Shown here: positions 1 through 57,726 of the stretch, one piece after another
How the letters are laid out: each line of letters opens with the position of its first letter
How positions within the stretch are numbered: the stretch's first letter is position 1
Translations under genes and position numbers: made by a program
Notes under the pieces: generated by a model
What the model saw: only the letters and a program-made list of their open reading frames with translations
Told to the model about the DNA's origin: nothing
Database searches by the model: none
Assembly: GCA_009773185.1 (NCBI GenBank)
Contig: WPIF01000018.1
Span: 1 to 57,726 of the forward strand
Reading direction: 5' to 3'
DNA from: Nitrospirota bacterium
Lineage (GTDB): Bacteria; Nitrospirota; Thermodesulfovibrionia; Thermodesulfovibrionales; UBA1546
DNA length: 57,726 nucleotides

Positions 1-23
1 CTCCTTTTACGCGCATGTTTTTC

Positions 24-92
24 CGGTAACATGCATTATGAGTCAACGATTCCTTTTTATCCTTTACTTCGGTAACATTTATTGTGAGGCAA
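24..92. repeat. Imperfect direct repeat pair, 46-nt spacing
   Basis: Two 23-nt segments, 24-46 and 70-92, both begin CGGTAACAT and agree at about 19 of 23 positions. No gene is visible in 1-147 apart from this pair and a TATAAT box at 136-141. The pair may be the end of a longer array outside the window. Its function is unknown. Confidence 0.4.
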
Positions 93-147
93 TTCGCTTC
101 TGCTTTTCAAAGAACACTTTCCGTTCAAAATAAATTATAATTACTTT

Positions 148-495
148 ATGCGCATACAATATTTCCTTTATTTCCTGTTCGGGGGCATTATCACAAGCGG
201 GGTCACTTATCTCGCACACCAGTCAAAGGGACTGCTGGCGGCCTTTGTAGGAACGCTGCCGCTGATAACAATCAGCACTTTTGTGCTTATACATTTTCAC
301 AGCGGCCAGGGCGCGGTGCTGGCTTATGCAAAAGGGCTTATTGTCATGATATTCCCGTGGATGGTCTTTATCCTCTCAGTCATCTTCCTCATGCCCAGGA
401 TAGCGTTTATCTATGCTTTGCTTGCGGGTTTTTGCCTCCAGTTGGCAGCTGCTTTTTTGATCTTTGCATTGTCCGGGGATTTCCTGAAGTTCTGA
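148..495 (+). CDS. Small integral membrane protein, DUF3147/GlpM-like
   Basis: This is a 115-residue, very hydrophobic protein with about four membrane segments (roughly residues 3-20, 28-50, 60-82 and 87-110). Polar loops are very short, and a Pro-Trp pair sits near residue 70. Length and layout resemble the GlpM/DUF3147 group of inner-membrane proteins of unknown function. That assignment is from general resemblance only. There is no Shine-Dalgarno sequence; a TATAAT at 136-141 lies six bases before the ATG, so the transcript may be leaderless. The gene stands alone, with repeat-rich DNA downstream. Confidence 0.6.
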   Translation: MRIQYFLYFLFGGIITSGVTYLAHQSKGLLAAFVGTLPLITISTFVLIHFHSGQGAVLAYAKGLIVMIFPWMVFILSVIFLMPRIAFIYALLAGFCLQLAAAFLIFALSGDFLKF

Positions 496-515
496 TGTGG
501 CTTTTGAGCCTCTCC

Positions 516-547
516 CTTCACCTACTCACCCATTCACCTATTCACCT
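516..547 (-). repeat. Degenerate octamer array (GTGAATRG type)
   Basis: On the minus strand this reads as successive 8-nt units of the form GTGAATAG, GTGAATGG, GTGAGTAG, GTGAAGGG. The same unit recurs at 1195-1219 and inside the coding region at 17878-17925. Confidence 0.75.
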
Positions 548-600
548 GTTTTTCATCCCACAGATAATTCTTGTTTTTCATAGTTATAACGTCTATCATT
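524..600. repeat. Left copy of ~80-nt direct repeat flanking the ORF6N gene
   Basis: The segment contains TTTTTCATCCCACAGATAAT followed by TTGTTTTTCAT and a run ending ATCATTA. It closely matches 1197-1272 on the other side of the ORF6N gene. It lies just upstream of that gene and probably carries its promoter. Confidence 0.75.
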
Positions 601-624
601 AAGTGAATTTTGGGGGATGGGCGA

Positions 625-1176
625 ATGAAAGAACTTATTCCAGTTGAGATAATAGAGAAAAAAATCTATCTGGTTCGTGGTCAGAAGGTCATGCTCAGCT
701 CTGACCTTGCAGCGTTATACTGTGTTGAGCCAAAAGTCCTGATACAGTCAGTTAAGAGAAACATCGAACGGTTTCCCGCAGATTTCATGTTTCAGCTTTC
801 AAATCAAGAGTTTGTCAACTTGAAGTCACAAATTGTGACTTCAAGTTGGGGCGGTATTCGCCGTGCTAACCCGTATGCTTTTACTGAACAGGGTGTTGCA
901 ATGCTTTCAAGTGTTCTGAGAAGTAAGCGGGCTATTGAAGTCAATATTCATATTATGAGGGCGTTCGTTAAATTACGGGAACTGATGGCGACACATAAAG
1001 AACTTGCCCGTAAACTCGCTGACATGGAAAAGAAATACGACGCACAATTCAAAGTCGTGTTTGATGCTATCCGACAGCTTATGGCGCCGCCGGAAACAAA
1101 GAAAAGGAAGATCGGGTTTGAGGTCAGGGAGAGCAGGGCGAGATACGGGGCATCCGGGCGCAAGAAATCGAGATAG
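625..1176 (+). CDS. ORF6N domain-containing protein
   Basis: This 183-residue protein starts at the ATG at 625, which follows a GGGGG-rich ribosome-binding stretch; a TTG 15 bases earlier is a weaker start. Residues about 5-90 match the ORF6N (KilA-N-associated) domain: an early strand with [15 protein letters not shown], then [10 protein letters not shown], and [18 protein letters not shown] helical, charged tail ([21 protein letters not shown]) probably forms a coiled coil. ORF6N proteins occur in phages and mobile regions and are thought to bind DNA; the role here is unknown. The gene is bracketed by direct repeats (524-600 and 1197-1272), which suggests a mobile or duplicated cassette. 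Confidence 0.85.
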
Positions 1177-1194
1177 CTTTGCAGTTTCCCGCGC

Positions 1195-1280
1195 TATTCA
1201 CCCATTCACCTATTCACCGTTTTTCATCCCACAGATAATCCTTGTTTTTCATGGGGCAAAGTATTATCATTAGTTAATTT
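1195..1280. repeat. Right copy of ~80-nt direct repeat, with octamer array
   Basis: This segment repeats 524-600: a GTGAATRG octamer array on the minus strand (1195-1219), then TTTTTCATCCCACAGATAAT and TTGTTTTTCAT. It is followed by an AGAGGGATGATTGATGG stretch resembling the ribosome-binding region of the ORF6N gene, but no second ORF6N gene follows. The rest of 1281-1410 holds nothing I can assign. Confidence 0.75.
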
Positions 1281-1410
1281 TTAGAGGGATGATTGATGGG
1301 AGAAAGAGGAGATGAAAAGTGTTATTGCAAGACCTGACCCTGTTCTGTCCTCATGATCTAGAGCAACAGACGGGCGAAAAATGGACTGGTTATCTTGATA
1401 AATACAAACA

Positions 1411-1872
1411 GTGATAAATAAGAAAGAATTTAAAAAAGCAATAGCCGAGCCACTCAGAGCATCTGGATTTCTCAGTAGGGGGCAGACTTGGTATTTAGAT
1501 GGGCAGGATGCTATTGCTATAATTAACATTCAAAAGTATGAATACAGTGAGATGTATTTTATCAATGTGGCTTTTTGGCTTAAGGCGCTTGGCTATATGG
1601 AATTTCCTCCGGCGCATAAATGTCATCTTGATTTTAGAGTAGAGTCTCTTTTCCCTCAACACAGAGAATTGCTTATAGCTTCGTGCACGTTAACCGAGGC
1701 AGATGAAGATAACGTGAGATGGCTGAAAGCTTTTATTGTAGATGAATTAGTCCCGTTTTGTCGTGAATGTTTGCAGCAATCACAACTTAAAATCTTCTAT
1801 AAGGAAGGCCGTTTTTTAGAAGGTATGGTAAGAAAAGAAGCAAAAACTGTTCTGTCCAATGGCTCGTCTTAG
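1411..1872 (+). CDS. DUF4304 domain-containing protein
   Basis: The gene encodes 153 residues and starts at GTG 1411. The pattern is that of DUF4304: an N-terminal helix (KEFKKAIAEPLRASGF), a strand pair with RGQTWYLDG, then AIAIINIQKYEYSEMYFINV and FWLKALG. The family is common in bacterial accessory regions and has no established function. It has no obvious operon partner and no signal peptide. It sits between the ORF6N cassette and the AbiE pair, in the repeat-rich accessory zone. Confidence 0.7.
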   Translation: MINKKEFKKAIAEPLRASGFLSRGQTWYLDGQDAIAIINIQKYEYSEMYFINVAFWLKALGYMEFPPAHKCHLDFRVESLFPQHRELLIASCTLTEADEDNVRWLKAFIVDELVPFCRECLQQSQLKIFYKEGRFLEGMVRKEAKTVLSNGSS

Positions 1873-1942
1873 GAGGAGGTAGGGCTTGCAATACAACATC
1901 CCCTCTTTTAGCAAGCGTGAAAGCGCTCAAAAAAATAGTGTA

Positions 1943-2105
1943 GAAGTTCCATAGTCCATAGAGCCATAGCACAGCTCGCCTCGGCGAGTCACTTCGTGAA
2001 AGTTCGGAAGTGCAATAGTCAAAAGTGCAGTGGCCCCGGCGGCTCTACGCGGTACTTCGAGAAGCCAAAAGTGCCATAGTTCCATAGTGCCAAAGCTTCA
2101 AAGTA
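1943..2105. repeat. WAG-phased octamer arrays in intergenic region
   Basis: A TAG or AAG triplet recurs nearly every 8 nt: at 1945, 1953, 1960 and 1968, and again at 2062, 2069, 2077, 2085, 2093 and 2101. The motif CATAGTCCATAGAGCC at 1951-1966 recurs near 5699. The interval 1873-2226 has no gene; it holds these arrays and then the AbiE regulatory region. Confidence 0.7.
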
Positions 2106-2171
2106 TATCCAATAAGCAATACTTCATATATTAAATGAACTCTGACGCAAATAATATGCTTAACTTTAGTA

Positions 2172-2212
2172 TATAATTTATGCTATAGTTCAGCTATAAG
2201 ATGAACTATAGC
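2172..2212 (+). promoter_or_regulatory. AbiE operator: 11-bp inverted repeat downstream of a -10 box
   Basis: A perfect inverted repeat, GCTATAGTTCA (2182-2192) and TGAACTATAGC (2202-2212), is separated by 9 nt. It lies just downstream of a TATAAT box (2172-2177) and upstream of the antitoxin start. A further TGAACT half-site is at 2136-2141. AbiEi antitoxins are known to repress their own operon by binding inverted repeats in the promoter, so this is the likely operator. The -35 element is weak. Confidence 0.65.
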
Positions 2213-2226
2213 TCTTTTGATATACT

Positions 2227-3069
2227 ATGGAAACTCTGACAGGTATAGGGAAGGAAGACAGAAAGCGGCTTTCGGAGCTGTTCCGGGAGACGAAAGGCAC
2301 CATCTCGGTCACGGATGCTGCCGACATACTGAAAATCACTTCGACCGATGCAGCAAAGATGCTTTCCCGCTGGGCAAAGAAAGGCTGGCTTTCACGTGTG
2401 CGCCGAGGCTTGTATATTCGTGTAGCCTTTGAATCCCGTACAACCGATATTTCGTTGGAAGACGCATGGATTATTGCTGAGCGGTTATATTCTCCCTGCT
2501 ACATTGGCGGATGGAGTGCAGTAGAATATTGGGACTTAACAGAGCAAGTATTCCGTACTGTAGTGGTCATGACAACACAAAAACCGAGAGAACGTAATCC
2601 CATAATCAAAGGAACAAATTTTTTACTGAGGACTATATCTGAGAAGGAAATGTTTGGACTTAAACCTGTTTGGAGAGGACAGGTAAAGATATCTGTGTCT
2701 GATCCCTCGCGTACAATTCTTGATACGCTGGACGACCCCAGACTTGGAGGCGGAATACGTTCTGTTGCAGATATGTTTAGCAATTACCTGAAATCAGAGA
2801 ACAAAGACCTAAAGTTGTTGATCGAATATGCTAAGCGTTTAGGAAATGGCGCTGTCTTTAAACGCCTTGGTTTCTTATTAGAGCGTTTTGCTTCAGACCA
2901 GATATCTTTTATCAATGACTGCAAATCCCAACTTACTACAGGGAATGTTAAACTTGATCCAGCGCTGGAGTCTGACAGGCTGATTACACGATGGAGATTG
3001 TGGGTGCCGGAAAGTTGGGCAAATCCCGAAAGAAAACTTACGCCTTCAAACGGGACAAGGGAGAAATGA
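2227..3069 (+). CDS. abiEi: Type IV toxin-antitoxin system antitoxin, AbiEi family
   Basis: This is a 280-residue protein. An N-terminal winged helix-turn-helix (about 12-65) includes ISVTDAADILKI, AAKMLSRWAKKGWLSRV and RRGLYIRV, typical of AbiEi. The C-terminal domain contains the family signatures YIGGWSAVEYWDLTEQ and the SDPSRTILDTLDDP segment. AbiEi represses its operon and counters the nucleotidyltransferase toxin AbiEii without binding it directly. It starts at ATG 2227 with no clear Shine-Dalgarno. The toxin gene begins one base after its stop, indicating translational coupling. The inverted repeat at 2182-2212 is the probable autoregulatory site. Confidence 0.92.
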   Translation: METLTGIGKEDRKRLSELFRETKGTISVTDAADILKITSTDAAKMLSRWAKKGWLSRVRRGLYIRVAFESRTTDISLEDAWIIAERLYSPCYIGGWSAVEYWDLTEQVFRTVVVMTTQKPRERNPIIKGTNFLLRTISEKEMFGLKPVWRGQVKISVSDPSRTILDTLDDPRLGGGIRSVADMFSNYLKSENKDLKLLIEYAKRLGNGAVFKRLGFLLERFASDQISFINDCKSQLTTGNVKLDPALESDRLITRWRLWVPESWANPERKLTPSNGTREK

Positions 3070-3070
3070 T

Positions 3071-4504
3071 TTGATCGGCCGCAATGAAATAATGGATTTC
3101 TCCAGAGAGTTTATCCTCACAGCAAATGTTATTGAAAAAGACTATGTGCTTGGATGGGTATTGGCTGGAATTTCTAACCATCCTGAACTGAGTAAAAGCT
3201 GGGTGTTCAAAGGCGGTACTTGTTTAAAGAAATGCTATTTTGAGACATATCGCTTTTCCGAGGATCTGGATTTCACCGTCATTAATTCCGAGCATCAAAA
3301 TGAAAGTTTTTTAATCAATGTCTTCAAAGAGGTTGCTGATTGGGTTTACGAGGCAACTGGCATTGAAATTCCGAAGGAAACAATCCGTTTCGAAGTTTAT
3401 ACAAATCCACGAGGCAAAATATCAGTGCAAGGCAGAATTAGTTATCGCGGCCCGTTGCAACCGGGAGGCGCTCTGCCACGTATAAAATTAGATTTAACTG
3501 ATGATGAGGTTTTAGTTCTCGCTTCTGTCAATAGTGAAGTGCATCATCCGTACTCTGACAAACCGGAAAATGGGATTCAAGTTCAGGCCTATGGCTTTGA
3601 AGAACTTTTTGCAGAAAAGATTAGGGCGCTGGCAGAGCGGTTGAGGCCTCGTGACCTTTATGATGTGATTCATTTGCACCGGCATGACAATACGAAACAT
3701 GGGCGTGACATTATTTTGAGCGCACTCGAAAAGAAATGCAGTTTTAAAGGTATATCTGTGCCAACAATGGATATTCTCGAGAACAAACCGGAACGGGAAG
3801 AATTACAAACAGAATGGGAAAACATGCTGGGACATCAAGTGCCTGTGCTACCCCCTTTTGAGCAATTCTGGGAAGAGCTTCCGGCATTATTTGAGTGGTT
3901 ATATCGCGCAGTTGTCAAACCAGCACCTTCTTTTATGGCAGTTATGGGAGATGCAATTGATACGGCATGGCATCCTCCAGCAATGTCTCAGGCTTGGCAT
4001 ATATCAGCGCCGATCGAGGCAATACGCTTTGCTGCTGCGAACCGATTGTGCGTAGATTTGACTTATCAAGGGAGTCGCCGTTTGATAGAGCCATACTCAT
4101 TACGTCGTACGCGCGATGGAAACTTGTTGCTCTATACAGTAAAGCATAATACAGGAGAAAATAGATCATACAGGGTTGACCGAATTCAAGGCGCTCAAAT
4201 TACAAAGATTCCGTTTACCCCACGATATGTAATTGAGTTGACAACCGCGGGTTCGATCTCTGCTCCGTCGACTAACGCAAGAATAGGGGGAATTGCCAGT
4301 GTAAGACCGCAGTCAATTATATCATCTGGCAGAAGACCAAAAAGTTCTACGTCAGATTACGGTCCTAAATATGTTTTCGAGTGCAGTTATTGTGGTAAAA
4401 AGTTTACCCATAAAACGAATGATTCTAAACTAAGCAAGCATAAAGACAAAGATGGATATCCTTGTCTTGGCCGCACTGGATTTTTTGTCGACATGAGGTA
4501 TTAA
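3071..4504 (+). CDS. abiEii: AbiEii-family nucleotidyltransferase toxin with WYL-like and zinc-finger tail
   Basis: The protein has 477 residues, starts at TTG 3071 and is preceded by AGGGAG. The N-terminal ~290 residues are AbiEii: VFKGGTCLKK (KGGT at 47-50), RFSEDLDFTV (SEDLD at 63-67) and the EKIRALAERLRPRDLYDV motif, the nucleotidyltransferase core that inactivates tRNA or other targets in characterised members. Most AbiEii proteins end near residue 300. This one continues with a WYL-like domain (about 313-390: VDLTYQG, RLIEPYSLRR, RSYRVDRIQG) and a C-terminal Cys/His cluster (C438, C441, then His residues and C466) resembling a zinc finger. The added domains suggest built-in ligand or nucleic-acid sensing; that is inference. 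Confidence 0.88.
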   Translation: MIGRNEIMDFSREFILTANVIEKDYVLGWVLAGISNHPELSKSWVFKGGTCLKKCYFETYRFSEDLDFTVINSEHQNESFLINVFKEVADWVYEATGIEIPKETIRFEVYTNPRGKISVQGRISYRGPLQPGGALPRIKLDLTDDEVLVLASVNSEVHHPYSDKPENGIQVQAYGFEELFAEKIRALAERLRPRDLYDVIHLHRHDNTKHGRDIILSALEKKCSFKGISVPTMDILENKPEREELQTEWENMLGHQVPVLPPFEQFWEELPALFEWLYRAVVKPAPSFMAVMGDAIDTAWHPPAMSQAWHISAPIEAIRFAAANRLCVDLTYQGSRRLIEPYSLRRTRDGNLLLYTVKHNTGENRSYRVDRIQGAQITKIPFTPRYVIELTTAGSISAPSTNARIGGIASVRPQSIISSGRRPKSSTSDYGPKYVFECSYCGKKFTHKTNDSKLSKHKDKDGYPCLGRTGFFVDMRY

Positions 4505-4527
4505 ACGGGGATTTGGCAGAGCGTTGC

Positions 4528-4558
4528 TGAAGTGACAAAAAGTGCAGAAGTCAAAAGT
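4528..4558. repeat. Short AAG-phased array
   Basis: AAG triplets occur at 4530, 4540, 4548 and 4555, within GTGCAGAAGTCAAAAGTTC. This is a weaker member of the octamer family seen at 4871-4943 and 6465-6541. It lies just after the AbiEii stop. Confidence 0.55.
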
Positions 4559-4612
4559 TCAACGTATATGCTTTTTATTGTAAAATAAAGCACACACAAA
4601 AGAGGTGATAAG

Positions 4613-4789
4613 ATGCCATCTAAGAAAAGAATAAAATTTACCGAAGAGCCGATGGATAATCTCAGAGTTGTAAAGACGCTTATTCCAAAGAACGAGTTCT
4701 TTGAGCTTCAGAGATACGGCGCCAAAAAGGTAAGGAAACTGAAGCTGACAGAAAAAGTCATAGAGAAACTGATATTTGAAGACAGGTAA
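4613..4789 (+). CDS. Small basic hypothetical protein, 58 aa
   Basis: The reading frame ATG 4613 to TAA 4787-4789 encodes 58 residues and is preceded by AGAGGTGA at 4601-4608, a good ribosome-binding site. The protein is rich in Lys and Arg: it begins MPSKKRIKFTEEPMDNLRVV and ends LTEKVIEKLIFEDR. It could be a small antitoxin or DNA-binding protein, given the toxin-antitoxin surroundings, but no partner toxin follows and I recognise no family. The strong Shine-Dalgarno and amphipathic helices are the evidence that it is real. Confidence 0.55.
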   Translation: MPSKKRIKFTEEPMDNLRVVKTLIPKNEFFELQRYGAKKVRKLKLTEKVIEKLIFEDR

Positions 4790-4870
4790 TGTTGAATGGC
4801 ATTGGCATCACGAGAATCGCAGGATTTTTATATTCTTTCAGGAGATAAAGGCATTCCTGGTCTATAGCGC

Positions 4871-4943
4871 GGAAGTGCGGAAGGCTGGAAGTCGGGAAGC
4901 GGACAAGTACGCAAGTGGGAAAGAAGGCAAGCGGAGAAGCAAG
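4871..4943. repeat. Strict AAG-phased octamer array
   Basis: AAG triplets start at 4873, 4881, 4889, 4897, 4905, 4913, 4921, 4929 and 4937, exactly 8 nt apart nine times, with the other five bases varying (for example GCGGAAGT, GCGGAAGG, CTGGAAGT). It lies between the 58-aa gene and the 3' end of brnA. Confidence 0.85.
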
Positions 4944-4990
4944 CAGGCAGAAAAGTTAAAAGATAAATGAGCATGCTCGATCAGCTAAAT

Positions 4991-5257
4991 TTATGCTGAT
5001 TTTTTTTCGGTCTTTTCCTGCTTCACACGCTCGTGTAGCCAAACCTTTATCAATGCGCCCCTGTCAACGCCTATCCGCCGACGGATTTCATCTATATCAG
5101 CCACGAGAGACTCTGCAACATCGAGTGTCAGGCGCACCTTTTTCCCGTGATGGACAATCTTTGCCTTTGACATATCAATGAGGTCGTGGATGTCTTCTCC
5201 CGCGTCAAACCTTCTGTCGAATTCTATCGCGCTTTTAGCCTGTCTTTGCCTTGCCAT
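4991..5257 (-). CDS. brnA: BrnA-type antitoxin (CopG/RHH-like)
   Basis: This 88-residue protein is encoded directly after, and overlapping by 23 nt, the BrnT toxin gene, the standard order of brnTA operons. An N-terminal linker (EFDRRFDAGEDIHDLIDMSK) is followed by a ribbon-helix-helix-like segment (KKVRLTLDVAESLVADIDEI) and a Lys/Glu-rich tail. BrnA neutralises BrnT and represses the operon as a DNA-binding complex. The start at 5257 lies inside the end of brnT, implying coupled translation. Confidence 0.85.
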   Translation of the reverse strand: MARQRQAKSAIEFDRRFDAGEDIHDLIDMSKAKIVHHGKKVRLTLDVAESLVADIDEIRRRIGVDRGALIKVWLHERVKQEKTEKKSA

Positions 5258-5507
5258 ACAGTTTCTCCTCCTTTTCCCTCGAACGTCTAACCGATATTAT
5301 CCTGATAGTATTGCTTCGTATAGTATAAACGGCAGTCCATAATCTGCCCTGAAGTTTGGCAATGACGATGTTCCTCTTTTCGACAGGATGCGGTGCCTCT
5401 ATTTCAATCCGGTCTTCGTCAAGCCAAAGTTCCCTTGCCGTCTCAAAGTCAATGCCGTGCTTTTCTCTGTTAGCCTTGCTCTTTGCACCATCCCATTCAA
5501 ACTTCAT
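5235..5507 (-). CDS. brnT: BrnT family toxin (ribonuclease)
   Basis: This is a 90-residue protein with the BrnT pattern: FEWDGAKSKANREKHGIDFE at the N terminus, a central strand set (RNIVIAKLQGRLWTAVYTI) and the C-terminal IRIISVRRSREKEEKLY. BrnT is a RelE-like-fold ribonuclease that arrests translation; the C-terminal Arg residues belong to the active site in the family. It is first gene of a two-gene operon with brnA. A 16-bp palindrome and a TATAAT box upstream (5513-5547) form its probable autoregulated promoter. Confidence 0.92.
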   Translation of the reverse strand: MKFEWDGAKSKANREKHGIDFETARELWLDEDRIEIEAPHPVEKRNIVIAKLQGRLWTAVYTIRSNTIRIISVRRSREKEEKLYGKAKTG

Positions 5508-5512
5508 GATAT

Positions 5513-5547
5513 ATTATACATATTTTGACCATTATTTGTACAAATAA
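5513..5547 (-). promoter_or_regulatory. brnTA promoter with 16-bp palindromic operator
   Basis: On the minus strand a TATAAT box (complement of 5513-5518) lies just upstream of the brnT start. A perfect 16-bp palindrome, TTATTTGTACAAATAA (5532-5547), covers the -35 position. The BrnA-BrnT complex is known to repress its own promoter, so this is the likely binding site. Confidence 0.65.
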
Positions 5548-5555
5548 GTCCTATA

Positions 5556-5695
5556 GGCTAGAGGGAAGCGCGGAAGGCTGCACGTTGGCAATCAGGCAAG
5601 TAAGCAAGCGGGCTAGAGGGAAGCGCGGAAGGCTGCACGTTGGCAATCAGGCAAGTAAGCAAGCGGGAAAGAGGGCAAGCGCGGAAGAGCTGAAG
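5556..5695. repeat. 55-nt perfect tandem duplication built of octamers
   Basis: Two identical 55-nt units, 5556-5610 and 5611-5665, are followed by a degenerate partial third that includes AAGAGGGCAAGCGCGG. Within each unit AAG triplets fall on an 8-nt grid (5566, 5574, 5598, 5606). There are no spacers, so this is not a CRISPR array. The interval between brnT and the DsrE-like gene (5508-5856) holds the brnTA promoter and this array. Confidence 0.85.
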
Positions 5696-5856
5696 CCCCA
5701 TAGTCCATAGAGCCCATCTCACCGGAGAGACATTTTACCCTTGACATGACATCCAAATCGTGATAATTCTTGAACAAGAACGTGGAAAAGGAGATGATGT
5801 GGAGGATGAAAATATTGCCTAAGACGGGTACGTAAATGTTTTGAAAGGAGGATGAA

Positions 5857-6345
5857 ATGAAAAGGAAGATAGCCATTTTAATCTCGGTATTGATTGTTGC
5901 CGCGCTCATCCTGAGCGTCTCTGCTCCTGCCATGGCTAAGGCTTACTCCAAAGAAGCGAAGGCGGTGTTCGACTTTAGGGCGGGGAATGCAAAAAGCGCA
6001 TCGAGTCTTCTTACTCTCGTACACCAGACATATAAGGATATGGCTGCCAGGGGGAAGGACATGAAACCGTCCTTTGTCGTCGTGTTCATCGGCCCATCGG
6101 TAAAGCTCATATCGCATGACAAGACGGGGATGACTGAAGAGGATAAAAAAATAATGGACGAGATAGCCAACACGGTCGCGCTCATGTCCAAAGACAACAT
6201 CAGGCTTGAACTCTGACTCGTCGCCGCAAGGGTCATGGGTGTTGACCCCAAGACAGTGCTTTCGGAGATCAAGCATGTGGAAAGCGGCTGGATATCCCTT
6301 ATAGATTATCAGGCAAAAAGATATTCGCTGGTGCCCGTGTATTAA
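5857..6345 (+). CDS. DsrE-like selenoprotein, exported (in-frame TGA read as Sec120)
   Basis: The frame from ATG 5857 (ribosome-binding site AAAGGAGG) runs to TGA 6214-6216 and then continues open in the same frame to TAA 6343-6345, 162 residues in all. Residues 1-27 are a signal peptide ending at PAMAKA. The rest is a DsrE/DsrF-like fold: FVVVFIGPSVKLI, then the C-terminal LVAARVMGVDPKTVLSEI and GWISLIDYQAKRYSLVPVY, which are family hallmarks. The TGA falls where this family usually has Cys, after IRLEL. A SECIS-like hairpin at 6230-6248 follows. DsrE-family proteins carry sulfur on that residue; selenoprotein members have been reported in other bacteria. A plain nonsense mutation is the alternative. 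The Sec machinery is not in this window. Confidence 0.82.
6230..6248 (+). promoter_or_regulatory. Bacterial SECIS-like hairpin
   Basis: GGGTCA (6230-6235) pairs perfectly with TGACCC (6243-6248) around the 7-nt loop TGGGTGT. The loop begins 20 nt after the TGA and has a G in its first two bases. These are the published criteria for bacterial SECIS elements: apical loop about 16-37 nt from UGA, small loop with an early G. It lies inside the coding sequence, as bacterial SECIS elements do. Confidence 0.75.
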
Positions 6346-6351
6346 ACAGAA

Positions 6352-6373
6352 GGGCCGCGCAAAGGCGCGGCCC
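6352..6373 (+). terminator. GC-rich hairpin terminator after the DsrE-like gene
   Basis: GGGCCGCGC (6352-6360) pairs with GCGCGGCCC (6365-6373) around a 4-nt loop. It begins seven bases after the TAA at 6343-6345 and not after the TGA, supporting the longer reading frame. The T-rich stretch follows only loosely. Confidence 0.7.
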
Positions 6374-6464
6374 GCAGAAAAGCGCGAAAGAATTTTCAGA
6401 TTTTAATTTTTGATGAGATCTTGTTCTTTGCAGCCTTTTTAACTGATCTCTTGAGAATCAGCAG

Positions 6465-6541
6465 GAAAGCGGGCAAGTGCAAAAGCTATCAAGTACGCAA
6501 GTTCAAAAGCCAAAAGTACAAAAGTGCAGAAGACACTAAGC
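6465..6541. repeat. AAG-phased octamer array at the 3' end of higA
   Basis: AAG triplets start at 6467, 6475, 6483, 6491, 6499 and 6507, then after a 7-nt step at 6514, 6522, 6530 and 6538. The array runs into the stop codon of higA (6536-6538). The rest of 6374-6535 contains no gene. Confidence 0.85.
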
Positions 6542-6841
6542 CGCGCGGCGATGTACGCGTTTTTCCACCTCATGCCCAATCGTGCGCATTGCGATGCGGA
6601 GCTCATAATCTGCCTGCATCCCTACCCAAACCTCGGGCGACGTGCCGAAGTATTTGCCAAGCCGTATTGCCGTGTCCGCGGTAATAGCACGCTTGCCGTT
6701 GACGATAGCGCTTATGCGGCCGGGGGGCACTGCGATGTCACGAGAGATCATATTGATGCTGATCCCCAAAGGCTTCATAAAGTCCTCAAGGAGAATCTCT
6801 CCTGGGTGAATCGGTTCAAGAAGTTTCTGTTTTGAAATCAT
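6536..6841 (-). CDS. higA: HigA family antitoxin
   Basis: The protein has 101 residues. An N-terminal HPGEILLEDFMKPLGISI and a Cro/C1-type helix-turn-helix (ISRDIAVPPGRISAIVNGKR) are followed by TADTAIRLGKYFGTSPEVWV, the hallmark of HigA/VapI addiction-module antitoxins. It follows higB by 9 nt, in the unusual toxin-first order typical of higBA. HigA binds HigB and represses the promoter. The C terminus ends in a short Arg-rich tail; the stop codon lies in an octamer repeat array. Confidence 0.93.
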   Translation of the reverse strand: MISKQKLLEPIHPGEILLEDFMKPLGISINMISRDIAVPPGRISAIVNGKRAITADTAIRLGKYFGTSPEVWVGMQADYELRIAMRTIGHEVEKRVHRRAA

Positions 6842-6850
6842 GTCACACCT

Positions 6851-7129
6851 CTAATGGTAGTCTGTTATTTCAACGTCAAAGGCGTCGCCGTCTTTCCAGA
6901 GAAAGCAGATTCGCCACTGATCGTTGATCCTGATACTGTATTGTCCCTTGCGATCCCCTTTCAGGGCTTCGAGCCGGTTGCCCGGCGGAACCCTGAGGTC
7001 TTCCAGATGCCTGGCACGGTGAAGGTACAGGAGCTTACGCCGTGCAACCCGTTCGATAGAACGAAACCTCGGCACGTCCTGGTCGTTGAACAGCGTCTCA
7101 GCTTTTGCATCACGGAATGACCGGATCAT
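6851..7129 (-). CDS. higB: HigB/RelE-type mRNA interferase toxin
   Basis: The protein has 92 residues. Family signatures are MIRSFRDAKAETLF at the start, RRKLLYLHRARHLEDLRVPP, NRLEALKGDRKGQYSIRIND and QWRICFLWKDGDAFDVEITD. HigB cleaves translated mRNA on the ribosome. It is the first gene of the higBA operon. A TTGACA / TAGACT promoter (7137-7165) places transcription initiation almost at the ATG, and no Shine-Dalgarno is present, so the mRNA is probably leaderless. Confidence 0.93.
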   Translation of the reverse strand: MIRSFRDAKAETLFNDQDVPRFRSIERVARRKLLYLHRARHLEDLRVPPGNRLEALKGDRKGQYSIRINDQWRICFLWKDGDAFDVEITDYH

Positions 7130-7136
7130 TATGAAT

Positions 7137-7165
7137 AGTCTATTACGTCATGTGTAATATGTCAA
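7137..7165 (-). promoter_or_regulatory. higBA promoter with internal inverted repeat
   Basis: On the minus strand TTGACA (complement of 7160-7165) and TAGACT (complement of 7137-7142) are spaced by 17 nt. An inverted repeat, TATTAC (7141-7146) and GTAATA (7154-7159), lies between them and is a candidate HigA operator. The expected start of transcription is about 7130, next to the ATG at 7129. Confidence 0.7.
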
Positions 7166-7249
7166 GCGGCATAGACTGCCCCGGCAGGATAAAACAGGCA
7201 TTAGGAAAAAAGTCTGTTTTATGGTATTTATATAGCAAAGGAGCTGGCT

Positions 7250-7762
7250 ATGGACGTGTTCACCGCAGTAAAAGAAAGAAGGAGCATAAGGAAGTTTCTG
7301 AAGAAAGATATTTCTGAAGATGTTCTTGATAAGCTTGTTGATGCGCTCATCTGGGCGCCGAGCGCAGGTAATCTCCAATCAAGGAAATTCTTTTTTATCA
7401 GTGATGAAAAAACCAAGGGCAGGCTCGCTTCTGCTGCGCTCAATCAGGGATTTATTTCAGATGCGCCTGTCATTGTCGTGTGCTGCGCTGATACTGCTAA
7501 AGCATCCCCTTACGGACAACGGGGTATTGAACTCTACGCTCTTCAGGATGTCTCGGCAAGTATCATGGCCATGATGCTTGTTGCCCATGAGGCAGGGCTT
7601 GGAACCTGCTGGGTCGGCGCTTTTAAGGATGAAGAAGTATCAAGGGTTCTCGGCCTTGGTAATATGCTTCGGCCTGTTGCGATTGTGCCTGTGGGTTATC
7701 CTGCAAAAATTCCAAAGCCGACATCAAGGGTCTCAAGGACAGAGGCTGTAGAATTCAGATAG
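7250..7762 (+). CDS. Nitroreductase family protein
   Basis: This 170-residue, single-domain FMN-dependent oxidoreductase begins VKERRSIRKFLKKDIS, the FMN-phosphate-binding start of the family. It has WAPSAGNLQSRKFFFI, then MMLVAHEAGLGTCWVGAF and RPVAIVPVGYPA near the C terminus, all standard nitroreductase motifs. The protein is cytosolic. The natural substrate cannot be told from sequence; members reduce nitro-compounds, quinones or flavins. AAAGGAG precedes the ATG at 7250. It stands alone, facing the LUD gene, with a structured repeat (7787-7911) between them. Confidence 0.9.
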   Translation: MDVFTAVKERRSIRKFLKKDISEDVLDKLVDALIWAPSAGNLQSRKFFFISDEKTKGRLASAALNQGFISDAPVIVVCCADTAKASPYGQRGIELYALQDVSASIMAMMLVAHEAGLGTCWVGAFKDEEVSRVLGLGNMLRPVAIVPVGYPAKIPKPTSRVSRTEAVEFR

Positions 7763-7786
7763 GCATTACAAGAGTCACAGGAATTT

Positions 7787-7911
7787 TAGACAGGGCATAG
7801 CATTTTCGCTCATTCTCGCTTCGCTCCGAGGAATTTTGCCTCTTGTTTATTAAAATACATCCTGTCGGAGTATCAGCAAAATAAAACCGCTCAAATACCA
7901 TGCCCTGTCTA
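7787..7911. repeat. Structured intergenic element, copy 1
   Basis: This is a 125-nt element with perfect 12-bp terminal arms: TAGACAGGGCAT (7787-7798) and ATGCCCTGTCTA (7900-7911). Inside lie CATTCTCGCTTCGCTCCGAG, then ATTTTGCC, and later GCAAAAT followed by AAAACCGCTC; ATTTTGC and GCAAAAT can form a second stem. The interior recurs at 20945-21097 and 49919-50055, whose end arms have different sequences but are again self-complementary. Confidence 0.8.
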
Positions 7912-7931
7912 TCTTATTGGATAAAGGCGTG

Positions 7932-9122
7932 TTATCTCAGTTTCAGCCTCAACGCCCAGTAGAGCCAGAGGACATGGGATTTGAGGAAGTACCAGACTTC
8001 TTCAGGAATATTGTCACTTCTGATTTTTCTTATTGCAACAGGCACATTGATTTCCAAAGGGCAGTTCTCCCTGCATTTTCCGCATGAGAGGCAGTATTCG
8101 AGCTTTTTGTTGACCTCGTCAGCAGTAAGGCTCTGGAGCGCAAGCCCCTTGCCGCCGAGATATTTTTCATCCGCAAAGAAATTTCCGACTGTGTTATACA
8201 TCGGGCAGTGAATCAGGCAGTTGCCGCAGTCAATGCAGTAAAGAAGCTCTTTATACTCGCCCTTCATAATCTCGGAGCGCTTGTTATCAAGGAGAATTAC
8301 AGTCACATCCTTTGGAGTGTGTACTCCCCGGAAAAATTTCTTCTCCACATCCGCTGTCTTGCTTACTCCGCTTATAATCTCCACAAATGACGGGATTGTA
8401 GAGCCGGTTGCATTGAAGCATATGACCTTAAGCATGTTAAGGGCATCCTCGACAGAAGGATATATCTTGTCTATGCCTGTTACGACTATATGCTTATCTC
8501 TTCTGATGGACTCGTAGATGTTCCCTTCATTATGGGTTATGACAATAGAACCTTCTTCAGCAGTGATTGCATTTGCTCCTGTAATCCCTACCTTTGCCTT
8601 TTCGATATAATCCCTAATCTCATCCCTTATGAATTTGACGATTTCCTCAGGGTTATCGCTGATATTTTTTTTGTAGTATGAAGAAAGCCCTTCTGCAATC
8701 TTCTTTGCAGACATGTGCGCAATAGGGCCGGTTGGATGAGAGGGCTTGAGATTCATGACCTGAAGGATTCTATCGCCTATGTCTGTCTCTATTACCTCAA
8801 TACCGTGTTTTTCAAGCTCATGTGTGAGGTCTATCTCTTTTGTGACATTGGATTTTGATTTTACTATGAGTTTTTCATTGCCTATCTCATTAAGCACAGC
8901 CTTTATCGCATCGCCTTTGTCTTTTGCCCTTATTACCTTAAAGCCGTTGCCTTCGAGCTTCTTTACAGCCTTTTCAAGGAGTTCTTCATTGCCAATGCAT
9001 AGCTCACGAGCAGCTTTCAGCCTCTTCTTCTTTTTTTCAAAATCATGAAGGGGGTTGTTTTTCTGCCGTTCTTTCACGGAATTGAAGGCCTTTTTCAGGG
9101 CTGCTACTTCATCAAAATTCAT
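7932..9122 (-). CDS. LUD domain / 4Fe-4S protein (LutB-like)
   Basis: I start this at ATG 9122 (396 aa, MNFDEVAALKKAF), since the upstream 25 residues begin at a TTG without a ribosome-binding site. Residues about 60-285 form an LUD domain (KSKSNVTKEIDLTHELEKHG, GITGANAITAEEGSIVI). A bacterial ferredoxin pair follows: CIDCGNCLIHCP and CLSCGKCRENCP, each ligating a 4Fe-4S cluster. This resembles LutB/LldF of lactate oxidation, but lutA and lutC are not adjacent. In anaerobes such proteins often donate or accept electrons in 2-oxoacid metabolism. It is divergent from the por operon, which suits a role in lactate/pyruvate redox chemistry. Confidence 0.85.
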   Translation of the reverse strand: MNFDEVAALKKAFNSVKERQKNNPLHDFEKKKKRLKAARELCIGNEELLEKAVKKLEGNGFKVIRAKDKGDAIKAVLNEIGNEKLIVKSKSNVTKEIDLTHELEKHGIEVIETDIGDRILQVMNLKPSHPTGPIAHMSAKKIAEGLSSYYKKNISDNPEEIVKFIRDEIRDYIEKAKVGITGANAITAEEGSIVITHNEGNIYESIRRDKHIVVTGIDKIYPSVEDALNMLKVICFNATGSTIPSFVEIISGVSKTADVEKKFFRGVHTPKDVTVILLDNKRSEIMKGEYKELLYCIDCGNCLIHCPMYNTVGNFFADEKYLGGKGLALQSLTADEVNKKLEYCLSCGKCRENCPLEINVPVAIRKIRSDNIPEEVWYFLKSHVLWLYWALRLKLR

Positions 9123-9239
9123 GGGGTATCTTAACCTTATTTCAGCATGAATATCAATTTGCCGGTTGTCTTTCGAGCAATGTGTTTGCGGCGGCAAAAT
9201 ATAAAAACCACTTATGTTATAATTAAAATCCCAAACAGC

Positions 9240-9269
9240 TTGAAAAATAGCTTGATAATTAGATAGAAT
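9240..9269 (+). promoter_or_regulatory. Candidate por operon promoter
   Basis: TTGAAA (9240-9245) and TAGAAT (9264-9269) are 18 nt apart, 26 nt upstream of the porG start, which has its own GGAGGA site. This is a sigma-70-type match only. Confidence 0.45.
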
Positions 9270-9295
9270 TGTAGACTTTATTGTGGAGGAAAATT

Positions 9296-9871
9296 ATGGC
9301 TGAGATGATGGAGATTCGATGGCATGGAAGGGGAGGCCAGGGAACAGTTACTGCTGCAAAGGTTTTGGCAGATGCATGCCTCAGCAGCGGACGGCATGTC
9401 CAGGCATTTCCGGAATACGGCCCTGAGAGGGCAGGAGCGCCGCTGAGGGCATACAACAGGATTAGTTCAAAGGAACTGAGGATGCATTGTCCGGTCCTCA
9501 ATCCTCAGGTTGTAAGTGTTGTTGATGCAACATTGCTTGACAGCATCAATGTCGCAGACGGTTCTACAAAAGACGCTATATTTGTTGTAAACACATCAAA
9601 GGACCCCAAAGAGATAAGGGCCAAGCTAAAAGCACAGCAGGGGCAGAAGGTCTATACAGTTGACGCATCGAAGATAGCAAAGGAATGTATTGGAAGGTCA
9701 CTGCCGAATGCTCCCATGCTCGGAGCTATATGCAAGGTAACCAGCCTTGTGTCTCTCGAAAGTCTTCTCGAAGATGTAAGAAAAAGCTTTGGAAAGAAAT
9801 TCGCACAGAAGATAATAGACGGCAATCTTGAGGCAACAAAGCGCGGATACGGGGAGGTAAAAGAAGGATGA
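9296..9871 (+). CDS. porG: Pyruvate/2-oxoacid:ferredoxin oxidoreductase, gamma subunit
   Basis: From ATG 9296 (GGAGGA at 9285-9290) this is 191 residues. The sequence RWHGRGGQGTVTAAKVLADA is the signature of the gamma domain, followed by FPEYGPERAGAPLRAYNRIS. It is one of four separate subunits of an enzyme that interconverts pyruvate + CoA with acetyl-CoA + CO2 using ferredoxin. Genes follow in the order porG-D-A-B with overlaps of a few bases. The four-subunit layout is typical of archaea and deep-branching anaerobic bacteria. Confidence 0.93.
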   Translation: MAEMMEIRWHGRGGQGTVTAAKVLADACLSSGRHVQAFPEYGPERAGAPLRAYNRISSKELRMHCPVLNPQVVSVVDATLLDSINVADGSTKDAIFVVNTSKDPKEIRAKLKAQQGQKVYTVDASKIAKECIGRSLPNAPMLGAICKVTSLVSLESLLEDVRKSFGKKFAQKIIDGNLEATKRGYGEVKEG

Positions 9872-10161
9872 AACTGAAGGGATGGAAAGACGTAATACCC
9901 GGCGCTGTCTGTACCGAAGCAGGCAGTGCTTTAAAGTTTAAAACAGGCTCATGGAGGGCTTCAAGGCCTAAATGGATAGAGGATAACTGTATCCAGTGTT
10001 TATTCTGCTGGATATATTGCCCTGATATGGCTGTCAATGTTAAAGACGGCAAGATGACAGGATTTAATTATGACTATTGCAAGGGCTGCGGCATATGCGC
10101 CCTTGAATGCCCCGGCAAAAAAGGGAATAAGGCAATTGTCATGGAAGAGGAGGGCAAATAA
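9868..10161 (+). CDS. porD: Pyruvate:ferredoxin oxidoreductase, delta (ferredoxin) subunit
   Basis: The protein has 97 residues and two 4Fe-4S motifs, CIQCLFCWIYCP and CKGCGICALECP, each with the trailing CP of bacterial ferredoxin clusters. It wires electrons from the TPP centre to external ferredoxin. It overlaps porG by 4 nt (ATGA) and its TAA overlaps the porA ATG by one base, indicating tight translational coupling. Confidence 0.93.
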   Translation: MKLKGWKDVIPGAVCTEAGSALKFKTGSWRASRPKWIEDNCIQCLFCWIYCPDMAVNVKDGKMTGFNYDYCKGCGICALECPGKKGNKAIVMEEEGK

Positions 10162-11342
10162 TGGCAAGGGTTGTTGCAGTTACAGGAAACGAAGCAGTTG
10201 CCGAGGCGTTGAGACAGGTTAACCCTGATGTCAGTTCAGCATATCCTATAACCCCTGCGACAGACATTATGCAGAGGTTTACAGGTTTTGTGTCCAACGG
10301 CAAGGTCAAGACAGAGATGATACTTGTGGAAAGCGAGCACAGCGCCATGAGCGGATGCATTGGAGCATCTGCAGCAGGCGGCAGGGTCATGACTGCTACT
10401 TCTTCACAGGGGCTTGCACTTATGTGGGAGGAACTGTTTATAGCCTCAGGCACAAGGCTGCCCATTGTTATGGCTTTGGTAAACAGGGCCTTGTCCGCGC
10501 CTTTAAATATTCACGGTGACCACTCTGATGGAATGGGAGCGCGTGATTGCGGCTGGATACAGCTTTGGTCTGAAAATGCACAGGATGCATATGACAATAC
10601 GATACAGGCCTTCCGCATAGCAGAGCATATGGACTTAAGGCTTCCTGCGATGGTTTGTCTGGACGGTTTTATAATCAGCCATTCCATAGAAAGAATAGAG
10701 TATATAGAAGACGATAAAGTAAAAAACTTTGTCGGGGAATTCAAAAACCTGAATCCTTTGCTCGACCTTGAGCATCCGGTCAGCTACGGGCCCTTGATAC
10801 TTCCTGATTATTATATGGAATACAGGAAGGCGCATGCCGAGGTCATGTCAAAGGTTGCGGGTGTGGTTTTAGATGTGGCAAAAGACTTTGAGAAAATATC
10901 AGGCAGAAAGTACGGACTGTTTGAAACATACAGGCTGGATGATGCGGAGATAGGCCTGGTTATTCTGAATTCAGCTGCCGGGACATCAAAAGACGTGATT
11001 GATGCCTTCAGGGAGAAGGGAATTAAGGCAGGCTTGCTAAAGCCCAGGTTATACAGGCCGTTTCCCTATGAAGAGGTAGGCAATGCACTTAAGCATCTGA
11101 AGGCTGTCTGTGTTCTTGACAGGGCTGATGCGTTCGGAGCTTCTTACGGCCCGCTGTTTATGGATATCGCATCAAGTCTTTACACCTGTAAGGAAAAACC
11201 TGTGCTCATAAACAAGATATACGGGCTTGGAGGAAGGGATTATCTGCCTGAGCATGCAGGGCTTGTGCTTGACGAGCTTGCTGGGATAGCAAAGACAGGG
11301 AAAGTTAAAACATTCAAAGAATATATCGGAGTGAGGGAATAA
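10161..11342 (+). CDS. porA: Pyruvate:ferredoxin oxidoreductase, alpha subunit
   Basis: This is a 393-residue protein. The N-terminal pyrimidine-binding domain carries SSAYPITPATDIMQRF, then ESEHSAMSGCIGASAAGGRV and the ATSSQGLALMWEELF segment. A C-terminal transketolase-like domain (about 255-360) has VILNSAAGTSKDVIDAF and RLYRPFPYEE. With porB it forms the TPP-dependent decarboxylation site. Substrate preference for pyruvate over other 2-oxoacids is inferred from the best overall resemblance to PorA; VorA is a close alternative. Confidence 0.92.
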   Translation: MARVVAVTGNEAVAEALRQVNPDVSSAYPITPATDIMQRFTGFVSNGKVKTEMILVESEHSAMSGCIGASAAGGRVMTATSSQGLALMWEELFIASGTRLPIVMALVNRALSAPLNIHGDHSDGMGARDCGWIQLWSENAQDAYDNTIQAFRIAEHMDLRLPAMVCLDGFIISHSIERIEYIEDDKVKNFVGEFKNLNPLLDLEHPVSYGPLILPDYYMEYRKAHAEVMSKVAGVVLDVAKDFEKISGRKYGLFETYRLDDAEIGLVILNSAAGTSKDVIDAFREKGIKAGLLKPRLYRPFPYEEVGNALKHLKAVCVLDRADAFGASYGPLFMDIASSLYTCKEKPVLINKIYGLGGRDYLPEHAGLVLDELAGIAKTGKVKTFKEYIGVRE

Positions 11343-11343
11343 C

Positions 11344-12321
11344 ATGGCAACACCAACAGGAATTACACTAAAAGAACTTTCAAAAAAAGAAGGGCTGCTG
11401 ACATCAGGCCACAGGATGTGTGCCGGCTGCGGTGCGCCTATAATCGTGAAAATGGTTCTACTTGCGGCAGAAGGCCCGATTATAGCAGCCAATGCAACAG
11501 GGTGCCTTGAGGTCTCTACCTGCATATCTGATTACACGGCATGGAAGATCCCATGGATACATAATGCCTTTGAGAATGCCGCGGCTACACTCTCCGGAGT
11601 TGAAACAATGTACAGGTCATTAAAGAAGCAGGGCAAGATAAGCAAGGACATAAAATTCATAGCCTTTGGCGGCGACGGCGGAACTTATGACATAGGCCTG
11701 CAGAGCCTTTCAGGAGCCATGGAGCGAGGGCATGATATGCTTTACGTATGCTATGACAACGGTGCATATATGAATACAGGCATCCAGCGCTCAAGCGCTA
11801 CTCCATTCGGAGCAGACACAACAACATGTCCTGCCGGAAGCGTTATTCCGGGCAAGACGCAGAACAGGAAGAACCTTACAAAGATAATGGCAGCGCACAA
11901 CATACCTTATGCTGCGCAGGCATCACCGAGCCACTGGATGGACCTTGTAAAAAAGGTGAAAAAGGCATTATCTATCACGGGCCCGAAGTTTATGAATATA
12001 CTTTCTCCCTGCAACAGGGGCTGGAGGTCGCGGACTGACGACGCCATAATGTTGAGCAGGCTTGGCGTTGAGACATGTTACTGGCCTCTGTATGAGATTG
12101 AAGATGGGGCCACAAAGGTAACCTTTAAGCCAAAGGAGAAAAAGCCATTGGTAGATTTCCTTAAGCCGCAGGGAAGATTTAAACATCTCTTTGCTCCTGA
12201 GAACGAATGGATGCTTAAGAAGTTTCAGGAGATTGTTGACAAGGAGTGGGAGTCTCTGCTTAAGTCCGACTCAGGTCGTTGCGACTCGAAACCGAGCGGA
12301 AAGGCGCCGGGAGCGGAATAG
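11344..12321 (+). CDS. porB: Pyruvate:ferredoxin oxidoreductase, beta (TPP) subunit
   Basis: The protein has 325 residues. It carries the 4Fe-4S ligands MCAGCGAP near the N terminus, the TPP/Mg motif FGGDGGTYDIGLQSL, and NGAYMNTGIQRSSATPFGA, typical of PorB. It begins one base after the porA stop. The last ~18 residues (from about 308, after DKEWESLLK) are a Ser/Gly/Pro-rich tail that PorB proteins do not usually have; the DNA there looks like repeat sequence rather than gene. The tail probably does not affect function. Confidence 0.93.
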   Translation: MATPTGITLKELSKKEGLLTSGHRMCAGCGAPIIVKMVLLAAEGPIIAANATGCLEVSTCISDYTAWKIPWIHNAFENAAATLSGVETMYRSLKKQGKISKDIKFIAFGGDGGTYDIGLQSLSGAMERGHDMLYVCYDNGAYMNTGIQRSSATPFGADTTTCPAGSVIPGKTQNRKNLTKIMAAHNIPYAAQASPSHWMDLVKKVKKALSITGPKFMNILSPCNRGWRSRTDDAIMLSRLGVETCYWPLYEIEDGATKVTFKPKEKKPLVDFLKPQGRFKHLFAPENEWMLKKFQEIVDKEWESLLKSDSGRCDSKPSGKAPGAE

Positions 12322-12328
12322 CTTAAGG

Positions 12329-12413
12329 TCTGCGGCCCGCAGAGTTGATTATTGGCGGTGTTTCTGATAACGTAAATTAAAAATCTTCAGCCCCCTGTTT
12401 ATTTTAGGGGGGC
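12329..12413 (+). terminator. Two hairpins downstream of porB
   Basis: TCTGC (12329-12333) pairs with GCAGA (12339-12343), and GCCCCCT (12390-12396) pairs with AGGGGGGC (12406-12413) around a T-rich loop. They lie between porB and the mglB-like gene and are likely to end the por transcript, though no clean T tract follows. Confidence 0.5.
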
Positions 12414-12443
12414 AAGAGGGCTTAGAAGGAGAAAAGACAGAGG

Positions 12444-12938
12444 ATGGCCGGTTCTGACCTTGTGATGTATGAAAATGAGTTCCAGAAGATTGATGAGGAA
12501 CTCCAGAAACTCCACCAGCAGGCAAATGCGACCGTTGTTTTCCTCGTGGATAAGAACGGCCAGCTTATAGCATCTGCCGGCGATACGCATGATATAGACA
12601 CAACCTCTCTTGCATCCTTGACAGCCGGCAATATTGCTGCGACAGGGGGAATTGCAAGGCTCCTTGGCGAAAAGGAGTTTACTATCCTTTTCCACGAGGG
12701 TGAAAAGGACAATATCCATATTTCCCTCATCGGGCAGAGGGTTATACTTGTTGTGATATTCGACCAGAGGTCTTCGCTGGGGCTTGTAAGGCTGAGGGTC
12801 AAAAAAACTTCCGAGGCTCTCACAAAATTATTTGAGGATATAACCAGCAAGGCGGAAAAAGAAAAAAGTGAAGGTAAGGCGGCAGATTCGCCGTTTGCAG
12901 AAATAAGTGATGAAGATATTGATAATCTTTTCAAATAG
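12444..12938 (+). CDS. mglB: Roadblock/LC7 domain protein (MglB-like)
   Basis: The protein has 164 residues. The roadblock fold covers about 10-125: ATVVFLVDKNGQLIASAGD, then GGIARLLGEKEFTILFHEGE and NIHISLIGQRVILVVIFDQR. A charged C-terminal tail ends in ISDEDIDNLF. MglB proteins are GTPase-activating partners of the Ras-like MglA and set cell polarity and motility in gliding and twitching bacteria. The MglA gene follows after 12 nt, so the pair forms an operon. Confidence 0.88.
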   Translation: MAGSDLVMYENEFQKIDEELQKLHQQANATVVFLVDKNGQLIASAGDTHDIDTTSLASLTAGNIAATGGIARLLGEKEFTILFHEGEKDNIHISLIGQRVILVVIFDQRSSLGLVRLRVKKTSEALTKLFEDITSKAEKEKSEGKAADSPFAEISDEDIDNLFK

Positions 12939-12950
12939 GATAGTGGTTAA

Positions 12951-13538
12951 GTGTCTTTTATAAATTATTCTTCACGGGAAATTAATTGTAAGATTGTATA
13001 TTATGGCCCGGGCCTTTGCGGCAAGACCACAAACCTTCAATTCATATACAAGAAGACAAACCCTGAACAGAAAGGCAAGCTGATATCATTGGCCACTGAG
13101 ACTGAAAGGACCCTGTTTTTTGACTTTCTTCCTCTGGCGCTTGGAGATATAAGGGGGTTCAAGGTAAGGTTCCATCTCTATACAGTCCCCGGGCAGGTTT
13201 TCTACGCAGCAAGCAGAAAACTGATACTTAAAGGGGTGGATGGAGTTATATTTGTCGCTGATTCACAGATAGAGAGAATGGAGGCTAATATGGAAAGCCT
13301 TGAAGACCTCAAGATAAATCTTGCGGAACAGGGGTATGCCATTGAAAAACTCCCTTATGCAGTTCAATATAATAAGAGAGACCTTTCCAATGTTGCTCCA
13401 CTTGAAGAAATGAATAAGCTTCTTAACGCAAATGGCGTGCAGTGGTTTGAGGCAGTAGCGCCGACAGGCACAGGTGTTTTTGAGACCCTGAAGAGTGTTG
13501 CCAAACAGGTCTTGCTTGAGCTCAAGAAGCATTACTAG
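12951..13538 (+). CDS. mglA: MglA-like small Ras GTPase
   Basis: The protein has 195 residues and starts at GTG 12951. It carries the P-loop YYGPGLCGKTTNLQFIYKKT, the MglA-type switch FHLYTVPGQVFY (Thr where Ras has Asp) and the base-recognition motif NKRDLSN. MglA-GTP marks the leading pole and controls type IV pili or gliding machinery. pilT lies 11 kb downstream in the same window. An AGCT-phased heptamer array begins a few bases after the stop. Confidence 0.93.
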   Translation: MSFINYSSREINCKIVYYGPGLCGKTTNLQFIYKKTNPEQKGKLISLATETERTLFFDFLPLALGDIRGFKVRFHLYTVPGQVFYAASRKLILKGVDGVIFVADSQIERMEANMESLEDLKINLAEQGYAIEKLPYAVQYNKRDLSNVAPLEEMNKLLNANGVQWFEAVAPTGTGVFETLKSVAKQVLLELKKHY

Positions 13539-13541
13539 TAT

Positions 13542-13573
13542 AGCTGGAAGCTGACAGCTGTCAGCCGTCAGCT
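13542..13573. repeat. AGCT-phased heptamer array
   Basis: AGCT (once AGCC) starts at 13542, 13549, 13556, 13563 and 13570, exactly 7 nt apart. It includes the perfect palindrome CTGACAGCTGTCAG (13551-13564). It lies directly after the mglA stop. Related arrays lie at 15177-15201, 29472-29496 and 48168-48185. Confidence 0.85.
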
Positions 13574-13596
13574 AATAAATAAAAAAAGGAGATTTT

Positions 13597-14220
13597 ATGA
13601 AGAGATTTTTTGTTCTGGCAGCGATTTTAGGATTGGTTATCACAGGGTGTGCGAAGAAGGAAGAGAAAAAAGGGCAGTATCTTGTAAAGATAAACAATGT
13701 TACGATAACGAAGGAAGACCTGAAAAAGGAGATTGATGCTCTTCCTGTATTTGCCCAGAAGATGTTCGAGGGTGAGGAAGGGACCGCAAAGCTTGTTGAT
13801 GAACTTATCAAAAAAGAGCTTCTTTATCAGGAGGCAAAGAAGAAAGGGCTTGATAAGGACCCTGCGTACCAGAAAAAACTGGTGGATTCCCAGAAACTGA
13901 TTCTCATAAGCTCTCTGCTTGAAAAAGAGATAGAAGACAAGGCCAAGGTATCTGATAAAGACGTGAAAAATTTCTATGATAAAAACAGGGCGGATTTCAC
14001 AGTGCAGGGCAAACCGATTGAATTTGAGAAAATCAAGGATATGCTTGCACAGCGGCTGACAGCCCAGAAACAGAAAGAGGTATTTGAGACTTACGTGGAA
14101 AACCTTAAGAAATCTTATAAGGTTGATATAAATAAAGAGGCAATTGCAGCTATGTCAAAAAAGGAAGAATCCAAAGAACCCGTGAAGGAAGCCCCTCAAA
14201 AAGAAGCGCCTAAAAAATAA
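13597..14220 (+). CDS. SurA-N-like lipoprotein (chaperone-type, no PPIase domain)
   Basis: The protein has 207 residues with a lipoprotein signal (ILGLVITGCAKK, lipobox Cys at 18). What follows is the SurA/PrsA-type N-terminal chaperone fold: VKINNVTITKEDLKKEIDAL, VDELIKKELLYQEAKKKGLD and KVSDKDVKNFYDKNR. The parvulin PPIase domain normally inserted before the last helix is missing; the sequence passes straight to FEKIKDMLAQRLTAQKQKEV. It is probably a periplasmic chaperone-like protein anchored to a membrane. Its tail is Lys/Glu/Pro-rich. A strong terminator follows. Confidence 0.82.
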   Translation: MKRFFVLAAILGLVITGCAKKEEKKGQYLVKINNVTITKEDLKKEIDALPVFAQKMFEGEEGTAKLVDELIKKELLYQEAKKKGLDKDPAYQKKLVDSQKLILISSLLEKEIEDKAKVSDKDVKNFYDKNRADFTVQGKPIEFEKIKDMLAQRLTAQKQKEVFETYVENLKKSYKVDINKEAIAAMSKKEESKEPVKEAPQKEAPKK

Positions 14221-14230
14221 TAAAAGCATA

Positions 14231-14259
14231 GAAGCTCTCCGGTTTTACCGGAGAGCTTC
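14231..14259 (+). terminator. Rho-independent-type terminator
   Basis: GAAGCTCTCCGGT (14231-14243) pairs perfectly with ACCGGAGAGCTTC (14247-14259) around a 3-nt loop. It is followed by TTCCTC and ends the SurA-like gene transcript. Confidence 0.85.
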
Positions 14260-14302
14260 TTCCTCAAAAGCCTGCCTGATTGCCTGTGCTGTCTCTTTAT
14301 AA

Positions 14303-14331
14303 TTGAAAAAGTTTAGTATTTCTTTTATATT
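14303..14331 (+). promoter_or_regulatory. lipA promoter (probably leaderless)
   Basis: TTGAAA (14303-14308) and TATATT (14326-14331) are separated by 17 nt. The expected transcription start is about 14338, two bases before the lipA ATG at 14340, and there is no Shine-Dalgarno. Confidence 0.65.
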
Positions 14332-14339
14332 TAATAACC

Positions 14340-15185
14340 ATGCGGTTGCCGGAGTGGATAAAGGTAAAGAGCTTCACAGGGCTCCATAACACAAAAAGCA
14401 TCCTGAGGGACTACGGGCTCTCTACTGTTTGTGAAGAGGCAAAATGTCCAAACAGGGGAGAGTGTTTTTCAAAGCCGACAGCCACTTTCATGATACTCGG
14501 CTCTGCATGCACAAGGAATTGCGGTTTTTGTGCTGTGGAATCTTCGAAGCCGGGGCCTCTGGATAATGATGAGCCAGAAAAGGTTGCTATGGCAGCAAAA
14601 GAGATGGGGCTTAAATATGTCGTCATAACTTCTGTTACGAGAGATGATATTAAAGACGGAGGCGCCTCTCACTTTGCCAGAACAGTTTCAGCAGTGAGAG
14701 AACATCTTCCTGCTGCAAAGATTGAGGTGCTTACGCCTGATTTCAGGGGGAATAAGGATTCGCTCAAGACAGTCCTTGATTCAGGGCCTGATGTTTATAA
14801 TCATAATGTGGAGACTGTGCCGAGGCTTTATCCTTATGTAAGGCATCAGGCCGATTACAGGAATTCGTTGAATGTATTAATGAATGCAAAGAGCATAGCT
14901 CCGGAAATAACTATCAAATCAGGTTTTATGGTTGGGTTGGGTGAAACGTTTACTGAGATAATCGATGTGTTAAGGGACCTGAAGACAGCAGGCTGTGACA
15001 CGGTTACAATAGGCCAGTATCTCAGGCCTTCGAAGAAAAACCTGCCTGTAAGAGAATATATCAGGCCCGAGATGTTTGATGTGTATAAGGAGATTGCGCT
15101 GGATATGGGGTTTAAATATGCGGCTTCTTCTCCGTTGGTGAGAAGCTCGATGAATGCAGAGGAGATGTACAAGTATAGCTTATAG
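14340..15185 (+). CDS. lipA: Lipoyl synthase
   Basis: This 281-residue radical SAM enzyme inserts two sulfurs into octanoyl groups on lipoyl-dependent proteins. The auxiliary-cluster Cys set CEEAKCPNRGEC and the radical SAM CTRNCGFC are both present, along with VVITSVTRDDIKDGG, PDVYNHNVETV and GLGETFTEI, all diagnostic of LipA. A -10 box ends just before the ATG and no ribosome-binding site is seen. The stop codon TAG (15183-15185) lies inside an AGCT heptamer array, so the final few residues may derive from it. An aminotransferase gene follows. Confidence 0.96.
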   Translation: MRLPEWIKVKSFTGLHNTKSILRDYGLSTVCEEAKCPNRGECFSKPTATFMILGSACTRNCGFCAVESSKPGPLDNDEPEKVAMAAKEMGLKYVVITSVTRDDIKDGGASHFARTVSAVREHLPAAKIEVLTPDFRGNKDSLKTVLDSGPDVYNHNVETVPRLYPYVRHQADYRNSLNVLMNAKSIAPEITIKSGFMVGLGETFTEIIDVLRDLKTAGCDTVTIGQYLRPSKKNLPVREYIRPEMFDVYKEIALDMGFKYAASSPLVRSSMNAEEMYKYSL

Positions 15186-15201
15186 CTGTCAGCTGATAGC
15201 A
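15177..15201. repeat. AGCT-phased heptamer array over the lipA stop codon
   Basis: AGCT starts at 15177, 15184 and 15191, and AGCA at 15198, exactly 7 nt apart. The lipA TAG is part of the array. Confidence 0.8.
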
Positions 15202-15222
15202 AAAATTGGAGGGATCTTGTAA

Positions 15223-16398
15223 ATGTTTGAATTCAACAGAATAAAAAGACTTCCGCCTTATGTGTTTGCAATAGTTAACAGCCTTAAGATGGAGGCAAGA
15301 AAAAGAGGCGAGGATATAATTGACCTCGGCATGGGCAACCCTGATATGCCAGCGCCAAAACATGTTATAGACAAACTCTGCGAGGCAGCAATGAATCCCA
15401 AAAACCACAGGTATTCTGCTTCAAAGGGCATTACGCAGCTGAGGATGGCGATGTGCGAGTGGTATAAAAGAAGATATGATGTTGACCTGGATCCCGAGAG
15501 CGAGGTGGTTGTAACTATTGGTTCAAAAGAAGGGCTTTCCCATCTGGCACTTGCAACTATTCAGCCCGGAGATGTTGTTATGACACCGGCGCCTGCATAT
15601 CCGATTCATCCTTACAGCGTGATAATCGCAGGAGGTGAAGTTACCAGCATCCCGATAGGCCCGGGCATTGATTTCTTTGCGGAGATGGAAAAGGCGTTTA
15701 AAAAGACATGGCCCAGGCCCAAGATGCTGATAATCAATTTTCCGCATAATCCTACAACACAGGTTGTGGAGGGGCTGGATTTCTTTAAAAAGGTTGTGGA
15801 CTTTGCAAAGGAAAATAATATTATTGTTCTGCATGATCTGGCTTATGCAGACCTCTGTTTTGACGACTATAAAGCTCCGAGTTTTCTTCAGGTCCCGGGC
15901 GCCAAGGATGTAGGCGTGGAGTTTTTCTCTTTGACAAAGAGTTATTCAATGGCAGGATGGAGAGTAGGGTTCTGTGTCGGAAATAAGGATGTAGTCGGGG
16001 CCCTGATAAAGATAAAGAGTTATCTTGATTATGGAATGTTTCAGCCTATACAGATTGCAAGCATCGTGGCTTTAAGGGGCCCCCAGGACTGTGTTGAGGA
16101 ATTCAGAAAGGTATATCAGTCAAGGCGGAATGAGCTGCTTAAAGGCCTTAATAAGGCAGGCTGGATTATAGAGCCGCCCAAGGCAACGATGTTTGTGTGG
16201 GCCAAAATACCTGAGCAGTTCAAGGGCATGGCCTCTCTTGATTTTGCAAAACTCCTTATTAAAGAAGCAGGAGTTGCGGTGTCTCCGGGAATCGGCTTCG
16301 GAGAAGGAGGCGATGAGTATGTAAGGTTTGCCCTTGTTGAGAACGAGCACAGGATAAAACAGGCAGTGAAAGGAATCAAAAGGGTGCTGAACAGATGA
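15223..16398 (+). CDS. Alanine/aspartate-type aminotransferase (AlaC-like, PLP fold I)
   Basis: The protein has 391 residues. Class I/II aminotransferase motifs are [83 protein letters not shown] and the PLP-lysine segment [15 protein letters not shown]. It best resembles AlaC-like glutamate:pyruvate aminotransferases; LL-diaminopimelate aminotransferase is the close alternative. It overlaps hom by 4 nt, linking it to aspartate-family amino acid synthesis. Confidence 0.88.
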
Positions 16399-17693
16399 TT
16401 AATATCGGTATCATAGGATTTGGGACTGTTGGAACAGGTACGGCGAAGATTCTTATCGGGAACAGGGACATTATTTCCCGGAGGGCCGGCTTTGATATAA
16501 ACCTTAAGAGGATTGCAGATGTTGATATAAAAAGGGACCGGGGAATAAAGCTGGACAAGGGAGTTTTGACCACTGATGCAGAAAAGATATTGAATGACCC
16601 TGAGATTGATATTGTGGTTGAACTAATCGGAGGGAAAAGGCCTGCAAAGGATTTTATACTAAAAGCCATAAGAAATAAAAAACACGTTGTAACAGCCAAC
16701 AAGGCATTGCTTGCAACAGAAGGCAACGGGATATTTGCCGAGGCGGAGAAATATGGCGTCGAGATAGGGTTTGAGGCGTCGGTCGCAGGCGGAATACCTA
16801 TTATTAAGGTCATAAGGGAAGGGCTCATTGCCAACAGGATAATGGCGGTTTACGGAATAATAAACGGAACATCAAATTACATCCTCACAAAGATGACTGA
16901 CGAGGGGATTGAATTCTCAGACGCGCTTAAGGAAGCGCAGCGGCTGGGTTATGCAGAGGCTGACCCGACCTTTGATATAGAGGGAATAGATTCAGCGCAT
17001 AAACTGGCAATCCTTGCGTCACTGGCTTACAACATACCGCTTTCTTTAGATGAGATTTACAAGGAAGGGATAACAAGGATTACATCTCAGGATATCGAGT
17101 TTGCCGGAGAGCTTGGCTACAAGATAAAACTATTGGCGATTGCAAAGGCTTCTGATGGAAAGGTTGAACTGAGGGTCCATCCAACAATGGTTCCGAAGGA
17201 CTATCTTATCTCAAAGGTTGACGGAGTTTTCAATGCAATTTATGTCAATGGAGATGCAGTCGGCGATACCCTTTATTACGGAAGGGGCGCAGGCGATATG
17301 CCTACAGGCAGTTCAATAGTGAGCGATATTGTTGACATAGCAAGAAATATAAAAAAGGGCGCAACAGGAAGAATTCCCGGCATCGGAAGCGTGAAGGGCG
17401 CAGGCCTGAAGATAAAGAATATAGAGGAAATAGAGGCGATGTATTATTTCAGGTTTTCTGCCTATGACAAACCGGGCGTGCTTTCAAAAGTATCAGGCGT
17501 GCTTGGTAAATTTAACATAAGCATTGCCTCTGTTATCCAGAAGGGCAGAAGGGTCGGAGAGGCTGTGCCGCTCATTGTCCTGGCGCACAGGGCAAAAGAG
17601 AGGGATGTTGCCAAGGCAGTTGCAGAGATAGATAAGCTTCCTGTTGTTGCGGACAAGACGCTTTATATAAGGGTTGAAGGAAGCGAAGAATAA
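16395..17693 (+). CDS. hom: Homoserine dehydrogenase
   Basis: The protein has 432 residues. It has the NAD(P)-binding start [17 protein letters not shown], the catalytic-domain segments [40 protein letters not shown] and [18 protein letters not shown], and a C-terminal ACT domain (about 350-425, [17 protein letters not shown]). It reduces aspartate semialdehyde to homoserine for threonine, methionine and isoleucine. The ACT domain is the usual site of threonine feedback. Its ATG overlaps the stop of the aminotransferase gene. Confidence 0.97.
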
Positions 17694-19571
17694 CTACAAT
17701 TTTATCACTAACCCATACAACTCCGGATATTCATTTTTCACCAATACCACATCCTCTTTCAACAATCTCAACCCCTCAGGAATATGTTTGAGGAAATATT
17801 TTTTGCCTATGACTGAAGATAAGAAGCCGTAGGCGCCGAGCGCCTGCATGTGGCGCTGGAGGCGAGAGAGAAGAAGGGTGAATGGGTCAGTAGGTGAATG
17901 GGTGAATAGGTGAAGAGGTGAATAGAAATCATTAATTTTCTGTATATAGTATCCGAGAAGCCTCTCCCTCATCGCATCTTCAAGACGATGATATGGATCC
18001 CACAAGATTGATGCAATGTCATATGCCGGAAGTCCCATCCTTGCGCCCTGAAAATCAATTAATCTCGGAATCCCCTTGTGTATCATGATATTCTGAGATT
18101 GAAAATCTCTGTGGATAACTGTTTTCGGATATGAATCTGCTTTTGATGCAAGTTTGTGGAATTCATCCTCAAGCGCAGAAAGATTTTTAGGTTTTGTGTT
18201 TCTGACGCCCTTGACGAACCTTTCGGTAAAATAACCTGTCTCCCATCTGTAATGCTCATAATCAAAAATTCTGTTCTGGAGCATTGGGCATTCTGATACA
18301 TTTGCAGTTGCGCTGGTGTGTATTTGAGCGGCGATGTCCAGAACTTTTCTATACATTTTTTCTATCGCTTCGTCTTCACGTTTGCATCTAAGCCAGCTGT
18401 ATAAGGAAATATCTCCGAGGTCTTCGAATATAGCGCTCATTTTTTCAGGTGTTGCTTCAATCAATTGAGGAACAGGGATATTATGCTTCAGGAAAAAATT
18501 TGTGTATTCGATATGCCTGTGATAATCTGCATCTCCTTCCCTGCATTTCATAAGGACTGCTGTATTTTTGTCTTTCTTTATTCTGTAATAATTCCTGTTT
18601 GAGCCCCCTGTGCCGATTAGTATCGCATCATTGCTGCTCCTGAGAATTTCTGATTCATTAAGGGCTATTTTAAAATCAGGGCCGAGGATGCAGTTTTCGA
18701 ATACCCCCTGGGGTAAAGACGAAGGAAGCACAACGCAGTTTCTTAAAGATACATTTTGACCTAACTCATTTCCCTCTTCGATTATGATGTAGCCATCTAT
18801 TTCTGCCGAACTGCATTTTTTTACTGAAGGATGTATATAAACAGTCTCTCCGCTATCTCGCAAGGCATCTATAATAGCAGATGCATAAGAAGCAGGGGTC
18901 CCGATGTCATTCCAGTAACAGCCGGTGAAATCAAGAGCCTGAACTTTATGCCCTGCCTTTGCAGCTGCAAGCCATGCCACTGTTGCATGCGAAACTCCAT
19001 CTGGCAGGAACTTAAATATCTCAGGGGAATATACAGCAATGCCGGTGTAGGCAACTTTTCTTGCAAGCCTGTCAGGGTTCGGAGTTGAAGTGCCGGGATT
19101 TTCAACATCAATCACATATCCGTTGTCATCTATAACCACATTGTTGTATTTAGGATAATCGTGTGTTGCCAGAGTCGCAATATTCTCTGAAGCCAGATGT
19201 GTTCCTATCAATTGTACGAAATCAATGTCAGACAGGATATCTGCATTATGGACAAGGAAATGGCTATCGGAAAGAAATCCCTCTGCGTTTTTTAATGCCC
19301 CGCCTGTACCGAGTATTGGGTCTTCGGGAAACAATTCAGCCCTGTCAGCATATACTGAACTCTTAATCCATTCTTTTATCATTTCCGGCTTATAGTGGAG
19401 GTTAATTCCGATTCTGGCGGAAGAGACTGCTGAAAACTTTTTCAGAGTAATCTCAATCAGAGGCCTTCCAAGAATGGGCAGCAATGGCTTTGGTATGTGG
19501 TATGTTACAGGCCTTAAGCGCTCACCAAGGCCTGCAGCAGGAAGAAAAATCTTTAAAGAGAATTTAGGCAT
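17694..19571 (-). CDS. Nucleotidyltransferase-kinase fusion, MurU/AmgK-like
   Basis: The protein has 625 residues. The N-terminal ~230 residues are a sugar-nucleotidyltransferase (LPAAGLGERLRPVT, PKPLLPILGRPLIE, HNADILSDIDF). A short hexapeptide-like stretch (about 240-300) follows. The C-terminal half is an aminoglycoside-phosphotransferase-type kinase (VIHRDFQSQNIM, RLIDFQGARMGLPAYDIASI). This matches AmgK (MurNAc/GlcNAc 1-kinase) and MurU (MurNAc-1-P uridylyltransferase), separate proteins in Pseudomonas, here fused with the transferase first. It is three bases downstream of a NamZ-like gene. A 48-nt octamer array (17878-17925) is translated in frame near residues 549-564. Confidence 0.82.
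   Translation of the reverse strand: MPKFSLKIFLPAAGLGERLRPVTYHIPKPLLPILGRPLIEITLKKFSAVSSARIGINLHYKPEMIKEWIKSSVYADRAELFPEDPILGTGGALKNAEGFLSDSHFLVHNADILSDIDFVQLIGTHLASENIATLATHDYPKYNNVVIDDNGYVIDVENPGTSTPNPDRLARKVAYTGIAVYSPEIFKFLPDGVSHATVAWLAAAKAGHKVQALDFTGCYWNDIGTPASYASAIIDALRDSGETVYIHPSVKKCSSAEIDGYIIIEEGNELGQNVSLRNCVVLPSSLPQGVFENCILGPDFKIALNESEILRSSNDAILIGTGGSNRNYYRIKKDKNTAVLMKCREGDADYHRHIEYTNFFLKHNIPVPQLIEATPEKMSAIFEDLGDISLYSWLRCKREDEAIEKMYRKVLDIAAQIHTSATANVSECPMLQNRIFDYEHYRWETGYFTERFVKGVRNTKPKNLSALEDEFHKLASKADSYPKTVIHRDFQSQNIMIHKGIPRLIDFQGARMGLPAYDIASILWDPYHRLEDAMRERLLGYYIQKINDFYSPLHLFTHSPTDPFTLLLSRLQRHMQALGAYGFLSSVIGKKYFLKHIPEGLRLLKEDVVLVKNEYPELYGLVIKL
17878..17925 (-). repeat. Octamer array inside a coding region
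   Basis: Six consecutive 8-nt units are visible on the plus strand: GTGAATGG, GTCAGTAG, GTGAATGG, GTGAATAG, GTGAAGAG, GTGAATAG. The total is 48 nt, a multiple of three. Translation on the minus strand gives a Ser/Pro/His/Thr-rich peptide. The same units are intergenic at 516-547 and 1195-1219. Confidence 0.85.
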
Positions 19572-19573
19572 GA

Positions 19574-20743
19574 TTATTTATATAGGAGATATTTTTTTCT
19601 TATTTTTTGAAATACCTTCAGTTCTTCAGCCCACTCTTGTTCCATCAGGTTAAGCTTTGTACCTTTCTCTATCTCATTCCTGAGCCTGTCTGTTCCGGCA
19701 AGTATATCTATGGGCATCTTCTCTGTTTCATACTCATAAGGAGGCTCTTTCCATTTGAATTGTTCAGGATAAATATCGTGAACTGCCTTTAAGATGGCAA
19801 CTCCTGTTTTAAATGGTTTGAATCTGTCTCTGTCAGTAACATGCATCTGTGCACCGCCGCAGAGTTTGCCTTCATGTTTCTGGAATGTCGGCTGAAAATA
19901 CATTGTCCTGAAGATAACACCTGCAAGTTTGAACTCTTTTAGTTTTTTAACAAGCCTGTCAGGCTCTATGAAAGGTGCGCCGAATATTTCAAAGGGCCTT
20001 GTTGTTCCCCTTCCTTCGCTCAGGTTCGTTCCTTCTAAAAGGCACATTCCCGGATAAACAATAGCTGTATCCGGCGTCGGCATGTTAGGGGAGGGCATGA
20101 CCCAGGGAAGGGCTGTTTCATCAAACAATATCTTTCTTTTCCAACTCTGCATTTTGATGACATGTAAATCCAGAGAAGGATAAAATTCATTCTTAAGATA
20201 ATTCGCTATCTCTCCAATTGTCATCCCGTGCCTTATCGGCAACGGCCTTTGCCCTACGAATGATGTATAAGCCGTATCAAGCACCGGGCCTTCGGTTATT
20301 TTTCCTCCTATCGGATTTGGCCTGTCAAGTATTACTACTGATTTTTGATTTTCGAGGCATGCCTGCATGCAGAGTTCCATTGTCCAGATGAATGTGTAAT
20401 AGCGTGAGCCAATATCCTGAAGGTCTATTGCAAGAACATTGATATTTTTCAGCATCCCGGCTTCCGGTTTTCTGGTATGGCCATAAAGACTGTATACCGG
20501 AATTCCTGTTTTCTTATCTCTGAAACCCTTCCATTCGACCATATTGTCCTGAGTCTCGCCAAGAAATCCGTGCTGAGGCCCAAAGATTGCATTTAATTTT
20601 AGTTTTCCTGATTTAAGAAACAGATCAACGGCATGTTCCATTTTTTTATTTACAGAGGCAGGGTGAACCAACAGCCCTGCATTAGCGCCTCTTAAGTCTT
20701 TCGGCCAGGTTTTTTTGAAAAGGTCTAAACCGGTTTTAGCCAT
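19574..20743 (-). CDS. namZ: DUF1343 family, exo-N-acetylmuramidase NamZ-like
   Basis: The protein has 389 residues. It matches the DUF1343/NamZ family throughout: GLLVHPASVN, FGPQHGFLGETQDNMVEW, YSLYGHTRKP, VLAIDLQDIGSRYYTFIWTM, ILDRPNPIGGKITEGPVLD, GQRPLPIRHGMTIGEIA and YPGMCLLEGTNLSEGRGTTR. NamZ removes terminal MurNAc from peptidoglycan fragments. No clear signal peptide is visible at this start, unlike exported homologues, so it may act in the cytoplasm on imported muropeptides. With the downstream kinase/transferase it would form a MurNAc salvage route. Confidence 0.9.
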   Translation of the reverse strand: MAKTGLDLFKKTWPKDLRGANAGLLVHPASVNKKMEHAVDLFLKSGKLKLNAIFGPQHGFLGETQDNMVEWKGFRDKKTGIPVYSLYGHTRKPEAGMLKNINVLAIDLQDIGSRYYTFIWTMELCMQACLENQKSVVILDRPNPIGGKITEGPVLDTAYTSFVGQRPLPIRHGMTIGEIANYLKNEFYPSLDLHVIKMQSWKRKILFDETALPWVMPSPNMPTPDTAIVYPGMCLLEGTNLSEGRGTTRPFEIFGAPFIEPDRLVKKLKEFKLAGVIFRTMYFQPTFQKHEGKLCGGAQMHVTDRDRFKPFKTGVAILKAVHDIYPEQFKWKEPPYEYETEKMPIDILAGTDRLRNEIEKGTKLNLMEQEWAEELKVFQKIRKKYLLYK

Positions 20744-20804
20744 ATCAGATAGATTACATTAGTTTTTTGAAATACTACAAGGTGTGAAAACAATTGGAAG
20801 AATT

Positions 20805-20881
<77 letters not shown>

Positions 20882-20944
20882 ATGATGTATCGTAACCTAT
20901 GCATGGAGTTGTTGTCAAATTGCAGGACAAGATGAAAGTTTTTT

Positions 20945-21097
20945 ACAGGATGGAACAATCTTCTCGCTCATTCTCGCTTCGCTCCGAGGGCTTTTGCCTC
21001 ACCCCCCTTCGTTCCCCCCTTGGCAAGGGGGGAATTTAAGAGGGGTGATTTTTGAACTATCGGCAAAAGAAACCGCTCGAAGACAATTCCACCCTGT
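20945..21097. repeat. Structured intergenic element, copy 2 (with nested G-rich repeat)
   Basis: Arms ACAGGATGGAA (20945-20955) and TTCCACCCTGT (21087-21097) pair at 10 of 11 positions. The interior shares CTCATTCTCGCTTCGCTCCG, TTTTGCCTC, GGCAAAA and AACCGCTC with the copies at 7787-7911 and 49919-50055. Nested between these is a second hairpin-forming repeat, roughly 21002-21050 (TTCCCCCCTTGG, then AAGGGGGGAATTTAAGAGG). The interval 20882-21181 holds no gene. Confidence 0.78.
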
Positions 21098-21193
21098 TAT
21101 TCAATCCCGGTATATCTCATCAACTGCAACTCGCTTGACAAACCTGTTTCTCTCTGATTAAATGATTTTATCTGAATTTTTATGGAGGGCGAA

Positions 21194-21613
21194 ATGTCTG
21201 AGGCAAAGGTAACATATGTGGACGGACTTCAGTTTGTCGCTGCAGCCACATCAGGCCATGCAGTAGTGATGGACGGAGATGTTGAAGTCGGAGGCAGGGA
21301 CACAGGCCCAAGGCCGATGGAGATGCTTTTGATGGGAATCGGAGGATGCTCCGGCATGGATGTTATTTCAATACTGAAAAAGAAAAAACAGGATGTCAAA
21401 GGGCTTGAGATAAATGTGAAAGGCGACAAGGCTGAAAACTATCCCAAAAAGTTTACTGATATAAATTTAGAATTTGTAGTGAGAGGAAAGAATATCTCTG
21501 AAGACGCCGTTAAAAGGGCTGTTGAACTTTCGATGGAAAAATACTGCTCTGTGAAAGCCACTCTTGAGGGGTCTGCAAAGATTACCTACAATTACAGAAT
21601 AGCGGGGGAGTAG
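21194..21613 (+). CDS. OsmC family protein
   Basis: From ATG 21194 (GGAGGG four bases upstream) this is 139 residues; an in-frame ATG at 21182 overlaps that site and is less likely. The OsmC pattern is clear: VVMDGDVEVGGRDTGPRPME, LLMGIGGCSGMDVISIL with the first catalytic Cys, and VELSMEKYCSVKATLEG with the second. OsmC/YhfA-type proteins reduce organic hydroperoxides with a Cys pair. The sequence has Cys at both positions, not selenocysteine. It appears monocistronic. Confidence 0.92.
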   Translation: MSEAKVTYVDGLQFVAAATSGHAVVMDGDVEVGGRDTGPRPMEMLLMGIGGCSGMDVISILKKKKQDVKGLEINVKGDKAENYPKKFTDINLEFVVRGKNISEDAVKRAVELSMEKYCSVKATLEGSAKITYNYRIAGE

Positions 21614-21682
21614 CTGGTAGATATATTCAATGATTTGTTCATGATATACTAAAAATACTAAAAACAAAGGAGGGTACATACA

Positions 21683-22102
21683 ATGATTGCGAGATTTATT
21701 ATTGTCTTGTTTTTAGCTGTATCGCTGACAGGCTGTATTGTTTTGAAAAGTGATTATGACAAGGCGTTGGCAGAGCTCAATAGCCTTAAGGCCGAGAAAG
21801 GCGATCTCTCCGGCAAGATAAAAGAGCTGGAAGAAAACCTTAAAAAGAAGGAACAGGAGTTGGCATCTTCCATAGACAGCCTTAAAGGAACCCAGAAGGA
21901 AAAGAAAGAGGCAGATGAAAAGATAAAAGCCATGGAGCAGGAAATAAAGGCCAGCTCTGATGAGATAAAGCAGCTTAAAGGCGCTATGGATGATATAAAG
22001 ATTGCAAAAGACAAGGAGGTAGAAGAGTTTAAGTCGAGGGTAAGTGAAATCCAGGCACAGGCTGAAATGCTTCTTGAAAAGATAAAGGAAGCCCAAAAAT
22101 AA
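21683..22102 (+). CDS. Coiled-coil lipoprotein
   Basis: The protein has 139 residues with a lipoprotein signal (LAVSLTGCIVL, lipobox Cys at 18). Almost all of the mature part is heptad-rich Lys/Glu/Leu coiled coil (LKAEKGDLSGKIKELEENLK and onwards). AAAGGAGGG precedes the ATG. It may act as a periplasmic spacer between the outer membrane and peptidoglycan, but no specific family is recognised. The PilZ gene follows after 16 nt. Confidence 0.7.
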   Translation: MIARFIIVLFLAVSLTGCIVLKSDYDKALAELNSLKAEKGDLSGKIKELEENLKKKEQELASSIDSLKGTQKEKKEADEKIKAMEQEIKASSDEIKQLKGAMDDIKIAKDKEVEEFKSRVSEIQAQAEMLLEKIKEAQK

Positions 22103-22118
22103 AGACCAAAATCATTAA

Positions 22119-22745
22119 ATGAAAACCATCTGCATTATCAAAGACGGAAGGCCTTTCTGGAACGAGATAACAGAATATCTGAAAGCTGTAAATGCAAGTA
22201 TATTCCCCCTGGATTTAAAGACCCTGTTACAGAGCGTATCAGAGAAAAACCCGGCTATCGTGATAGCAGGTGAAAGGGCTTACAGGGAGGTATCAGCCAT
22301 ACCGCAAGGCATACCCAAATTAGTTATTGCCGAGGGGAATATTGCTGAAAGTAAATCCAGGGATGTTTATTTTTTGAAGTGGCCTGCAAGCAGGGAGTCA
22401 TTTCTTGAGATGACCTCAAGGCTTCTTTATATCTCGGAGAGGAGGGATTTTAAGACTGTAATAAGTATTGCTCCTAAAGGCAAGAATGAGACTTATCTGG
22501 GAAAATCCTTGAACTTCAGCATGAGCGGTATGGCTTTTAAGGTTAACAAACCGCTCAGCCATGGTGATATTCTGACAATAAGTTTTTTTATCCCTCACAC
22601 TGACAAACGTTTGAGTATTGAGGCAGAGGTGATGAGGAGTTCTGTTAACCCTGATGACGGCTCTGTTTACTATGGGTCAAGATTTCTCAGCGTCAAAGAA
22701 GAAATAAAGGATGACCTTGAAAGTTTTATCAGCAAGATTAAATGA
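22119..22745 (+). CDS. PilZ domain-containing protein
   Basis: The protein has 208 residues. The C-terminal ~95 residues fit a PilZ beta-barrel: GKSLNFSMSGMAFKVNKPLS (a DxSxxG-type element with Asn for Asp), LTISFFIPHTDKRLSIEAEV and YYGSRFLSV. The N-terminal ~105 residues look like a degenerate receiver or Rossmann fold without the phospho-acceptor. It probably binds cyclic di-GMP or is a divergent adaptor for motility; the RxxxR half of the ligand motif is not clear. It overlaps pgpA. Confidence 0.72.
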   Translation: MKTICIIKDGRPFWNEITEYLKAVNASIFPLDLKTLLQSVSEKNPAIVIAGERAYREVSAIPQGIPKLVIAEGNIAESKSRDVYFLKWPASRESFLEMTSRLLYISERRDFKTVISIAPKGKNETYLGKSLNFSMSGMAFKVNKPLSHGDILTISFFIPHTDKRLSIEAEVMRSSVNPDDGSVYYGSRFLSVKEEIKDDLESFISKIK

Positions 22746-23190
22746 TAATTTCTTTAAATTTATATCTACTGTTGCTTTTGTGGGCTATATCCCTTTTGCT
22801 CCGGGAACATTCGGCACTCTGGCAGCTGTAGGATTTTTTTTTATCCTTAAACCGTCTCTGCCCTTGCACATAGCGTTAGCTGTTTTTTTTACAGTCATTG
22901 GCATTATATCATCAACCCGTGCAGAAAAATTTTTCAATAAAAAAGACCCAAGCTATATAGTCATTGATGAGTTTGCGGGTTATATAGTTTCATTATTATT
23001 CCTGCCTCTAAGTTGGGGTTACATAATTGCAGCTTTTTTTCTGTTCAGGATTTTCGATATAATCAAGCCCCCGCCGCTTCGAAGGCTTGAATATACTTTA
23101 AAAGGCGGCCTTGGAATAATGGCTGATGACATTGGAGCGGCAGTGTATACGAACCTTTTATTGCAGGCATGGAGGCTTATCTCTGCATGA
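22711..23190 (+). CDS. pgpA: Phosphatidylglycerophosphatase A
   Basis: The protein has 159 residues with four hydrophobic segments. PgpA motifs are YIPFAPGTFGTLAAV near the N terminus, YIVIDEFAGYIVSL (catalytic Asp/Glu pair), FRIFDIIKPPPLRRLE and GGLGIMADDIGAAV. It removes phosphate from phosphatidylglycerophosphate in phospholipid synthesis. The start at 22711 overlaps the PilZ gene by 35 nt; its stop overlaps the next ATG. Confidence 0.93.
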   Translation: MTLKVLSARLNDNFFKFISTVAFVGYIPFAPGTFGTLAAVGFFFILKPSLPLHIALAVFFTVIGIISSTRAEKFFNKKDPSYIVIDEFAGYIVSLLFLPLSWGYIIAAFFLFRIFDIIKPPPLRRLEYTLKGGLGIMADDIGAAVYTNLLLQAWRLISA

Positions 23191-23756
23191 ACCTGAGGTG
23201 TTTTATAGCAATTGAGTTTCCGGATGAGATAAAAAAGAATATTGATACTTATGTTGAACAACTAAAGGCAACGAAGGCGGATGTCAAATGGGTTCCTGCA
23301 AAAAATCTTCATCTGACCTTAAAATTCCTGGGCAGTACGCCCGAGGAACTGCTGACAGAGATAAACAAAAAACTTTCATCAATAGCAAAACTGCATGACA
23401 GGTTCACATCCCGGATATCCGGCGCAGGCGTGTTCCCTAATATAAAACAACCGCGGGTTATATGGCTGGGGATAAAAGATACAGAAGAGATGATAAAACT
23501 CCAGAAAGATGTGGACGAAGCTATGAAGGAATTCGGCTATGAAATAGACGACAGGGAATTCAATCCTCACCTGACCATTGGCAGGGCCAGGTCGCCAAAA
23601 AATAAAGATATTCTGATAAAAGAACTTGCTACCCTTAAAGACGCTGATTTTGGTAAGATAGAGGTGCAAAATATTGCTCTGATGAAGAGTGAGTTGAAGC
23701 CGGGCGGGGCAGAGTATTTCAGATTAAATGAAATCCCTATTGGCAAGGGAATATAG
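23187..23756 (+). CDS. thpR: RNA 2',3'-cyclic phosphodiesterase (2'-5' RNA ligase family)
   Basis: From ATG 23187 (GGAGG 11 bases upstream, overlapping the pgpA stop) this is 189 residues. Two HxT motifs define the 2H family: HLTLKFLG and HLTIGRARS. It begins RCFIAIEFPDEIK as ThpR proteins do. ThpR opens 2',3'-cyclic phosphate ends of RNA. It sits between pgpA and recA. Confidence 0.93.
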   Translation: MNLRCFIAIEFPDEIKKNIDTYVEQLKATKADVKWVPAKNLHLTLKFLGSTPEELLTEINKKLSSIAKLHDRFTSRISGAGVFPNIKQPRVIWLGIKDTEEMIKLQKDVDEAMKEFGYEIDDREFNPHLTIGRARSPKNKDILIKELATLKDADFGKIEVQNIALMKSELKPGGAEYFRLNEIPIGKGI

Positions 23757-23773
23757 CTTAAAGAGGAGGCAGG

Positions 23774-24802
23774 ATGAGCAAGGAAGCAGTGAGCAGGGAC
23801 AAAGATAAGGATAAAGACAAGACTAAGGCGCTTGAGATGGCGATATCTCAGATAGAGAAGAGCTTTGGCAAGGGCGCAATAATGAGGCTCGGAGCAGGCG
23901 AGATTGCAGAAGGGATTCAGATTATACCAACAGGCTCTATAACTCTTGATATGGCAACAGGCATAGGCGGTTATCCGAGGGGAAGGGTTGTGGAGATATA
24001 CGGTCCCGAATCTTCGGGAAAAACTACCCTGGCCCTTAATGCAATAGCTCAGGCCCAAAAGGCCGGAGGAACAGCTGCATTTATTGATGCAGAACATGCG
24101 CTTGACACTAATTATGCGGCAAAACTGGGAGTGAGGGTTGAGGACCTGCTGATATCTCAGCCCGATACAGGCGAACAGGCCCTTGAAGTCGCTGAGTCGC
24201 TGGTAAGAAGCGGTGCTGTTGATGTTGTTGTTATAGATTCTGTTGCAGCGCTTGTTCCAAAGGCAGAGATAGAAGGCGAGATGGGTGATTCTCTTCCGGG
24301 TTTGCAGGCAAGGCTCATGAGCCAGGCATTGAGGAAGCTCACTGCAGCAATCTCAAAATCCCTGACTACAGTTATATTCATAAACCAGATACGCATGAAG
24401 ATTGGTGTGATGTTCGGAAGCCCTGAAACAACTACAGGCGGGAATGCCCTGAAGTTCTATTCTTCGATGAGGCTTGACATAAGAAGGATAGATGCCATAA
24501 AGGACAATCAGGAAGTTATAGGCGGGAGGGTAAGGGTCAAGGTTGTGAAGAACAAGGTTGCACCGCCTTTCAGGCAGGCGGAGTTTGACATATATTATAA
24601 TGAGGGTATTTCAAGGACAGGCGAGCTTGTAGACATAGGCGTTGAAAAAGGCCTTATAGAGAAGTCAGGCGCTTGGTACAGCTATAGCGGCAGCAGGATT
24701 GGACAGGGCAGGGAAAATGCAAAGGAATTTCTGAAGGGCAATCCTGAGAAGGCAAAAGAGATAGAAGATAAAATTATAGAAACCCTGAATCTCAGGAAAT
24801 AG
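23774..24802 (+). CDS. recA: Recombinase RecA
   Basis: The protein has 342 residues. It has the Walker A motif [23 protein letters not shown], the Walker B region [34 protein letters not shown] and [13 protein letters not shown]. The N terminus has an extra Asp/Lys-rich stretch. RecA forms the strand-exchange filament and triggers SOS. No LexA box of a type I recognise precedes it; it is packed between thpR and pilT, with recX further downstream. Confidence 0.98.
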
Positions 24803-24813
24803 GGGAAGAAGAG

Positions 24814-25956
24814 ATGGAAACAAACGAACTACTTAAGGTTGCTGTTTCACAGGGCGCATCTGACCTTCATATAAAGGTCGGCTCTACGCCTATAATAAGA
24901 GTTGACGGCGAATTAATGCCCATGACCTCAATGCCGAAACTTTCGCAGGAAGATGCGTTAAAGCTTGCATTTTCTGTAATGAGCCCGGGACAAAGGGAGA
25001 TATTCAAAAAGAAAAATGATATAGACCTGGCCTATAGCGTGCCGGGACTTGGCAGATTCAGGTGTAATGTCTTTATCCAGAGGGGAGCTGTTGGCATGGT
25101 TTTCAGGGTGATCCCGGTCAAGATTCCGACTATAGAAGACCTCCAGCTGCCCGAAGTCCTTAAAAAGATAGCTATGGAGGCGCGGGGCCTCATACTTGTT
25201 ACTGGAACAACAGGCAGCGGTAAATCAACAACTCTTGCTTCGATGATTGACTATATCAATACCAACCGGACAAATAACATTATAACAATAGAAGACCCGA
25301 TAGAGTTTTTACACAGGGACAAAAGAAGCATCATAAATCAGAGAGAGGTCGGCACTGATACAGAATCTTTTAGTAAGGCGCTGAGGGCAGCTTTAAGACA
25401 GGACCCTGATGTAATACTTGTAGGAGAGATGCGTGATTTTGAGACAATCCAGATATGCCTCACTGCCGCTGAAACCGGGCATCTTGTGCTCAGCACCCTT
25501 CACACAATTGATGCAGCAGAGACAGTAAACAGGATTATCTCGGTTTTCCCTCCGTACCAGCACAAGCAGGTCAGGACACAACTCTCTTCTTCTCTTAAGG
25601 GAATTGTCTCTATGAGGCTTATGCCGAAGGCGGACGGGAAAGGCAGGGTTCCGGCAGTCGAGGTGCTTGTTGCCACTATAACAATTAAGGACTGCATCCT
25701 TGACCCTGATAAGACAAAAATGCTTCCGGATGTGATTGCACAGGGTGCGGTTCACTATAACATGCAGACATTTGACCAGTCGCTTTTAAACCTTTTTAAA
25801 GCAAATCTCATAACTTATGAAGATGCTTTGAGAGGCGCAACTAACCCTGATGATTTTGCCCTTAAGGTAAAAGGCATTCAGTCAACAAGTGATCTTACGT
25901 ATGAATCGCCTCAGGCCCAGAAGGATCAGATGAAAATTGACAGGTTTGCAAAGTAG
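24814..25956 (+). CDS. pilT: Type IV pilus retraction ATPase PilT
   Basis: The protein has 380 residues. Motifs are ASDLHIKVGSTPIIRVDGEL, the Walker A VTGTTGSGKSTTLASM, the Asp box IITIEDPIEFLHRDKRSIIN, the Walker B RQDPDVILVGEMRDFETI and HLVLSTLHTIDAAETVNRI. PilT depolymerises the pilus to drive twitching. The C terminus lacks the exact AIRNLIRE motif; in its place is YNMQTFDQSLLNLFKANLI. It sits between recA and recX, which normally adjoin. Confidence 0.95.
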   Translation: METNELLKVAVSQGASDLHIKVGSTPIIRVDGELMPMTSMPKLSQEDALKLAFSVMSPGQREIFKKKNDIDLAYSVPGLGRFRCNVFIQRGAVGMVFRVIPVKIPTIEDLQLPEVLKKIAMEARGLILVTGTTGSGKSTTLASMIDYINTNRTNNIITIEDPIEFLHRDKRSIINQREVGTDTESFSKALRAALRQDPDVILVGEMRDFETIQICLTAAETGHLVLSTLHTIDAAETVNRIISVFPPYQHKQVRTQLSSSLKGIVSMRLMPKADGKGRVPAVEVLVATITIKDCILDPDKTKMLPDVIAQGAVHYNMQTFDQSLLNLFKANLITYEDALRGATNPDDFALKVKGIQSTSDLTYESPQAQKDQMKIDRFAK

Positions 25957-25997
25957 GCCCCTTTGTTGTAAAAACACCGGTTGAAATTATAAAAATA

Positions 25998-26495
25998 ATG
26001 CAACTACGGGGTAAAGGCAGGGCAAGTTTAACAGAGGCAGATGCGGTTCGGTATGCTTACAGGCTTTTAAGTTACCGGGACAGGAGTGAAAAAGAACTAA
26101 GGGAGCGGCTTCAAAGAAAAGGTTTCTCTGAAGATGTTGTCCTGCATACCGTGAGCCGTCTCGCAGAGAAAGGATTTATAAATGATACGACACTCGCTGC
26201 GTCCCTTAAGAGGACTGCTGAAGACATAAAATTACTCGGCAGGCAGGGTGTCAGGCTGTTCCTCAGGCACAGGGGCCTGGCAGAAGAAATAATAAAAGAT
26301 ATCTGTACAGAGACGGACCACGAGGAAATAACAAGGGCCCAAAAACTTGTGGACAAAAAACTCAGGACTATGGGAAATTATTCTGCTGAGGAGGCCAGGA
26401 AAAAATTGTGGAGATTCTTGCTGAGAAAAGGGTATTCTTTTGATACAATAATGCAGATTTTAAAGCAATTCAAAATAAAGGAGGAAGAAGCATGA
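25998..26495 (+). CDS. recX: Regulatory protein RecX
   Basis: The protein has 165 residues and three repeats of the RecX three-helix unit, seen in AVRYAYRLLSYRDRSEKELR, LQRKGFSEDVVLHTVSRLAE and KLWRFLLRKGYSFDTIMQIL. RecX caps RecA filaments and inhibits recombinase activity. It overlaps the next lipoprotein gene by 4 nt. Confidence 0.93.
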   Translation: MQLRGKGRASLTEADAVRYAYRLLSYRDRSEKELRERLQRKGFSEDVVLHTVSRLAEKGFINDTTLAASLKRTAEDIKLLGRQGVRLFLRHRGLAEEIIKDICTETDHEEITRAQKLVDKKLRTMGNYSAEEARKKLWRFLLRKGYSFDTIMQILKQFKIKEEEA

Positions 26496-26833
26496 GAAAA
26501 AGTTTGGTAATCTTTGGGGCATTGCTGCTTGTAATCCAGTTGGGGTGTATTGAATCCGCAAGGTATTCACCGGATGAAATAAAAGGGTTCCCGCAGCCGA
26601 TACAGGACCATATCAAGCATGCCGAGGTCGCAACAGGCATGACGCAGCAGCAGGTCAGATATGCATGGGGTTCTCCTTCAGCGATAAATATACTCCAGCC
26701 GACAGAAGACGGCAAGTACAGGGAAGAATGGACGTTTACAAGAAGCGGTATTTTTAAGACAAAGCTTATATTTATTGACGGAAAACTCACGCACATTATA
26801 ACCAATGAGCCGGGTGTGATAAAGAATGATTAA
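26492..26833 (+). CDS. BamE/SmpA-like lipoprotein
   Basis: The protein has 113 residues with a lipoprotein signal (LLLVIQLGCIES, Cys at 19). The motif GMTQQQVRYAWGSPSAINI and the following EEWTF and KTKLIFIDGKLTHI match the BamE/OmlA fold, which binds lipids and supports outer-membrane assembly. The family is inferred from pattern only. It is translationally coupled to recX. Confidence 0.72.
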   Translation: MRKSLVIFGALLLVIQLGCIESARYSPDEIKGFPQPIQDHIKHAEVATGMTQQQVRYAWGSPSAINILQPTEDGKYREEWTFTRSGIFKTKLIFIDGKLTHIITNEPGVIKND

Positions 26834-26850
26834 CGTCTGAGACATTGTTC

Positions 26851-29484
26851 ATGAACAGCAAAGAGACAAGAAATGCATTCGTTGATTATTTTATTTCTAA
26901 AGGGCATGAGGCAGTAAGGAGTTCATCTCTTATTCCGAAACATGACCCATCCCTGCTTTTTACAAACGCAGGGATGGTGCAGTTCAAATCTGTATTTTTG
27001 GGGGAAGAAAAAAGGCCGTATAAAAGGGCGGTCTCATGCCAGAAATGCCTGAGGGCCGGCGGCAAGCATAATGACCTCGAAAATGTAGGGCATACCGCAA
27101 GGCACCATACTTTTTTTGAGATGCTCGGGAATTTCTCGTTCGGAGATTATTTTAAAAGGGATGCAATACTGTTTGCATGGGAACTTCTGACAGCGATATA
27201 TAAACTGCCACAGGATAAACTATGGGTGTCTGTCTATGAAAATGACGACGAGGCGGAAAAGTTATGGGGTGAACTGACCGGTATACCCGGCAACAGGATA
27301 GTGCGGCTTGGCGCAAAGGACAATTTCTGGCAGATGGGAGACACAGGGCCGTGCGGCCCATGCTCCGAGATAATAATTGACCAGGGAGAACATGTAGGGT
27401 GCGGCAAGGCTGAGTGCAAAGTAGGATGCGATTGCGACAGATTCCTTGAGATATGGAATCTTGTATTTATGCAGTATAACAGGGATGCATCAGGTAATCT
27501 CACGCCATTGCCAAGGCCGAGCATAGACACAGGTATGGGGCTTGAGAGATTATCAGCTGTTCTTCAGGGAAAATTAAATAATTTTGACACTGATATATTC
27601 TCACCGATAATATCTGCGATAACAGCGCAATCGCGTATAAGTTATGGGAAAAACGCTGAAAGCGACGTATCGATGCGGGTTATCTCCGACCATATCAGGA
27701 CAGCGTCATTTCTGCTTTCTGACGGCCTCATGCCCTCAAACGAAGGAAGAGGTTATGTGCTCAGAAGGATTATAAGGAGGGCCTCAAGGTACGCAAAGCT
27801 TCTCGGCATAAATGAGCCTGTGCTCTATAAATTCATTGACCCTGCAGCAGATTCAATGGGTGATGTATATCCTGAACTCATAGAGGAGAAAGAAAGGGCG
27901 TCAAAGGTATTGAGATTTGAAGAGGAAAGATTTTCAAGGACGCTTGAGCAGGGGATGAAGATTATGGATGAAGTAATAGCCGCAGCAAAGAAGTCAGGTT
28001 TGAAATCTATCCCCGGGGACGAAATATTCAGGCTGTATGATACATTCGGGTTTCCGGTTGACCTTGCACGGGATATTGCATCAGACAATAATCTCATCCT
28101 GGATGAAGATGGTTTTCACAGGGAGATGGAGATGCAGAGGGAAAGGGCCAGGGCTTCATGGGTTGGCGAAGAAGAAGCTGTTTCATCAATATACAGGGAA
28201 CTGCTTTCCGAGATTGGCAAAACGGAATTTATTGGTTATGAATTATTAGAGTCCTCATCGGTTGTTAAGGCCATATTAAAGGAAGGGAAGGTCATCAGGG
28301 AGGCGTCTGAAGGCGAGGATGTAGAGATATTCCTGGATAAAACCCCTTTTTACGGTGAATCAGGGGGACAGACAGGCGATACAGGCAAATTAACAGCTGA
28401 TGGATTCAAGGCATTGGTTACAGGCACAAAAAAGGTTATTGAAGGATTGCATTCACACATAATAAAAATCAAAGAAGGAAAATTAAAGGTCTGGGATAAA
28501 ATAAATTGCGCAGTAGATGTTCAGAAGAGAAAAGCCGTAATGAGGAATCATACTGCAACGCATCTTCTCCAGACATCACTCAGGAATATAGTTGGAGAGC
28601 ATGTTAAACAGGCAGGCTCGCTGGTTGCTCCTGACAGGCTGAGATTTGATTTTACGCATTTCTTTTCCCTCAGCACTGCTGAGATAGAAGAGATTGAAGA
28701 TGTGGTCAACCAAAAGATACTCGAAAACATCAGGGTTGAAACCACGGTTATGGATATAAAAGAGGCCATTGCATCAGGGGCCATGGCATTGTTCGGAGAA
28801 AAATACGGCGAGACAGTAAGGGTTGTTAAAGTACCGGGATTCAGTTCTGAACTTTGCGGCGGCACTCACTGCAAGGCAACAGGGGATATAGGGCCCTTTG
28901 TTATTATTTCGGAAGGAAGCGTTGCATCAGGCATAAGAAGGATAGAGGCATTAACAGGGGCCGCTGCATTCGGGCATTTCAGGAAGCAGGAAGATGAGCT
29001 GAGAAAGATTACAGATACGCTTAAAACAGATAAGCCGTCTGAAAAGATAGACAAAATGGCAGCTGAGCTGAAGGAATTGGAAAAGGAGATAGAAAGGCTT
29101 AAAGGCAGGGCAGCTTCTGAAAGCTCGGCATCGCTTATAGACAAGGCCAAAGATATTAATGGCATAAAGGTTATTTCCTGCAGGGTTGACGGCCTTGAAA
29201 AAAAGGACTTGAGGGTGCTTGCAGACAACCTGAAAGAAAAACTCGGCTCCGGAATTATTGTGCTGGCATCCGCTAAAGATGGCGATGCAGCCATGCTCTC
29301 GATGGTTACAAAAGACCTTGCTGGCAGGCTCAAGGCCGGAGAGATACTTAAAAAAGTTTCGCAGCTTGCAGGCGGCAGAGGTGGCGGAAAACCTGAGATG
29401 GCAGAAGGCGGGACAAAAGAGCTTGAAAAACTGGACAAGGCGCTTGAAGCAGTGTACGATATAATCAGAAAAGCTGTTAGCTGA
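26851..29484 (+). CDS. alaS: Alanyl-tRNA synthetase
   Basis: From ATG 26851 this is 877 residues. It has the catalytic core (HDPSLLFTNAGMVQFK, HHTFFEMLGNFSFGDYFK, MGDTGPCGPCSEI), the editing-domain zinc set HTATHLL and ELCGGTHC, and a C-terminal C-Ala domain with a coiled coil. It charges tRNA-Ala and hydrolyses Ser- and Gly-tRNA-Ala. Four Cys near residue 180 (CGKAECKVGCDCD) are typical. The stop codon lies in an AGCT heptamer array, as in lipA. Confidence 0.98.
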   Translation: MNSKETRNAFVDYFISKGHEAVRSSSLIPKHDPSLLFTNAGMVQFKSVFLGEEKRPYKRAVSCQKCLRAGGKHNDLENVGHTARHHTFFEMLGNFSFGDYFKRDAILFAWELLTAIYKLPQDKLWVSVYENDDEAEKLWGELTGIPGNRIVRLGAKDNFWQMGDTGPCGPCSEIIIDQGEHVGCGKAECKVGCDCDRFLEIWNLVFMQYNRDASGNLTPLPRPSIDTGMGLERLSAVLQGKLNNFDTDIFSPIISAITAQSRISYGKNAESDVSMRVISDHIRTASFLLSDGLMPSNEGRGYVLRRIIRRASRYAKLLGINEPVLYKFIDPAADSMGDVYPELIEEKERASKVLRFEEERFSRTLEQGMKIMDEVIAAAKKSGLKSIPGDEIFRLYDTFGFPVDLARDIASDNNLILDEDGFHREMEMQRERARASWVGEEEAVSSIYRELLSEIGKTEFIGYELLESSSVVKAILKEGKVIREASEGEDVEIFLDKTPFYGESGGQTGDTGKLTADGFKALVTGTKKVIEGLHSHIIKIKEGKLKVWDKINCAVDVQKRKAVMRNHTATHLLQTSLRNIVGEHVKQAGSLVAPDRLRFDFTHFFSLSTAEIEEIEDVVNQKILENIRVETTVMDIKEAIASGAMALFGEKYGETVRVVKVPGFSSELCGGTHCKATGDIGPFVIISEGSVASGIRRIEALTGAAAFGHFRKQEDELRKITDTLKTDKPSEKIDKMAAELKELEKEIERLKGRAASESSASLIDKAKDINGIKVISCRVDGLEKKDLRVLADNLKEKLGSGIIVLASAKDGDAAMLSMVTKDLAGRLKAGEILKKVSQLAGGRGGGKPEMAEGGTKELEKLDKALEAVYDIIRKAVS

Positions 29485-29496
29485 CAGCTCATAGCT
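29472..29496. repeat. AGCT-phased heptamer array over the alaS stop codon
   Basis: AGCT starts at 29472, 29479, 29486 and 29493, exactly 7 nt apart. The alaS TGA (29482-29484) is within the array. Confidence 0.85.
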
Positions 29497-29513
29497 GAAA
29501 ACGGAGGTGTTTT

Positions 29514-29837
29514 ATGACACTGTTTGAGACGGTCAGGAATGCAATGCTTGCAGGTTTGGGCATGCAGCAGAAGGTGAGTGAATTTGTTGATGAGCTTGTA
29601 AAGAAGGGTGAACTTAGCGAGTCACAGGGCGCTAAGCTCATAAAAGAGTGGTCTGAGAAGGCTGAAAAAGGCACAGAAGAGTTAACTAAGAATTTTTCAG
29701 AGATATTGACCAAGACCCTGGACAAAATGAATCTTCCTACCAAGGACGATATCGAGAAACTCAATAAAAAAGTACAGGCATTATCAGGCAGGGTTAAAAA
29801 ACTTGAGGGCATAAAAGGTGAGGGGCAGGAAGAATAA
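29514..29837 (+). CDS. Phasin-like small protein
   Basis: The protein has 107 residues and is mostly helical: ETVRNAMLAGLGMQQKVSEF, VDELVKKGELSESQGAKLIK, and a C-terminal heptad region (KLNKKVQALSGRVKKLEGI). It matches the polyhydroxyalkanoate granule-associated phasin superfamily seen beside AarF/UbiB kinases. GGAGG precedes the ATG. It is likely to be cytosolic and to act with the kinase encoded three bases downstream. No PHA synthase is in the window, so the name does not imply granules. Confidence 0.78.
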   Translation: MTLFETVRNAMLAGLGMQQKVSEFVDELVKKGELSESQGAKLIKEWSEKAEKGTEELTKNFSEILTKTLDKMNLPTKDDIEKLNKKVQALSGRVKKLEGIKGEGQEE

Positions 29838-29840
29838 CTG

Positions 29841-31544
29841 ATGCCTTTCAGCCTGCTCAAACTCAGGAGCACTTATAAAAACATTAACAGAGTCAGACAG
29901 GTTATTAATGTCTTTCTAAAGTACGGGTTTGGGCATGTAATTGACCAGCTTCGCCTTCACAGGTTTATCCCTCTCAGAAAAAGGCTGAAGGCCTTTGGCC
30001 AGTGGCCTGCGGTAAAGGGCCCGACTGTTCCTGAAAGGCTCAGGATGGCTTTTTCAGAACTCGGGCCAAGTTTTATAAAGCTTGCTCAACTTCTCTCATC
30101 AAGGCCGGATCTCATCACTACCAGTTTCGCTGATGAATTCAAAAAACTTCAGGACAAGGTTCCTCCATTTCCGGTTGAGGAGGCAAAGAGAATTATAGAG
30201 GAGGAAATACACCTTCCGGTCAACAGGATATTTTCTGCTTTTCGGGATGAACCAATTGCCGCAGCGTCAATTGCACAGGTTCATCACGGTACTCTTCATG
30301 ACGGCAGCGATGTGATAATAAAGGTGCAGAGGCCTAACATCAAAGAACAGATAGAGACAGACATAAATATTCTTACGACTATTGCCCAGTTAATGGATAA
30401 GCATATTCCTGAAAGCAGGTTTTTTAATCCCATAGGAATTGTTGAAGAGTTTTCAAAGACTGTAAGGAAGGAGCTTGATTTTTCCGAGGAGGCAGGAAAC
30501 TGCTGCCGTTTCAGGAAAAACTTTGAGGATAACCCGAATATATATATCCCTAAGGTATACGGAGAATTTGTTACTGAGAGAGTCCTTATTATGGAGAGGA
30601 TTGACGGGGTAAGGATTGATGATATTGCTGCAATAGATGCAATGGGCCTTGACAGAAAAGAACTCGCAAAAATAGGGGTTGATGCCTATTTTAAGATGGT
30701 GCTTAAGGACGGCTTTTTCCATGGGGACCCCCATCCCGGGAATATCTTTGCAATGCCGACAGGCCAGATAGGATTTATGGACTTTGGGATAGTTGGAAAG
30801 ATTACGGATGAAATGAAAGAGACAATGGCAAATACATTTCTTGCCATTATAAATAAAGATTTTGACAGGCTGATTGACCAGTATATAGAACTCGAACTTG
30901 TTCCCGAAGAAATTGATCTGGTTGCATTCAGAAAAAAATTCAAGGCAGACCTCTCTGATTTTTTGGAACCGCTTTACGGGCTTACCCTGAAGGAGATAAA
31001 TTTTGCCGAGTATATGGATGCAATAACCCATCTGGCAATAAAGCATAATATGAGGATTCCCTCGGACCTGCTCCTTGTCAATAAGGCCATGATGATTCTC
31101 GAAAACATAGGAAGGGAGCTTGACCCTGACTTTGATTTTGTTGCTGCTGCAGAGCCTTATGCCTCCAGGCTTGTCAGGGAGAGGCTGAGCCCCTCAAAGA
31201 TATATGAAAAAGTGAAGAAGAATGTAGAAGAGGCCGGAGATTTTCTGGTGCTTTTCCCGCGTCAGATGAAACAGATAGTAAGAAAGATTTTAAAGGATGA
31301 CATTTATGTAAAGATGTACCATGTGAACCTTCCTGAATTTATAAAGGACATGGACAAATCAAGCAACAGAATAGCATTTGCCATGATTGTGAGCGCCATG
31401 ATTATAAGTTCAGCGATAATGCATGCAACCGGTGTCCGTCCAACCATATTCGGTTTTTCTTTTCTAGGGCTCAGCGCCTTTGGCTTTGCATTTCTACTTG
31501 GCATCTGGCTGATTATTTCCATAATACGGTCAGGCAGGCTATAA
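29841..31544 (+). CDS. AarF/UbiB (ABC1) family atypical kinase
   Basis: The protein has 567 residues. Signatures are LGPSFIKLAQLLSSRPDLI (KxGQ-type motif), the Ala-rich loop PIAAASIAQVHHGTL, VIIKVQRPNI, DGFFHGDPHPGNI and GFMDFGIVG. Two transmembrane helices end the protein (about 510-560). UbiB-family ATPases support isoprenoid-quinone synthesis or lipid trafficking. Menaquinone is the likely quinone in such an anaerobe. Coupled to the phasin-like gene. Confidence 0.92.
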   Translation: MPFSLLKLRSTYKNINRVRQVINVFLKYGFGHVIDQLRLHRFIPLRKRLKAFGQWPAVKGPTVPERLRMAFSELGPSFIKLAQLLSSRPDLITTSFADEFKKLQDKVPPFPVEEAKRIIEEEIHLPVNRIFSAFRDEPIAAASIAQVHHGTLHDGSDVIIKVQRPNIKEQIETDINILTTIAQLMDKHIPESRFFNPIGIVEEFSKTVRKELDFSEEAGNCCRFRKNFEDNPNIYIPKVYGEFVTERVLIMERIDGVRIDDIAAIDAMGLDRKELAKIGVDAYFKMVLKDGFFHGDPHPGNIFAMPTGQIGFMDFGIVGKITDEMKETMANTFLAIINKDFDRLIDQYIELELVPEEIDLVAFRKKFKADLSDFLEPLYGLTLKEINFAEYMDAITHLAIKHNMRIPSDLLLVNKAMMILENIGRELDPDFDFVAAAEPYASRLVRERLSPSKIYEKVKKNVEEAGDFLVLFPRQMKQIVRKILKDDIYVKMYHVNLPEFIKDMDKSSNRIAFAMIVSAMIISSAIMHATGVRPTIFGFSFLGLSAFGFAFLLGIWLIISIIRSGRL

Positions 31545-31640
31545 AGATATTTAAGCTTTGATTGTCCAGTTTATGTCCGGCTGTACGTAATCCGACATAT
31601 CCCGCAGTTGTAACCCCCCAATTTCCCTTAGCTTTTAAAC

Positions 31641-31656
31641 TGGCAGGTATATTGCT
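31641..31656 (+). promoter_or_regulatory. Sigma-54-type promoter for the chemotaxis operon
   Basis: TGGCAGGTATATTGCT matches the -24/-12 consensus: TGGCA and TTGC, with the GG and GC dinucleotides 10 nt apart. Transcription would start near 31667, giving a 5' leader of about 56 nt before cheW. The rest of 31545-31722 holds no gene. An activator-binding site was not identified. Confidence 0.7.
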
Positions 31657-31722
31657 TTTCCTTATAGAGTTAAAGTCCTGAGTATCAAGGAAGTATTAAC
31701 CTGCTCTTAAAAAGGGGGATTT

Positions 31723-32217
31723 ATGCCAAAAAAAAACCAGGTAGTCAGATTCAAGATAGACAAAGAATCTTTCGGGATAGATATTGGCAAGGTGCATGAG
31801 ATTGTAATAGTCCCTGAGATAACCAGAGTTCCTGACACGCCTGATTTTCTTGAAGGGATAATAAATCTGAGAGGGAAAATAGTTTCAGTAATTGACCTCA
31901 GGAAGAGGCTTAAATTTAATGGTTCGCACAGGGACAAGAAAAACAGAATACTTGTAACAGAGATTAACAACCGTGTTGTGGGCCTTATAGTTGACGAGGT
32001 CTCAGAAGTGCTTAGCATTGATATCTCCAGTATCGAACCGCCTCCGGAAATGGTCAATTCTGTAGGCGTGGAATACATAACCGGGGTCGGCAAGCTTGAA
32101 GACAGGATAATCCTGCTCCTTGACCTTGAAAAGGTACTGAACACAGAGGAGATAGCCGGGCTTGGAAGTAACGGGAACAAGGAAGAATTTATGGGTGCAG
32201 CAGTAAATAACCGATAG
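31723..32217 (+). CDS. cheW: Chemotaxis coupling protein CheW
   Basis: The protein has 164 residues. CheW motifs are VVRFKIDKESFGIDIGKVHE, PDTPDFLEGIINLRGKIVSV, DLRKRLKF and GLIVDEVSEVLSI, ending with RIILLLDLEKVL. CheW links receptors to CheA. The extra ~15 residues at the C terminus are low complexity. AAAGGGGGA precedes the ATG. It is the first gene of a chemotaxis operon that continues to the second cheY at 40470. Confidence 0.96.
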   Translation: MPKKNQVVRFKIDKESFGIDIGKVHEIVIVPEITRVPDTPDFLEGIINLRGKIVSVIDLRKRLKFNGSHRDKKNRILVTEINNRVVGLIVDEVSEVLSIDISSIEPPPEMVNSVGVEYITGVGKLEDRIILLLDLEKVLNTEEIAGLGSNGNKEEFMGAAVNNR

Positions 32218-32226
32218 GAGGGTATT

Positions 32227-33405
32227 ATGAATAAATCTAAAATGCCGCAGATATTTTTGGCAATACTACTATGTTTACCGTGTGCACTCGCATTTGCAGA
32301 AGACGGGGTAACAGAGACTCGGATAGTCGTTGGCATGTCGACTGCACTGACTGGACCAGCATCCTTTTTAGGCACAAGTTTCAGAACAGGGGCCGAGGCA
32401 TATTTTGGTGTTGTAAATGAAAAGGGCGGGATTAATGGAAGAAAAATAAAGTTGATTGTCTATGACGACGGATATGAACCCGGGAAGATCGTTCCGAATA
32501 TAAACAAGCTAATAAAAGAAGACAAGGTGTTCTGCCTTTTTGGAAATGTTGGAACGCCAACTGCTATGGCAATAAAGCCCATTATTATTGAGGAGAAAGT
32601 TCCATTGTTTGCCCCTTTTACAGGGGCGGAAGCACTAAGAAATCCTGTTGTGAAATACATTCTGAACTACCGGGCCAGCTATAACCAGGAGGCCGAAGAA
32701 TTCATAAAAGGAATAGTTGATGTGCTGGGGCATAAGAGAATAGGAGTATTTTACCAGAACGATTCATACGGCAATGCTGTTTTAAAAGCAACAAGGACAG
32801 CTCTTCAGAAAAGAGGGTTAGAACCTCTCGTTACAGGGACATACCAGAGGAATACCGAGGATGTCAGCAATGCCTTGAATGAGATAATGAAAGAAAGGCC
32901 TGAAGCAGTGGTAATGGTTGGTACTTATGCTGCCTGCGCCAAATTTATTATAGAAGGCAAAAAAAGGGGCTTTAATCCTATATATATGAACGTCTCGTTT
33001 GTTGGACCCGATAAGCTTGCTGAAATGCTTGGTAAATATGGAGAGAATGTGGTGGTAACACAGGTAGTCCCTCCATTTGATAATGCAAAGTATAATTACG
33101 CTGCTGTGCAGGAGTATATGGCATCGCTTAGAAAATATTTTCCGGACAGTAAACCCAGTTTTGGCGGGCTGGAAGGGTTTTTGGCTGCAAAGGTATTTGT
33201 AGAAGGAGTAAAAAGAGCAGGCAAGAATCTGACGCGTGAATCCTTCATAAGCGCGGTGGAAGGCATTAAAGATTTGGATATAAAGGCGGGCAATAAAATA
33301 AGTTTTTCTGCACAGAATCATCAGGGTTCTCAAAAGGTTTATCCAAGTGTTATTAAAGGCGATAAATATGTATTGGTGGAAGACTGGAAAATATTAAGCA
33401 GATAG
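32227..33405 (+). CDS. Periplasmic ligand-binding protein, LivK/Peripla_BP_6 type
   Basis: The protein has 392 residues with a signal peptide (about 1-24, ending LAFAE). The family pattern is clear: GMSTALTGPASFLGTSF, YFGVVNEKGGINGRKIKLIV, DDGYEPGKIV and VGVFYQNDSYGN-like RIGVFYQNDSYGNAVL. Such proteins usually deliver branched-chain amino acids, amides or aromatics to an ABC importer, but no permease or ATPase gene is nearby. Lying between cheW and the MCP, it may instead present a ligand to the chemoreceptor. Confidence 0.9.
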   Translation: MNKSKMPQIFLAILLCLPCALAFAEDGVTETRIVVGMSTALTGPASFLGTSFRTGAEAYFGVVNEKGGINGRKIKLIVYDDGYEPGKIVPNINKLIKEDKVFCLFGNVGTPTAMAIKPIIIEEKVPLFAPFTGAEALRNPVVKYILNYRASYNQEAEEFIKGIVDVLGHKRIGVFYQNDSYGNAVLKATRTALQKRGLEPLVTGTYQRNTEDVSNALNEIMKERPEAVVMVGTYAACAKFIIEGKKRGFNPIYMNVSFVGPDKLAEMLGKYGENVVVTQVVPPFDNAKYNYAAVQEYMASLRKYFPDSKPSFGGLEGFLAAKVFVEGVKRAGKNLTRESFISAVEGIKDLDIKAGNKISFSAQNHQGSQKVYPSVIKGDKYVLVEDWKILSR

Positions 33406-33423
33406 AATTAGAGGAGGACAAAA

Positions 33424-34275
33424 ATGGTGAAGGCAATTAGCATAATTATGGTTGCATTCTTTGCAGTTATAACAGTTATGGCATGTATAGCGTCAGCAGA
33501 AATCAAGTTCGCCATACTTCCGCGTTTGAGTTCAGAAGCACTGTATGGCATGTTCAAGCCTCTCGCGGAGTATTTGAGTAATGAGACAGGAGAGAAGGTC
33601 AATGTTGTAATCCCGAAGGACTTCGATGCATTTAAGGAAGCAATAAAATCAGGGCAGGCAGATATTGGTTTTGCAAATTCGCTTATTTATATTCAACTTA
33701 AAAAAGAGGTGAATCTCGACCCTTTGGCATTATCATCAGAAGAGAAAGCAGGCACAAAATTCCGCGGGATAATTATTGCCAGAAAAGACAGTGGTGTCGA
33801 AAAAATTCAGGATTTGAAAGGGAAGAAGCTTATATTCGTAGAGAAAGACTCTGCTGCGGGATATATATTCCAGATGCTTATGCTGAAAAAGGCAGGCATG
33901 GATATTCAAAAAGATTTTGTTACGCTCCCATTTGCAATGAAACACGATAAGGTGACAACGGCAGTGTTTAACAAAGAGGCAGATGCCGGCGGCATCCGTG
34001 AGGATGATTTGGAAAAAATGAAGAATAAGGTAGATCTTTCACAGATTAAAATTGTTGGGTATTCGGACTATTTCCCTAACTGGCCTGTATTCACCACTGC
34101 AAAACTTAATAAGAGTGTTGTTGCGAAGATAAGGGCAGCGCTGCTCAAGCTTAAGCCCGAGGATACTGAGTCTACGAGGGTTCTCAGGTCTGCCAGGCTT
34201 ACAGGTTTTGTTAATGTTTCTGATAAGGACTACGACCAGCTCCGTCAGGCAGCAAAGCTGGTTGGAGCTCTCTAA
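33424..34275 (+). CDS. PhnD-like phosphate/phosphonate-type binding protein
   Basis: The protein has 283 residues with a signal peptide (about 1-25). Features are [74 protein letters not shown] and [14 protein letters not shown], typical of the PhnD/PBP type 2 family. Like the preceding gene it has no transporter partner and sits immediately before an MCP. A sensory role is inferred. In this family ligands include phosphonates, phosphite and small organic acids. Confidence 0.85.
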
Positions 34276-34288
34276 AGGAGTGAGGGTT

Positions 34289-36082
34289 ATGATTAAGAAT
34301 ATGACTATAGGAAAAAAATTAACTCTGGGCGTGGGTGTTATGCTGCTTATGGTCTTAATCATGGGAATGGTGTTTTTTGCAGCTACAAGGCAGGTACAAA
34401 AAGAGTTAAAGACATACCAGCAAGTCAGGGCACTGAATGCATTAATGACTGCAAGGATCATGGACCATTTTAGATGGCTGGATGGGCTTTCTTCAGGGGT
34501 GTTTGTTCAGGGCAAGGCATTTACAGGCAAGCTCAATCCCGAAGAATGTGAATTGGGTAAATGGACGGCTGCTTACAAGCCATATTCTGAGGAACTCGCA
34601 GCGCCCTTTAAGGAACTGAACGAACCTCACAGGAAGCTTCATGCCTCAGCAGAAAAAATTCTCGCCGCATATAAGATAGGCAACATAGATGATGCCCATA
34701 CGATATTTGTAACAGAGACAACCCCTGCTGTCACCTCTGTTCAGGAAAACCTGAACAAGATGAAAGAGATTCTCAAAAAAGATGAAGAGATGGAACATAA
34801 ACATCTTGAGGCCGTCCAGAACAGGGCGAATATGATTTCTTTCGGACTAACTATATCTGTTATCCTGTTTGGAATTTTTGGCGGCATAGTATTTGTCAGG
34901 GGTATTACTTTACCTGTTCAAAAGGTTACGTCAGTGATGCAGAAGGTGGCAAAGGGAGATTTAACAGAAAAAATTGAAGGGGTAAAAAGCAATGACGAGA
35001 TAGGCCAGATGGCATCTTATACCAATGAGATGATAGTAGGACTCAATAACATTATTGCTCAGATAAAGGAAAATGCATATGAGGTAGCATCAGCGGCAAC
35101 CCAGATAGCATCTTCATCCGAGCAGAGATCAAAGAATTCAGAATCATCTGCCGCTGCAGTTGAAGAAATGACCTCGACCATGCATGAGATGTCAGCCAAT
35201 ATACAAAGTGTGGCCAAGAATATCCAGGGCCAGGCATCTTCCGTGACAGAGACATCGTCTTCAGTTGAACAGATGGTTACATCTATTCATAGAGTGGCGG
35301 ATAATGTAAAGAGGCTTGTGGATATAACCAATAAGGCGTTAGGGGCGGTTATGTCCGGAAAGCAGGCTGTTGGAAAGGCGTCTTCCGGCATGGAGGAGAT
35401 AAACAAAGTGACCACAAGGGCCGCGGACACAATAACCAGGCTCAGCAGCAAGACCGATGACATAGGGCGGATAGTGGTGCTGATAGATGATATTGCTGAA
35501 CAGACGAACCTTCTTGCGCTGAATGCTGCCATAGAGGCGGCAAGGGCAGGAGAGCAGGGAATGGGTTTTGCAGTGGTTGCCGAGGAAGTCAGAAAACTTG
35601 CAGAGCGATCGGCAAAGTCAACAAGGGAGATTACCGAGCTTATAAATACAGTCACGAAAGAAGCGCAGGAGGCAGTAAACCATATGGGAAATAATGCTGA
35701 TATTGTTGAGCAGGGTTTAGCCCTGAGCCATGAGGTAAATCAGGCACTGAAGGGGATAGAAGAATCTGTGGCTGAGGTATCCAAATACAGCCAGGAGATA
35801 GGGGCTGCAACAATAGAGCAGTCGAGCGGTTCAGAACAGATAGGAAAGGCAGTCATAAATCTTAATGAGATTACACAGGAAATAAGCACGGCCTCAGAGG
35901 AGCAATCATCCGGCGTGGATCAGGTTGTCAATGCTATAGAAAAGGTAAGAGAGATGGTTCAGCAGAATGCCTCGGGCTCTATCGAACTCGCATCCTCGGC
36001 AGAACAGCTGAGCAAACAGGCTGAAAGCCTGCAGTCAATCGTAGGTAAATTTGCCCTTAACGGGAACGGGAAAGGACATTGA
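34289..36082 (+). CDS. Methyl-accepting chemotaxis protein with CZB-like sensor
   Basis: From ATG 34289 (AAAGGAGTGAGG upstream) this is 597 residues. The first membrane helix is at about 12-34 and the second at about 190-212, followed by HAMP and the signalling domain with [20 protein letters not shown] and [16 protein letters not shown]. The periplasmic part contains HFRW, CELGKW and HRKLH, the His/Cys pattern of CZB zinc-binding domains. CZB usually lies at a cytosolic C terminus; here it is outside the membrane. The start upstream at 34208 overlaps the preceding gene and is rejected. It probably senses metal, redox or a bound periplasmic protein. Confidence 0.92.
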
Positions 36083-36933
36083 GCTTTATGGGCTATGTCT
36101 CAGATGTTATGACACCGGATGAGTTTAAGCTCTTCAGGGACCTGATTCATAACGAGTGCGGAATTTTCTTAAAGGAAGAGAAACGGGACTTTCTTAAGAT
36201 GAGGGTCGAAAAGAGACTGAAGACGCTGAGTATAGGGAGTTATTTTAATTATTACAGGTATGTGAAGGATGAGAGAAACAGAAGAGAATTAAGCAGCCTG
36301 CTTGACAGTATAACAATCAACGAAACTTATTTCTTCAGGAATACGCCTCAGTTTGAGATTCTAAGGGAAAGGGTCATTCCGGAACTAATAGAAAGAAAAA
36401 GGAAAGCAGGCGATTATAATCTTATGGCCTGGAGCGCAGGCTGTGCAACAGGGGAAGAGCCTTATTCCATCGCAATCGAGATATTAGAGGCAATACCTGA
36501 TATCTCCAGGTGGAACGTGCAGATTATTGCCTCGGATATTTCCTGGCGTTGCATCGAGACCGGACAGAAAGGCGTATATTCAGGTGAAAAGCTCAAGGAT
36601 GTGCCTCCTGAATATCTTGCAAAGTATTTTATATATTCAGATGAGTCCTATCAGGTGTCGGATAACGTGAAAAGGCTTGTGATATTTGATTTCCATAATT
36701 TAAAGCATGAAAACGGTTTAACTGAGGTTGATGTGGTCTTCTGCAGAAATGTGATGATATATTTTGACATAGAGGAACAGAAGAGAATTGTTGCGAGGTT
36801 TCAAAAAGTTTTGAATACAGATGGCTATTTATTTCTCGGACATGCAGAGAGCCTCCAGGGCATTGCAAATGGTGATTTCAGGTTTCTTTACCTGAACAAG
36901 GGGACGGCATATCAGAAGGTGAACCCCGCTTAG
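36079..36933 (+). CDS. cheR: Chemotaxis methyltransferase CheR
   Basis: The protein has 284 residues from TTG 36079 (281 from ATG 36088). The N-terminal helical domain ([20 protein letters not shown]) and the SAM domain with [39 protein letters not shown] and [20 protein letters not shown] are standard CheR motifs. It methylates receptor glutamates. The start codon overlaps the MCP stop. Confidence 0.96.
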
Positions 36934-36974
36934 AAAGCCCAGTGACTTTCTTTCTGACGGCGTGAAGGATACAG

Positions 36975-38618
36975 ATGAGTGATACGGGCATAAAATTAAC
37001 GGATGCAGACATGGCAGAACTCAGGGTTGCCTTTTTTTCCCAGTCTGAAGAGATACTTGATAATCTCCAGCAGCAGATTATGGCAATAGAGGACAACCCC
37101 GGTGAAGATAACTGGAAGGCATTGAAGAGGGCATTTCACACTCTGAAGGGAGATTCAAAGGCAATGGGATTCAACAGCATCGGTACCTTTGCACATAAGG
37201 TTGAGGATTTGATTGCAGGCATAAAGGATAGAGAACCCGACAGGGCCTCAATTGACCTGCTTCTTGAATGTGCTGATGCCTTCAGGGCCTTTCTCGATGA
37301 TCTTGCTGACAATAGAGAGCCTGCGATATCAGGTATAGTTTCAAAAATTGCATCATATACTGTCGGTTGTGCTCCTGTGGCCGGGAAACAGGAATTGCAA
37401 AAGACCAATAGGGATAATGGCAGGGGGCTGCCATTTCTGAAGATTGAACCTGAACGCGTTGACAGGATAATGAATCTTGTCGGGGAGCTTGTCATAGGGC
37501 GTTCGATGCTGTCTCAGTTAACATCTGAAGTGCATAATCTCGGCACTGACTCCATTGCCATGCGTCTCGAAAACCTCAACTCCTCTTTTGAGCGTACGCT
37601 CTCTGACCTGCAGAGGTCGGTTATGAAGGTGAGGATGCTGCCTGTTGATCTCATCTTCAGGCGTTTCCCGAGGATTGTCAGAGACCTGTCTGCAGAAAAA
37701 GGGAAAATCGTCAGGCTAAAAATCCAGGGAGAAAATACAGAGCTTGATAAAGGCATTGTTGATGTTATAGGCGAACCACTTTTACATATTGTCAGGAATG
37801 CCATTGATCATGGCATAGAAACTACTGAGGAGAGAAAGGCATCAGGAAAACCGGAAGAAGGCCTGCTCTCCCTGAAGGCATTTCACCAGGGAAACCAGAT
37901 GGTTATTGAAATAGAAGATGATGGACGGGGAATAGACACGGACCGGCTAAAGGAAAAGGCAATTCAAAAGGGCATGCTTAGCAGTGATGACGCTAAAAAA
38001 ATGAGCGCCAAAGAGGCCATGAACCTTATTTTCCTTTCAGGATTCTCTACAGCAGAAAGCATAACAGAGATGTCAGGAAGAGGGGTTGGAATGGACATAG
38101 TAAAGGATGCTGTGGAATCCCTGAGGGGAATTATAGATATAACTTCTGAAAAAAACAGAGGTACAAATATCACCCTGCGTCTGCCTCTGACGCTTGCGAT
38201 TATCAAGTCCATACTTTTCACATACAAGTCAGAAACCTTTGCGCTTCCGTTGGCGTCTGTAACAGAGATAATCAGGGTATTACCGGAGGATATTGAAACT
38301 ATAGGAGGAAATCCTGTACTCAGGCACAGAAAAGGCATGGTGCCTCTGATATCTATAGGTGGAACGGAGATTAGCCATAGCAAATACTTTATTATTCTTA
38401 TCGGGGTTGCCCGGATGAGGGCAGGACTGATAACTGAAAAAATCATTGGCGAGGAGGAGCTTGTCATTAAATCGCTTGATGACAGAGTCTCAACCGGTCT
38501 TGCAGCAGGAGCATCTATCCTCGGTAACGGAAGTGTTGTATTGATTCTTGACCCGTTGTTTTTAATCAAGAAAGGTGCCGGGTATCAACAGATGTCAGGC
38601 ATCGTGGAAAACGTATGA
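36975..38618 (+). CDS. cheA: Chemotaxis histidine kinase CheA
   Basis: The protein has 547 residues. The Hpt domain has RAFHTLKGDSKAMG (phosphorylated H55). No separate P2 CheY-binding domain is evident; the dimerisation helices (RIMNLVGELVIGRSMLSQL) follow within about 100 residues. The ATPase part has HIVRNAIDHGIETTEERK, IEIEDDGRGIDTDRL and GRGVGMDIVKDAVESLRGII, and the C terminus is a CheW-like domain. It phosphorylates the downstream CheY and CheB proteins. It overlaps cheB by 4 nt. Confidence 0.97.
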   Translation: MSDTGIKLTDADMAELRVAFFSQSEEILDNLQQQIMAIEDNPGEDNWKALKRAFHTLKGDSKAMGFNSIGTFAHKVEDLIAGIKDREPDRASIDLLLECADAFRAFLDDLADNREPAISGIVSKIASYTVGCAPVAGKQELQKTNRDNGRGLPFLKIEPERVDRIMNLVGELVIGRSMLSQLTSEVHNLGTDSIAMRLENLNSSFERTLSDLQRSVMKVRMLPVDLIFRRFPRIVRDLSAEKGKIVRLKIQGENTELDKGIVDVIGEPLLHIVRNAIDHGIETTEERKASGKPEEGLLSLKAFHQGNQMVIEIEDDGRGIDTDRLKEKAIQKGMLSSDDAKKMSAKEAMNLIFLSGFSTAESITEMSGRGVGMDIVKDAVESLRGIIDITSEKNRGTNITLRLPLTLAIIKSILFTYKSETFALPLASVTEIIRVLPEDIETIGGNPVLRHRKGMVPLISIGGTEISHSKYFIILIGVARMRAGLITEKIIGEEELVIKSLDDRVSTGLAAGASILGNGSVVLILDPLFLIKKGAGYQQMSGIVENV

Positions 38619-39724
38619 GTGAACATAAAAATAAAATAAAAGTCCTTGTAGTTGATGACTCGGCATTGATGAGAAAGATGATACCCATAATCATCTCTGC
38701 CGATAAAGATATAGAGGTCGTAGGAACTGCCATGGACGGAGATTTTGCCCTTAATAAAATTCCCCAGTTGAGGCCTGACGTCATAACCCTTGATATTGAT
38801 ATGCCGAGGATGGACGGCCTGACAACGCTTAGGTCTATCGTAAGAGATTTCGGGATTCCCGTGATACTTGTCAGCTCACTTACTAAAGAAGGGACAGAGA
38901 TAACGCTTAAGGGGCTGGAAATCGGAGCATTTGATTTTGTACCTAAACCCATAGAGGCAATCTCTCTCCATATATCTGAGATATCTCATAAACTTATTGA
39001 GAAAATTAAGGCAGCAGCCTGTTGCAAACCTTTAAGGTTTAAGGAACTGACTCCCATAAAAATAAAAACACAACCAGCTGTTATATCTGCCGGTTCTCTT
39101 ACAGCAAAATACGTTGTGGCCATAGGAATCTCGACCGGCGGGCCTCAGGCGCTGACAGAGATACTTCCTCAGTTCCCTGATAGTTGTCCGTTTGGCATTT
39201 TGATTGTTCAGCATATGCCGGAAGGATTTACAGAACTCTTTGCAAGGCGTCTGGATTCTGTATGCAATATTAACGTCAAAGAAGCCGCTGATGGAGATAT
39301 CGTGAGGCCGGGGCTGGCATTGATTGCCCGCGGCAATAAACATCTTAAGGTTAAAAGGACACATTACGGAGTGGTTTCGGTTCTCAGTCAGGCTATTGAA
39401 GTGTCAGGGCACAGGCCCTCTGCTACTGTACTGTTTGATTCTGTTGCAGAGGGATATGGGCACAGCGCCATAGGCATAATAATGACAGGAATGGGAGACG
39501 ACGGAGTAGAAGGGTTGGGAAGAATAAAAGAAAAGGGGGGATTGACCATTGCACAGGATGAGGAAACATCAGTGATATACGGAATGCCAAAGGTTGCTGT
39601 TGAGAAAGGGTATGTTGATATGGTTTTGAGGCTTGATGAGATAATCCCTAAACTTATGAGGATGGCAGAGCTTACAGAAAGCCGAGATTCAACGGTAAAA
39701 GATGTCGCTGAGCTTTGTCATTAG
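38615..39724 (+). CDS. cheB: Chemotaxis methylesterase CheB
   Basis: The protein has 369 residues. The receiver domain has VLVVDDSALMRKMIPIII and TLDIDMPRMDGLTTL; the catalytic domain has GISTGGPQALTEILPQF (Ser), IVQHMPEGFTELFARRLD (His) and GIIMTGMGDDGVEGL (Asp). It removes methyl groups from the receptor. The ~30 residues after the catalytic domain extend beyond a typical CheB. Confidence 0.97.
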   Translation: MSEHKNKIKVLVVDDSALMRKMIPIIISADKDIEVVGTAMDGDFALNKIPQLRPDVITLDIDMPRMDGLTTLRSIVRDFGIPVILVSSLTKEGTEITLKGLEIGAFDFVPKPIEAISLHISEISHKLIEKIKAAACCKPLRFKELTPIKIKTQPAVISAGSLTAKYVVAIGISTGGPQALTEILPQFPDSCPFGILIVQHMPEGFTELFARRLDSVCNINVKEAADGDIVRPGLALIARGNKHLKVKRTHYGVVSVLSQAIEVSGHRPSATVLFDSVAEGYGHSAIGIIMTGMGDDGVEGLGRIKEKGGLTIAQDEETSVIYGMPKVAVEKGYVDMVLRLDEIIPKLMRMAELTESRDSTVKDVAELCH

Positions 39725-39733
39725 GAGAACACA

Positions 39734-40102
39734 ATGGCAAGATTTATGATAGTTGACGATTCTATTTTCCAGAGAAAGACTCTTGAAAAGATGATTGTGC
39801 AGATGGGATGGGAAGTGGTTGCCGAGGCCTCAAACGGCAGAGAAGCTGTTGAGCGGTATCCCAATTCAAAGCCCGATCTTGTGCTCATGGACCTGGTGAT
39901 GCCTGAAATGGAAGGCATAGAAGCTGTTGAGAAGATACTGGAACTCGATAAATCGGCAAAAATAGTTGTAGTAAGTTCCATGGGATACGATGAAATAGTA
40001 AACAAGGCTATGTCTCTGGGAGCAAAGCAGTTTATATCAAAACCCGTAAATCTTGGCCATGCGGCTAATATAATCAAAACAGTTTTAGAGGAGGGAATAT
40101 GA
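39734..40102 (+). CDS. cheY: CheY-like response regulator 1
   Basis: This single receiver domain has 122 residues. The acidic pair and start (FMIVDDSIFQRKTLEKMI), phospho-acceptor VLMDLVMPEMEGIEA, the Ser switch VVVSSMGYDE and the Lys in QFISKPVNLGHA are present. It probably carries the CheA signal to a motor or pilus. Its stop overlaps the next ATG. Confidence 0.95.
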   Translation: MARFMIVDDSIFQRKTLEKMIVQMGWEVVAEASNGREAVERYPNSKPDLVLMDLVMPEMEGIEAVEKILELDKSAKIVVVSSMGYDEIVNKAMSLGAKQFISKPVNLGHAANIIKTVLEEGI

Positions 40103-40470
40103 AGAAGATTCTTGTTGTAGAAGATTCATCAACAATGAGACTTTTTATAAAAATGTTTTTAAGAAGCCTTCACGATGTCAGCATTACCGAGGCTACGGAC
40201 GGGCTTGACGGGCTCGAAAAACTTGGCAAGGAGAGTTTTGATCTGGTTATTACAGACGTAAACATGCCCCGGCTTGACGGCCTCCAGCTTATTGAGCGGA
40301 TAAGGGGCAGTCTGGGTCTTAAGATGCCGATAATAATTCTTACGACCCGCGGCGAAAAGGAGAATGTCGACAGAGGCATTTCACTTGGGGCAAATAACTA
40401 TGTAACAAAACCTATAGTAGGCCCGACACTCACAAATCTTGTTATGAATTATATACAGGTAGCTGCATGA
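40099..40470 (+). CDS. cheY: CheY-like response regulator 2
   Basis: This is a 123-residue receiver domain: ILVVEDSSTMRLFIKMFL, LVITDVNMPRLDGLQLIE, the Thr switch IIILTTRGEKEN and YVTKPIVGPTL. Two CheY proteins in one operon suggest one signals and one acts as a phosphate sink, or that each serves a different output. It is the last gene of the chemotaxis operon. Confidence 0.95.
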   Translation: MKKILVVEDSSTMRLFIKMFLRSLHDVSITEATDGLDGLEKLGKESFDLVITDVNMPRLDGLQLIERIRGSLGLKMPIIILTTRGEKENVDRGISLGANNYVTKPIVGPTLTNLVMNYIQVAA

Positions 40471-40478
40471 TTGGGAAT

Positions 40479-41078
40479 TCAAGACTTATTCAATAGCAAA
40501 AATATATCGCCCTCTATGAGGTCGTGATAGATGGCTGTTGAGTCCGTGATTTTTTTTGCCGCGGCAGCCAAATTCTCAGGGTCGAGGTAGATGAGGTTAA
40601 TGTCCTTAATTTTTGAATGGCTTCCGAGGCAGTTAAACAGAAGAGTTTTACTTGTATGCCTGAATAGTTTTTCGAGATATCCGCTGATGGATTCCTTTAC
40701 TCCCTGAACATTTAGATTAAAAACCCCGCATAATATTATGTAATCATACGTTCCGGGTATCTCATCGGCATCTATATCGAGAGTCATAAACTCAGCCTCA
40801 GGAAAATTACGGGAAGCCGTCTCTATGAGCTTTTGATTTATATCCATGCCTGTGTATTCGGCATTAATTCCTTTTTCTTTCAGGAAGCCGTAAAAGTCGC
40901 CTTTGCCGCAGCCGAAATCAAGAACGCTCTGCTCTTCCAGATGAAGAAGTTTAAGGATGCATTCATACCTTTGCCTCTGTCCTGATGCAGACCATCCAAC
41001 AGCAGCAGGTGTATTGCCGAAGAAAGAAAGTTTTTTTGAGAAAAAATCTATGACATATTCTTTTGTAAGTCCATTCAT
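40479..41078 (-). CDS. Class I SAM-dependent methyltransferase
   Basis: The protein has 199 residues. The SAM-binding motif is SVLDFGCGKGDFYGFLKEKG, then YTGMDINQKLIETASRNFPE and FMTLDIDADEIPGTYDYIIL, typical of methyltransferase domain 11/25. The substrate is unknown. It begins one base after the DsrE-family gene and is the last gene in a minus-strand operon-like run with it; the radical SAM gene further upstream is separated by a terminator-like hairpin. Confidence 0.88.
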   Translation of the reverse strand: MNGLTKEYVIDFFSKKLSFFGNTPAAVGWSASGQRQRYECILKLLHLEEQSVLDFGCGKGDFYGFLKEKGINAEYTGMDINQKLIETASRNFPEAEFMTLDIDADEIPGTYDYIILCGVFNLNVQGVKESISGYLEKLFRHTSKTLLFNCLGSHSKIKDINLIYLDPENLAAAAKKITDSTAIYHDLIEGDIFLLLNKS

Positions 41079-41079
41079 T

Positions 41080-41454
41080 TTAAAATGTCAGCCCCTGTCT
41101 TTCAAAAAGCATCTCGCCGAGATAAGAGCCTGTCTTTGGCTCTGAGTTAGGTATCAATTCTGCCTTGTTCAGTTCGTGGTATTTATAGCAAGCCTCACAA
41201 ATATAAAACTTAATCTTGAAGTCTTCGATTAGTGTTTTCATTAAGTCTGCGACAGGCGAAAACTGGCCTTTGGTCTGCCATGTCAAAGTCTCAGCGAATC
41301 CCTTTTTTGCAAGCAATGCGCCTTTATCCATCAGGAAAAAGGCAATCTCTGCATCAAATGTTGCCATGTTTGCCGCAACCTGCATTGCGCCTGCAACCTT
41401 GTCCGGATTGTCATACGAATGGGTGATGATAAAAACAAATTTTTTGTTCTGCAT
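41080..41454 (-). CDS. DsrE family protein (cytosolic)
   Basis: From ATG 41454 (GGAGG five bases upstream) this is 124 residues. The DsrE fold shows as KFVFIITHSYDNPDKVAGAM, ATFDAEIAFFLMDKGALLAK and KIKFYICEACYKYHELNK, the last containing the Cys pair where family members bind sulfur. It has no signal peptide, unlike the selenoprotein candidate at 5857. It may act as a sulfur carrier. A methyltransferase gene follows. Confidence 0.88.
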   Translation of the reverse strand: MQNKKFVFIITHSYDNPDKVAGAMQVAANMATFDAEIAFFLMDKGALLAKKGFAETLTWQTKGQFSPVADLMKTLIEDFKIKFYICEACYKYHELNKAELIPNSEPKTGSYLGEMLFERQGLTF

Positions 41455-41480
41455 TTTAACCTCCATTAGTTTAAAGGATA

Positions 41481-41513
41481 TAAGAAAGGGGAATATTATA
41501 TTCCCCTTTCTTA
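41481..41513 (-). terminator. Bidirectional-type hairpin terminator
   Basis: TAAGAAAGGGGAATA (41481-41495) pairs perfectly with TATTCCCCTTTCTTA (41499-41513) around a 3-nt loop. It lies two bases after the radical SAM stop (minus strand) and before the DsrE-family gene, so it probably ends the radical SAM transcript or attenuates read-through. Confidence 0.85.
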
Positions 41514-41514
41514 T

Positions 41515-42645
41515 TCATATTATTCTATATAACGCACACCTATACAAGTCTTTCCCTTTCGCGTCTTCCAGCATTTCTGCCCTGTACCTGCATCCCCCTC
41601 TGCATTTTTCTATATACTTACAGTCACATTCAAGTTTATCAAGCCTTACTGGTTTTATTTTCCCCCAGCATTTTCTTAATCCGTCTTTAATTGTACCAAC
41701 TGCTCTGTCAGAATAGAAGGTGCATTTTGAAATCTTTCCATTTGCTGATATGGACATAAGATGCAGCCCGCATCCAAAACCTTTTTCGCCTGAATGAATC
41801 CCTCCGCTGTAGCCATACTTAAGATATTTCCCTGCCTGTTTGGGAGAAAGTTGAAATTCAGTATTTTCCCTGAGCCTTCCCGTTATGCACGGAATATCAA
41901 CTGTCCAGTCCTTTATCCCTATTTTTTTAAATAACTTTTCCATTTTATCAAAATCACCGGTATTTTTTGAATGGACCATTGTAGAAATAGATACATCGAA
42001 CCCGCATTCGATGGCAAGCATGATATTCTGCATTGTTCTTTTGAATCTCCCTTTTCCCCTCAGTGAATCATGCGCTTTTTCCATACCATCAATGCTTACC
42101 TGCATCTCATGCACATTCAGGTCATTGAGTATGTTTTTGTTAAGCAATAATCCGTTAGTAAAAAGAATCTTTCTTAAAAAAAACTTGGGAAGGATTGAAT
42201 TTATTTCTTTAAACCTGCTGTGAAGCAAAGGTTCTCCGCCTGTGATGAGAACCCTTAATCCCTGCATGGCTTCAAATTCTTTTAATGCCCTGGTTATCAG
42301 GCTCAACGAAAGCTCTTTGCCTGTTTTATCCTCAATATAACAATGCCTGCACCTGAGATTGCATCTGTCTGTAACCTGCAGTTCAAGGTATCTAAGGGAA
42401 GGGGCAGGCGATTTTTTTATGGGAGGACGTTTAAGACCTGATTTTTTCCGGCTCAGTATGCCCTCTTTAGCGCAGTAGTCTGTGAATTTTTTATCCTCAG
42501 ATATACAGCCATTTTCAGAGGAGCACTTTCTCAGAAATTTAAACGCCTCATCATCAAGTTCGTAAAGTTCATCTTTTTCAATATGATAAACAGACGGGCT
42601 CTCAAGCCGCTTGAGTACGGCCTCTTTGGAAAGAAAATAGTTCAT
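41515..42645 (-). CDS. Radical SAM/SPASM domain protein
   Basis: The protein has 376 residues. An N-terminal ~75-residue region resembles a PqqD-like peptide-recognition domain (VYHIEKDELYELDDEAFKFL). The radical SAM core has CNLRCRHC and VLITGGEPLLHSRF, and a C-terminal SPASM region has multiple Cys: CGLHLMSISANGKISKCTFY, then CDCKYIEKCRGGCRYRAEML. SPASM enzymes modify peptides or proteins. No obvious short precursor gene lies beside it. The DsrE-family protein and methyltransferase follow on the same strand. Confidence 0.9.
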   Translation of the reverse strand: MNYFLSKEAVLKRLESPSVYHIEKDELYELDDEAFKFLRKCSSENGCISEDKKFTDYCAKEGILSRKKSGLKRPPIKKSPAPSLRYLELQVTDRCNLRCRHCYIEDKTGKELSLSLITRALKEFEAMQGLRVLITGGEPLLHSRFKEINSILPKFFLRKILFTNGLLLNKNILNDLNVHEMQVSIDGMEKAHDSLRGKGRFKRTMQNIMLAIECGFDVSISTMVHSKNTGDFDKMEKLFKKIGIKDWTVDIPCITGRLRENTEFQLSPKQAGKYLKYGYSGGIHSGEKGFGCGLHLMSISANGKISKCTFYSDRAVGTIKDGLRKCWGKIKPVRLDKLECDCKYIEKCRGGCRYRAEMLEDAKGKDLYRCALYRII

Positions 42646-42694
42646 GCCTTATTTTACAACATACCTGCCAGTATGAGATGAATCACACTAAGAG

Positions 42695-42731
42695 TTGACA
42701 TACTTTTTAATCCTGATAGAATGATAATCAT
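42695..42731 (+). promoter_or_regulatory. Sigma-70-type promoter with ATGATAATCAT palindrome
   Basis: TTGACA (42695-42700) and TAGAAT (42717-42722) are 16 nt apart. Overlapping the -10 and start site is ATGATAATCAT (42721-42731), which resembles the core of a Fur-type box. It precedes the PstS-like gene by about 90 nt. The rest of 42646-42820 holds no gene. Confidence 0.6.
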
Positions 42732-42820
42732 AAGGGGTAAGTATGTTGCATATTAACAGGTTCATAAGTAAGGCCACATGAAATGACCTCATTAGTAAAG
42801 CTAAGGCAGAGGAGGTAAAA

Positions 42821-43666
42821 ATGCTAAAACGATTATTTGGTTTTACAAGGTCAAATATTGTGACGGTTTTGTCTGCTGCTATTTTATTGTCAACCATCAC
42901 TGGATTGGAGGCAGCTGAAAATACCATTAAAATCAGCGGTACAGGCGGAGCCATTGCCGTTATAAAAGAAATGGCAGCTGCATTCAGGAAAAAGAACCCC
43001 CATGTAAATATTTTAGTTATAACGCCACCCCTGGGCAGTAGAGGGGGAATAAGAGCTGTCATAGAAGGATCTCTTGATATCGGCCTCAGTAACAGGGACC
43101 TTCTGGACGAGGAGAAAAATAAGGATGTTAGAGTCATTGAATACGGAAAGAGCCCCTTGGTCTTTGTTACAAGAGCCGATAATCCACTTTCTGATATTAC
43201 AGTAAAGATGGTGGAGGATATTTATACAGGAAGGCTTGTAAACTGGCAGGATGGGTCGCCAATCCGCCTTGTTGTTCGTCCTGCTACAGACATGCACAGC
43301 ATTGAGCTTAAAGGCCTGTCACTCGGGATGAAGAAGGCTGTTGAGAATGTGCTGTCCCGTAAAGGGGTAACAATGGCTGCAACAGATGATGAAAATGCAG
43401 ACCTTCTGGAAAAACTTCAAGGTTCTTTCGGCGTTTCAGCGTATGCGCAGGTTATTGCAGAAAAGAGGAACCTGAAAATACTTTCGCTAAATGGCGTAAA
43501 ACCAGTCCCTGAGACTATTGCAAACAACACATATCCGTTAATTAACATATCCTATTTAGTAATAAAGACAAAGCCATTGCTTATAGTAAAGCAATTTACA
43601 GACTTTGTCCTCTCTAAAGAGGGGCAGACAATACTCAGGCGCCTTGGCTATTTGGTCAAAGGATAA
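42821..43666 (+). CDS. PstS-like periplasmic substrate-binding protein
   Basis: The protein has 281 residues with a signal peptide (about 1-31, ending GLEAAE). It has the phosphate-binding-protein pattern IKISGTGGAIAVIKEMAAAF, then VITPPLGSRGGIRAVIEGSL, DIGLSNRDL and VFVTRADNPLSDITVKMVED. No pst transporter genes follow. A histidine kinase begins four bases after its stop, so it probably acts as that kinase's sensor. GAGGAGG precedes the ATG. The ligand may be phosphate, molybdate-like oxyanion or another anion. Confidence 0.87.
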   Translation: MLKRLFGFTRSNIVTVLSAAILLSTITGLEAAENTIKISGTGGAIAVIKEMAAAFRKKNPHVNILVITPPLGSRGGIRAVIEGSLDIGLSNRDLLDEEKNKDVRVIEYGKSPLVFVTRADNPLSDITVKMVEDIYTGRLVNWQDGSPIRLVVRPATDMHSIELKGLSLGMKKAVENVLSRKGVTMAATDDENADLLEKLQGSFGVSAYAQVIAEKRNLKILSLNGVKPVPETIANNTYPLINISYLVIKTKPLLIVKQFTDFVLSKEGQTILRRLGYLVKG

Positions 43667-43670
43667 GAAA

Positions 43671-46379
43671 ATGCATTACACGGAAAATGTGATAAAGGTA
43701 ACAAAAAACCTGGCATGGGTTCTTGGATGTTTTATCTTTATTATGTTTCCGGTGATTTATTTTTTTGCTGCAAGCGAGGGCTTGAAAGGTGAGCTTGATA
43801 CTGAGATAGCCATAAATGCATCTCTCTATTCCCGTATTATAGGTCGTGATCCTGGTTTATGGAAATACAGACTTCTGAAGATGGATGAAGCCTTATATGT
43901 TACTGCTACTGAGAAAAAAGAGATACACCGCATAGTAGATAATGATGGCAATATCCTTTTTGAAAAAAATGATCGTCCTGCGATGCCCCTTCTGACCAGA
44001 ACACATAATCTCTATGATATGGACAGGATTGTTGGAAGGCTGGAAATCAGTCATTCATTGCGTCCTGTATTAAATAGAACAATTTTATTTGGTATTGCGG
44101 GATTGGTTTTTGCGGCAATATTTATAATCTCTTTCAATCGTATTTCTTTGAAGGCGCTAAAGGAACACAAGCGGGCAGACGAAATGATTGAGCGGCTCCA
44201 CCATCAAAATGAACTTATACTGAAATCAGCAGGCGAGGGAATTTACGGGGTAGACCTAAATGGCAATACAACCTTTATTAATCCGTCTGCGGTAAAAATG
44301 ACAGGGTGGGAAGCAGGGGAGTTAATCGGCAAGCGGCAGCATGACATTCTTCATCATTCGAAGCCGGACGGGACCCCCTATCACAGTGAAGATTGTCCGA
44401 TATACGCAGCCCTTAAAGACGGGGCTGTACATCATGTAATAGATGAAGTGTTTTGGAAAAAAGACGGTACAAGCTTTCCTGTCGAGTATACAAGTACCCC
44501 TGTTGTAGAGGACGGTAAACTAGTCGGAGCGGTAGTAGTGTTCAGAGACATCACCGAACGTAAAAAGACAGAGGATGCCTTAAAAAAGAGCGAGGCAAGC
44601 CTTCGCGAAGCCCAGAAAATTGCCAGCCTCGGCAACTGGGACTGGGATATCGTAAAAAATGAATTATTCTGGTCTGATGAAATATTCAGGATATTTGGTG
44701 TGGTCCCGCAGGAATTTGGGGCCTCTGATGAGGCGTTTCGGAAGACTATCCATCCTGATGACAGGGATTTTGTTCAAAAAGCAGTCAATGAGGCTTTATA
44801 TGAGGGGAAATCTTTCAGCATAGACCACCGCATTGTTTTGCCTGACGGCGCTGAAAAAATTGTCCACGAACAGGCAGAGGTGACATTTGACGAGAACGGC
44901 AAGCCGATTAGAATGGTCGGAACAGTGCAGGACATCACCGAACAAAAGCATGCAGAGGAAACAATTAAGAGGAATTACCAGATACAGAATATATTGAATT
45001 CACTGCTTAAGGTTTCTTTGGAGGGGATTCCTCTGAATGAACTCTTAGTAAAAGCCCTTGATATTATCCTCTCTGTACCATTTCTCCCACTTATACCCAA
45101 AGGTGGTATCTTTGTTGTTGAAGATGAACCTGAGGTGTTGATACTTACCGCAAGCCGGGGATTCAGTGTCCAGATACAGGAGATATGTGCCGGAGTTCCC
45201 TTTGGAAGGTGTCTCTGCGGCCGGGCAGCGGCAAGCAGGCAGATACAATTTGCTGATTGTCTGGATGAACGTCATGAAAACCGTTATGACGGGATAACTC
45301 CTCACGGACATTATAACGTCCCGATACTGGCCATGGGCAAGGTGTTGGGGGTACTTGTGATTTATTTGCAGGAAAATCACCAACAGGAAAAAAGTGAGAT
45401 TGATTTTTTGCAGGCAGTTGCTGACACACTGGCCGGAATTATTGAGCGTAAACAGCTTGAGGATGCGTTACGGAAATTCAATGAGGAGCTTATGGAAAAG
45501 GTAAAAGAGAGGACAAAGGAACTTGAGAATGTAAACCTTGCTATTCAGGTGGTTAATCAGGAGTTGCAGACAAGAAGAATTGAGGCAGTAGAGGCCAAAG
45601 TGCAGGCAGAAAATGCTAATCGTGCAAAGTCAGATTTTCTTGCAAACATGTCCCATGAACTGCGGACGCCATTGAATTCCATCATAGGTTTTTCAGAGGT
45701 CATGAGGGATGGCATGGCAGGGACTGTAACCGACGATCAAAAAGAATATATTAAGGATATATGGGAAAGTGGAAAACACCTTTTGAGACTCATAAACGAC
45801 ATACTCGACCTCTCGAAAGTCGAGGCAGGCAAGATGGAGATGGAACTCTCTGAATTTAATTTAAAAGAATTGATTGAGGGAAGCCTTGTCATGTTCAAGG
45901 AAAAGGCTATGAAACACGGGATAAAGTTAAGAGCAGAAATCCAGGAGGATATCGGCAATATAATCGCCGACGAAAGAAAGATAAAACAGGTGCTCTTCAA
46001 TCTTTTGGGGAATGCGATAAAGTTTACGCCGTCCGGCGGCTCCGTGCGGGTGCAAGCACGTTTAGTTCACTGTTCACAGTCCACAGTTCACGGCAAAGAA
46101 GAATTTATCTGTGAACCGTCAACCGTGAACCGTGAACTCGCTGATTTCGTTGAAATTTCTGTCACAGACACCGGCATAGGCATTGCCCCTAAAGACATGG
46201 AAAAACTATTCCAGCCATTCCAGCAGCTTGAGTCTGTGCTTACAAAACAATACGAAGGCACAGGGCTTGGATTAAAACTCTGCAAGGACTTTGTTGAGCT
46301 TCACAGAGGAAAAATATGGGCTGAGAGCGAACTTGGAAAGGGAAGTAGGTTTATTTTTGTAATCCCAGCAAAACAGTGA
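43671..46379 (+). CDS. Membrane sensor histidine kinase, PAS-PAS-GAF
   Basis: From ATG 43671 this is 902 residues. Two membrane helices (about 14-34 and 138-158) bracket a periplasmic loop. Then come PAS1 (about 175-290), PAS2 (about 310-430), GAF (about 450-600), HisKA with ANMSHELRTPLNSIIGF (His about 662) and HATPase with FNLLGNAIKFTPSGG, VTDTGIGI and GTGLGLKL. A 75-nt inverted heptamer array (46064-46138) is translated in frame between the N and G1 boxes (about residues 798-823). It has no receiver; the adjacent response regulators are its likely targets. The upstream start at 43605 overlaps the previous gene and is rejected. Confidence 0.93.
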   Translation: MHYTENVIKVTKNLAWVLGCFIFIMFPVIYFFAASEGLKGELDTEIAINASLYSRIIGRDPGLWKYRLLKMDEALYVTATEKKEIHRIVDNDGNILFEKNDRPAMPLLTRTHNLYDMDRIVGRLEISHSLRPVLNRTILFGIAGLVFAAIFIISFNRISLKALKEHKRADEMIERLHHQNELILKSAGEGIYGVDLNGNTTFINPSAVKMTGWEAGELIGKRQHDILHHSKPDGTPYHSEDCPIYAALKDGAVHHVIDEVFWKKDGTSFPVEYTSTPVVEDGKLVGAVVVFRDITERKKTEDALKKSEASLREAQKIASLGNWDWDIVKNELFWSDEIFRIFGVVPQEFGASDEAFRKTIHPDDRDFVQKAVNEALYEGKSFSIDHRIVLPDGAEKIVHEQAEVTFDENGKPIRMVGTVQDITEQKHAEETIKRNYQIQNILNSLLKVSLEGIPLNELLVKALDIILSVPFLPLIPKGGIFVVEDEPEVLILTASRGFSVQIQEICAGVPFGRCLCGRAAASRQIQFADCLDERHENRYDGITPHGHYNVPILAMGKVLGVLVIYLQENHQQEKSEIDFLQAVADTLAGIIERKQLEDALRKFNEELMEKVKERTKELENVNLAIQVVNQELQTRRIEAVEAKVQAENANRAKSDFLANMSHELRTPLNSIIGFSEVMRDGMAGTVTDDQKEYIKDIWESGKHLLRLINDILDLSKVEAGKMEMELSEFNLKELIEGSLVMFKEKAMKHGIKLRAEIQEDIGNIIADERKIKQVLFNLLGNAIKFTPSGGSVRVQARLVHCSQSTVHGKEEFICEPSTVNRELADFVEISVTDTGIGIAPKDMEKLFQPFQQLESVLTKQYEGTGLGLKLCKDFVELHRGKIWAESELGKGSRFIFVIPAKQ
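46064..46138 (+). repeat. In-frame inverted heptamer array in the kinase ATPase domain
   Basis: Heptamers of type GTTCACT, GTTCACA, GTCCACA, GTTCACG are followed by an 18-nt-scale centre and then the inverted set GTGAACC, GTCAACC, GTGAACC, GTGAACT. The total of 75 nt is 25 codons. The peptide it encodes has no ATPase motif and sits in a loop. Confidence 0.85.
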
Positions 46380-46382
46380 CCT

Positions 46383-46751
46383 GTGAACAAAATACTTATC
46401 ATTGAAGACAACGAGAAAAACCTGAAGCTGTTTAGCGTGATTATCAAGTTTCTTGGTTATGCAACTCTGACTGCCATGAACGGCAAGGAAGGGGTGAGCA
46501 TAGCAAAAGAGAATGCCCCTGACCTCATACTCATGGACATACAGATGCCTGTAATGGATGGGATTACAGCATTGAATATGCTTAAGTCTGATGAAAAGAC
46601 AAAGAACATCCCTGTTATAGCCCTGACCTCTTATGCAATGGCTGGAGATAAAGAGAAATTTCTTGGACTTGGGTTTAGTGATTATATCTCAAAACCGATA
46701 GACAAAGATGGTTTCATCAAAGCAATCGAGAATATACTGAAGGAGAAATAG
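46383..46751 (+). CDS. Single-domain response regulator
   Basis: The protein has 122 residues and starts at GTG 46383, three bases after the kinase stop. It has [56 protein letters not shown] and [11 protein letters not shown], in the style of DivK or Hpt-linked receivers. It is likely to be the direct phospho-target of the kinase and has no output domain. Confidence 0.93.
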
Positions 46752-46752
46752 C

Positions 46753-47811
46753 ATGCCCGAAGAAAAAAGACCCAAAATACTTATAATTGACGATGAGGAA
46801 AAGAACGTTAAGCTCATGATTGCCATACTGAAAAATTACGGCTATGATTTTGAGACTGCAAAAAACGGTATCGAGGCAATTGAAAAAGCTAAAGCATTTA
46901 CACCTAACCTCATCCTGCTCGATATTATGATGCCTGAGATGGACGGATATGAAGCGTGCAGGAGACTCAAAGAGAATCCTGAGACACAGCATATCCCTGT
47001 TGTGATGGTTACTGCACTTACTGACAGGGATTCAAGAATCAGAGGTCTTGAAAGTGGTGCAGATGATTTTCTTACAAAACCTATTGACAGCACAGAGATA
47101 ACCCTGAGGACAAAGAACCTTCTCAGAGTGAAAGAATTCGAGGATTTTCTCAAGCATCATAATGAAATCCTTGAAGCTGAAGTGAAGGAAAGAACAGCTG
47201 AACTAAAAGAGAGCTATGTTGACACAATCGACAGGCTTACTGTTGTTGCGGAATACAAGGATGAAGATACAGCCAATCATATAAAGAGAGTCGGGTTATA
47301 CTGTTCGCTCATTGCCAAAAATTTTGGCTGGGCTCCGGATGATGCAGAGACAATCCTCTATGCAAGCCCTATGCATGATATCGGCAAGGTAGGTATTCCT
47401 TCAGATATTCTTCTTAAACCTGCAAAATTGAATCCGGAAGAATTTGCTTTGATGAAGACTCATACAACAATCGGAGGAAGAATCCTTGAGGGCTCGCCAT
47501 CAAAGATCCTCCAGATGGCTGTAAAGATTGCCTTATCACATCATGAAAGATGGACCGGAGGAGGCTATCCCAAAGGGATTAAAGGCGAAGAGATTCCGGT
47601 AGAAGGCAGGATAATGAACATCGCTGACCAGTATGATGCTTTGCGGAGCAGAAGACCGTACAAGCCGCCGTTTGACCATGAAAAGACATTCAGGATAATC
47701 ACCGAGGGCGATGGGAGGACAATGCCGGAGCATTTTGACCCTCAAATCCTGCAAGCCTTCAAAGACGCAGATAAACAGTTTGAGGAGATATACGAGACGC
47801 ACAAGGATTAA
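46753..47811 (+). CDS. Response regulator with HD-GYP domain
   Basis: The protein has 352 residues. An N-terminal receiver ([38 protein letters not shown]) leads through a linker helix to an HD-GYP phosphodiesterase domain with [20 protein letters not shown] and [20 protein letters not shown]. It should hydrolyse cyclic di-GMP and so couple the kinase signal to motility or biofilm state. It begins two bases after the preceding receiver gene. Confidence 0.94.
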
Positions 47812-47814
47812 GGG

Positions 47815-48150
47815 GTGAGAAGCAATATAGTTAAAAATCTCTGCAAGAAGCACTGCAAATACTACAAACCGTCAAAAGATAATGAACTTGCCTGCAAGGG
47901 GTTTACTGTAATAGAAAAGCTGATAAAAAACGGCAGGAAAATCTCTTTTAATAAATCTGAGAAAAAAGTTAGTGCTTCAACAGGGAAGAAACTCATCGGA
48001 AACATGTGTGTGGCATGCTCTTTTTATGAAGATGGCTGTGATTTTGCTGCTGAAAAGAAAGGCGCACCGCCGTGCGGAGGCTTTATCTTGCTGGGGCACC
48101 TGCTGGATGGAAAAATTATTACTATTGACGACATAGTAAATATCCACTAA
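47815..48150 (+). CDS. Cys-rich hypothetical protein
   Basis: The protein has 111 residues and starts at GTG 47815. Cys residues fall in two groups, LCKKHCKYYK with a later Cys, and NMCVACSFYEDGCDFAAEKK with PPCGGF, a pattern that could bind Zn or an iron-sulfur cluster. It follows the HD-GYP gene by three bases. I do not recognise a family with confidence. Confidence 0.6.
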   Translation: MRSNIVKNLCKKHCKYYKPSKDNELACKGFTVIEKLIKNGRKISFNKSEKKVSASTGKKLIGNMCVACSFYEDGCDFAAEKKGAPPCGGFILLGHLLDGKIITIDDIVNIH

Positions 48151-48167
48151 GATTGAAATAAACGGAT

Positions 48168-48185
48168 TGCTATCAGCTTACAGCT
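48168..48185. repeat. AGCT-phased heptamer array upstream of korA
   Basis: TGCT (48168), AGCT (48175) and AGCT (48182) are 7 nt apart, ending just before the korA ATG at 48194. No Shine-Dalgarno is visible there. Confidence 0.7.
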
Positions 48186-48193
48186 AAAAAAAT

Positions 48194-49912
48194 ATGGACT
48201 ATACGATAAAAATAGGCGGTGAGGCAGGGCAGGGCATCCAGACCATTGGTGATACACTGGCAAGGGTATTTTCGAGGTCAGGGTATCATGTGTTTACACA
48301 TCAGGATTATGAATCCCGTATAAGGGGAGGCCATAATTTTTTCCAGATAAGATTTTCAGATAAACCTGTTATGTCGTCCAGAATTAAGATTGATATCCTT
48401 GTTGCCCTCGATAAAGAGAGCATTACATTACATGAAAAAGAACTATTATCGGACAATGGCCTGATAATCTATGACTCTTCTGCATTAAAACAGAAACATG
48501 AGAACCAGCGGTTTCTTGATATCCCGTTTGTTAATCTGGCAGCGGAGCATGGCGGCAGCAAGATAATGGCAAATACGGTTGCAACAGGCGCTGTGCTTGG
48601 AATGATCGGGATGGAACTCGCCATATTGCTTGGGATTATAAAAGATACATTCGGGAAAAAAGGCGAAGACATCATAAAGGCAAATGTGAATGCTGCTGTG
48701 GCAGGGCATGATTTTAGCGCTAAACAGTGCATTACGTGCTCATTTTCCGCTGCTCCTTTGGCAAAACCCCGGATGCTGATAGCAGGAATTGACTCCATCG
48801 GCCTTGGCGCTGTTGCATCAGGATGCAAGTTCTATTCAGCCTACCCAATGACGCCGTCAACAGGAATCATGAATTATATCGCAGGCAAGGGAGAAGAATA
48901 CGGGATTATAGTAGAGCAGGCTGAAGACGAGATTGCCGCAATTAACATGGCGCTGGGAGCCTCTTTTGCAGGTGTGCGCGCGATGACTGGAACCGCAGGC
49001 GGTGGTTTTGCATTAATGGTGGAAGGGCTTTCTCTGGCCGCAATGACCGAGACTCCGATAGTGATTGCACTTGGCCAGAGGCCTGCGCCTGCAACCGGAT
49101 TTCCGACAAGGACAGAGCAGGCTGACCTTAATTTTGCGCTTTATACCTCACACGGAGAATTTCCCCGAGTTATATTTGCGCCGGGTACGCCTGAGCAGGC
49201 TTTTTATCTTACGAACAAGGCATTTGACCTTGCTGAAAAATATCAGATACCCGTGATTATTATGTTTGATACATATCTTTCAGACTCTGAATGGACATTC
49301 GATGGTTTTGATGTTTCTAAACTGAGAAATACAGAATACAGGCTCAGGGGAGAGGCACTGCAAAAACTTTCTGAATATAAGAGGCATGCATTTACGGAGA
49401 GCGGCGTATCACCTCTTGCGATTCCCGGAGAATCAAGGCATCTTGTTGTTACAGACAGCGATGAGCATGATGAAGAGGGACATATAGTTGAAGACGCAGA
49501 GACAAGGATAGAGATGGTGAATAAGAGGCTGTTTAAAAAATTGCCATTGATAAGACAAGAGATAGAACCGCCTGTTCTCTATGGAGACAGCAAACCGGAT
49601 ATAGTGGTTGCGGGGTGGGGTTCCAATTATGGAGTTATGAGAGAGTGTCTAGATACGCTTCCTAAGAACGTGAAGATTGCCATGCTGCATTTCAGTGAAA
49701 TATATCCGTTTCCGTCAATGGACAAATTCGATTATATGAAGGTATTAAATAATGCGAAACTGACTATCTGCATAGAGAACAATGCAACAGGACAGTTTGC
49801 AAGGCTTATGAGGGCTGAGACAGGATTTGAGTTTAAGGCAAGTATTAACAGGTTTGATGGGAGGCCGTTTTTATTGGAAGAATTGGTAGAACGGATAAAG
49901 CAAAAGATATGA
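48194..49912 (+). CDS. korA: 2-oxoacid:ferredoxin oxidoreductase, fused gamma-alpha subunit
   Basis: The protein has 572 residues. Residues 1-190 are the gamma domain (KIGGEAGQGIQTIGDTLARV, SRIRGGHNFFQIRFS) and the rest is the alpha subunit with FYSAYPMTPSTGIMNYIAGK, QAEDEIAAINMALGASFAGV and RPAPATGFPTRTEQADLNFA. The layout is that of two-subunit Kor/Oor-like enzymes that oxidise 2-oxoglutarate or other 2-oxoacids with ferredoxin. The beta subunit follows after a structured repeat (49919-50055). The substrate is not fixed by the sequence. Confidence 0.92.
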   Translation: MDYTIKIGGEAGQGIQTIGDTLARVFSRSGYHVFTHQDYESRIRGGHNFFQIRFSDKPVMSSRIKIDILVALDKESITLHEKELLSDNGLIIYDSSALKQKHENQRFLDIPFVNLAAEHGGSKIMANTVATGAVLGMIGMELAILLGIIKDTFGKKGEDIIKANVNAAVAGHDFSAKQCITCSFSAAPLAKPRMLIAGIDSIGLGAVASGCKFYSAYPMTPSTGIMNYIAGKGEEYGIIVEQAEDEIAAINMALGASFAGVRAMTGTAGGGFALMVEGLSLAAMTETPIVIALGQRPAPATGFPTRTEQADLNFALYTSHGEFPRVIFAPGTPEQAFYLTNKAFDLAEKYQIPVIIMFDTYLSDSEWTFDGFDVSKLRNTEYRLRGEALQKLSEYKRHAFTESGVSPLAIPGESRHLVVTDSDEHDEEGHIVEDAETRIEMVNKRLFKKLPLIRQEIEPPVLYGDSKPDIVVAGWGSNYGVMRECLDTLPKNVKIAMLHFSEIYPFPSMDKFDYMKVLNNAKLTICIENNATGQFARLMRAETGFEFKASINRFDGRPFLLEELVERIKQKI

Positions 49913-49918
49913 TTGCTT

Positions 49919-50055
49919 CTGCTGGATATAGCATTTTCGCTCATTCTCGCCCCGATTCTTATCGGGGCTCCGAGGTATTTTGCCTCTTTATTATTAAAAT
50001 TTTTATATTCTGGAATATCGTCAAAATAAAACCGCTCAATTACTATATCCCGCAG
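49919..50055. repeat. Structured intergenic element, copy 3 (between korA and korB)
   Basis: Arms CTGCTGGATATAG (49919-49931) and CTATATCCCGCAG (50043-50055) pair at 12 of 13 positions. The interior shares TTTTCGCTCATTCTCG, CTCCGAGG, ATTTTGCCTC, CAAAAT and AAAACCGCTC with the other copies. Here the short centre is replaced by a longer hairpin, CCCCGAT-TCTT-ATCGGGG (49950-49967). The element lies inside the korAB operon. Confidence 0.8.
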
Positions 50056-50086
50056 CGTATCCTGTTTACAGGGGGAAGAAAATAAG

Positions 50087-50938
50087 ATGCCAACATTGGA
50101 CGACTATAAGGGAAAGACACCGGCGTGGTGTCCGGGATGCGGCAACTTCGGTATCCTCAAGACATTCAAGGATGCTGTTGTCGAACTCGGGATAGAGCCT
50201 CATCAGCTTACAGTAGTATCCGGAATTGGGCAGGCGGGGAAGTTTCCGCATTATATAAAGTGCAATACCTTTAATGGCCTTCATGGAAGGACATTGCCGG
50301 TTGCAACAGGTATAAGCCTTGCGAATCATGATATGCTTGTCATAGCTGTTGCAGGAGACGGCGACTGTTACGGAGAAGGCGGGAACCACCTGAATCACGC
50401 GATAAGAAGAAACATAAACGTAAAGCTGTTTGTGCATGACAACCAGATATACGGCCTCACCAAAGGGCAGGCATCTCCAACAAGCATGGAAGGCATGAAG
50501 ACTAAGAACCAGCCGTTCGGCGTTTTTTCAGAGCAGCTTAATCCAATGGCGCTGGCAGTTGCGCTTGATTGCAGTTTTGTTGCAAGGGGGTTTGCCGGTG
50601 ATATGGAACATTTAAAAGGTGTAATGAAAGAGGCAATCAATCATAAGGGATTTTCTCTGGTTGATATCTTACAGCCCTGCGTTACATTCAACAAAATCAA
50701 TACATATGAATGGTACAGGCAAAGGGTATATCATATAGAGCCTGAATACAATTCTGAGGACAGAGTTAGCGCATTCCAAAGGTCTCTCGAATGGGGAGAC
50801 AGAATTCCCATAGGCATTATTTACAGAAACAACCGTCAGATGCTTGAGGAAAGGATACCGGTAATTATGGATAAGCCGCTTGTTAAGCAGCTGCCTGATT
50901 TATCAAAACTCGAAACAACCCTTAAGGAGTTTTATTAA
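50087..50938 (+). CDS. korB: 2-oxoacid:ferredoxin oxidoreductase, beta (TPP) subunit
   Basis: The protein has 283 residues. Key motifs are AWCPGCGNFGILKTFKDA with the Cys pair, VAGDGDCYGEGGNHLNHAIR (TPP/Mg), and NQIYGLTKGQASPTS. It is the catalytic partner of korA. No separate delta ferredoxin gene is near, as is usual for this subtype. Coupled closely with the next membrane-protein gene. Confidence 0.93.
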   Translation: MPTLDDYKGKTPAWCPGCGNFGILKTFKDAVVELGIEPHQLTVVSGIGQAGKFPHYIKCNTFNGLHGRTLPVATGISLANHDMLVIAVAGDGDCYGEGGNHLNHAIRRNINVKLFVHDNQIYGLTKGQASPTSMEGMKTKNQPFGVFSEQLNPMALAVALDCSFVARGFAGDMEHLKGVMKEAINHKGFSLVDILQPCVTFNKINTYEWYRQRVYHIEPEYNSEDRVSAFQRSLEWGDRIPIGIIYRNNRQMLEERIPVIMDKPLVKQLPDLSKLETTLKEFY

Positions 50939-50940
50939 AC

Positions 50941-51369
50941 ATGATTGACAAGGAACTCATAGCCAACCTCAGGCTTGTCCACGGCTCCTACAATGCCATG
51001 ATGATGTTTCTATTTATTTATCAGGGCTGGCTTGGATTAAAGATAAGAAGAGGGAGAACGTCAGGCAATCCACAATTCGCAACAATGAAAAGGCACAGGA
51101 AATCAGGGCCTGTTTTTGCAATAATGGGAGTTACAGGTTTTTTGGCAGGAGCAACTCTGATTTATCTCGACTACGGAAGGTTGTTAAAGTATCCCCCGCA
51201 TTTCATTACAGGGCTGGCTGTAGTTTTTTCAATAACTACTGCTTTTTTGATTTCAAGAAAAATAAAAGGCACTGACTCAGCGTGGAGAACCCCTCATTTC
51301 AGACGCGGCCTTTTAGTCCTCTGCCTGTACCTGATTCAGGTATTTTTAGGAATAGGAATCCTTTTTTAA
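50941..51369 (+). CDS. Small membrane protein, DUF4079-like
   Basis: The protein has 142 residues and four membrane segments (about 12-30, 60-80, 90-107 and 122-141). It includes LVHGSYNAMMMFLFIYQGWL, then GPVFAIMGVTGFLAGATLIY and a C-terminal RGLLVLCLYLIQVFLGIGI. His residues at about 14, 51 and 77 could bind heme, as in DUF4079 proteins; the family call is tentative. It begins two bases after the korB stop. Confidence 0.65.
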   Translation: MIDKELIANLRLVHGSYNAMMMFLFIYQGWLGLKIRRGRTSGNPQFATMKRHRKSGPVFAIMGVTGFLAGATLIYLDYGRLLKYPPHFITGLAVVFSITTAFLISRKIKGTDSAWRTPHFRRGLLVLCLYLIQVFLGIGILF

Positions 51370-51420
51370 AATATCTGTTCTGTTAAAAAACCGCCCGAAT
51401 ACTATACTCCATCTTTATTG
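51370..51420. repeat. Fragment of the structured intergenic element
   Basis: AAAAACCGCCCGAATACTATACTCC resembles the right end of copies at 7890-7911 and 50030-50055, but the left half is missing. The interval 51370-51464 otherwise holds a TAGAAT box (51452-51457) directly before the next start codon. Confidence 0.5.
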
Positions 51421-51464
51421 GACATCACTATTAGTATTGCAATTTTTTTGATAGAATATATTGG

Positions 51465-53072
51465 ATGGAAAATAAGAGTGAAATAATCACAGACGATGTT
51501 AAAAAAGTATTGCAGGATGCGTTCAGGCAGCTCAGGGATACTGTTGTCATTGAGGTTTATACCAAAGAAGGCATAAATGATATGTTCAATGATTTCACTG
51601 TAGGCCTGATAAAGACAATGTCAGAGCTCACTGATAAAATCCAGGCAACCTATTATAAAATCGGAGATGAGCAGTCTAAGAAACGCAACGTTTTCAGGTC
51701 TCCAACCCTTCTCATAGCCCCTGACAAATATAACATTCGCTACACAGGCGCGCCTGCCGGAGAGGAAGGCCGTTCCATAGTCATGGCAATAATAATGGTG
51801 TCTACCGGCCAGGGCATTCTCACAGGCGATTCTAAAAAAAGGCTGCAAGGGCTTAAAGAAAAACGGGAGATAAAAGTATTCGTAAGCCCGACATGTCCTT
51901 ATTGCCCCCAGCAGGTGCTGGATGCTGTTTCAGTCGCACTGGAAAAGAAAGACCTTGTCTCAGTAGAGGTCATAGAGATATATGAAAACAAAGACCTTGC
52001 AGAGAAATATGCTGCCATGTCTGTGCCAAAGACATTTGTTGGTGAGACATTGATAGCACCCGGCCTTAAGCCTGAAGAGGTCTTTGTAGCATCAGTGATA
52101 GAAGGGAAGCCCGTGGAGTATGTAATGCCTGTTGGAAGAGAGGAACTGAGAGAATATGATGTTGTAATACTTGGAGGAGGACCCGCAGGCCTGACAGCTG
52201 CCATGTATGCTGAAAGAAGCGGCTTGAAGAGCATTGTTTTTGAGAAAGCTAATATTGGAGGGCAGATTGCAATAACACCCGTAGTTGAAAACTATCCTGG
52301 GTTTGCTGCCATAGCAGGCAAGACACTCGTTGATCTGATGGCAAAGCAGGCGATGGAATATGCGCTTGTTCTTCAGGGCGTTGGGGTTGATGATATAAAG
52401 AAGCTGAATGGCGGCTTTGAGATAACAACGCTCAGAGGAACTTATAAGGCAAAGGCAATAATCATAGCCACAGGCGCCGGCAGCAAAAAGCTTAATGCAC
52501 GAGGAGAGGAAAAACTTGCCGGCAGGGGAATCAGTTACTGTGCTACATGCGATGGCTACCTGTTCAAGGATGGGAAAAACGTGATAGTTGTCGGAGGCGG
52601 CAACAGCGCTTTAACAGATGCATTATATCTTGACAGTCTTGGAGCCCATGTCACAATTGTTCACAGAAAGGATGCATTCAGGGCTGAAGAAAGGCTCCAG
52701 CAGGCTGTGTTTCAGAGGAATATGCCTGTTTTGTGGAACAGCGCCATAAAAGAAATCAGCGGGGGTATGGTTGTTGAAAAGATAAAAATCGAAGATATTA
52801 AAACAGGCCAAACAAAGGACATTAAGGCTGATGCTGTTTTTATAGCCATAGGTTATGAACCTTACAACGATATAGCAAAAAGACTTGGCCTTGCGCTTGA
52901 TGAAGAAGGTTATATAAAGGTTGACGGCAAGATGAGGACATCTATGCCTCTGGTCTATGCTGCCGGTGATATAACAGGCGGCGTGAAGCAGATTGTGACC
53001 GCAGTCTCACAAGGCGCAGCCGCAGCCCTCACTGCTTTTGAAGACATAGCAAATCCGTACTGGAAGAGGTGA
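51465..53072 (+). CDS. Fusion of glutaredoxin-like (PDO) and thioredoxin reductase domains
   Basis: The protein has 535 residues. The N-terminal ~220 residues form a tandem thioredoxin fold like the archaeal protein-disulfide oxidoreductase, with FVSPTCPYCPQQVLDAV (C144, C147). The rest is thioredoxin reductase: VVILGGGPAGLTAAMYAERS (FAD), SYCATCDGYLF (C359, C362), VIVVGGGNSALTDALYL (NADPH) and VYAAGDITGGVKQIV. This is an AhpF-like order without a nearby AhpC. No ribosome-binding site is seen and a TAGAAT box ends 7 nt before the ATG, so the mRNA may be leaderless. Confidence 0.93.
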   Translation: MENKSEIITDDVKKVLQDAFRQLRDTVVIEVYTKEGINDMFNDFTVGLIKTMSELTDKIQATYYKIGDEQSKKRNVFRSPTLLIAPDKYNIRYTGAPAGEEGRSIVMAIIMVSTGQGILTGDSKKRLQGLKEKREIKVFVSPTCPYCPQQVLDAVSVALEKKDLVSVEVIEIYENKDLAEKYAAMSVPKTFVGETLIAPGLKPEEVFVASVIEGKPVEYVMPVGREELREYDVVILGGGPAGLTAAMYAERSGLKSIVFEKANIGGQIAITPVVENYPGFAAIAGKTLVDLMAKQAMEYALVLQGVGVDDIKKLNGGFEITTLRGTYKAKAIIIATGAGSKKLNARGEEKLAGRGISYCATCDGYLFKDGKNVIVVGGGNSALTDALYLDSLGAHVTIVHRKDAFRAEERLQQAVFQRNMPVLWNSAIKEISGGMVVEKIKIEDIKTGQTKDIKADAVFIAIGYEPYNDIAKRLGLALDEEGYIKVDGKMRTSMPLVYAAGDITGGVKQIVTAVSQGAAAALTAFEDIANPYWKR

Positions 53073-53144
53073 GTAAATAGGAAATTTTAAAATACTGTAT
53101 ACTAAATCACAAATGTGCAGTATTCTGGCTGTAATAAATAAGCA

Positions 53145-54383
53145 ATGAAACTTGAAAGCTGCGCTGCATTTATTAGCTTAATAATTATCCTTATCTCTTC
53201 ATTTGCAGCAGCTGAAAACAGCAGTTTGATTACTGCTATAGACATCTCTGGAAATACAAAGACAAAAAACAGTGTAATACTCAGGATTATAGAGATAAAG
53301 GCCGGCGATGTTTATACCGAAGGCCTGGAAAGGAATGTTGAGCGGCTTCTCCTGAATTCGAGGATGTTCTATAACATTAAGGTTGAAGCTGAAAGGGCAG
53401 GGGAAGGGGTAAGGCTGAAGATAAGGCTGAAGGATAAGTGGTCTGTCATACCGTTTCCGTTTGCCTCATTCAGGGAAAATGAATCGAGATATGGCATATC
53501 ATTGACGGAATCAAACCTGCTCGGTTACCACAAAAGAATATCCGCAACTATTTTCCGGGAAAAAAATAAATTCAGTGAGATGCTGTTTTATCATGACAAG
53601 AATGTTCTGGATTCAAAATTCAGGTTATTTATTTCTTTAAAAAGCATAAAGACACTTGTAGATGAGTGGGACAAAAAACAGGAGATAAACAGTTATTACG
53701 AATCCTCCAGAGGCATAGATACTGGCCTTGGCTATAATTTCTACAGAAACATGACACTTTCAATAATTCATAAATATAACAAACTCGCTTACAGCGATTC
53801 CGATGATACAATAAGACGCCCGGAAAATGCAAAAGAAGGCATGCTCGGATTGTCTCTTGATGTGGATGAAGCGGATTATAAGGAGGATTTTGTTAAGGGT
53901 TTCACAGGCAGACTGCTCTACGAAAAGGATTTTGAATCATTGGGCTCTGACCTTAGCAGAAAAATATTCAGCTGGAGGTTCAGTTATTATCTTAATCCTG
54001 TTTTACGGCATAATCTGGTTTTTATGAATTCAGGCATGTTTGGAGACAACCTTACATATGGCCATCGCTTTAGAATCGAACAGCTGAGGGGTTACGAAAG
54101 AGGAAGATTTCAGGCTGACCGTGCAGTAGTTTCTGCTATAGAGTATATTGTGCCGGTTCATTCATTTAAGGAAGCAAGGCTTTCTTTTGTTACCTTTGCA
54201 GACAATGCAATTTTTAGAAATGAATATCAAAGTTTCAGTGTCTCTGACAGCAAATCAGACGCCGGAGTGTCAGTGAGGATTTATGTAAGGCGGGTATTGA
54301 TCCCTGTCTTTCAGGTTTATCTGGCATATGGATTTAGCAATCAAAAAGTTATGCCCGGTGTTTCTATCGGCATGGCATTTTAA
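53145..54383 (+). CDS. POTRA/BamA-like outer membrane barrel protein
   Basis: The protein has 412 residues. After a signal peptide (about 1-24) it has one POTRA domain (SSLITAIDISGNTKTKNSVI, about 25-105). It ends in a surface-antigen type beta-barrel with alternating aromatic strands (YYLNPVLRHNLVFMNSGMFG, RGYERGRFQADRAVVSAIEY, ending SIGMAF). That final phenylalanine is the outer-membrane insertion signal. It is smaller than BamA (five POTRA domains), closer to TamA- or two-partner-like proteins. The partner is unknown. Confidence 0.85.
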   Translation: MKLESCAAFISLIIILISSFAAAENSSLITAIDISGNTKTKNSVILRIIEIKAGDVYTEGLERNVERLLLNSRMFYNIKVEAERAGEGVRLKIRLKDKWSVIPFPFASFRENESRYGISLTESNLLGYHKRISATIFREKNKFSEMLFYHDKNVLDSKFRLFISLKSIKTLVDEWDKKQEINSYYESSRGIDTGLGYNFYRNMTLSIIHKYNKLAYSDSDDTIRRPENAKEGMLGLSLDVDEADYKEDFVKGFTGRLLYEKDFESLGSDLSRKIFSWRFSYYLNPVLRHNLVFMNSGMFGDNLTYGHRFRIEQLRGYERGRFQADRAVVSAIEYIVPVHSFKEARLSFVTFADNAIFRNEYQSFSVSDSKSDAGVSVRIYVRRVLIPVFQVYLAYGFSNQKVMPGVSIGMAF

Positions 54384-54433
54384 GAGAGTATTTCTGCCTG
54401 ACAACTGTTCCCTGAATACTATTCACTATTTTG

Positions 54434-54469
54434 CATCGCCTTCAGCACCCGCTCCTTTGCAATCTGCTC
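54434..54469 (-). pseudogene. Remnant of a glutamate/leucine dehydrogenase 3' end
   Basis: The 36-nt stretch matches the last coding bases of the intact dehydrogenase gene (55945-55980) at 32 positions. Read on the minus strand it keeps the frame IAKERVLKAM, then replaces the stop with CAA and continues QNSE to a TAG. Two of the differences are synonymous (AAG/AAA, CGG/AGG), suggesting a decayed paralogue rather than a fresh duplication. It lies on the left side of the MazEF-TIR block. Confidence 0.65.
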
Positions 54470-54514
54470 CGTACTGGAAGAAGTAAAGGTTTGCTCTGCA
54501 TATTTGAATACATA

Positions 54515-54543
54515 TTGACAATAACGGATAAAGGTAGTATTTT
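54515..54543 (+). promoter_or_regulatory. mazEF promoter (probably leaderless)
   Basis: TTGACA (54515-54520) and TATTTT (54538-54543) are spaced by 17 nt. The predicted start of transcription coincides with the ATG at 54550. TAGTAT occurs twice between 54535 and 54550 and could be the RHH antitoxin's operator half-sites. Confidence 0.65.
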
Positions 54544-54549
54544 AGTAGT

Positions 54550-54777
54550 ATGAAAGTCAAGACATCCATAACCCTTTCAGAAGACCTGCTTAAAAGCATT
54601 GATGAGCTCGGCAGGTATGAAAACAGGTCTGAATTTATTGAAAAGGCGGTAAAGGATTTTATTGAAAAGCAGATACGGAGGAAACGGGAGTTAAAAGACC
54701 TCGATATTCTTAATAAAAAAGCCGACAAGCTCAATAAAGAGGCAGAGGATGTCCTTTCCTATCAGATGGATTTATGA
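54550..54777 (+). CDS. mazE: MazE-like ribbon-helix-helix antitoxin
   Basis: The protein has 75 residues. An N-terminal ribbon-helix-helix ([39 protein letters not shown]) is followed by a charged helix expected to occupy the toxin active site. It overlaps the toxin gene by 4 nt. It has no visible Shine-Dalgarno. It differs from AbrB-type MazE and is of the CopG/RHH kind that pairs with MazF in many bacteria. Confidence 0.88.
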
Positions 54778-55100
54778 GACGCGGCAATCTCTACCGGGTG
54801 TATAAAGGCTCATCGCATGACCCCAAAAAATTTCGTGTGTTTGTAATAGTGAGCCGACAGGTGGTTATTGATTCGAGGTTTTCAACAGTGGTCTGCGCCC
54901 CGATTTATTCAACGCATGACGGATTATCCACGCAGATAAAGGTTGGAATTGAAGAAGGACTGAAGCATGAAAGCAGTATTCACTGTGATGAACTCGTCAG
55001 TATCCCCAAATCAGCCTTGGGCCATTTTGTAGGCTCGCTTTCAATAGATAAGATGAATCAGTTGGATGAGGCTCTCAAGATTGCCCTTGAGCTTTCATAA
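54774..55100 (+). CDS. mazF: MazF/PemK-type endoribonuclease toxin
   Basis: The protein has 108 residues. Motifs are [60 protein letters not shown] and [16 protein letters not shown], which fit the MazF fold although the first Arg-rich strand has a non-canonical YKGSS. It probably cleaves mRNA at short sites. It is translationally coupled to the antitoxin; the TIR gene lies 80 nt downstream. Confidence 0.92.
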
Positions 55101-55108
55101 GCTTTGTC

Positions 55109-55938
55109 AAGTAACACTGTTGGCGCATTCATCGCAGAGGATATAGCGGACCTGCATGGAAAAAGGAGTAAGGAATTTTTATGGATAAAGAAAAATTACC
55201 TTGGGGCGCAGTAAAAATTATTAAAGGGCGTTATTCTGGCCACATTGGTTATTATGATGATGACGATATTGACGGAAAAGGTAACGATATCGCTGTAGTA
55301 TATTTAGGGGATCCTCTTTTAGCGAGGCATTATTATATTCCCCTCTCATATCTGTCTCAAATTACTACAGATGATTTATTTAAGAGGAGAGAAGATATAT
55401 TTAAAAAAACGGGCTTGTGGGGAATGAAAGTCAATGAACAGAAAAAAGTTGAATTAATAACCGAATATGCATTTGTTGAATCTTTATTAGCTGAAAGACT
55501 GTTTGTGGCTCGTTTCAGGGAAAGTAAACCAGGCAAAAAAATATTCATATCGCATTCTTCTCGTGATAAACAATTTGCAAGACTGCTTACAGTAGACCTT
55601 GCTAATATTGGTCATAGTCCATGGTTAGATGAATGGAAAATAAAGGCGGGCGAATCAATTCCCAAAAAGATTGGAGAAAGCATTAAAAATTGTGATTTTG
55701 TCATAGTTATTCTTACAGAAAATTCAGTTAAATCACGGTGGGTAGAAAATGAGTGGCATGCGAAATACTGGGATGAGATCAAGTCAGGGAAGGTTAAGGT
55801 TATTCCTGCGCTGTTTAAGAAGTGTAGAATTCCCTCGTTATTAAAAACAAAAAAATACGCAAATTTTACCGAAAGTTATAACAATGGATTAGAGGAATTA
55901 TTAGATACAATAAATACCTGAGGCATAAAAGTAACACT
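55109..55938. repeat. 10-bp direct repeats flanking the TIR gene
   Basis: AAGTAACACT occurs at 55109-55118 and 55929-55938, on either side of the TIR gene. The arrangement resembles a target duplication around an inserted segment of about 820 nt, but no transposase or terminal inverted repeats are visible. Confidence 0.65.
55181..55921 (+). CDS. TIR domain protein with N-terminal KOW-like region
   Basis: The protein has 246 residues; AAAAAGGAG precedes the ATG. The C-terminal ~128 residues are TIR: KKIFISHSSRDKQFARLLTV, WLDEWKIKAGESIPKKIGES, FVIVILTENSVKSRWVENEW with the probable catalytic Glu at 191. TIR enzymes of antiphage systems cleave NAD or make cyclic ADP-ribose signals. The N-terminal ~90 residues, with GAVKIIKGRYSGHIGYYDDD, look like a KOW/SH3-type fold and are not a usual TIR partner. 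It shares no obvious operon with MazEF. Tandem 10-bp repeats flank it. Confidence 0.88.
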   Translation: MDKEKLPWGAVKIIKGRYSGHIGYYDDDDIDGKGNDIAVVYLGDPLLARHYYIPLSYLSQITTDDLFKRREDIFKKTGLWGMKVNEQKKVELITEYAFVESLLAERLFVARFRESKPGKKIFISHSSRDKQFARLLTVDLANIGHSPWLDEWKIKAGESIPKKIGESIKNCDFVIVILTENSVKSRWVENEWHAKYWDEIKSGKVKVIPALFKKCRIPSLLKTKKYANFTESYNNGLEELLDTINT

Positions 55939-55941
55939 TAT

Positions 55942-57030
55942 TTACATCGCCTTCAGCACCCTCTCTTTTGCAATCGCCTCTGCAACCTGACGCGGAAGTC
56001 GGTTTTCTTTTTTTGCCTTTTCTAGAATCAGTTTTGTATTGGTTTTAATTCTCTGAGATATTGCTTCAAAAGCCTCTTTTTCAGTCTTCTTTGCATACTC
56101 CATTGCAGCCATGATAACTCCGCCTGCGTTAGCTATAAAATCAGGCACCGCAATTATGCCTCTTTTGTGAAGGATTTCTTCTGCCTCTTTCGTTGCAGGG
56201 ATGTTTGCAGCCTGAAGTATCATCTTTGCCTTTATAGCGCTGACATTGTCTTTGTGGATTACATCAGGTGTTGCAGCAGGGATGAGTATCTCGCAATCAA
56301 CAGAGAATATCTCTTCGGGCTTCCTGTTGTTTCCTTTTTTATGATATATAACGCTGCCTGTTGAGTCCTTTGTATCTATTAGCGCTTTAACATCTAATCC
56401 ATTAGGATTATGGATTGTTCCTTTTGTATCGCTTGCAGCAACTATTATTGCACCTTTGCCTGAAAGGAATTTGGCTGCTGCCTTGCCTACACTTCCGAAT
56501 CCCTGTATCGCAACCCTTGAGCCGTTAAGCTCGATGCGGGCAAAAGGGCATGAAATCTCAGCGCATTCAGCAACCCCGAAACCTGTAGCGCCAAGCTTGT
56601 CGAGAGGCAGTCCTCCCATTTTTTCGGGTAAGCCGACAGCCCTTTTTATCTCTTCAAAAACCCACCCCATTGCCTGCTCGTCACTGCCCATATCAGGCCC
56701 CGGAATATATTCATGTAAATCTTTAATTTGATTTGCAAACTCTCTGAAATATAACTCTTTTTTGGGGTCTTTGCTATCAGCTATTATGCCAGCCTTGCCA
56801 CCTCCGTGAGGAAGGCCGGCAATAGAGTTTTTCAGGGTCATTGTCCTTGCAAGTCTTGCTACCTCAAGTGCTGTTATTGAAGGTGACACCCTCACGCCGC
56901 CTATTGAAGGCCCAAGGGCAGTGTTATCTATAACGACTATTGCCTTAAGCCCTATTTTCGGTGAATAAAGGTGTATGATTTTATGGGGCCCAAGCTCATC
57001 GAATTGTATGTCGCTTAATTCAATCATCAT
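55942..57030 (-). CDS. Glutamate/leucine-type amino acid dehydrogenase
   Basis: From ATG 57030 (GAGGAG eight bases upstream) this is 362 residues. It has KAIVVIDNTALGPSIGGVRV, the catalytic-Lys segment LPHGGGKAGIIADSKDPKKE, YIPGPDMGSDEQAMGWVFEE and the NAD domain VAIQGFGSVGKAAAKFLSGK. The length and GPSIGGVR segment fit leucine/valine/phenylalanine dehydrogenases as much as glutamate dehydrogenases (about 420 aa). It reversibly deaminates amino acids to 2-oxoacids and may feed the kor and por enzymes. Confidence 0.92.
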   Translation of the reverse strand: MMIELSDIQFDELGPHKIIHLYSPKIGLKAIVVIDNTALGPSIGGVRVSPSITALEVARLARTMTLKNSIAGLPHGGGKAGIIADSKDPKKELYFREFANQIKDLHEYIPGPDMGSDEQAMGWVFEEIKRAVGLPEKMGGLPLDKLGATGFGVAECAEISCPFARIELNGSRVAIQGFGSVGKAAAKFLSGKGAIIVAASDTKGTIHNPNGLDVKALIDTKDSTGSVIYHKKGNNRKPEEIFSVDCEILIPAATPDVIHKDNVSAIKAKMILQAANIPATKEAEEILHKRGIIAVPDFIANAGGVIMAAMEYAKKTEKEAFEAISQRIKTNTKLILEKAKKENRLPRQVAEAIAKERVLKAM

Positions 57031-57135
57031 AATCAATGCTCCTCTATTTAATGATATGAAAATATTCTATAGTACATTAGATGCAATGTAAAGTAATCCG
57101 GCAACACTGATGTAAGACTGACCTTTTCTCTGGAA

Positions 57136-57250
57136 AATGTTCTATGAACGAACATTACGAAATTTTTGGGTTACCAGTCTTGGCGAAGAAAGCGTGTCGC
57201 AATGGCCGAATTTGCATTGTCTGAGGCTGAAGGCCGAGTTTGCAAATTCG
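57136..57250. repeat. Inverted repeats upstream of the dehydrogenase gene
   Basis: AATGTTC (57136-57142) and GAACATT (57150-57156) form a 7-bp inverted repeat, a possible operator. CGAATTTGCA (57207-57216) and TGCAAATTCG (57241-57250) form a perfect 10-bp inverted repeat with a 24-nt loop containing CTGAGGCTGAAGGCCGAG. The interval 57031-57328 has no gene. Confidence 0.6.
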
Positions 57251-57328
57251 AGCGACTGAGCCTTAGTCTGGTCAAAAATTTAGTTCAGAGAGTGAATAGA
57301 CATTTTTCAGTATTCAGATTTCGACTAT

Positions 57329-57706
57329 TTATTCCACCGGCGTTACAATTGCCATCACAACAAGCTTCTCGCCCTTGTTTGCCTCAAAGCCGTGCTGCAC
57401 TGAAGGCTCGCAGAGGATGCAGGTCTTTTCATCAGCCTCTATCTTTTCATCGCCTACGGTAAATGTGCCTTTACCCTGAATAACATACATCAAGAGACGC
57501 AGGGGAGCCTTATGAGGTTCGAGTTTCTGGCCTTCATTCAGGCACATGAGCGCAACGCGCATCTCGGGCTTGTCTGATAGCATTTCCCTTGAAATTTTAT
57601 CAGGGGAAAATTTTATCAGCTTCTTCAGGTCTAACACGTTATCAGAGTTCCACGGGCTTGCCCGTGGGTGAATGATGTCCGGAGATATTTTGGTATACTG
57701 ATGCAT
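57329..57706 (-). CDS. Cupin domain protein
   Basis: The protein has 125 residues. Cupin motifs are EGQKLEPHKAPLRLLMYVIQ and GKGTFTVGDEKIEADEKTCI, then CEPSVQHGFEANKGEKLVVM. The metal-binding His, Glu and His are partly conserved (H in EPHKAP, H in SVQHGF). It could bind a metal or act as a small isomerase or sensor. It is close to the window end and its neighbours beyond are not visible. Confidence 0.82.
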   Translation of the reverse strand: MHQYTKISPDIIHPRASPWNSDNVLDLKKLIKFSPDKISREMLSDKPEMRVALMCLNEGQKLEPHKAPLRLLMYVIQGKGTFTVGDEKIEADEKTCILCEPSVQHGFEANKGEKLVVMAIVTPVE

Positions 57707-57726
57707 TGTGGAGAACCGTTTATCAG

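Follow-up and report, generated by a model that had tools for sequence, protein, structure and literature searches.

The window analysed here, a 57,726-nucleotide stretch of contig WPIF01000018.1 from a Nitrospirota genome, contains on its plus strand a reading frame (5857-6345) composed of 119 codons, a TGA at 6214-6216, 42 further codons and a TAA, with codon 120 as the sole in-frame interruption. A preliminary description of this DNA had proposed that the frame stays open past the TGA and that the 42 codons encode the conserved C terminus of a DsrE-like family, and both translation and homologues confirmed this. Read with TGA as selenocysteine (Sec), the frame yields a protein of 162 residues, and the segment GWISLIDYQAKRYSLVPVY is its true C terminus, which is kept in homologues from four phyla. 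Standard gene calling would end the protein at residue 119, as had been anticipated, and the value of the full-length protein lies partly in what such annotation would cut away. On the sequence evidence, it is very likely that the UGA is recoded as Sec. The features at the locus are as follows.

5675-6461, plus strand: block of 787 bp holding the gene, 95.7% identical to that of a congener, where it lies on the other side of BrnTA; flanking genes 84%
5845-5852, plus strand: Shine-Dalgarno-like AAAGGAGG upstream of the ATG, inferred from sequence
5857-6345, plus strand: complete gene, including the TAA, for a predicted exported selenoprotein of the DsrE fold (162 aa, with Sec as residue 120), translated with TGA = U
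5857-5937, plus strand: predicted signal peptide, residues 1-27, likely cleaved after AMA
5950-6342, plus strand: DsrE-fold domain, residues ~32-162, AlphaFold mean pLDDT 88.4
6214-6216, plus strand: predicted Sec-UGA codon, residue 120, at the active-site Cys of the family; Cys in 41 distinct homologues, TGA in the congener (genome G003, locus L054)
6230-6248, plus strand: predicted upper stem-loop of a bSECIS element, GGGUCA-UGGGUGU-UGACCC, with 19 nt between the UGA and the loop and -8.5 kcal/mol
6352-6373, strand not assigned: GC-rich perfect hairpin behind the stop, beginning seven bases after the TAA, with no T-run on the plus strand

The signal peptide was recognized by eye from a KRK n-region, a hydrophobic core and an AxA motif, and on these grounds export of the protein is highly likely. 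The motif at Sec120 is ULVA (UxxA), and the mature protein contains no other Cys. In an hmmscan of the protein, Pfam DsrE (PF02635) matched residues 62-159 across the TGA with 30.4 bits (gathering cutoff, 22.7), although the whole-genome profile search with PF02635 did not list the gene, owing to a limit of the first step of that search. NCBIfam has no model for the protein, and no RNA family exceeded its threshold within 5500-6600.

Cysteine homologues and the predicted selenocysteine codon

When 42 distinct members of the family were aligned (41 Cys homologues and the congener, whose Sec was entered as C), the column of the TGA was Cys throughout, and this is the single invariant Cys of the family. 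Among the closest homologues, Cys is encoded by TGC in G052 (54% identical) and is also the residue in both proteins of G041 and in G046. The claim that the TGA sits at the usual Cys of the family is therefore borne out by every homologue examined, and a sense codon for any other residue was not seen at the site among them. The congener, a Nitrospirae MAG (SCSY01000044), carries this TGA too, in a protein with 94% amino acid identity, and thereby supports the earlier assignment of this DNA to a likely member of Nitrospirota. Overlapping surveys that covered 396 genomes at the level of the phylum, 230 at that of the class and 176 at that of the order revealed no further TGA form of the protein. 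A scan of 84,980 species with two narrow peptide patterns picked up the congener and, apart from it, just five homologues, all with Cys. Within the genus, the gene is absent from two of four genomes.

The closest relatives in type are exported single-Cys homologues (G052, G227, G384, L055 from Gemmatimonadota, L056 from Aminicenantes, and L057 and L058 from Desulfobacteraceae). They share 47-55% identity with the Sec protein over the whole length, an N-terminal hydrophobic segment and a single mature Cys at the site, but encode it by TGC or TGT and have no bSECIS element. In a subfamily alignment (A5), neither the Sec protein nor any of its nine fellow members has a further Cys in the mature domain. 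By these sequence features, the Sec protein appears to belong to an exported single-Cys DsrE subfamily.

Conservation of the segment behind the TGA is the second main line of evidence. Identity to the Cys homologues is 62-69% in the tail, compared with 42-58% in the mature region ahead of the TGA; among the Cys homologues themselves, the values are 68% after the site and 57% before it. In the phylogenetic tree, the two Sec sequences are nested in a Cys clade (support 97/95), with a branch length of 0.54 changes per site. Without translation, the tail would have decayed along so long a branch, and its retention argues that it is translated and selected as protein. Between the two Sec genes themselves, only two changes follow the TGA, one of them synonymous, which is too small a number for a dN/dS comparison. 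The tree further suggests that Cys changed to Sec once in this lineage; the reverse change in all other lineages would be less economical.

The preliminary description had also noted a perfect 6-bp hairpin with a 7-nt loop at the right distance from the TGA. We recovered it at 6230-6248, with 6230-6235 paired to 6243-6248 around the loop UGGGUGU, and compared it with the published bSECIS model (PMC13188914), which specifies a loop of 3-9 nt, an upper stem of 4-16 bp, a G among the first two loop nucleotides, a UGA-to-loop distance of 16-37 nt and a minimum free energy of at most -7.5 kcal/mol. The hairpin, which lies in the 6214-6260 region singled out earlier, agrees with the model on every count: its 7-nt loop has G as the second base, the stem is 6 bp long, the distance is 19 nt and the free energy is -8.5 kcal/mol. 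An equally stable hairpin under the same constraints arose in 3.6% of dinucleotide shuffles and at 1.2% of the TGA triplets of the window, and at none of the 24 TGA stops of long frames. Both Sec genes conform to the model, as does, just, one of 31 Cys homologues at the equivalent site. However, the hairpin alone is weak evidence, because the folding z-score of the region (0.2) is unremarkable. The case for Sec is carried by the Cys/Sec pairing and the translated tail, with the hairpin as support rather than proof.

The genome (2.79 Mb, rated 100% complete) is equipped to make selenoproteins. It has tRNA-Sec (selC; Rfam, 68.3 bits, also called by ARAGORN) and profile matches to SelB (393.8 bits), SelA (625.6 bits) and SelD (346.2 bits). 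The proposal had been made to depend on selB and selC, and both are present, together with selA and selD. SelD itself contains an in-frame TGA, with Sec in CAGU, and three FdhA genes have an in-frame TGA at the usual Sec site. The gene, the Cys/Sec pair, the bSECIS fit, the translated tail and the machinery were all read from sequence. A SelB match over the cutoff was likewise obtained in the congener and in the Cys-carrying relatives tested, so a loss of Sec decoding does not simply account for the Cys forms.

Several other observations were made on the genome. The third FdhA-like protein (L064, at the start of contig C17) has its in-frame TGA in ARIUHSATV. A genetic code in which TGA is always sense was ruled out, as 24 long frames in the window end at TGA. 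Class A RNase P RNA (RF00010) gave no match in the whole genome, and 11 of 14 controls did give one; the RNase P RNA may be of another class or absent from the assembly.

Fold and proposed function

The AlphaFold model was obtained from a seven-row alignment (mean pLDDT 88.4; the single sequence gave 53.6). In the model, a low-confidence helix in the signal peptide region precedes the DsrE domain, and the strand 116-120 ends at Sec and is followed by a helix at 121-126. The best fold matches among solved structures were ST0148 (2pd2, Z 17.8), MTH1491 (1l1s, 16.5), YchN (15.0), TusD (12.9) and DsrE (12.6). Profile alignments placed Sec120 on the Cys of MTH1491, ST0148, 3mc3 and 3pnx, and it is via these matched Cys that a presumed equivalence between Sec120 and Cys78 of DsrE is drawn. 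MTH1491 and ST0148, both uncharacterised, are the closest solved structures by sequence as well as by fold, but they have Cys in place of Sec, are 113 and 108 aa long, respectively, and align from their first residues without a matching signal peptide. DsrE of DsrEFH (2hy5) and TusD of TusBCD (2d1p) share with the Sec protein the fold and a single reactive chalcogen site; in contrast to it, they are cytoplasmic, form heterohexamers with F and H subunits, and use Cys. No dsrF or dsrH partner genes were found beside the Sec120 gene, whose neighbours are BrnT, HigBA-like and nitroreductase genes. In A. vinosum, DsrC receives the sulfur that Cys78 of DsrE has bound (PMC3397948).

Overall, we consider that this is probably an exported, single-Sec DsrE/DsrF-like protein acting as a one-site carrier of sulfane sulfur. 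The carrier role by itself, which draws on analogy with DsrE, we judge to be about evenly balanced. A one-site carrier is the most likely reading because Sec replaces the active-site Cys of DsrE and no other mature thiol is present; the lack of any further Cys in the subfamily alignment also fits such a carrier better than a dithiol oxidoreductase. Beyond the gene itself, we infer export, selenium in the protein, sulfur transfer and partners. SelB and Sec-tRNA-Sec would decode the UGA, aided by the hairpin, and the signal peptide would then take the protein out of the cytoplasm. There, the selenol may load sulfane sulfur, with polysulfide, thiosulfate or the persulfide of a partner as donor, and the loaded sulfur might be handed to a partner, as is done in the cytoplasm by Cys78 of DsrE and of TusD. 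Compared with a thiol, a selenol is a better nucleophile and a stronger acid, and its oxidised forms are more readily reduced. Such chemistry would favour rapid loading from polysulfide or thiosulfate as well as resistance to over-oxidation. We found no conserved operon partner that names the substrate in L055-L059, and no exported DsrE of tested function in the literature consulted.

The simplest competing account is that the gene is broken, i.e., the TGA is a plain stop, due to a mutation or to an error of assembly, and only a 119-aa fragment is made. This is the conventional reading; TGC or TGT is one base step from TGA, and the two copies are recently related. Nevertheless, the TGA is kept in two MAGs whose frames differ at 18 other bases, it falls on the one Cys among 162 residues, a bSECIS element and the Sec machinery are present, and the protein-level conservation of the tail has held over a long branch. 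Judging from the model, the fragment would also miss a helix and strands of the fold core. We therefore regard a broken gene as very improbable.

Given translation through the UGA, a different role for the selenol has to be considered. Most bacterial Sec proteins are thiol-type oxidoreductases (PMC1794560, PMC1088965), and a lone selenol is able to cycle with external thiols, so a periplasmic enzyme that reduces peroxide or protein disulfides using an external thiol is conceivable. We think it unlikely, though the strongest of these alternatives, as the protein has neither a resolving Cys nor a CxxC-like motif and its nearest folds are of the DsrE/TusD/YchN type rather than thioredoxin-like. 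Less likely again is that the exported selenol handles metal or selenium, by binding a soft metal (Hg, Cu or Ag) or carrying selenium. A Sec metal ligand has been suggested for SaoB, SaoC and UXX-star (PMC13188914), but no metal resistance genes were seen beside the Sec120 gene, and the Cys homologues occur without such context.

Relation to other DsrE selenoproteins

DsrE-like selenoproteins are already known, as the preliminary description had stated, for instance from Sargasso Sea data and Desulfovibrio vulgaris, but the known ones are of a different type, being UxxC wherever a motif is listed (PMC1088965, PMC1794560, PMC2398784, PMC9312934, PMC13188914). They share with the Sec120 protein PF02635, a UGA-encoded Sec and a bSECIS element. 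The Sec120 protein differs in its UxxA motif, the absence of any other Cys, its signal peptide and its membership of another subfamily.

The same genome has a second DsrE selenoprotein gene (L084, 1501-1830, minus strand; 10560-10889 of contig C40), in which the TGA lies in a UGGC motif. Behind it come genes for a DsrF-like, a DsrH-like and a Pyr_redox_2 protein (the last sulfide:quinone oxidoreductase-like by eye), with an ArsR-type regulator nearby. The UGGC protein is of the same fold family as the Sec120 protein, has its Sec at the homologous position in an alignment (A7) and is served by its own bSECIS-like hairpin, with the loop GUGC; its site aligns with the matched Cys of YchN. On the other hand, it has no signal peptide, belongs to a DsrEFH-like cluster and is only about 6% identical. 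By sequence, it appears to represent the known UxxC type, whose Sec position was judged here via this protein, and the genome would accordingly hold two different DsrE selenoproteins. A Sec-containing DsrE within a DsrEFH-like cluster is noteworthy in its own right.

The Sec120 protein apparently constitutes a second type of DsrE selenoprotein, exported and with a single Sec, of a kind that we did not find in the literature. It would add a type free of a resolving Cys to this group, and with its 47-55% identical homologues, each having one mature Cys, it forms a natural Cys/Sec pair that bears on what selenium buys a sulfur-trafficking protein. More tentatively, it may be an extracytoplasmic chalcogen carrier with the selenol as the sole reactive group, parallel to the cytoplasmic UGGC protein, and thus possibly the first of the DsrE type to carry sulfane sulfur (or selenium) on Sec in that location.

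The gene unit and its neighbourhood

Within the 787-bp block, gene and flanks alike are 95.7% identical between the two Sec genomes, compared with 84% for neighbouring core genes and 89% for BrnTA. This difference indicates that the two Sec copies share recent ancestry or transfer, and the shared TGA therefore counts for less than two independent observations. From these comparisons, the gene apparently moves as a small unit that has been shared recently. The BrnTA and DsrE units occur in swapped order with their orientation kept (4987-5543 and 5675-6461 in the window; 6655-7211 and 5819-6605 in L054). An integron-type cassette was rejected, as a simple scan found no attC-like pair.

A terminator had been proposed seven bases past the TAA. 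A hairpin does begin there, but it has no T-run on the plus strand and the scan called a terminator on the minus strand only; a plus-strand terminator is doubtful. The hairpin reads GGGCCGCGC-AAAG-GCGCGGCCC, and in the congener the same stems enclose the reverse-complemented loop (CTTT), as if flipped. Directly before the DsrE unit, at 5556-5692, a 55-bp unit is repeated in tandem 2.5 times, its copies being 95% alike.

The toxin-antitoxin-rich surroundings noted earlier were supported by Pfam. The region 610-7129 is dense in toxin-antitoxin and defence-type genes, including ORF6N, AbiEi/AbiEii (AbiEii with a fused WYL domain), BrnT, a probable BrnA and a HigB-like gene with an HTH antitoxin. 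Elsewhere in the window, another DsrE-domain gene (41107-41445, minus strand) lies downstream of a radical-SAM-like gene and has FYICEACYK at its active site, with Cys and no TGA.
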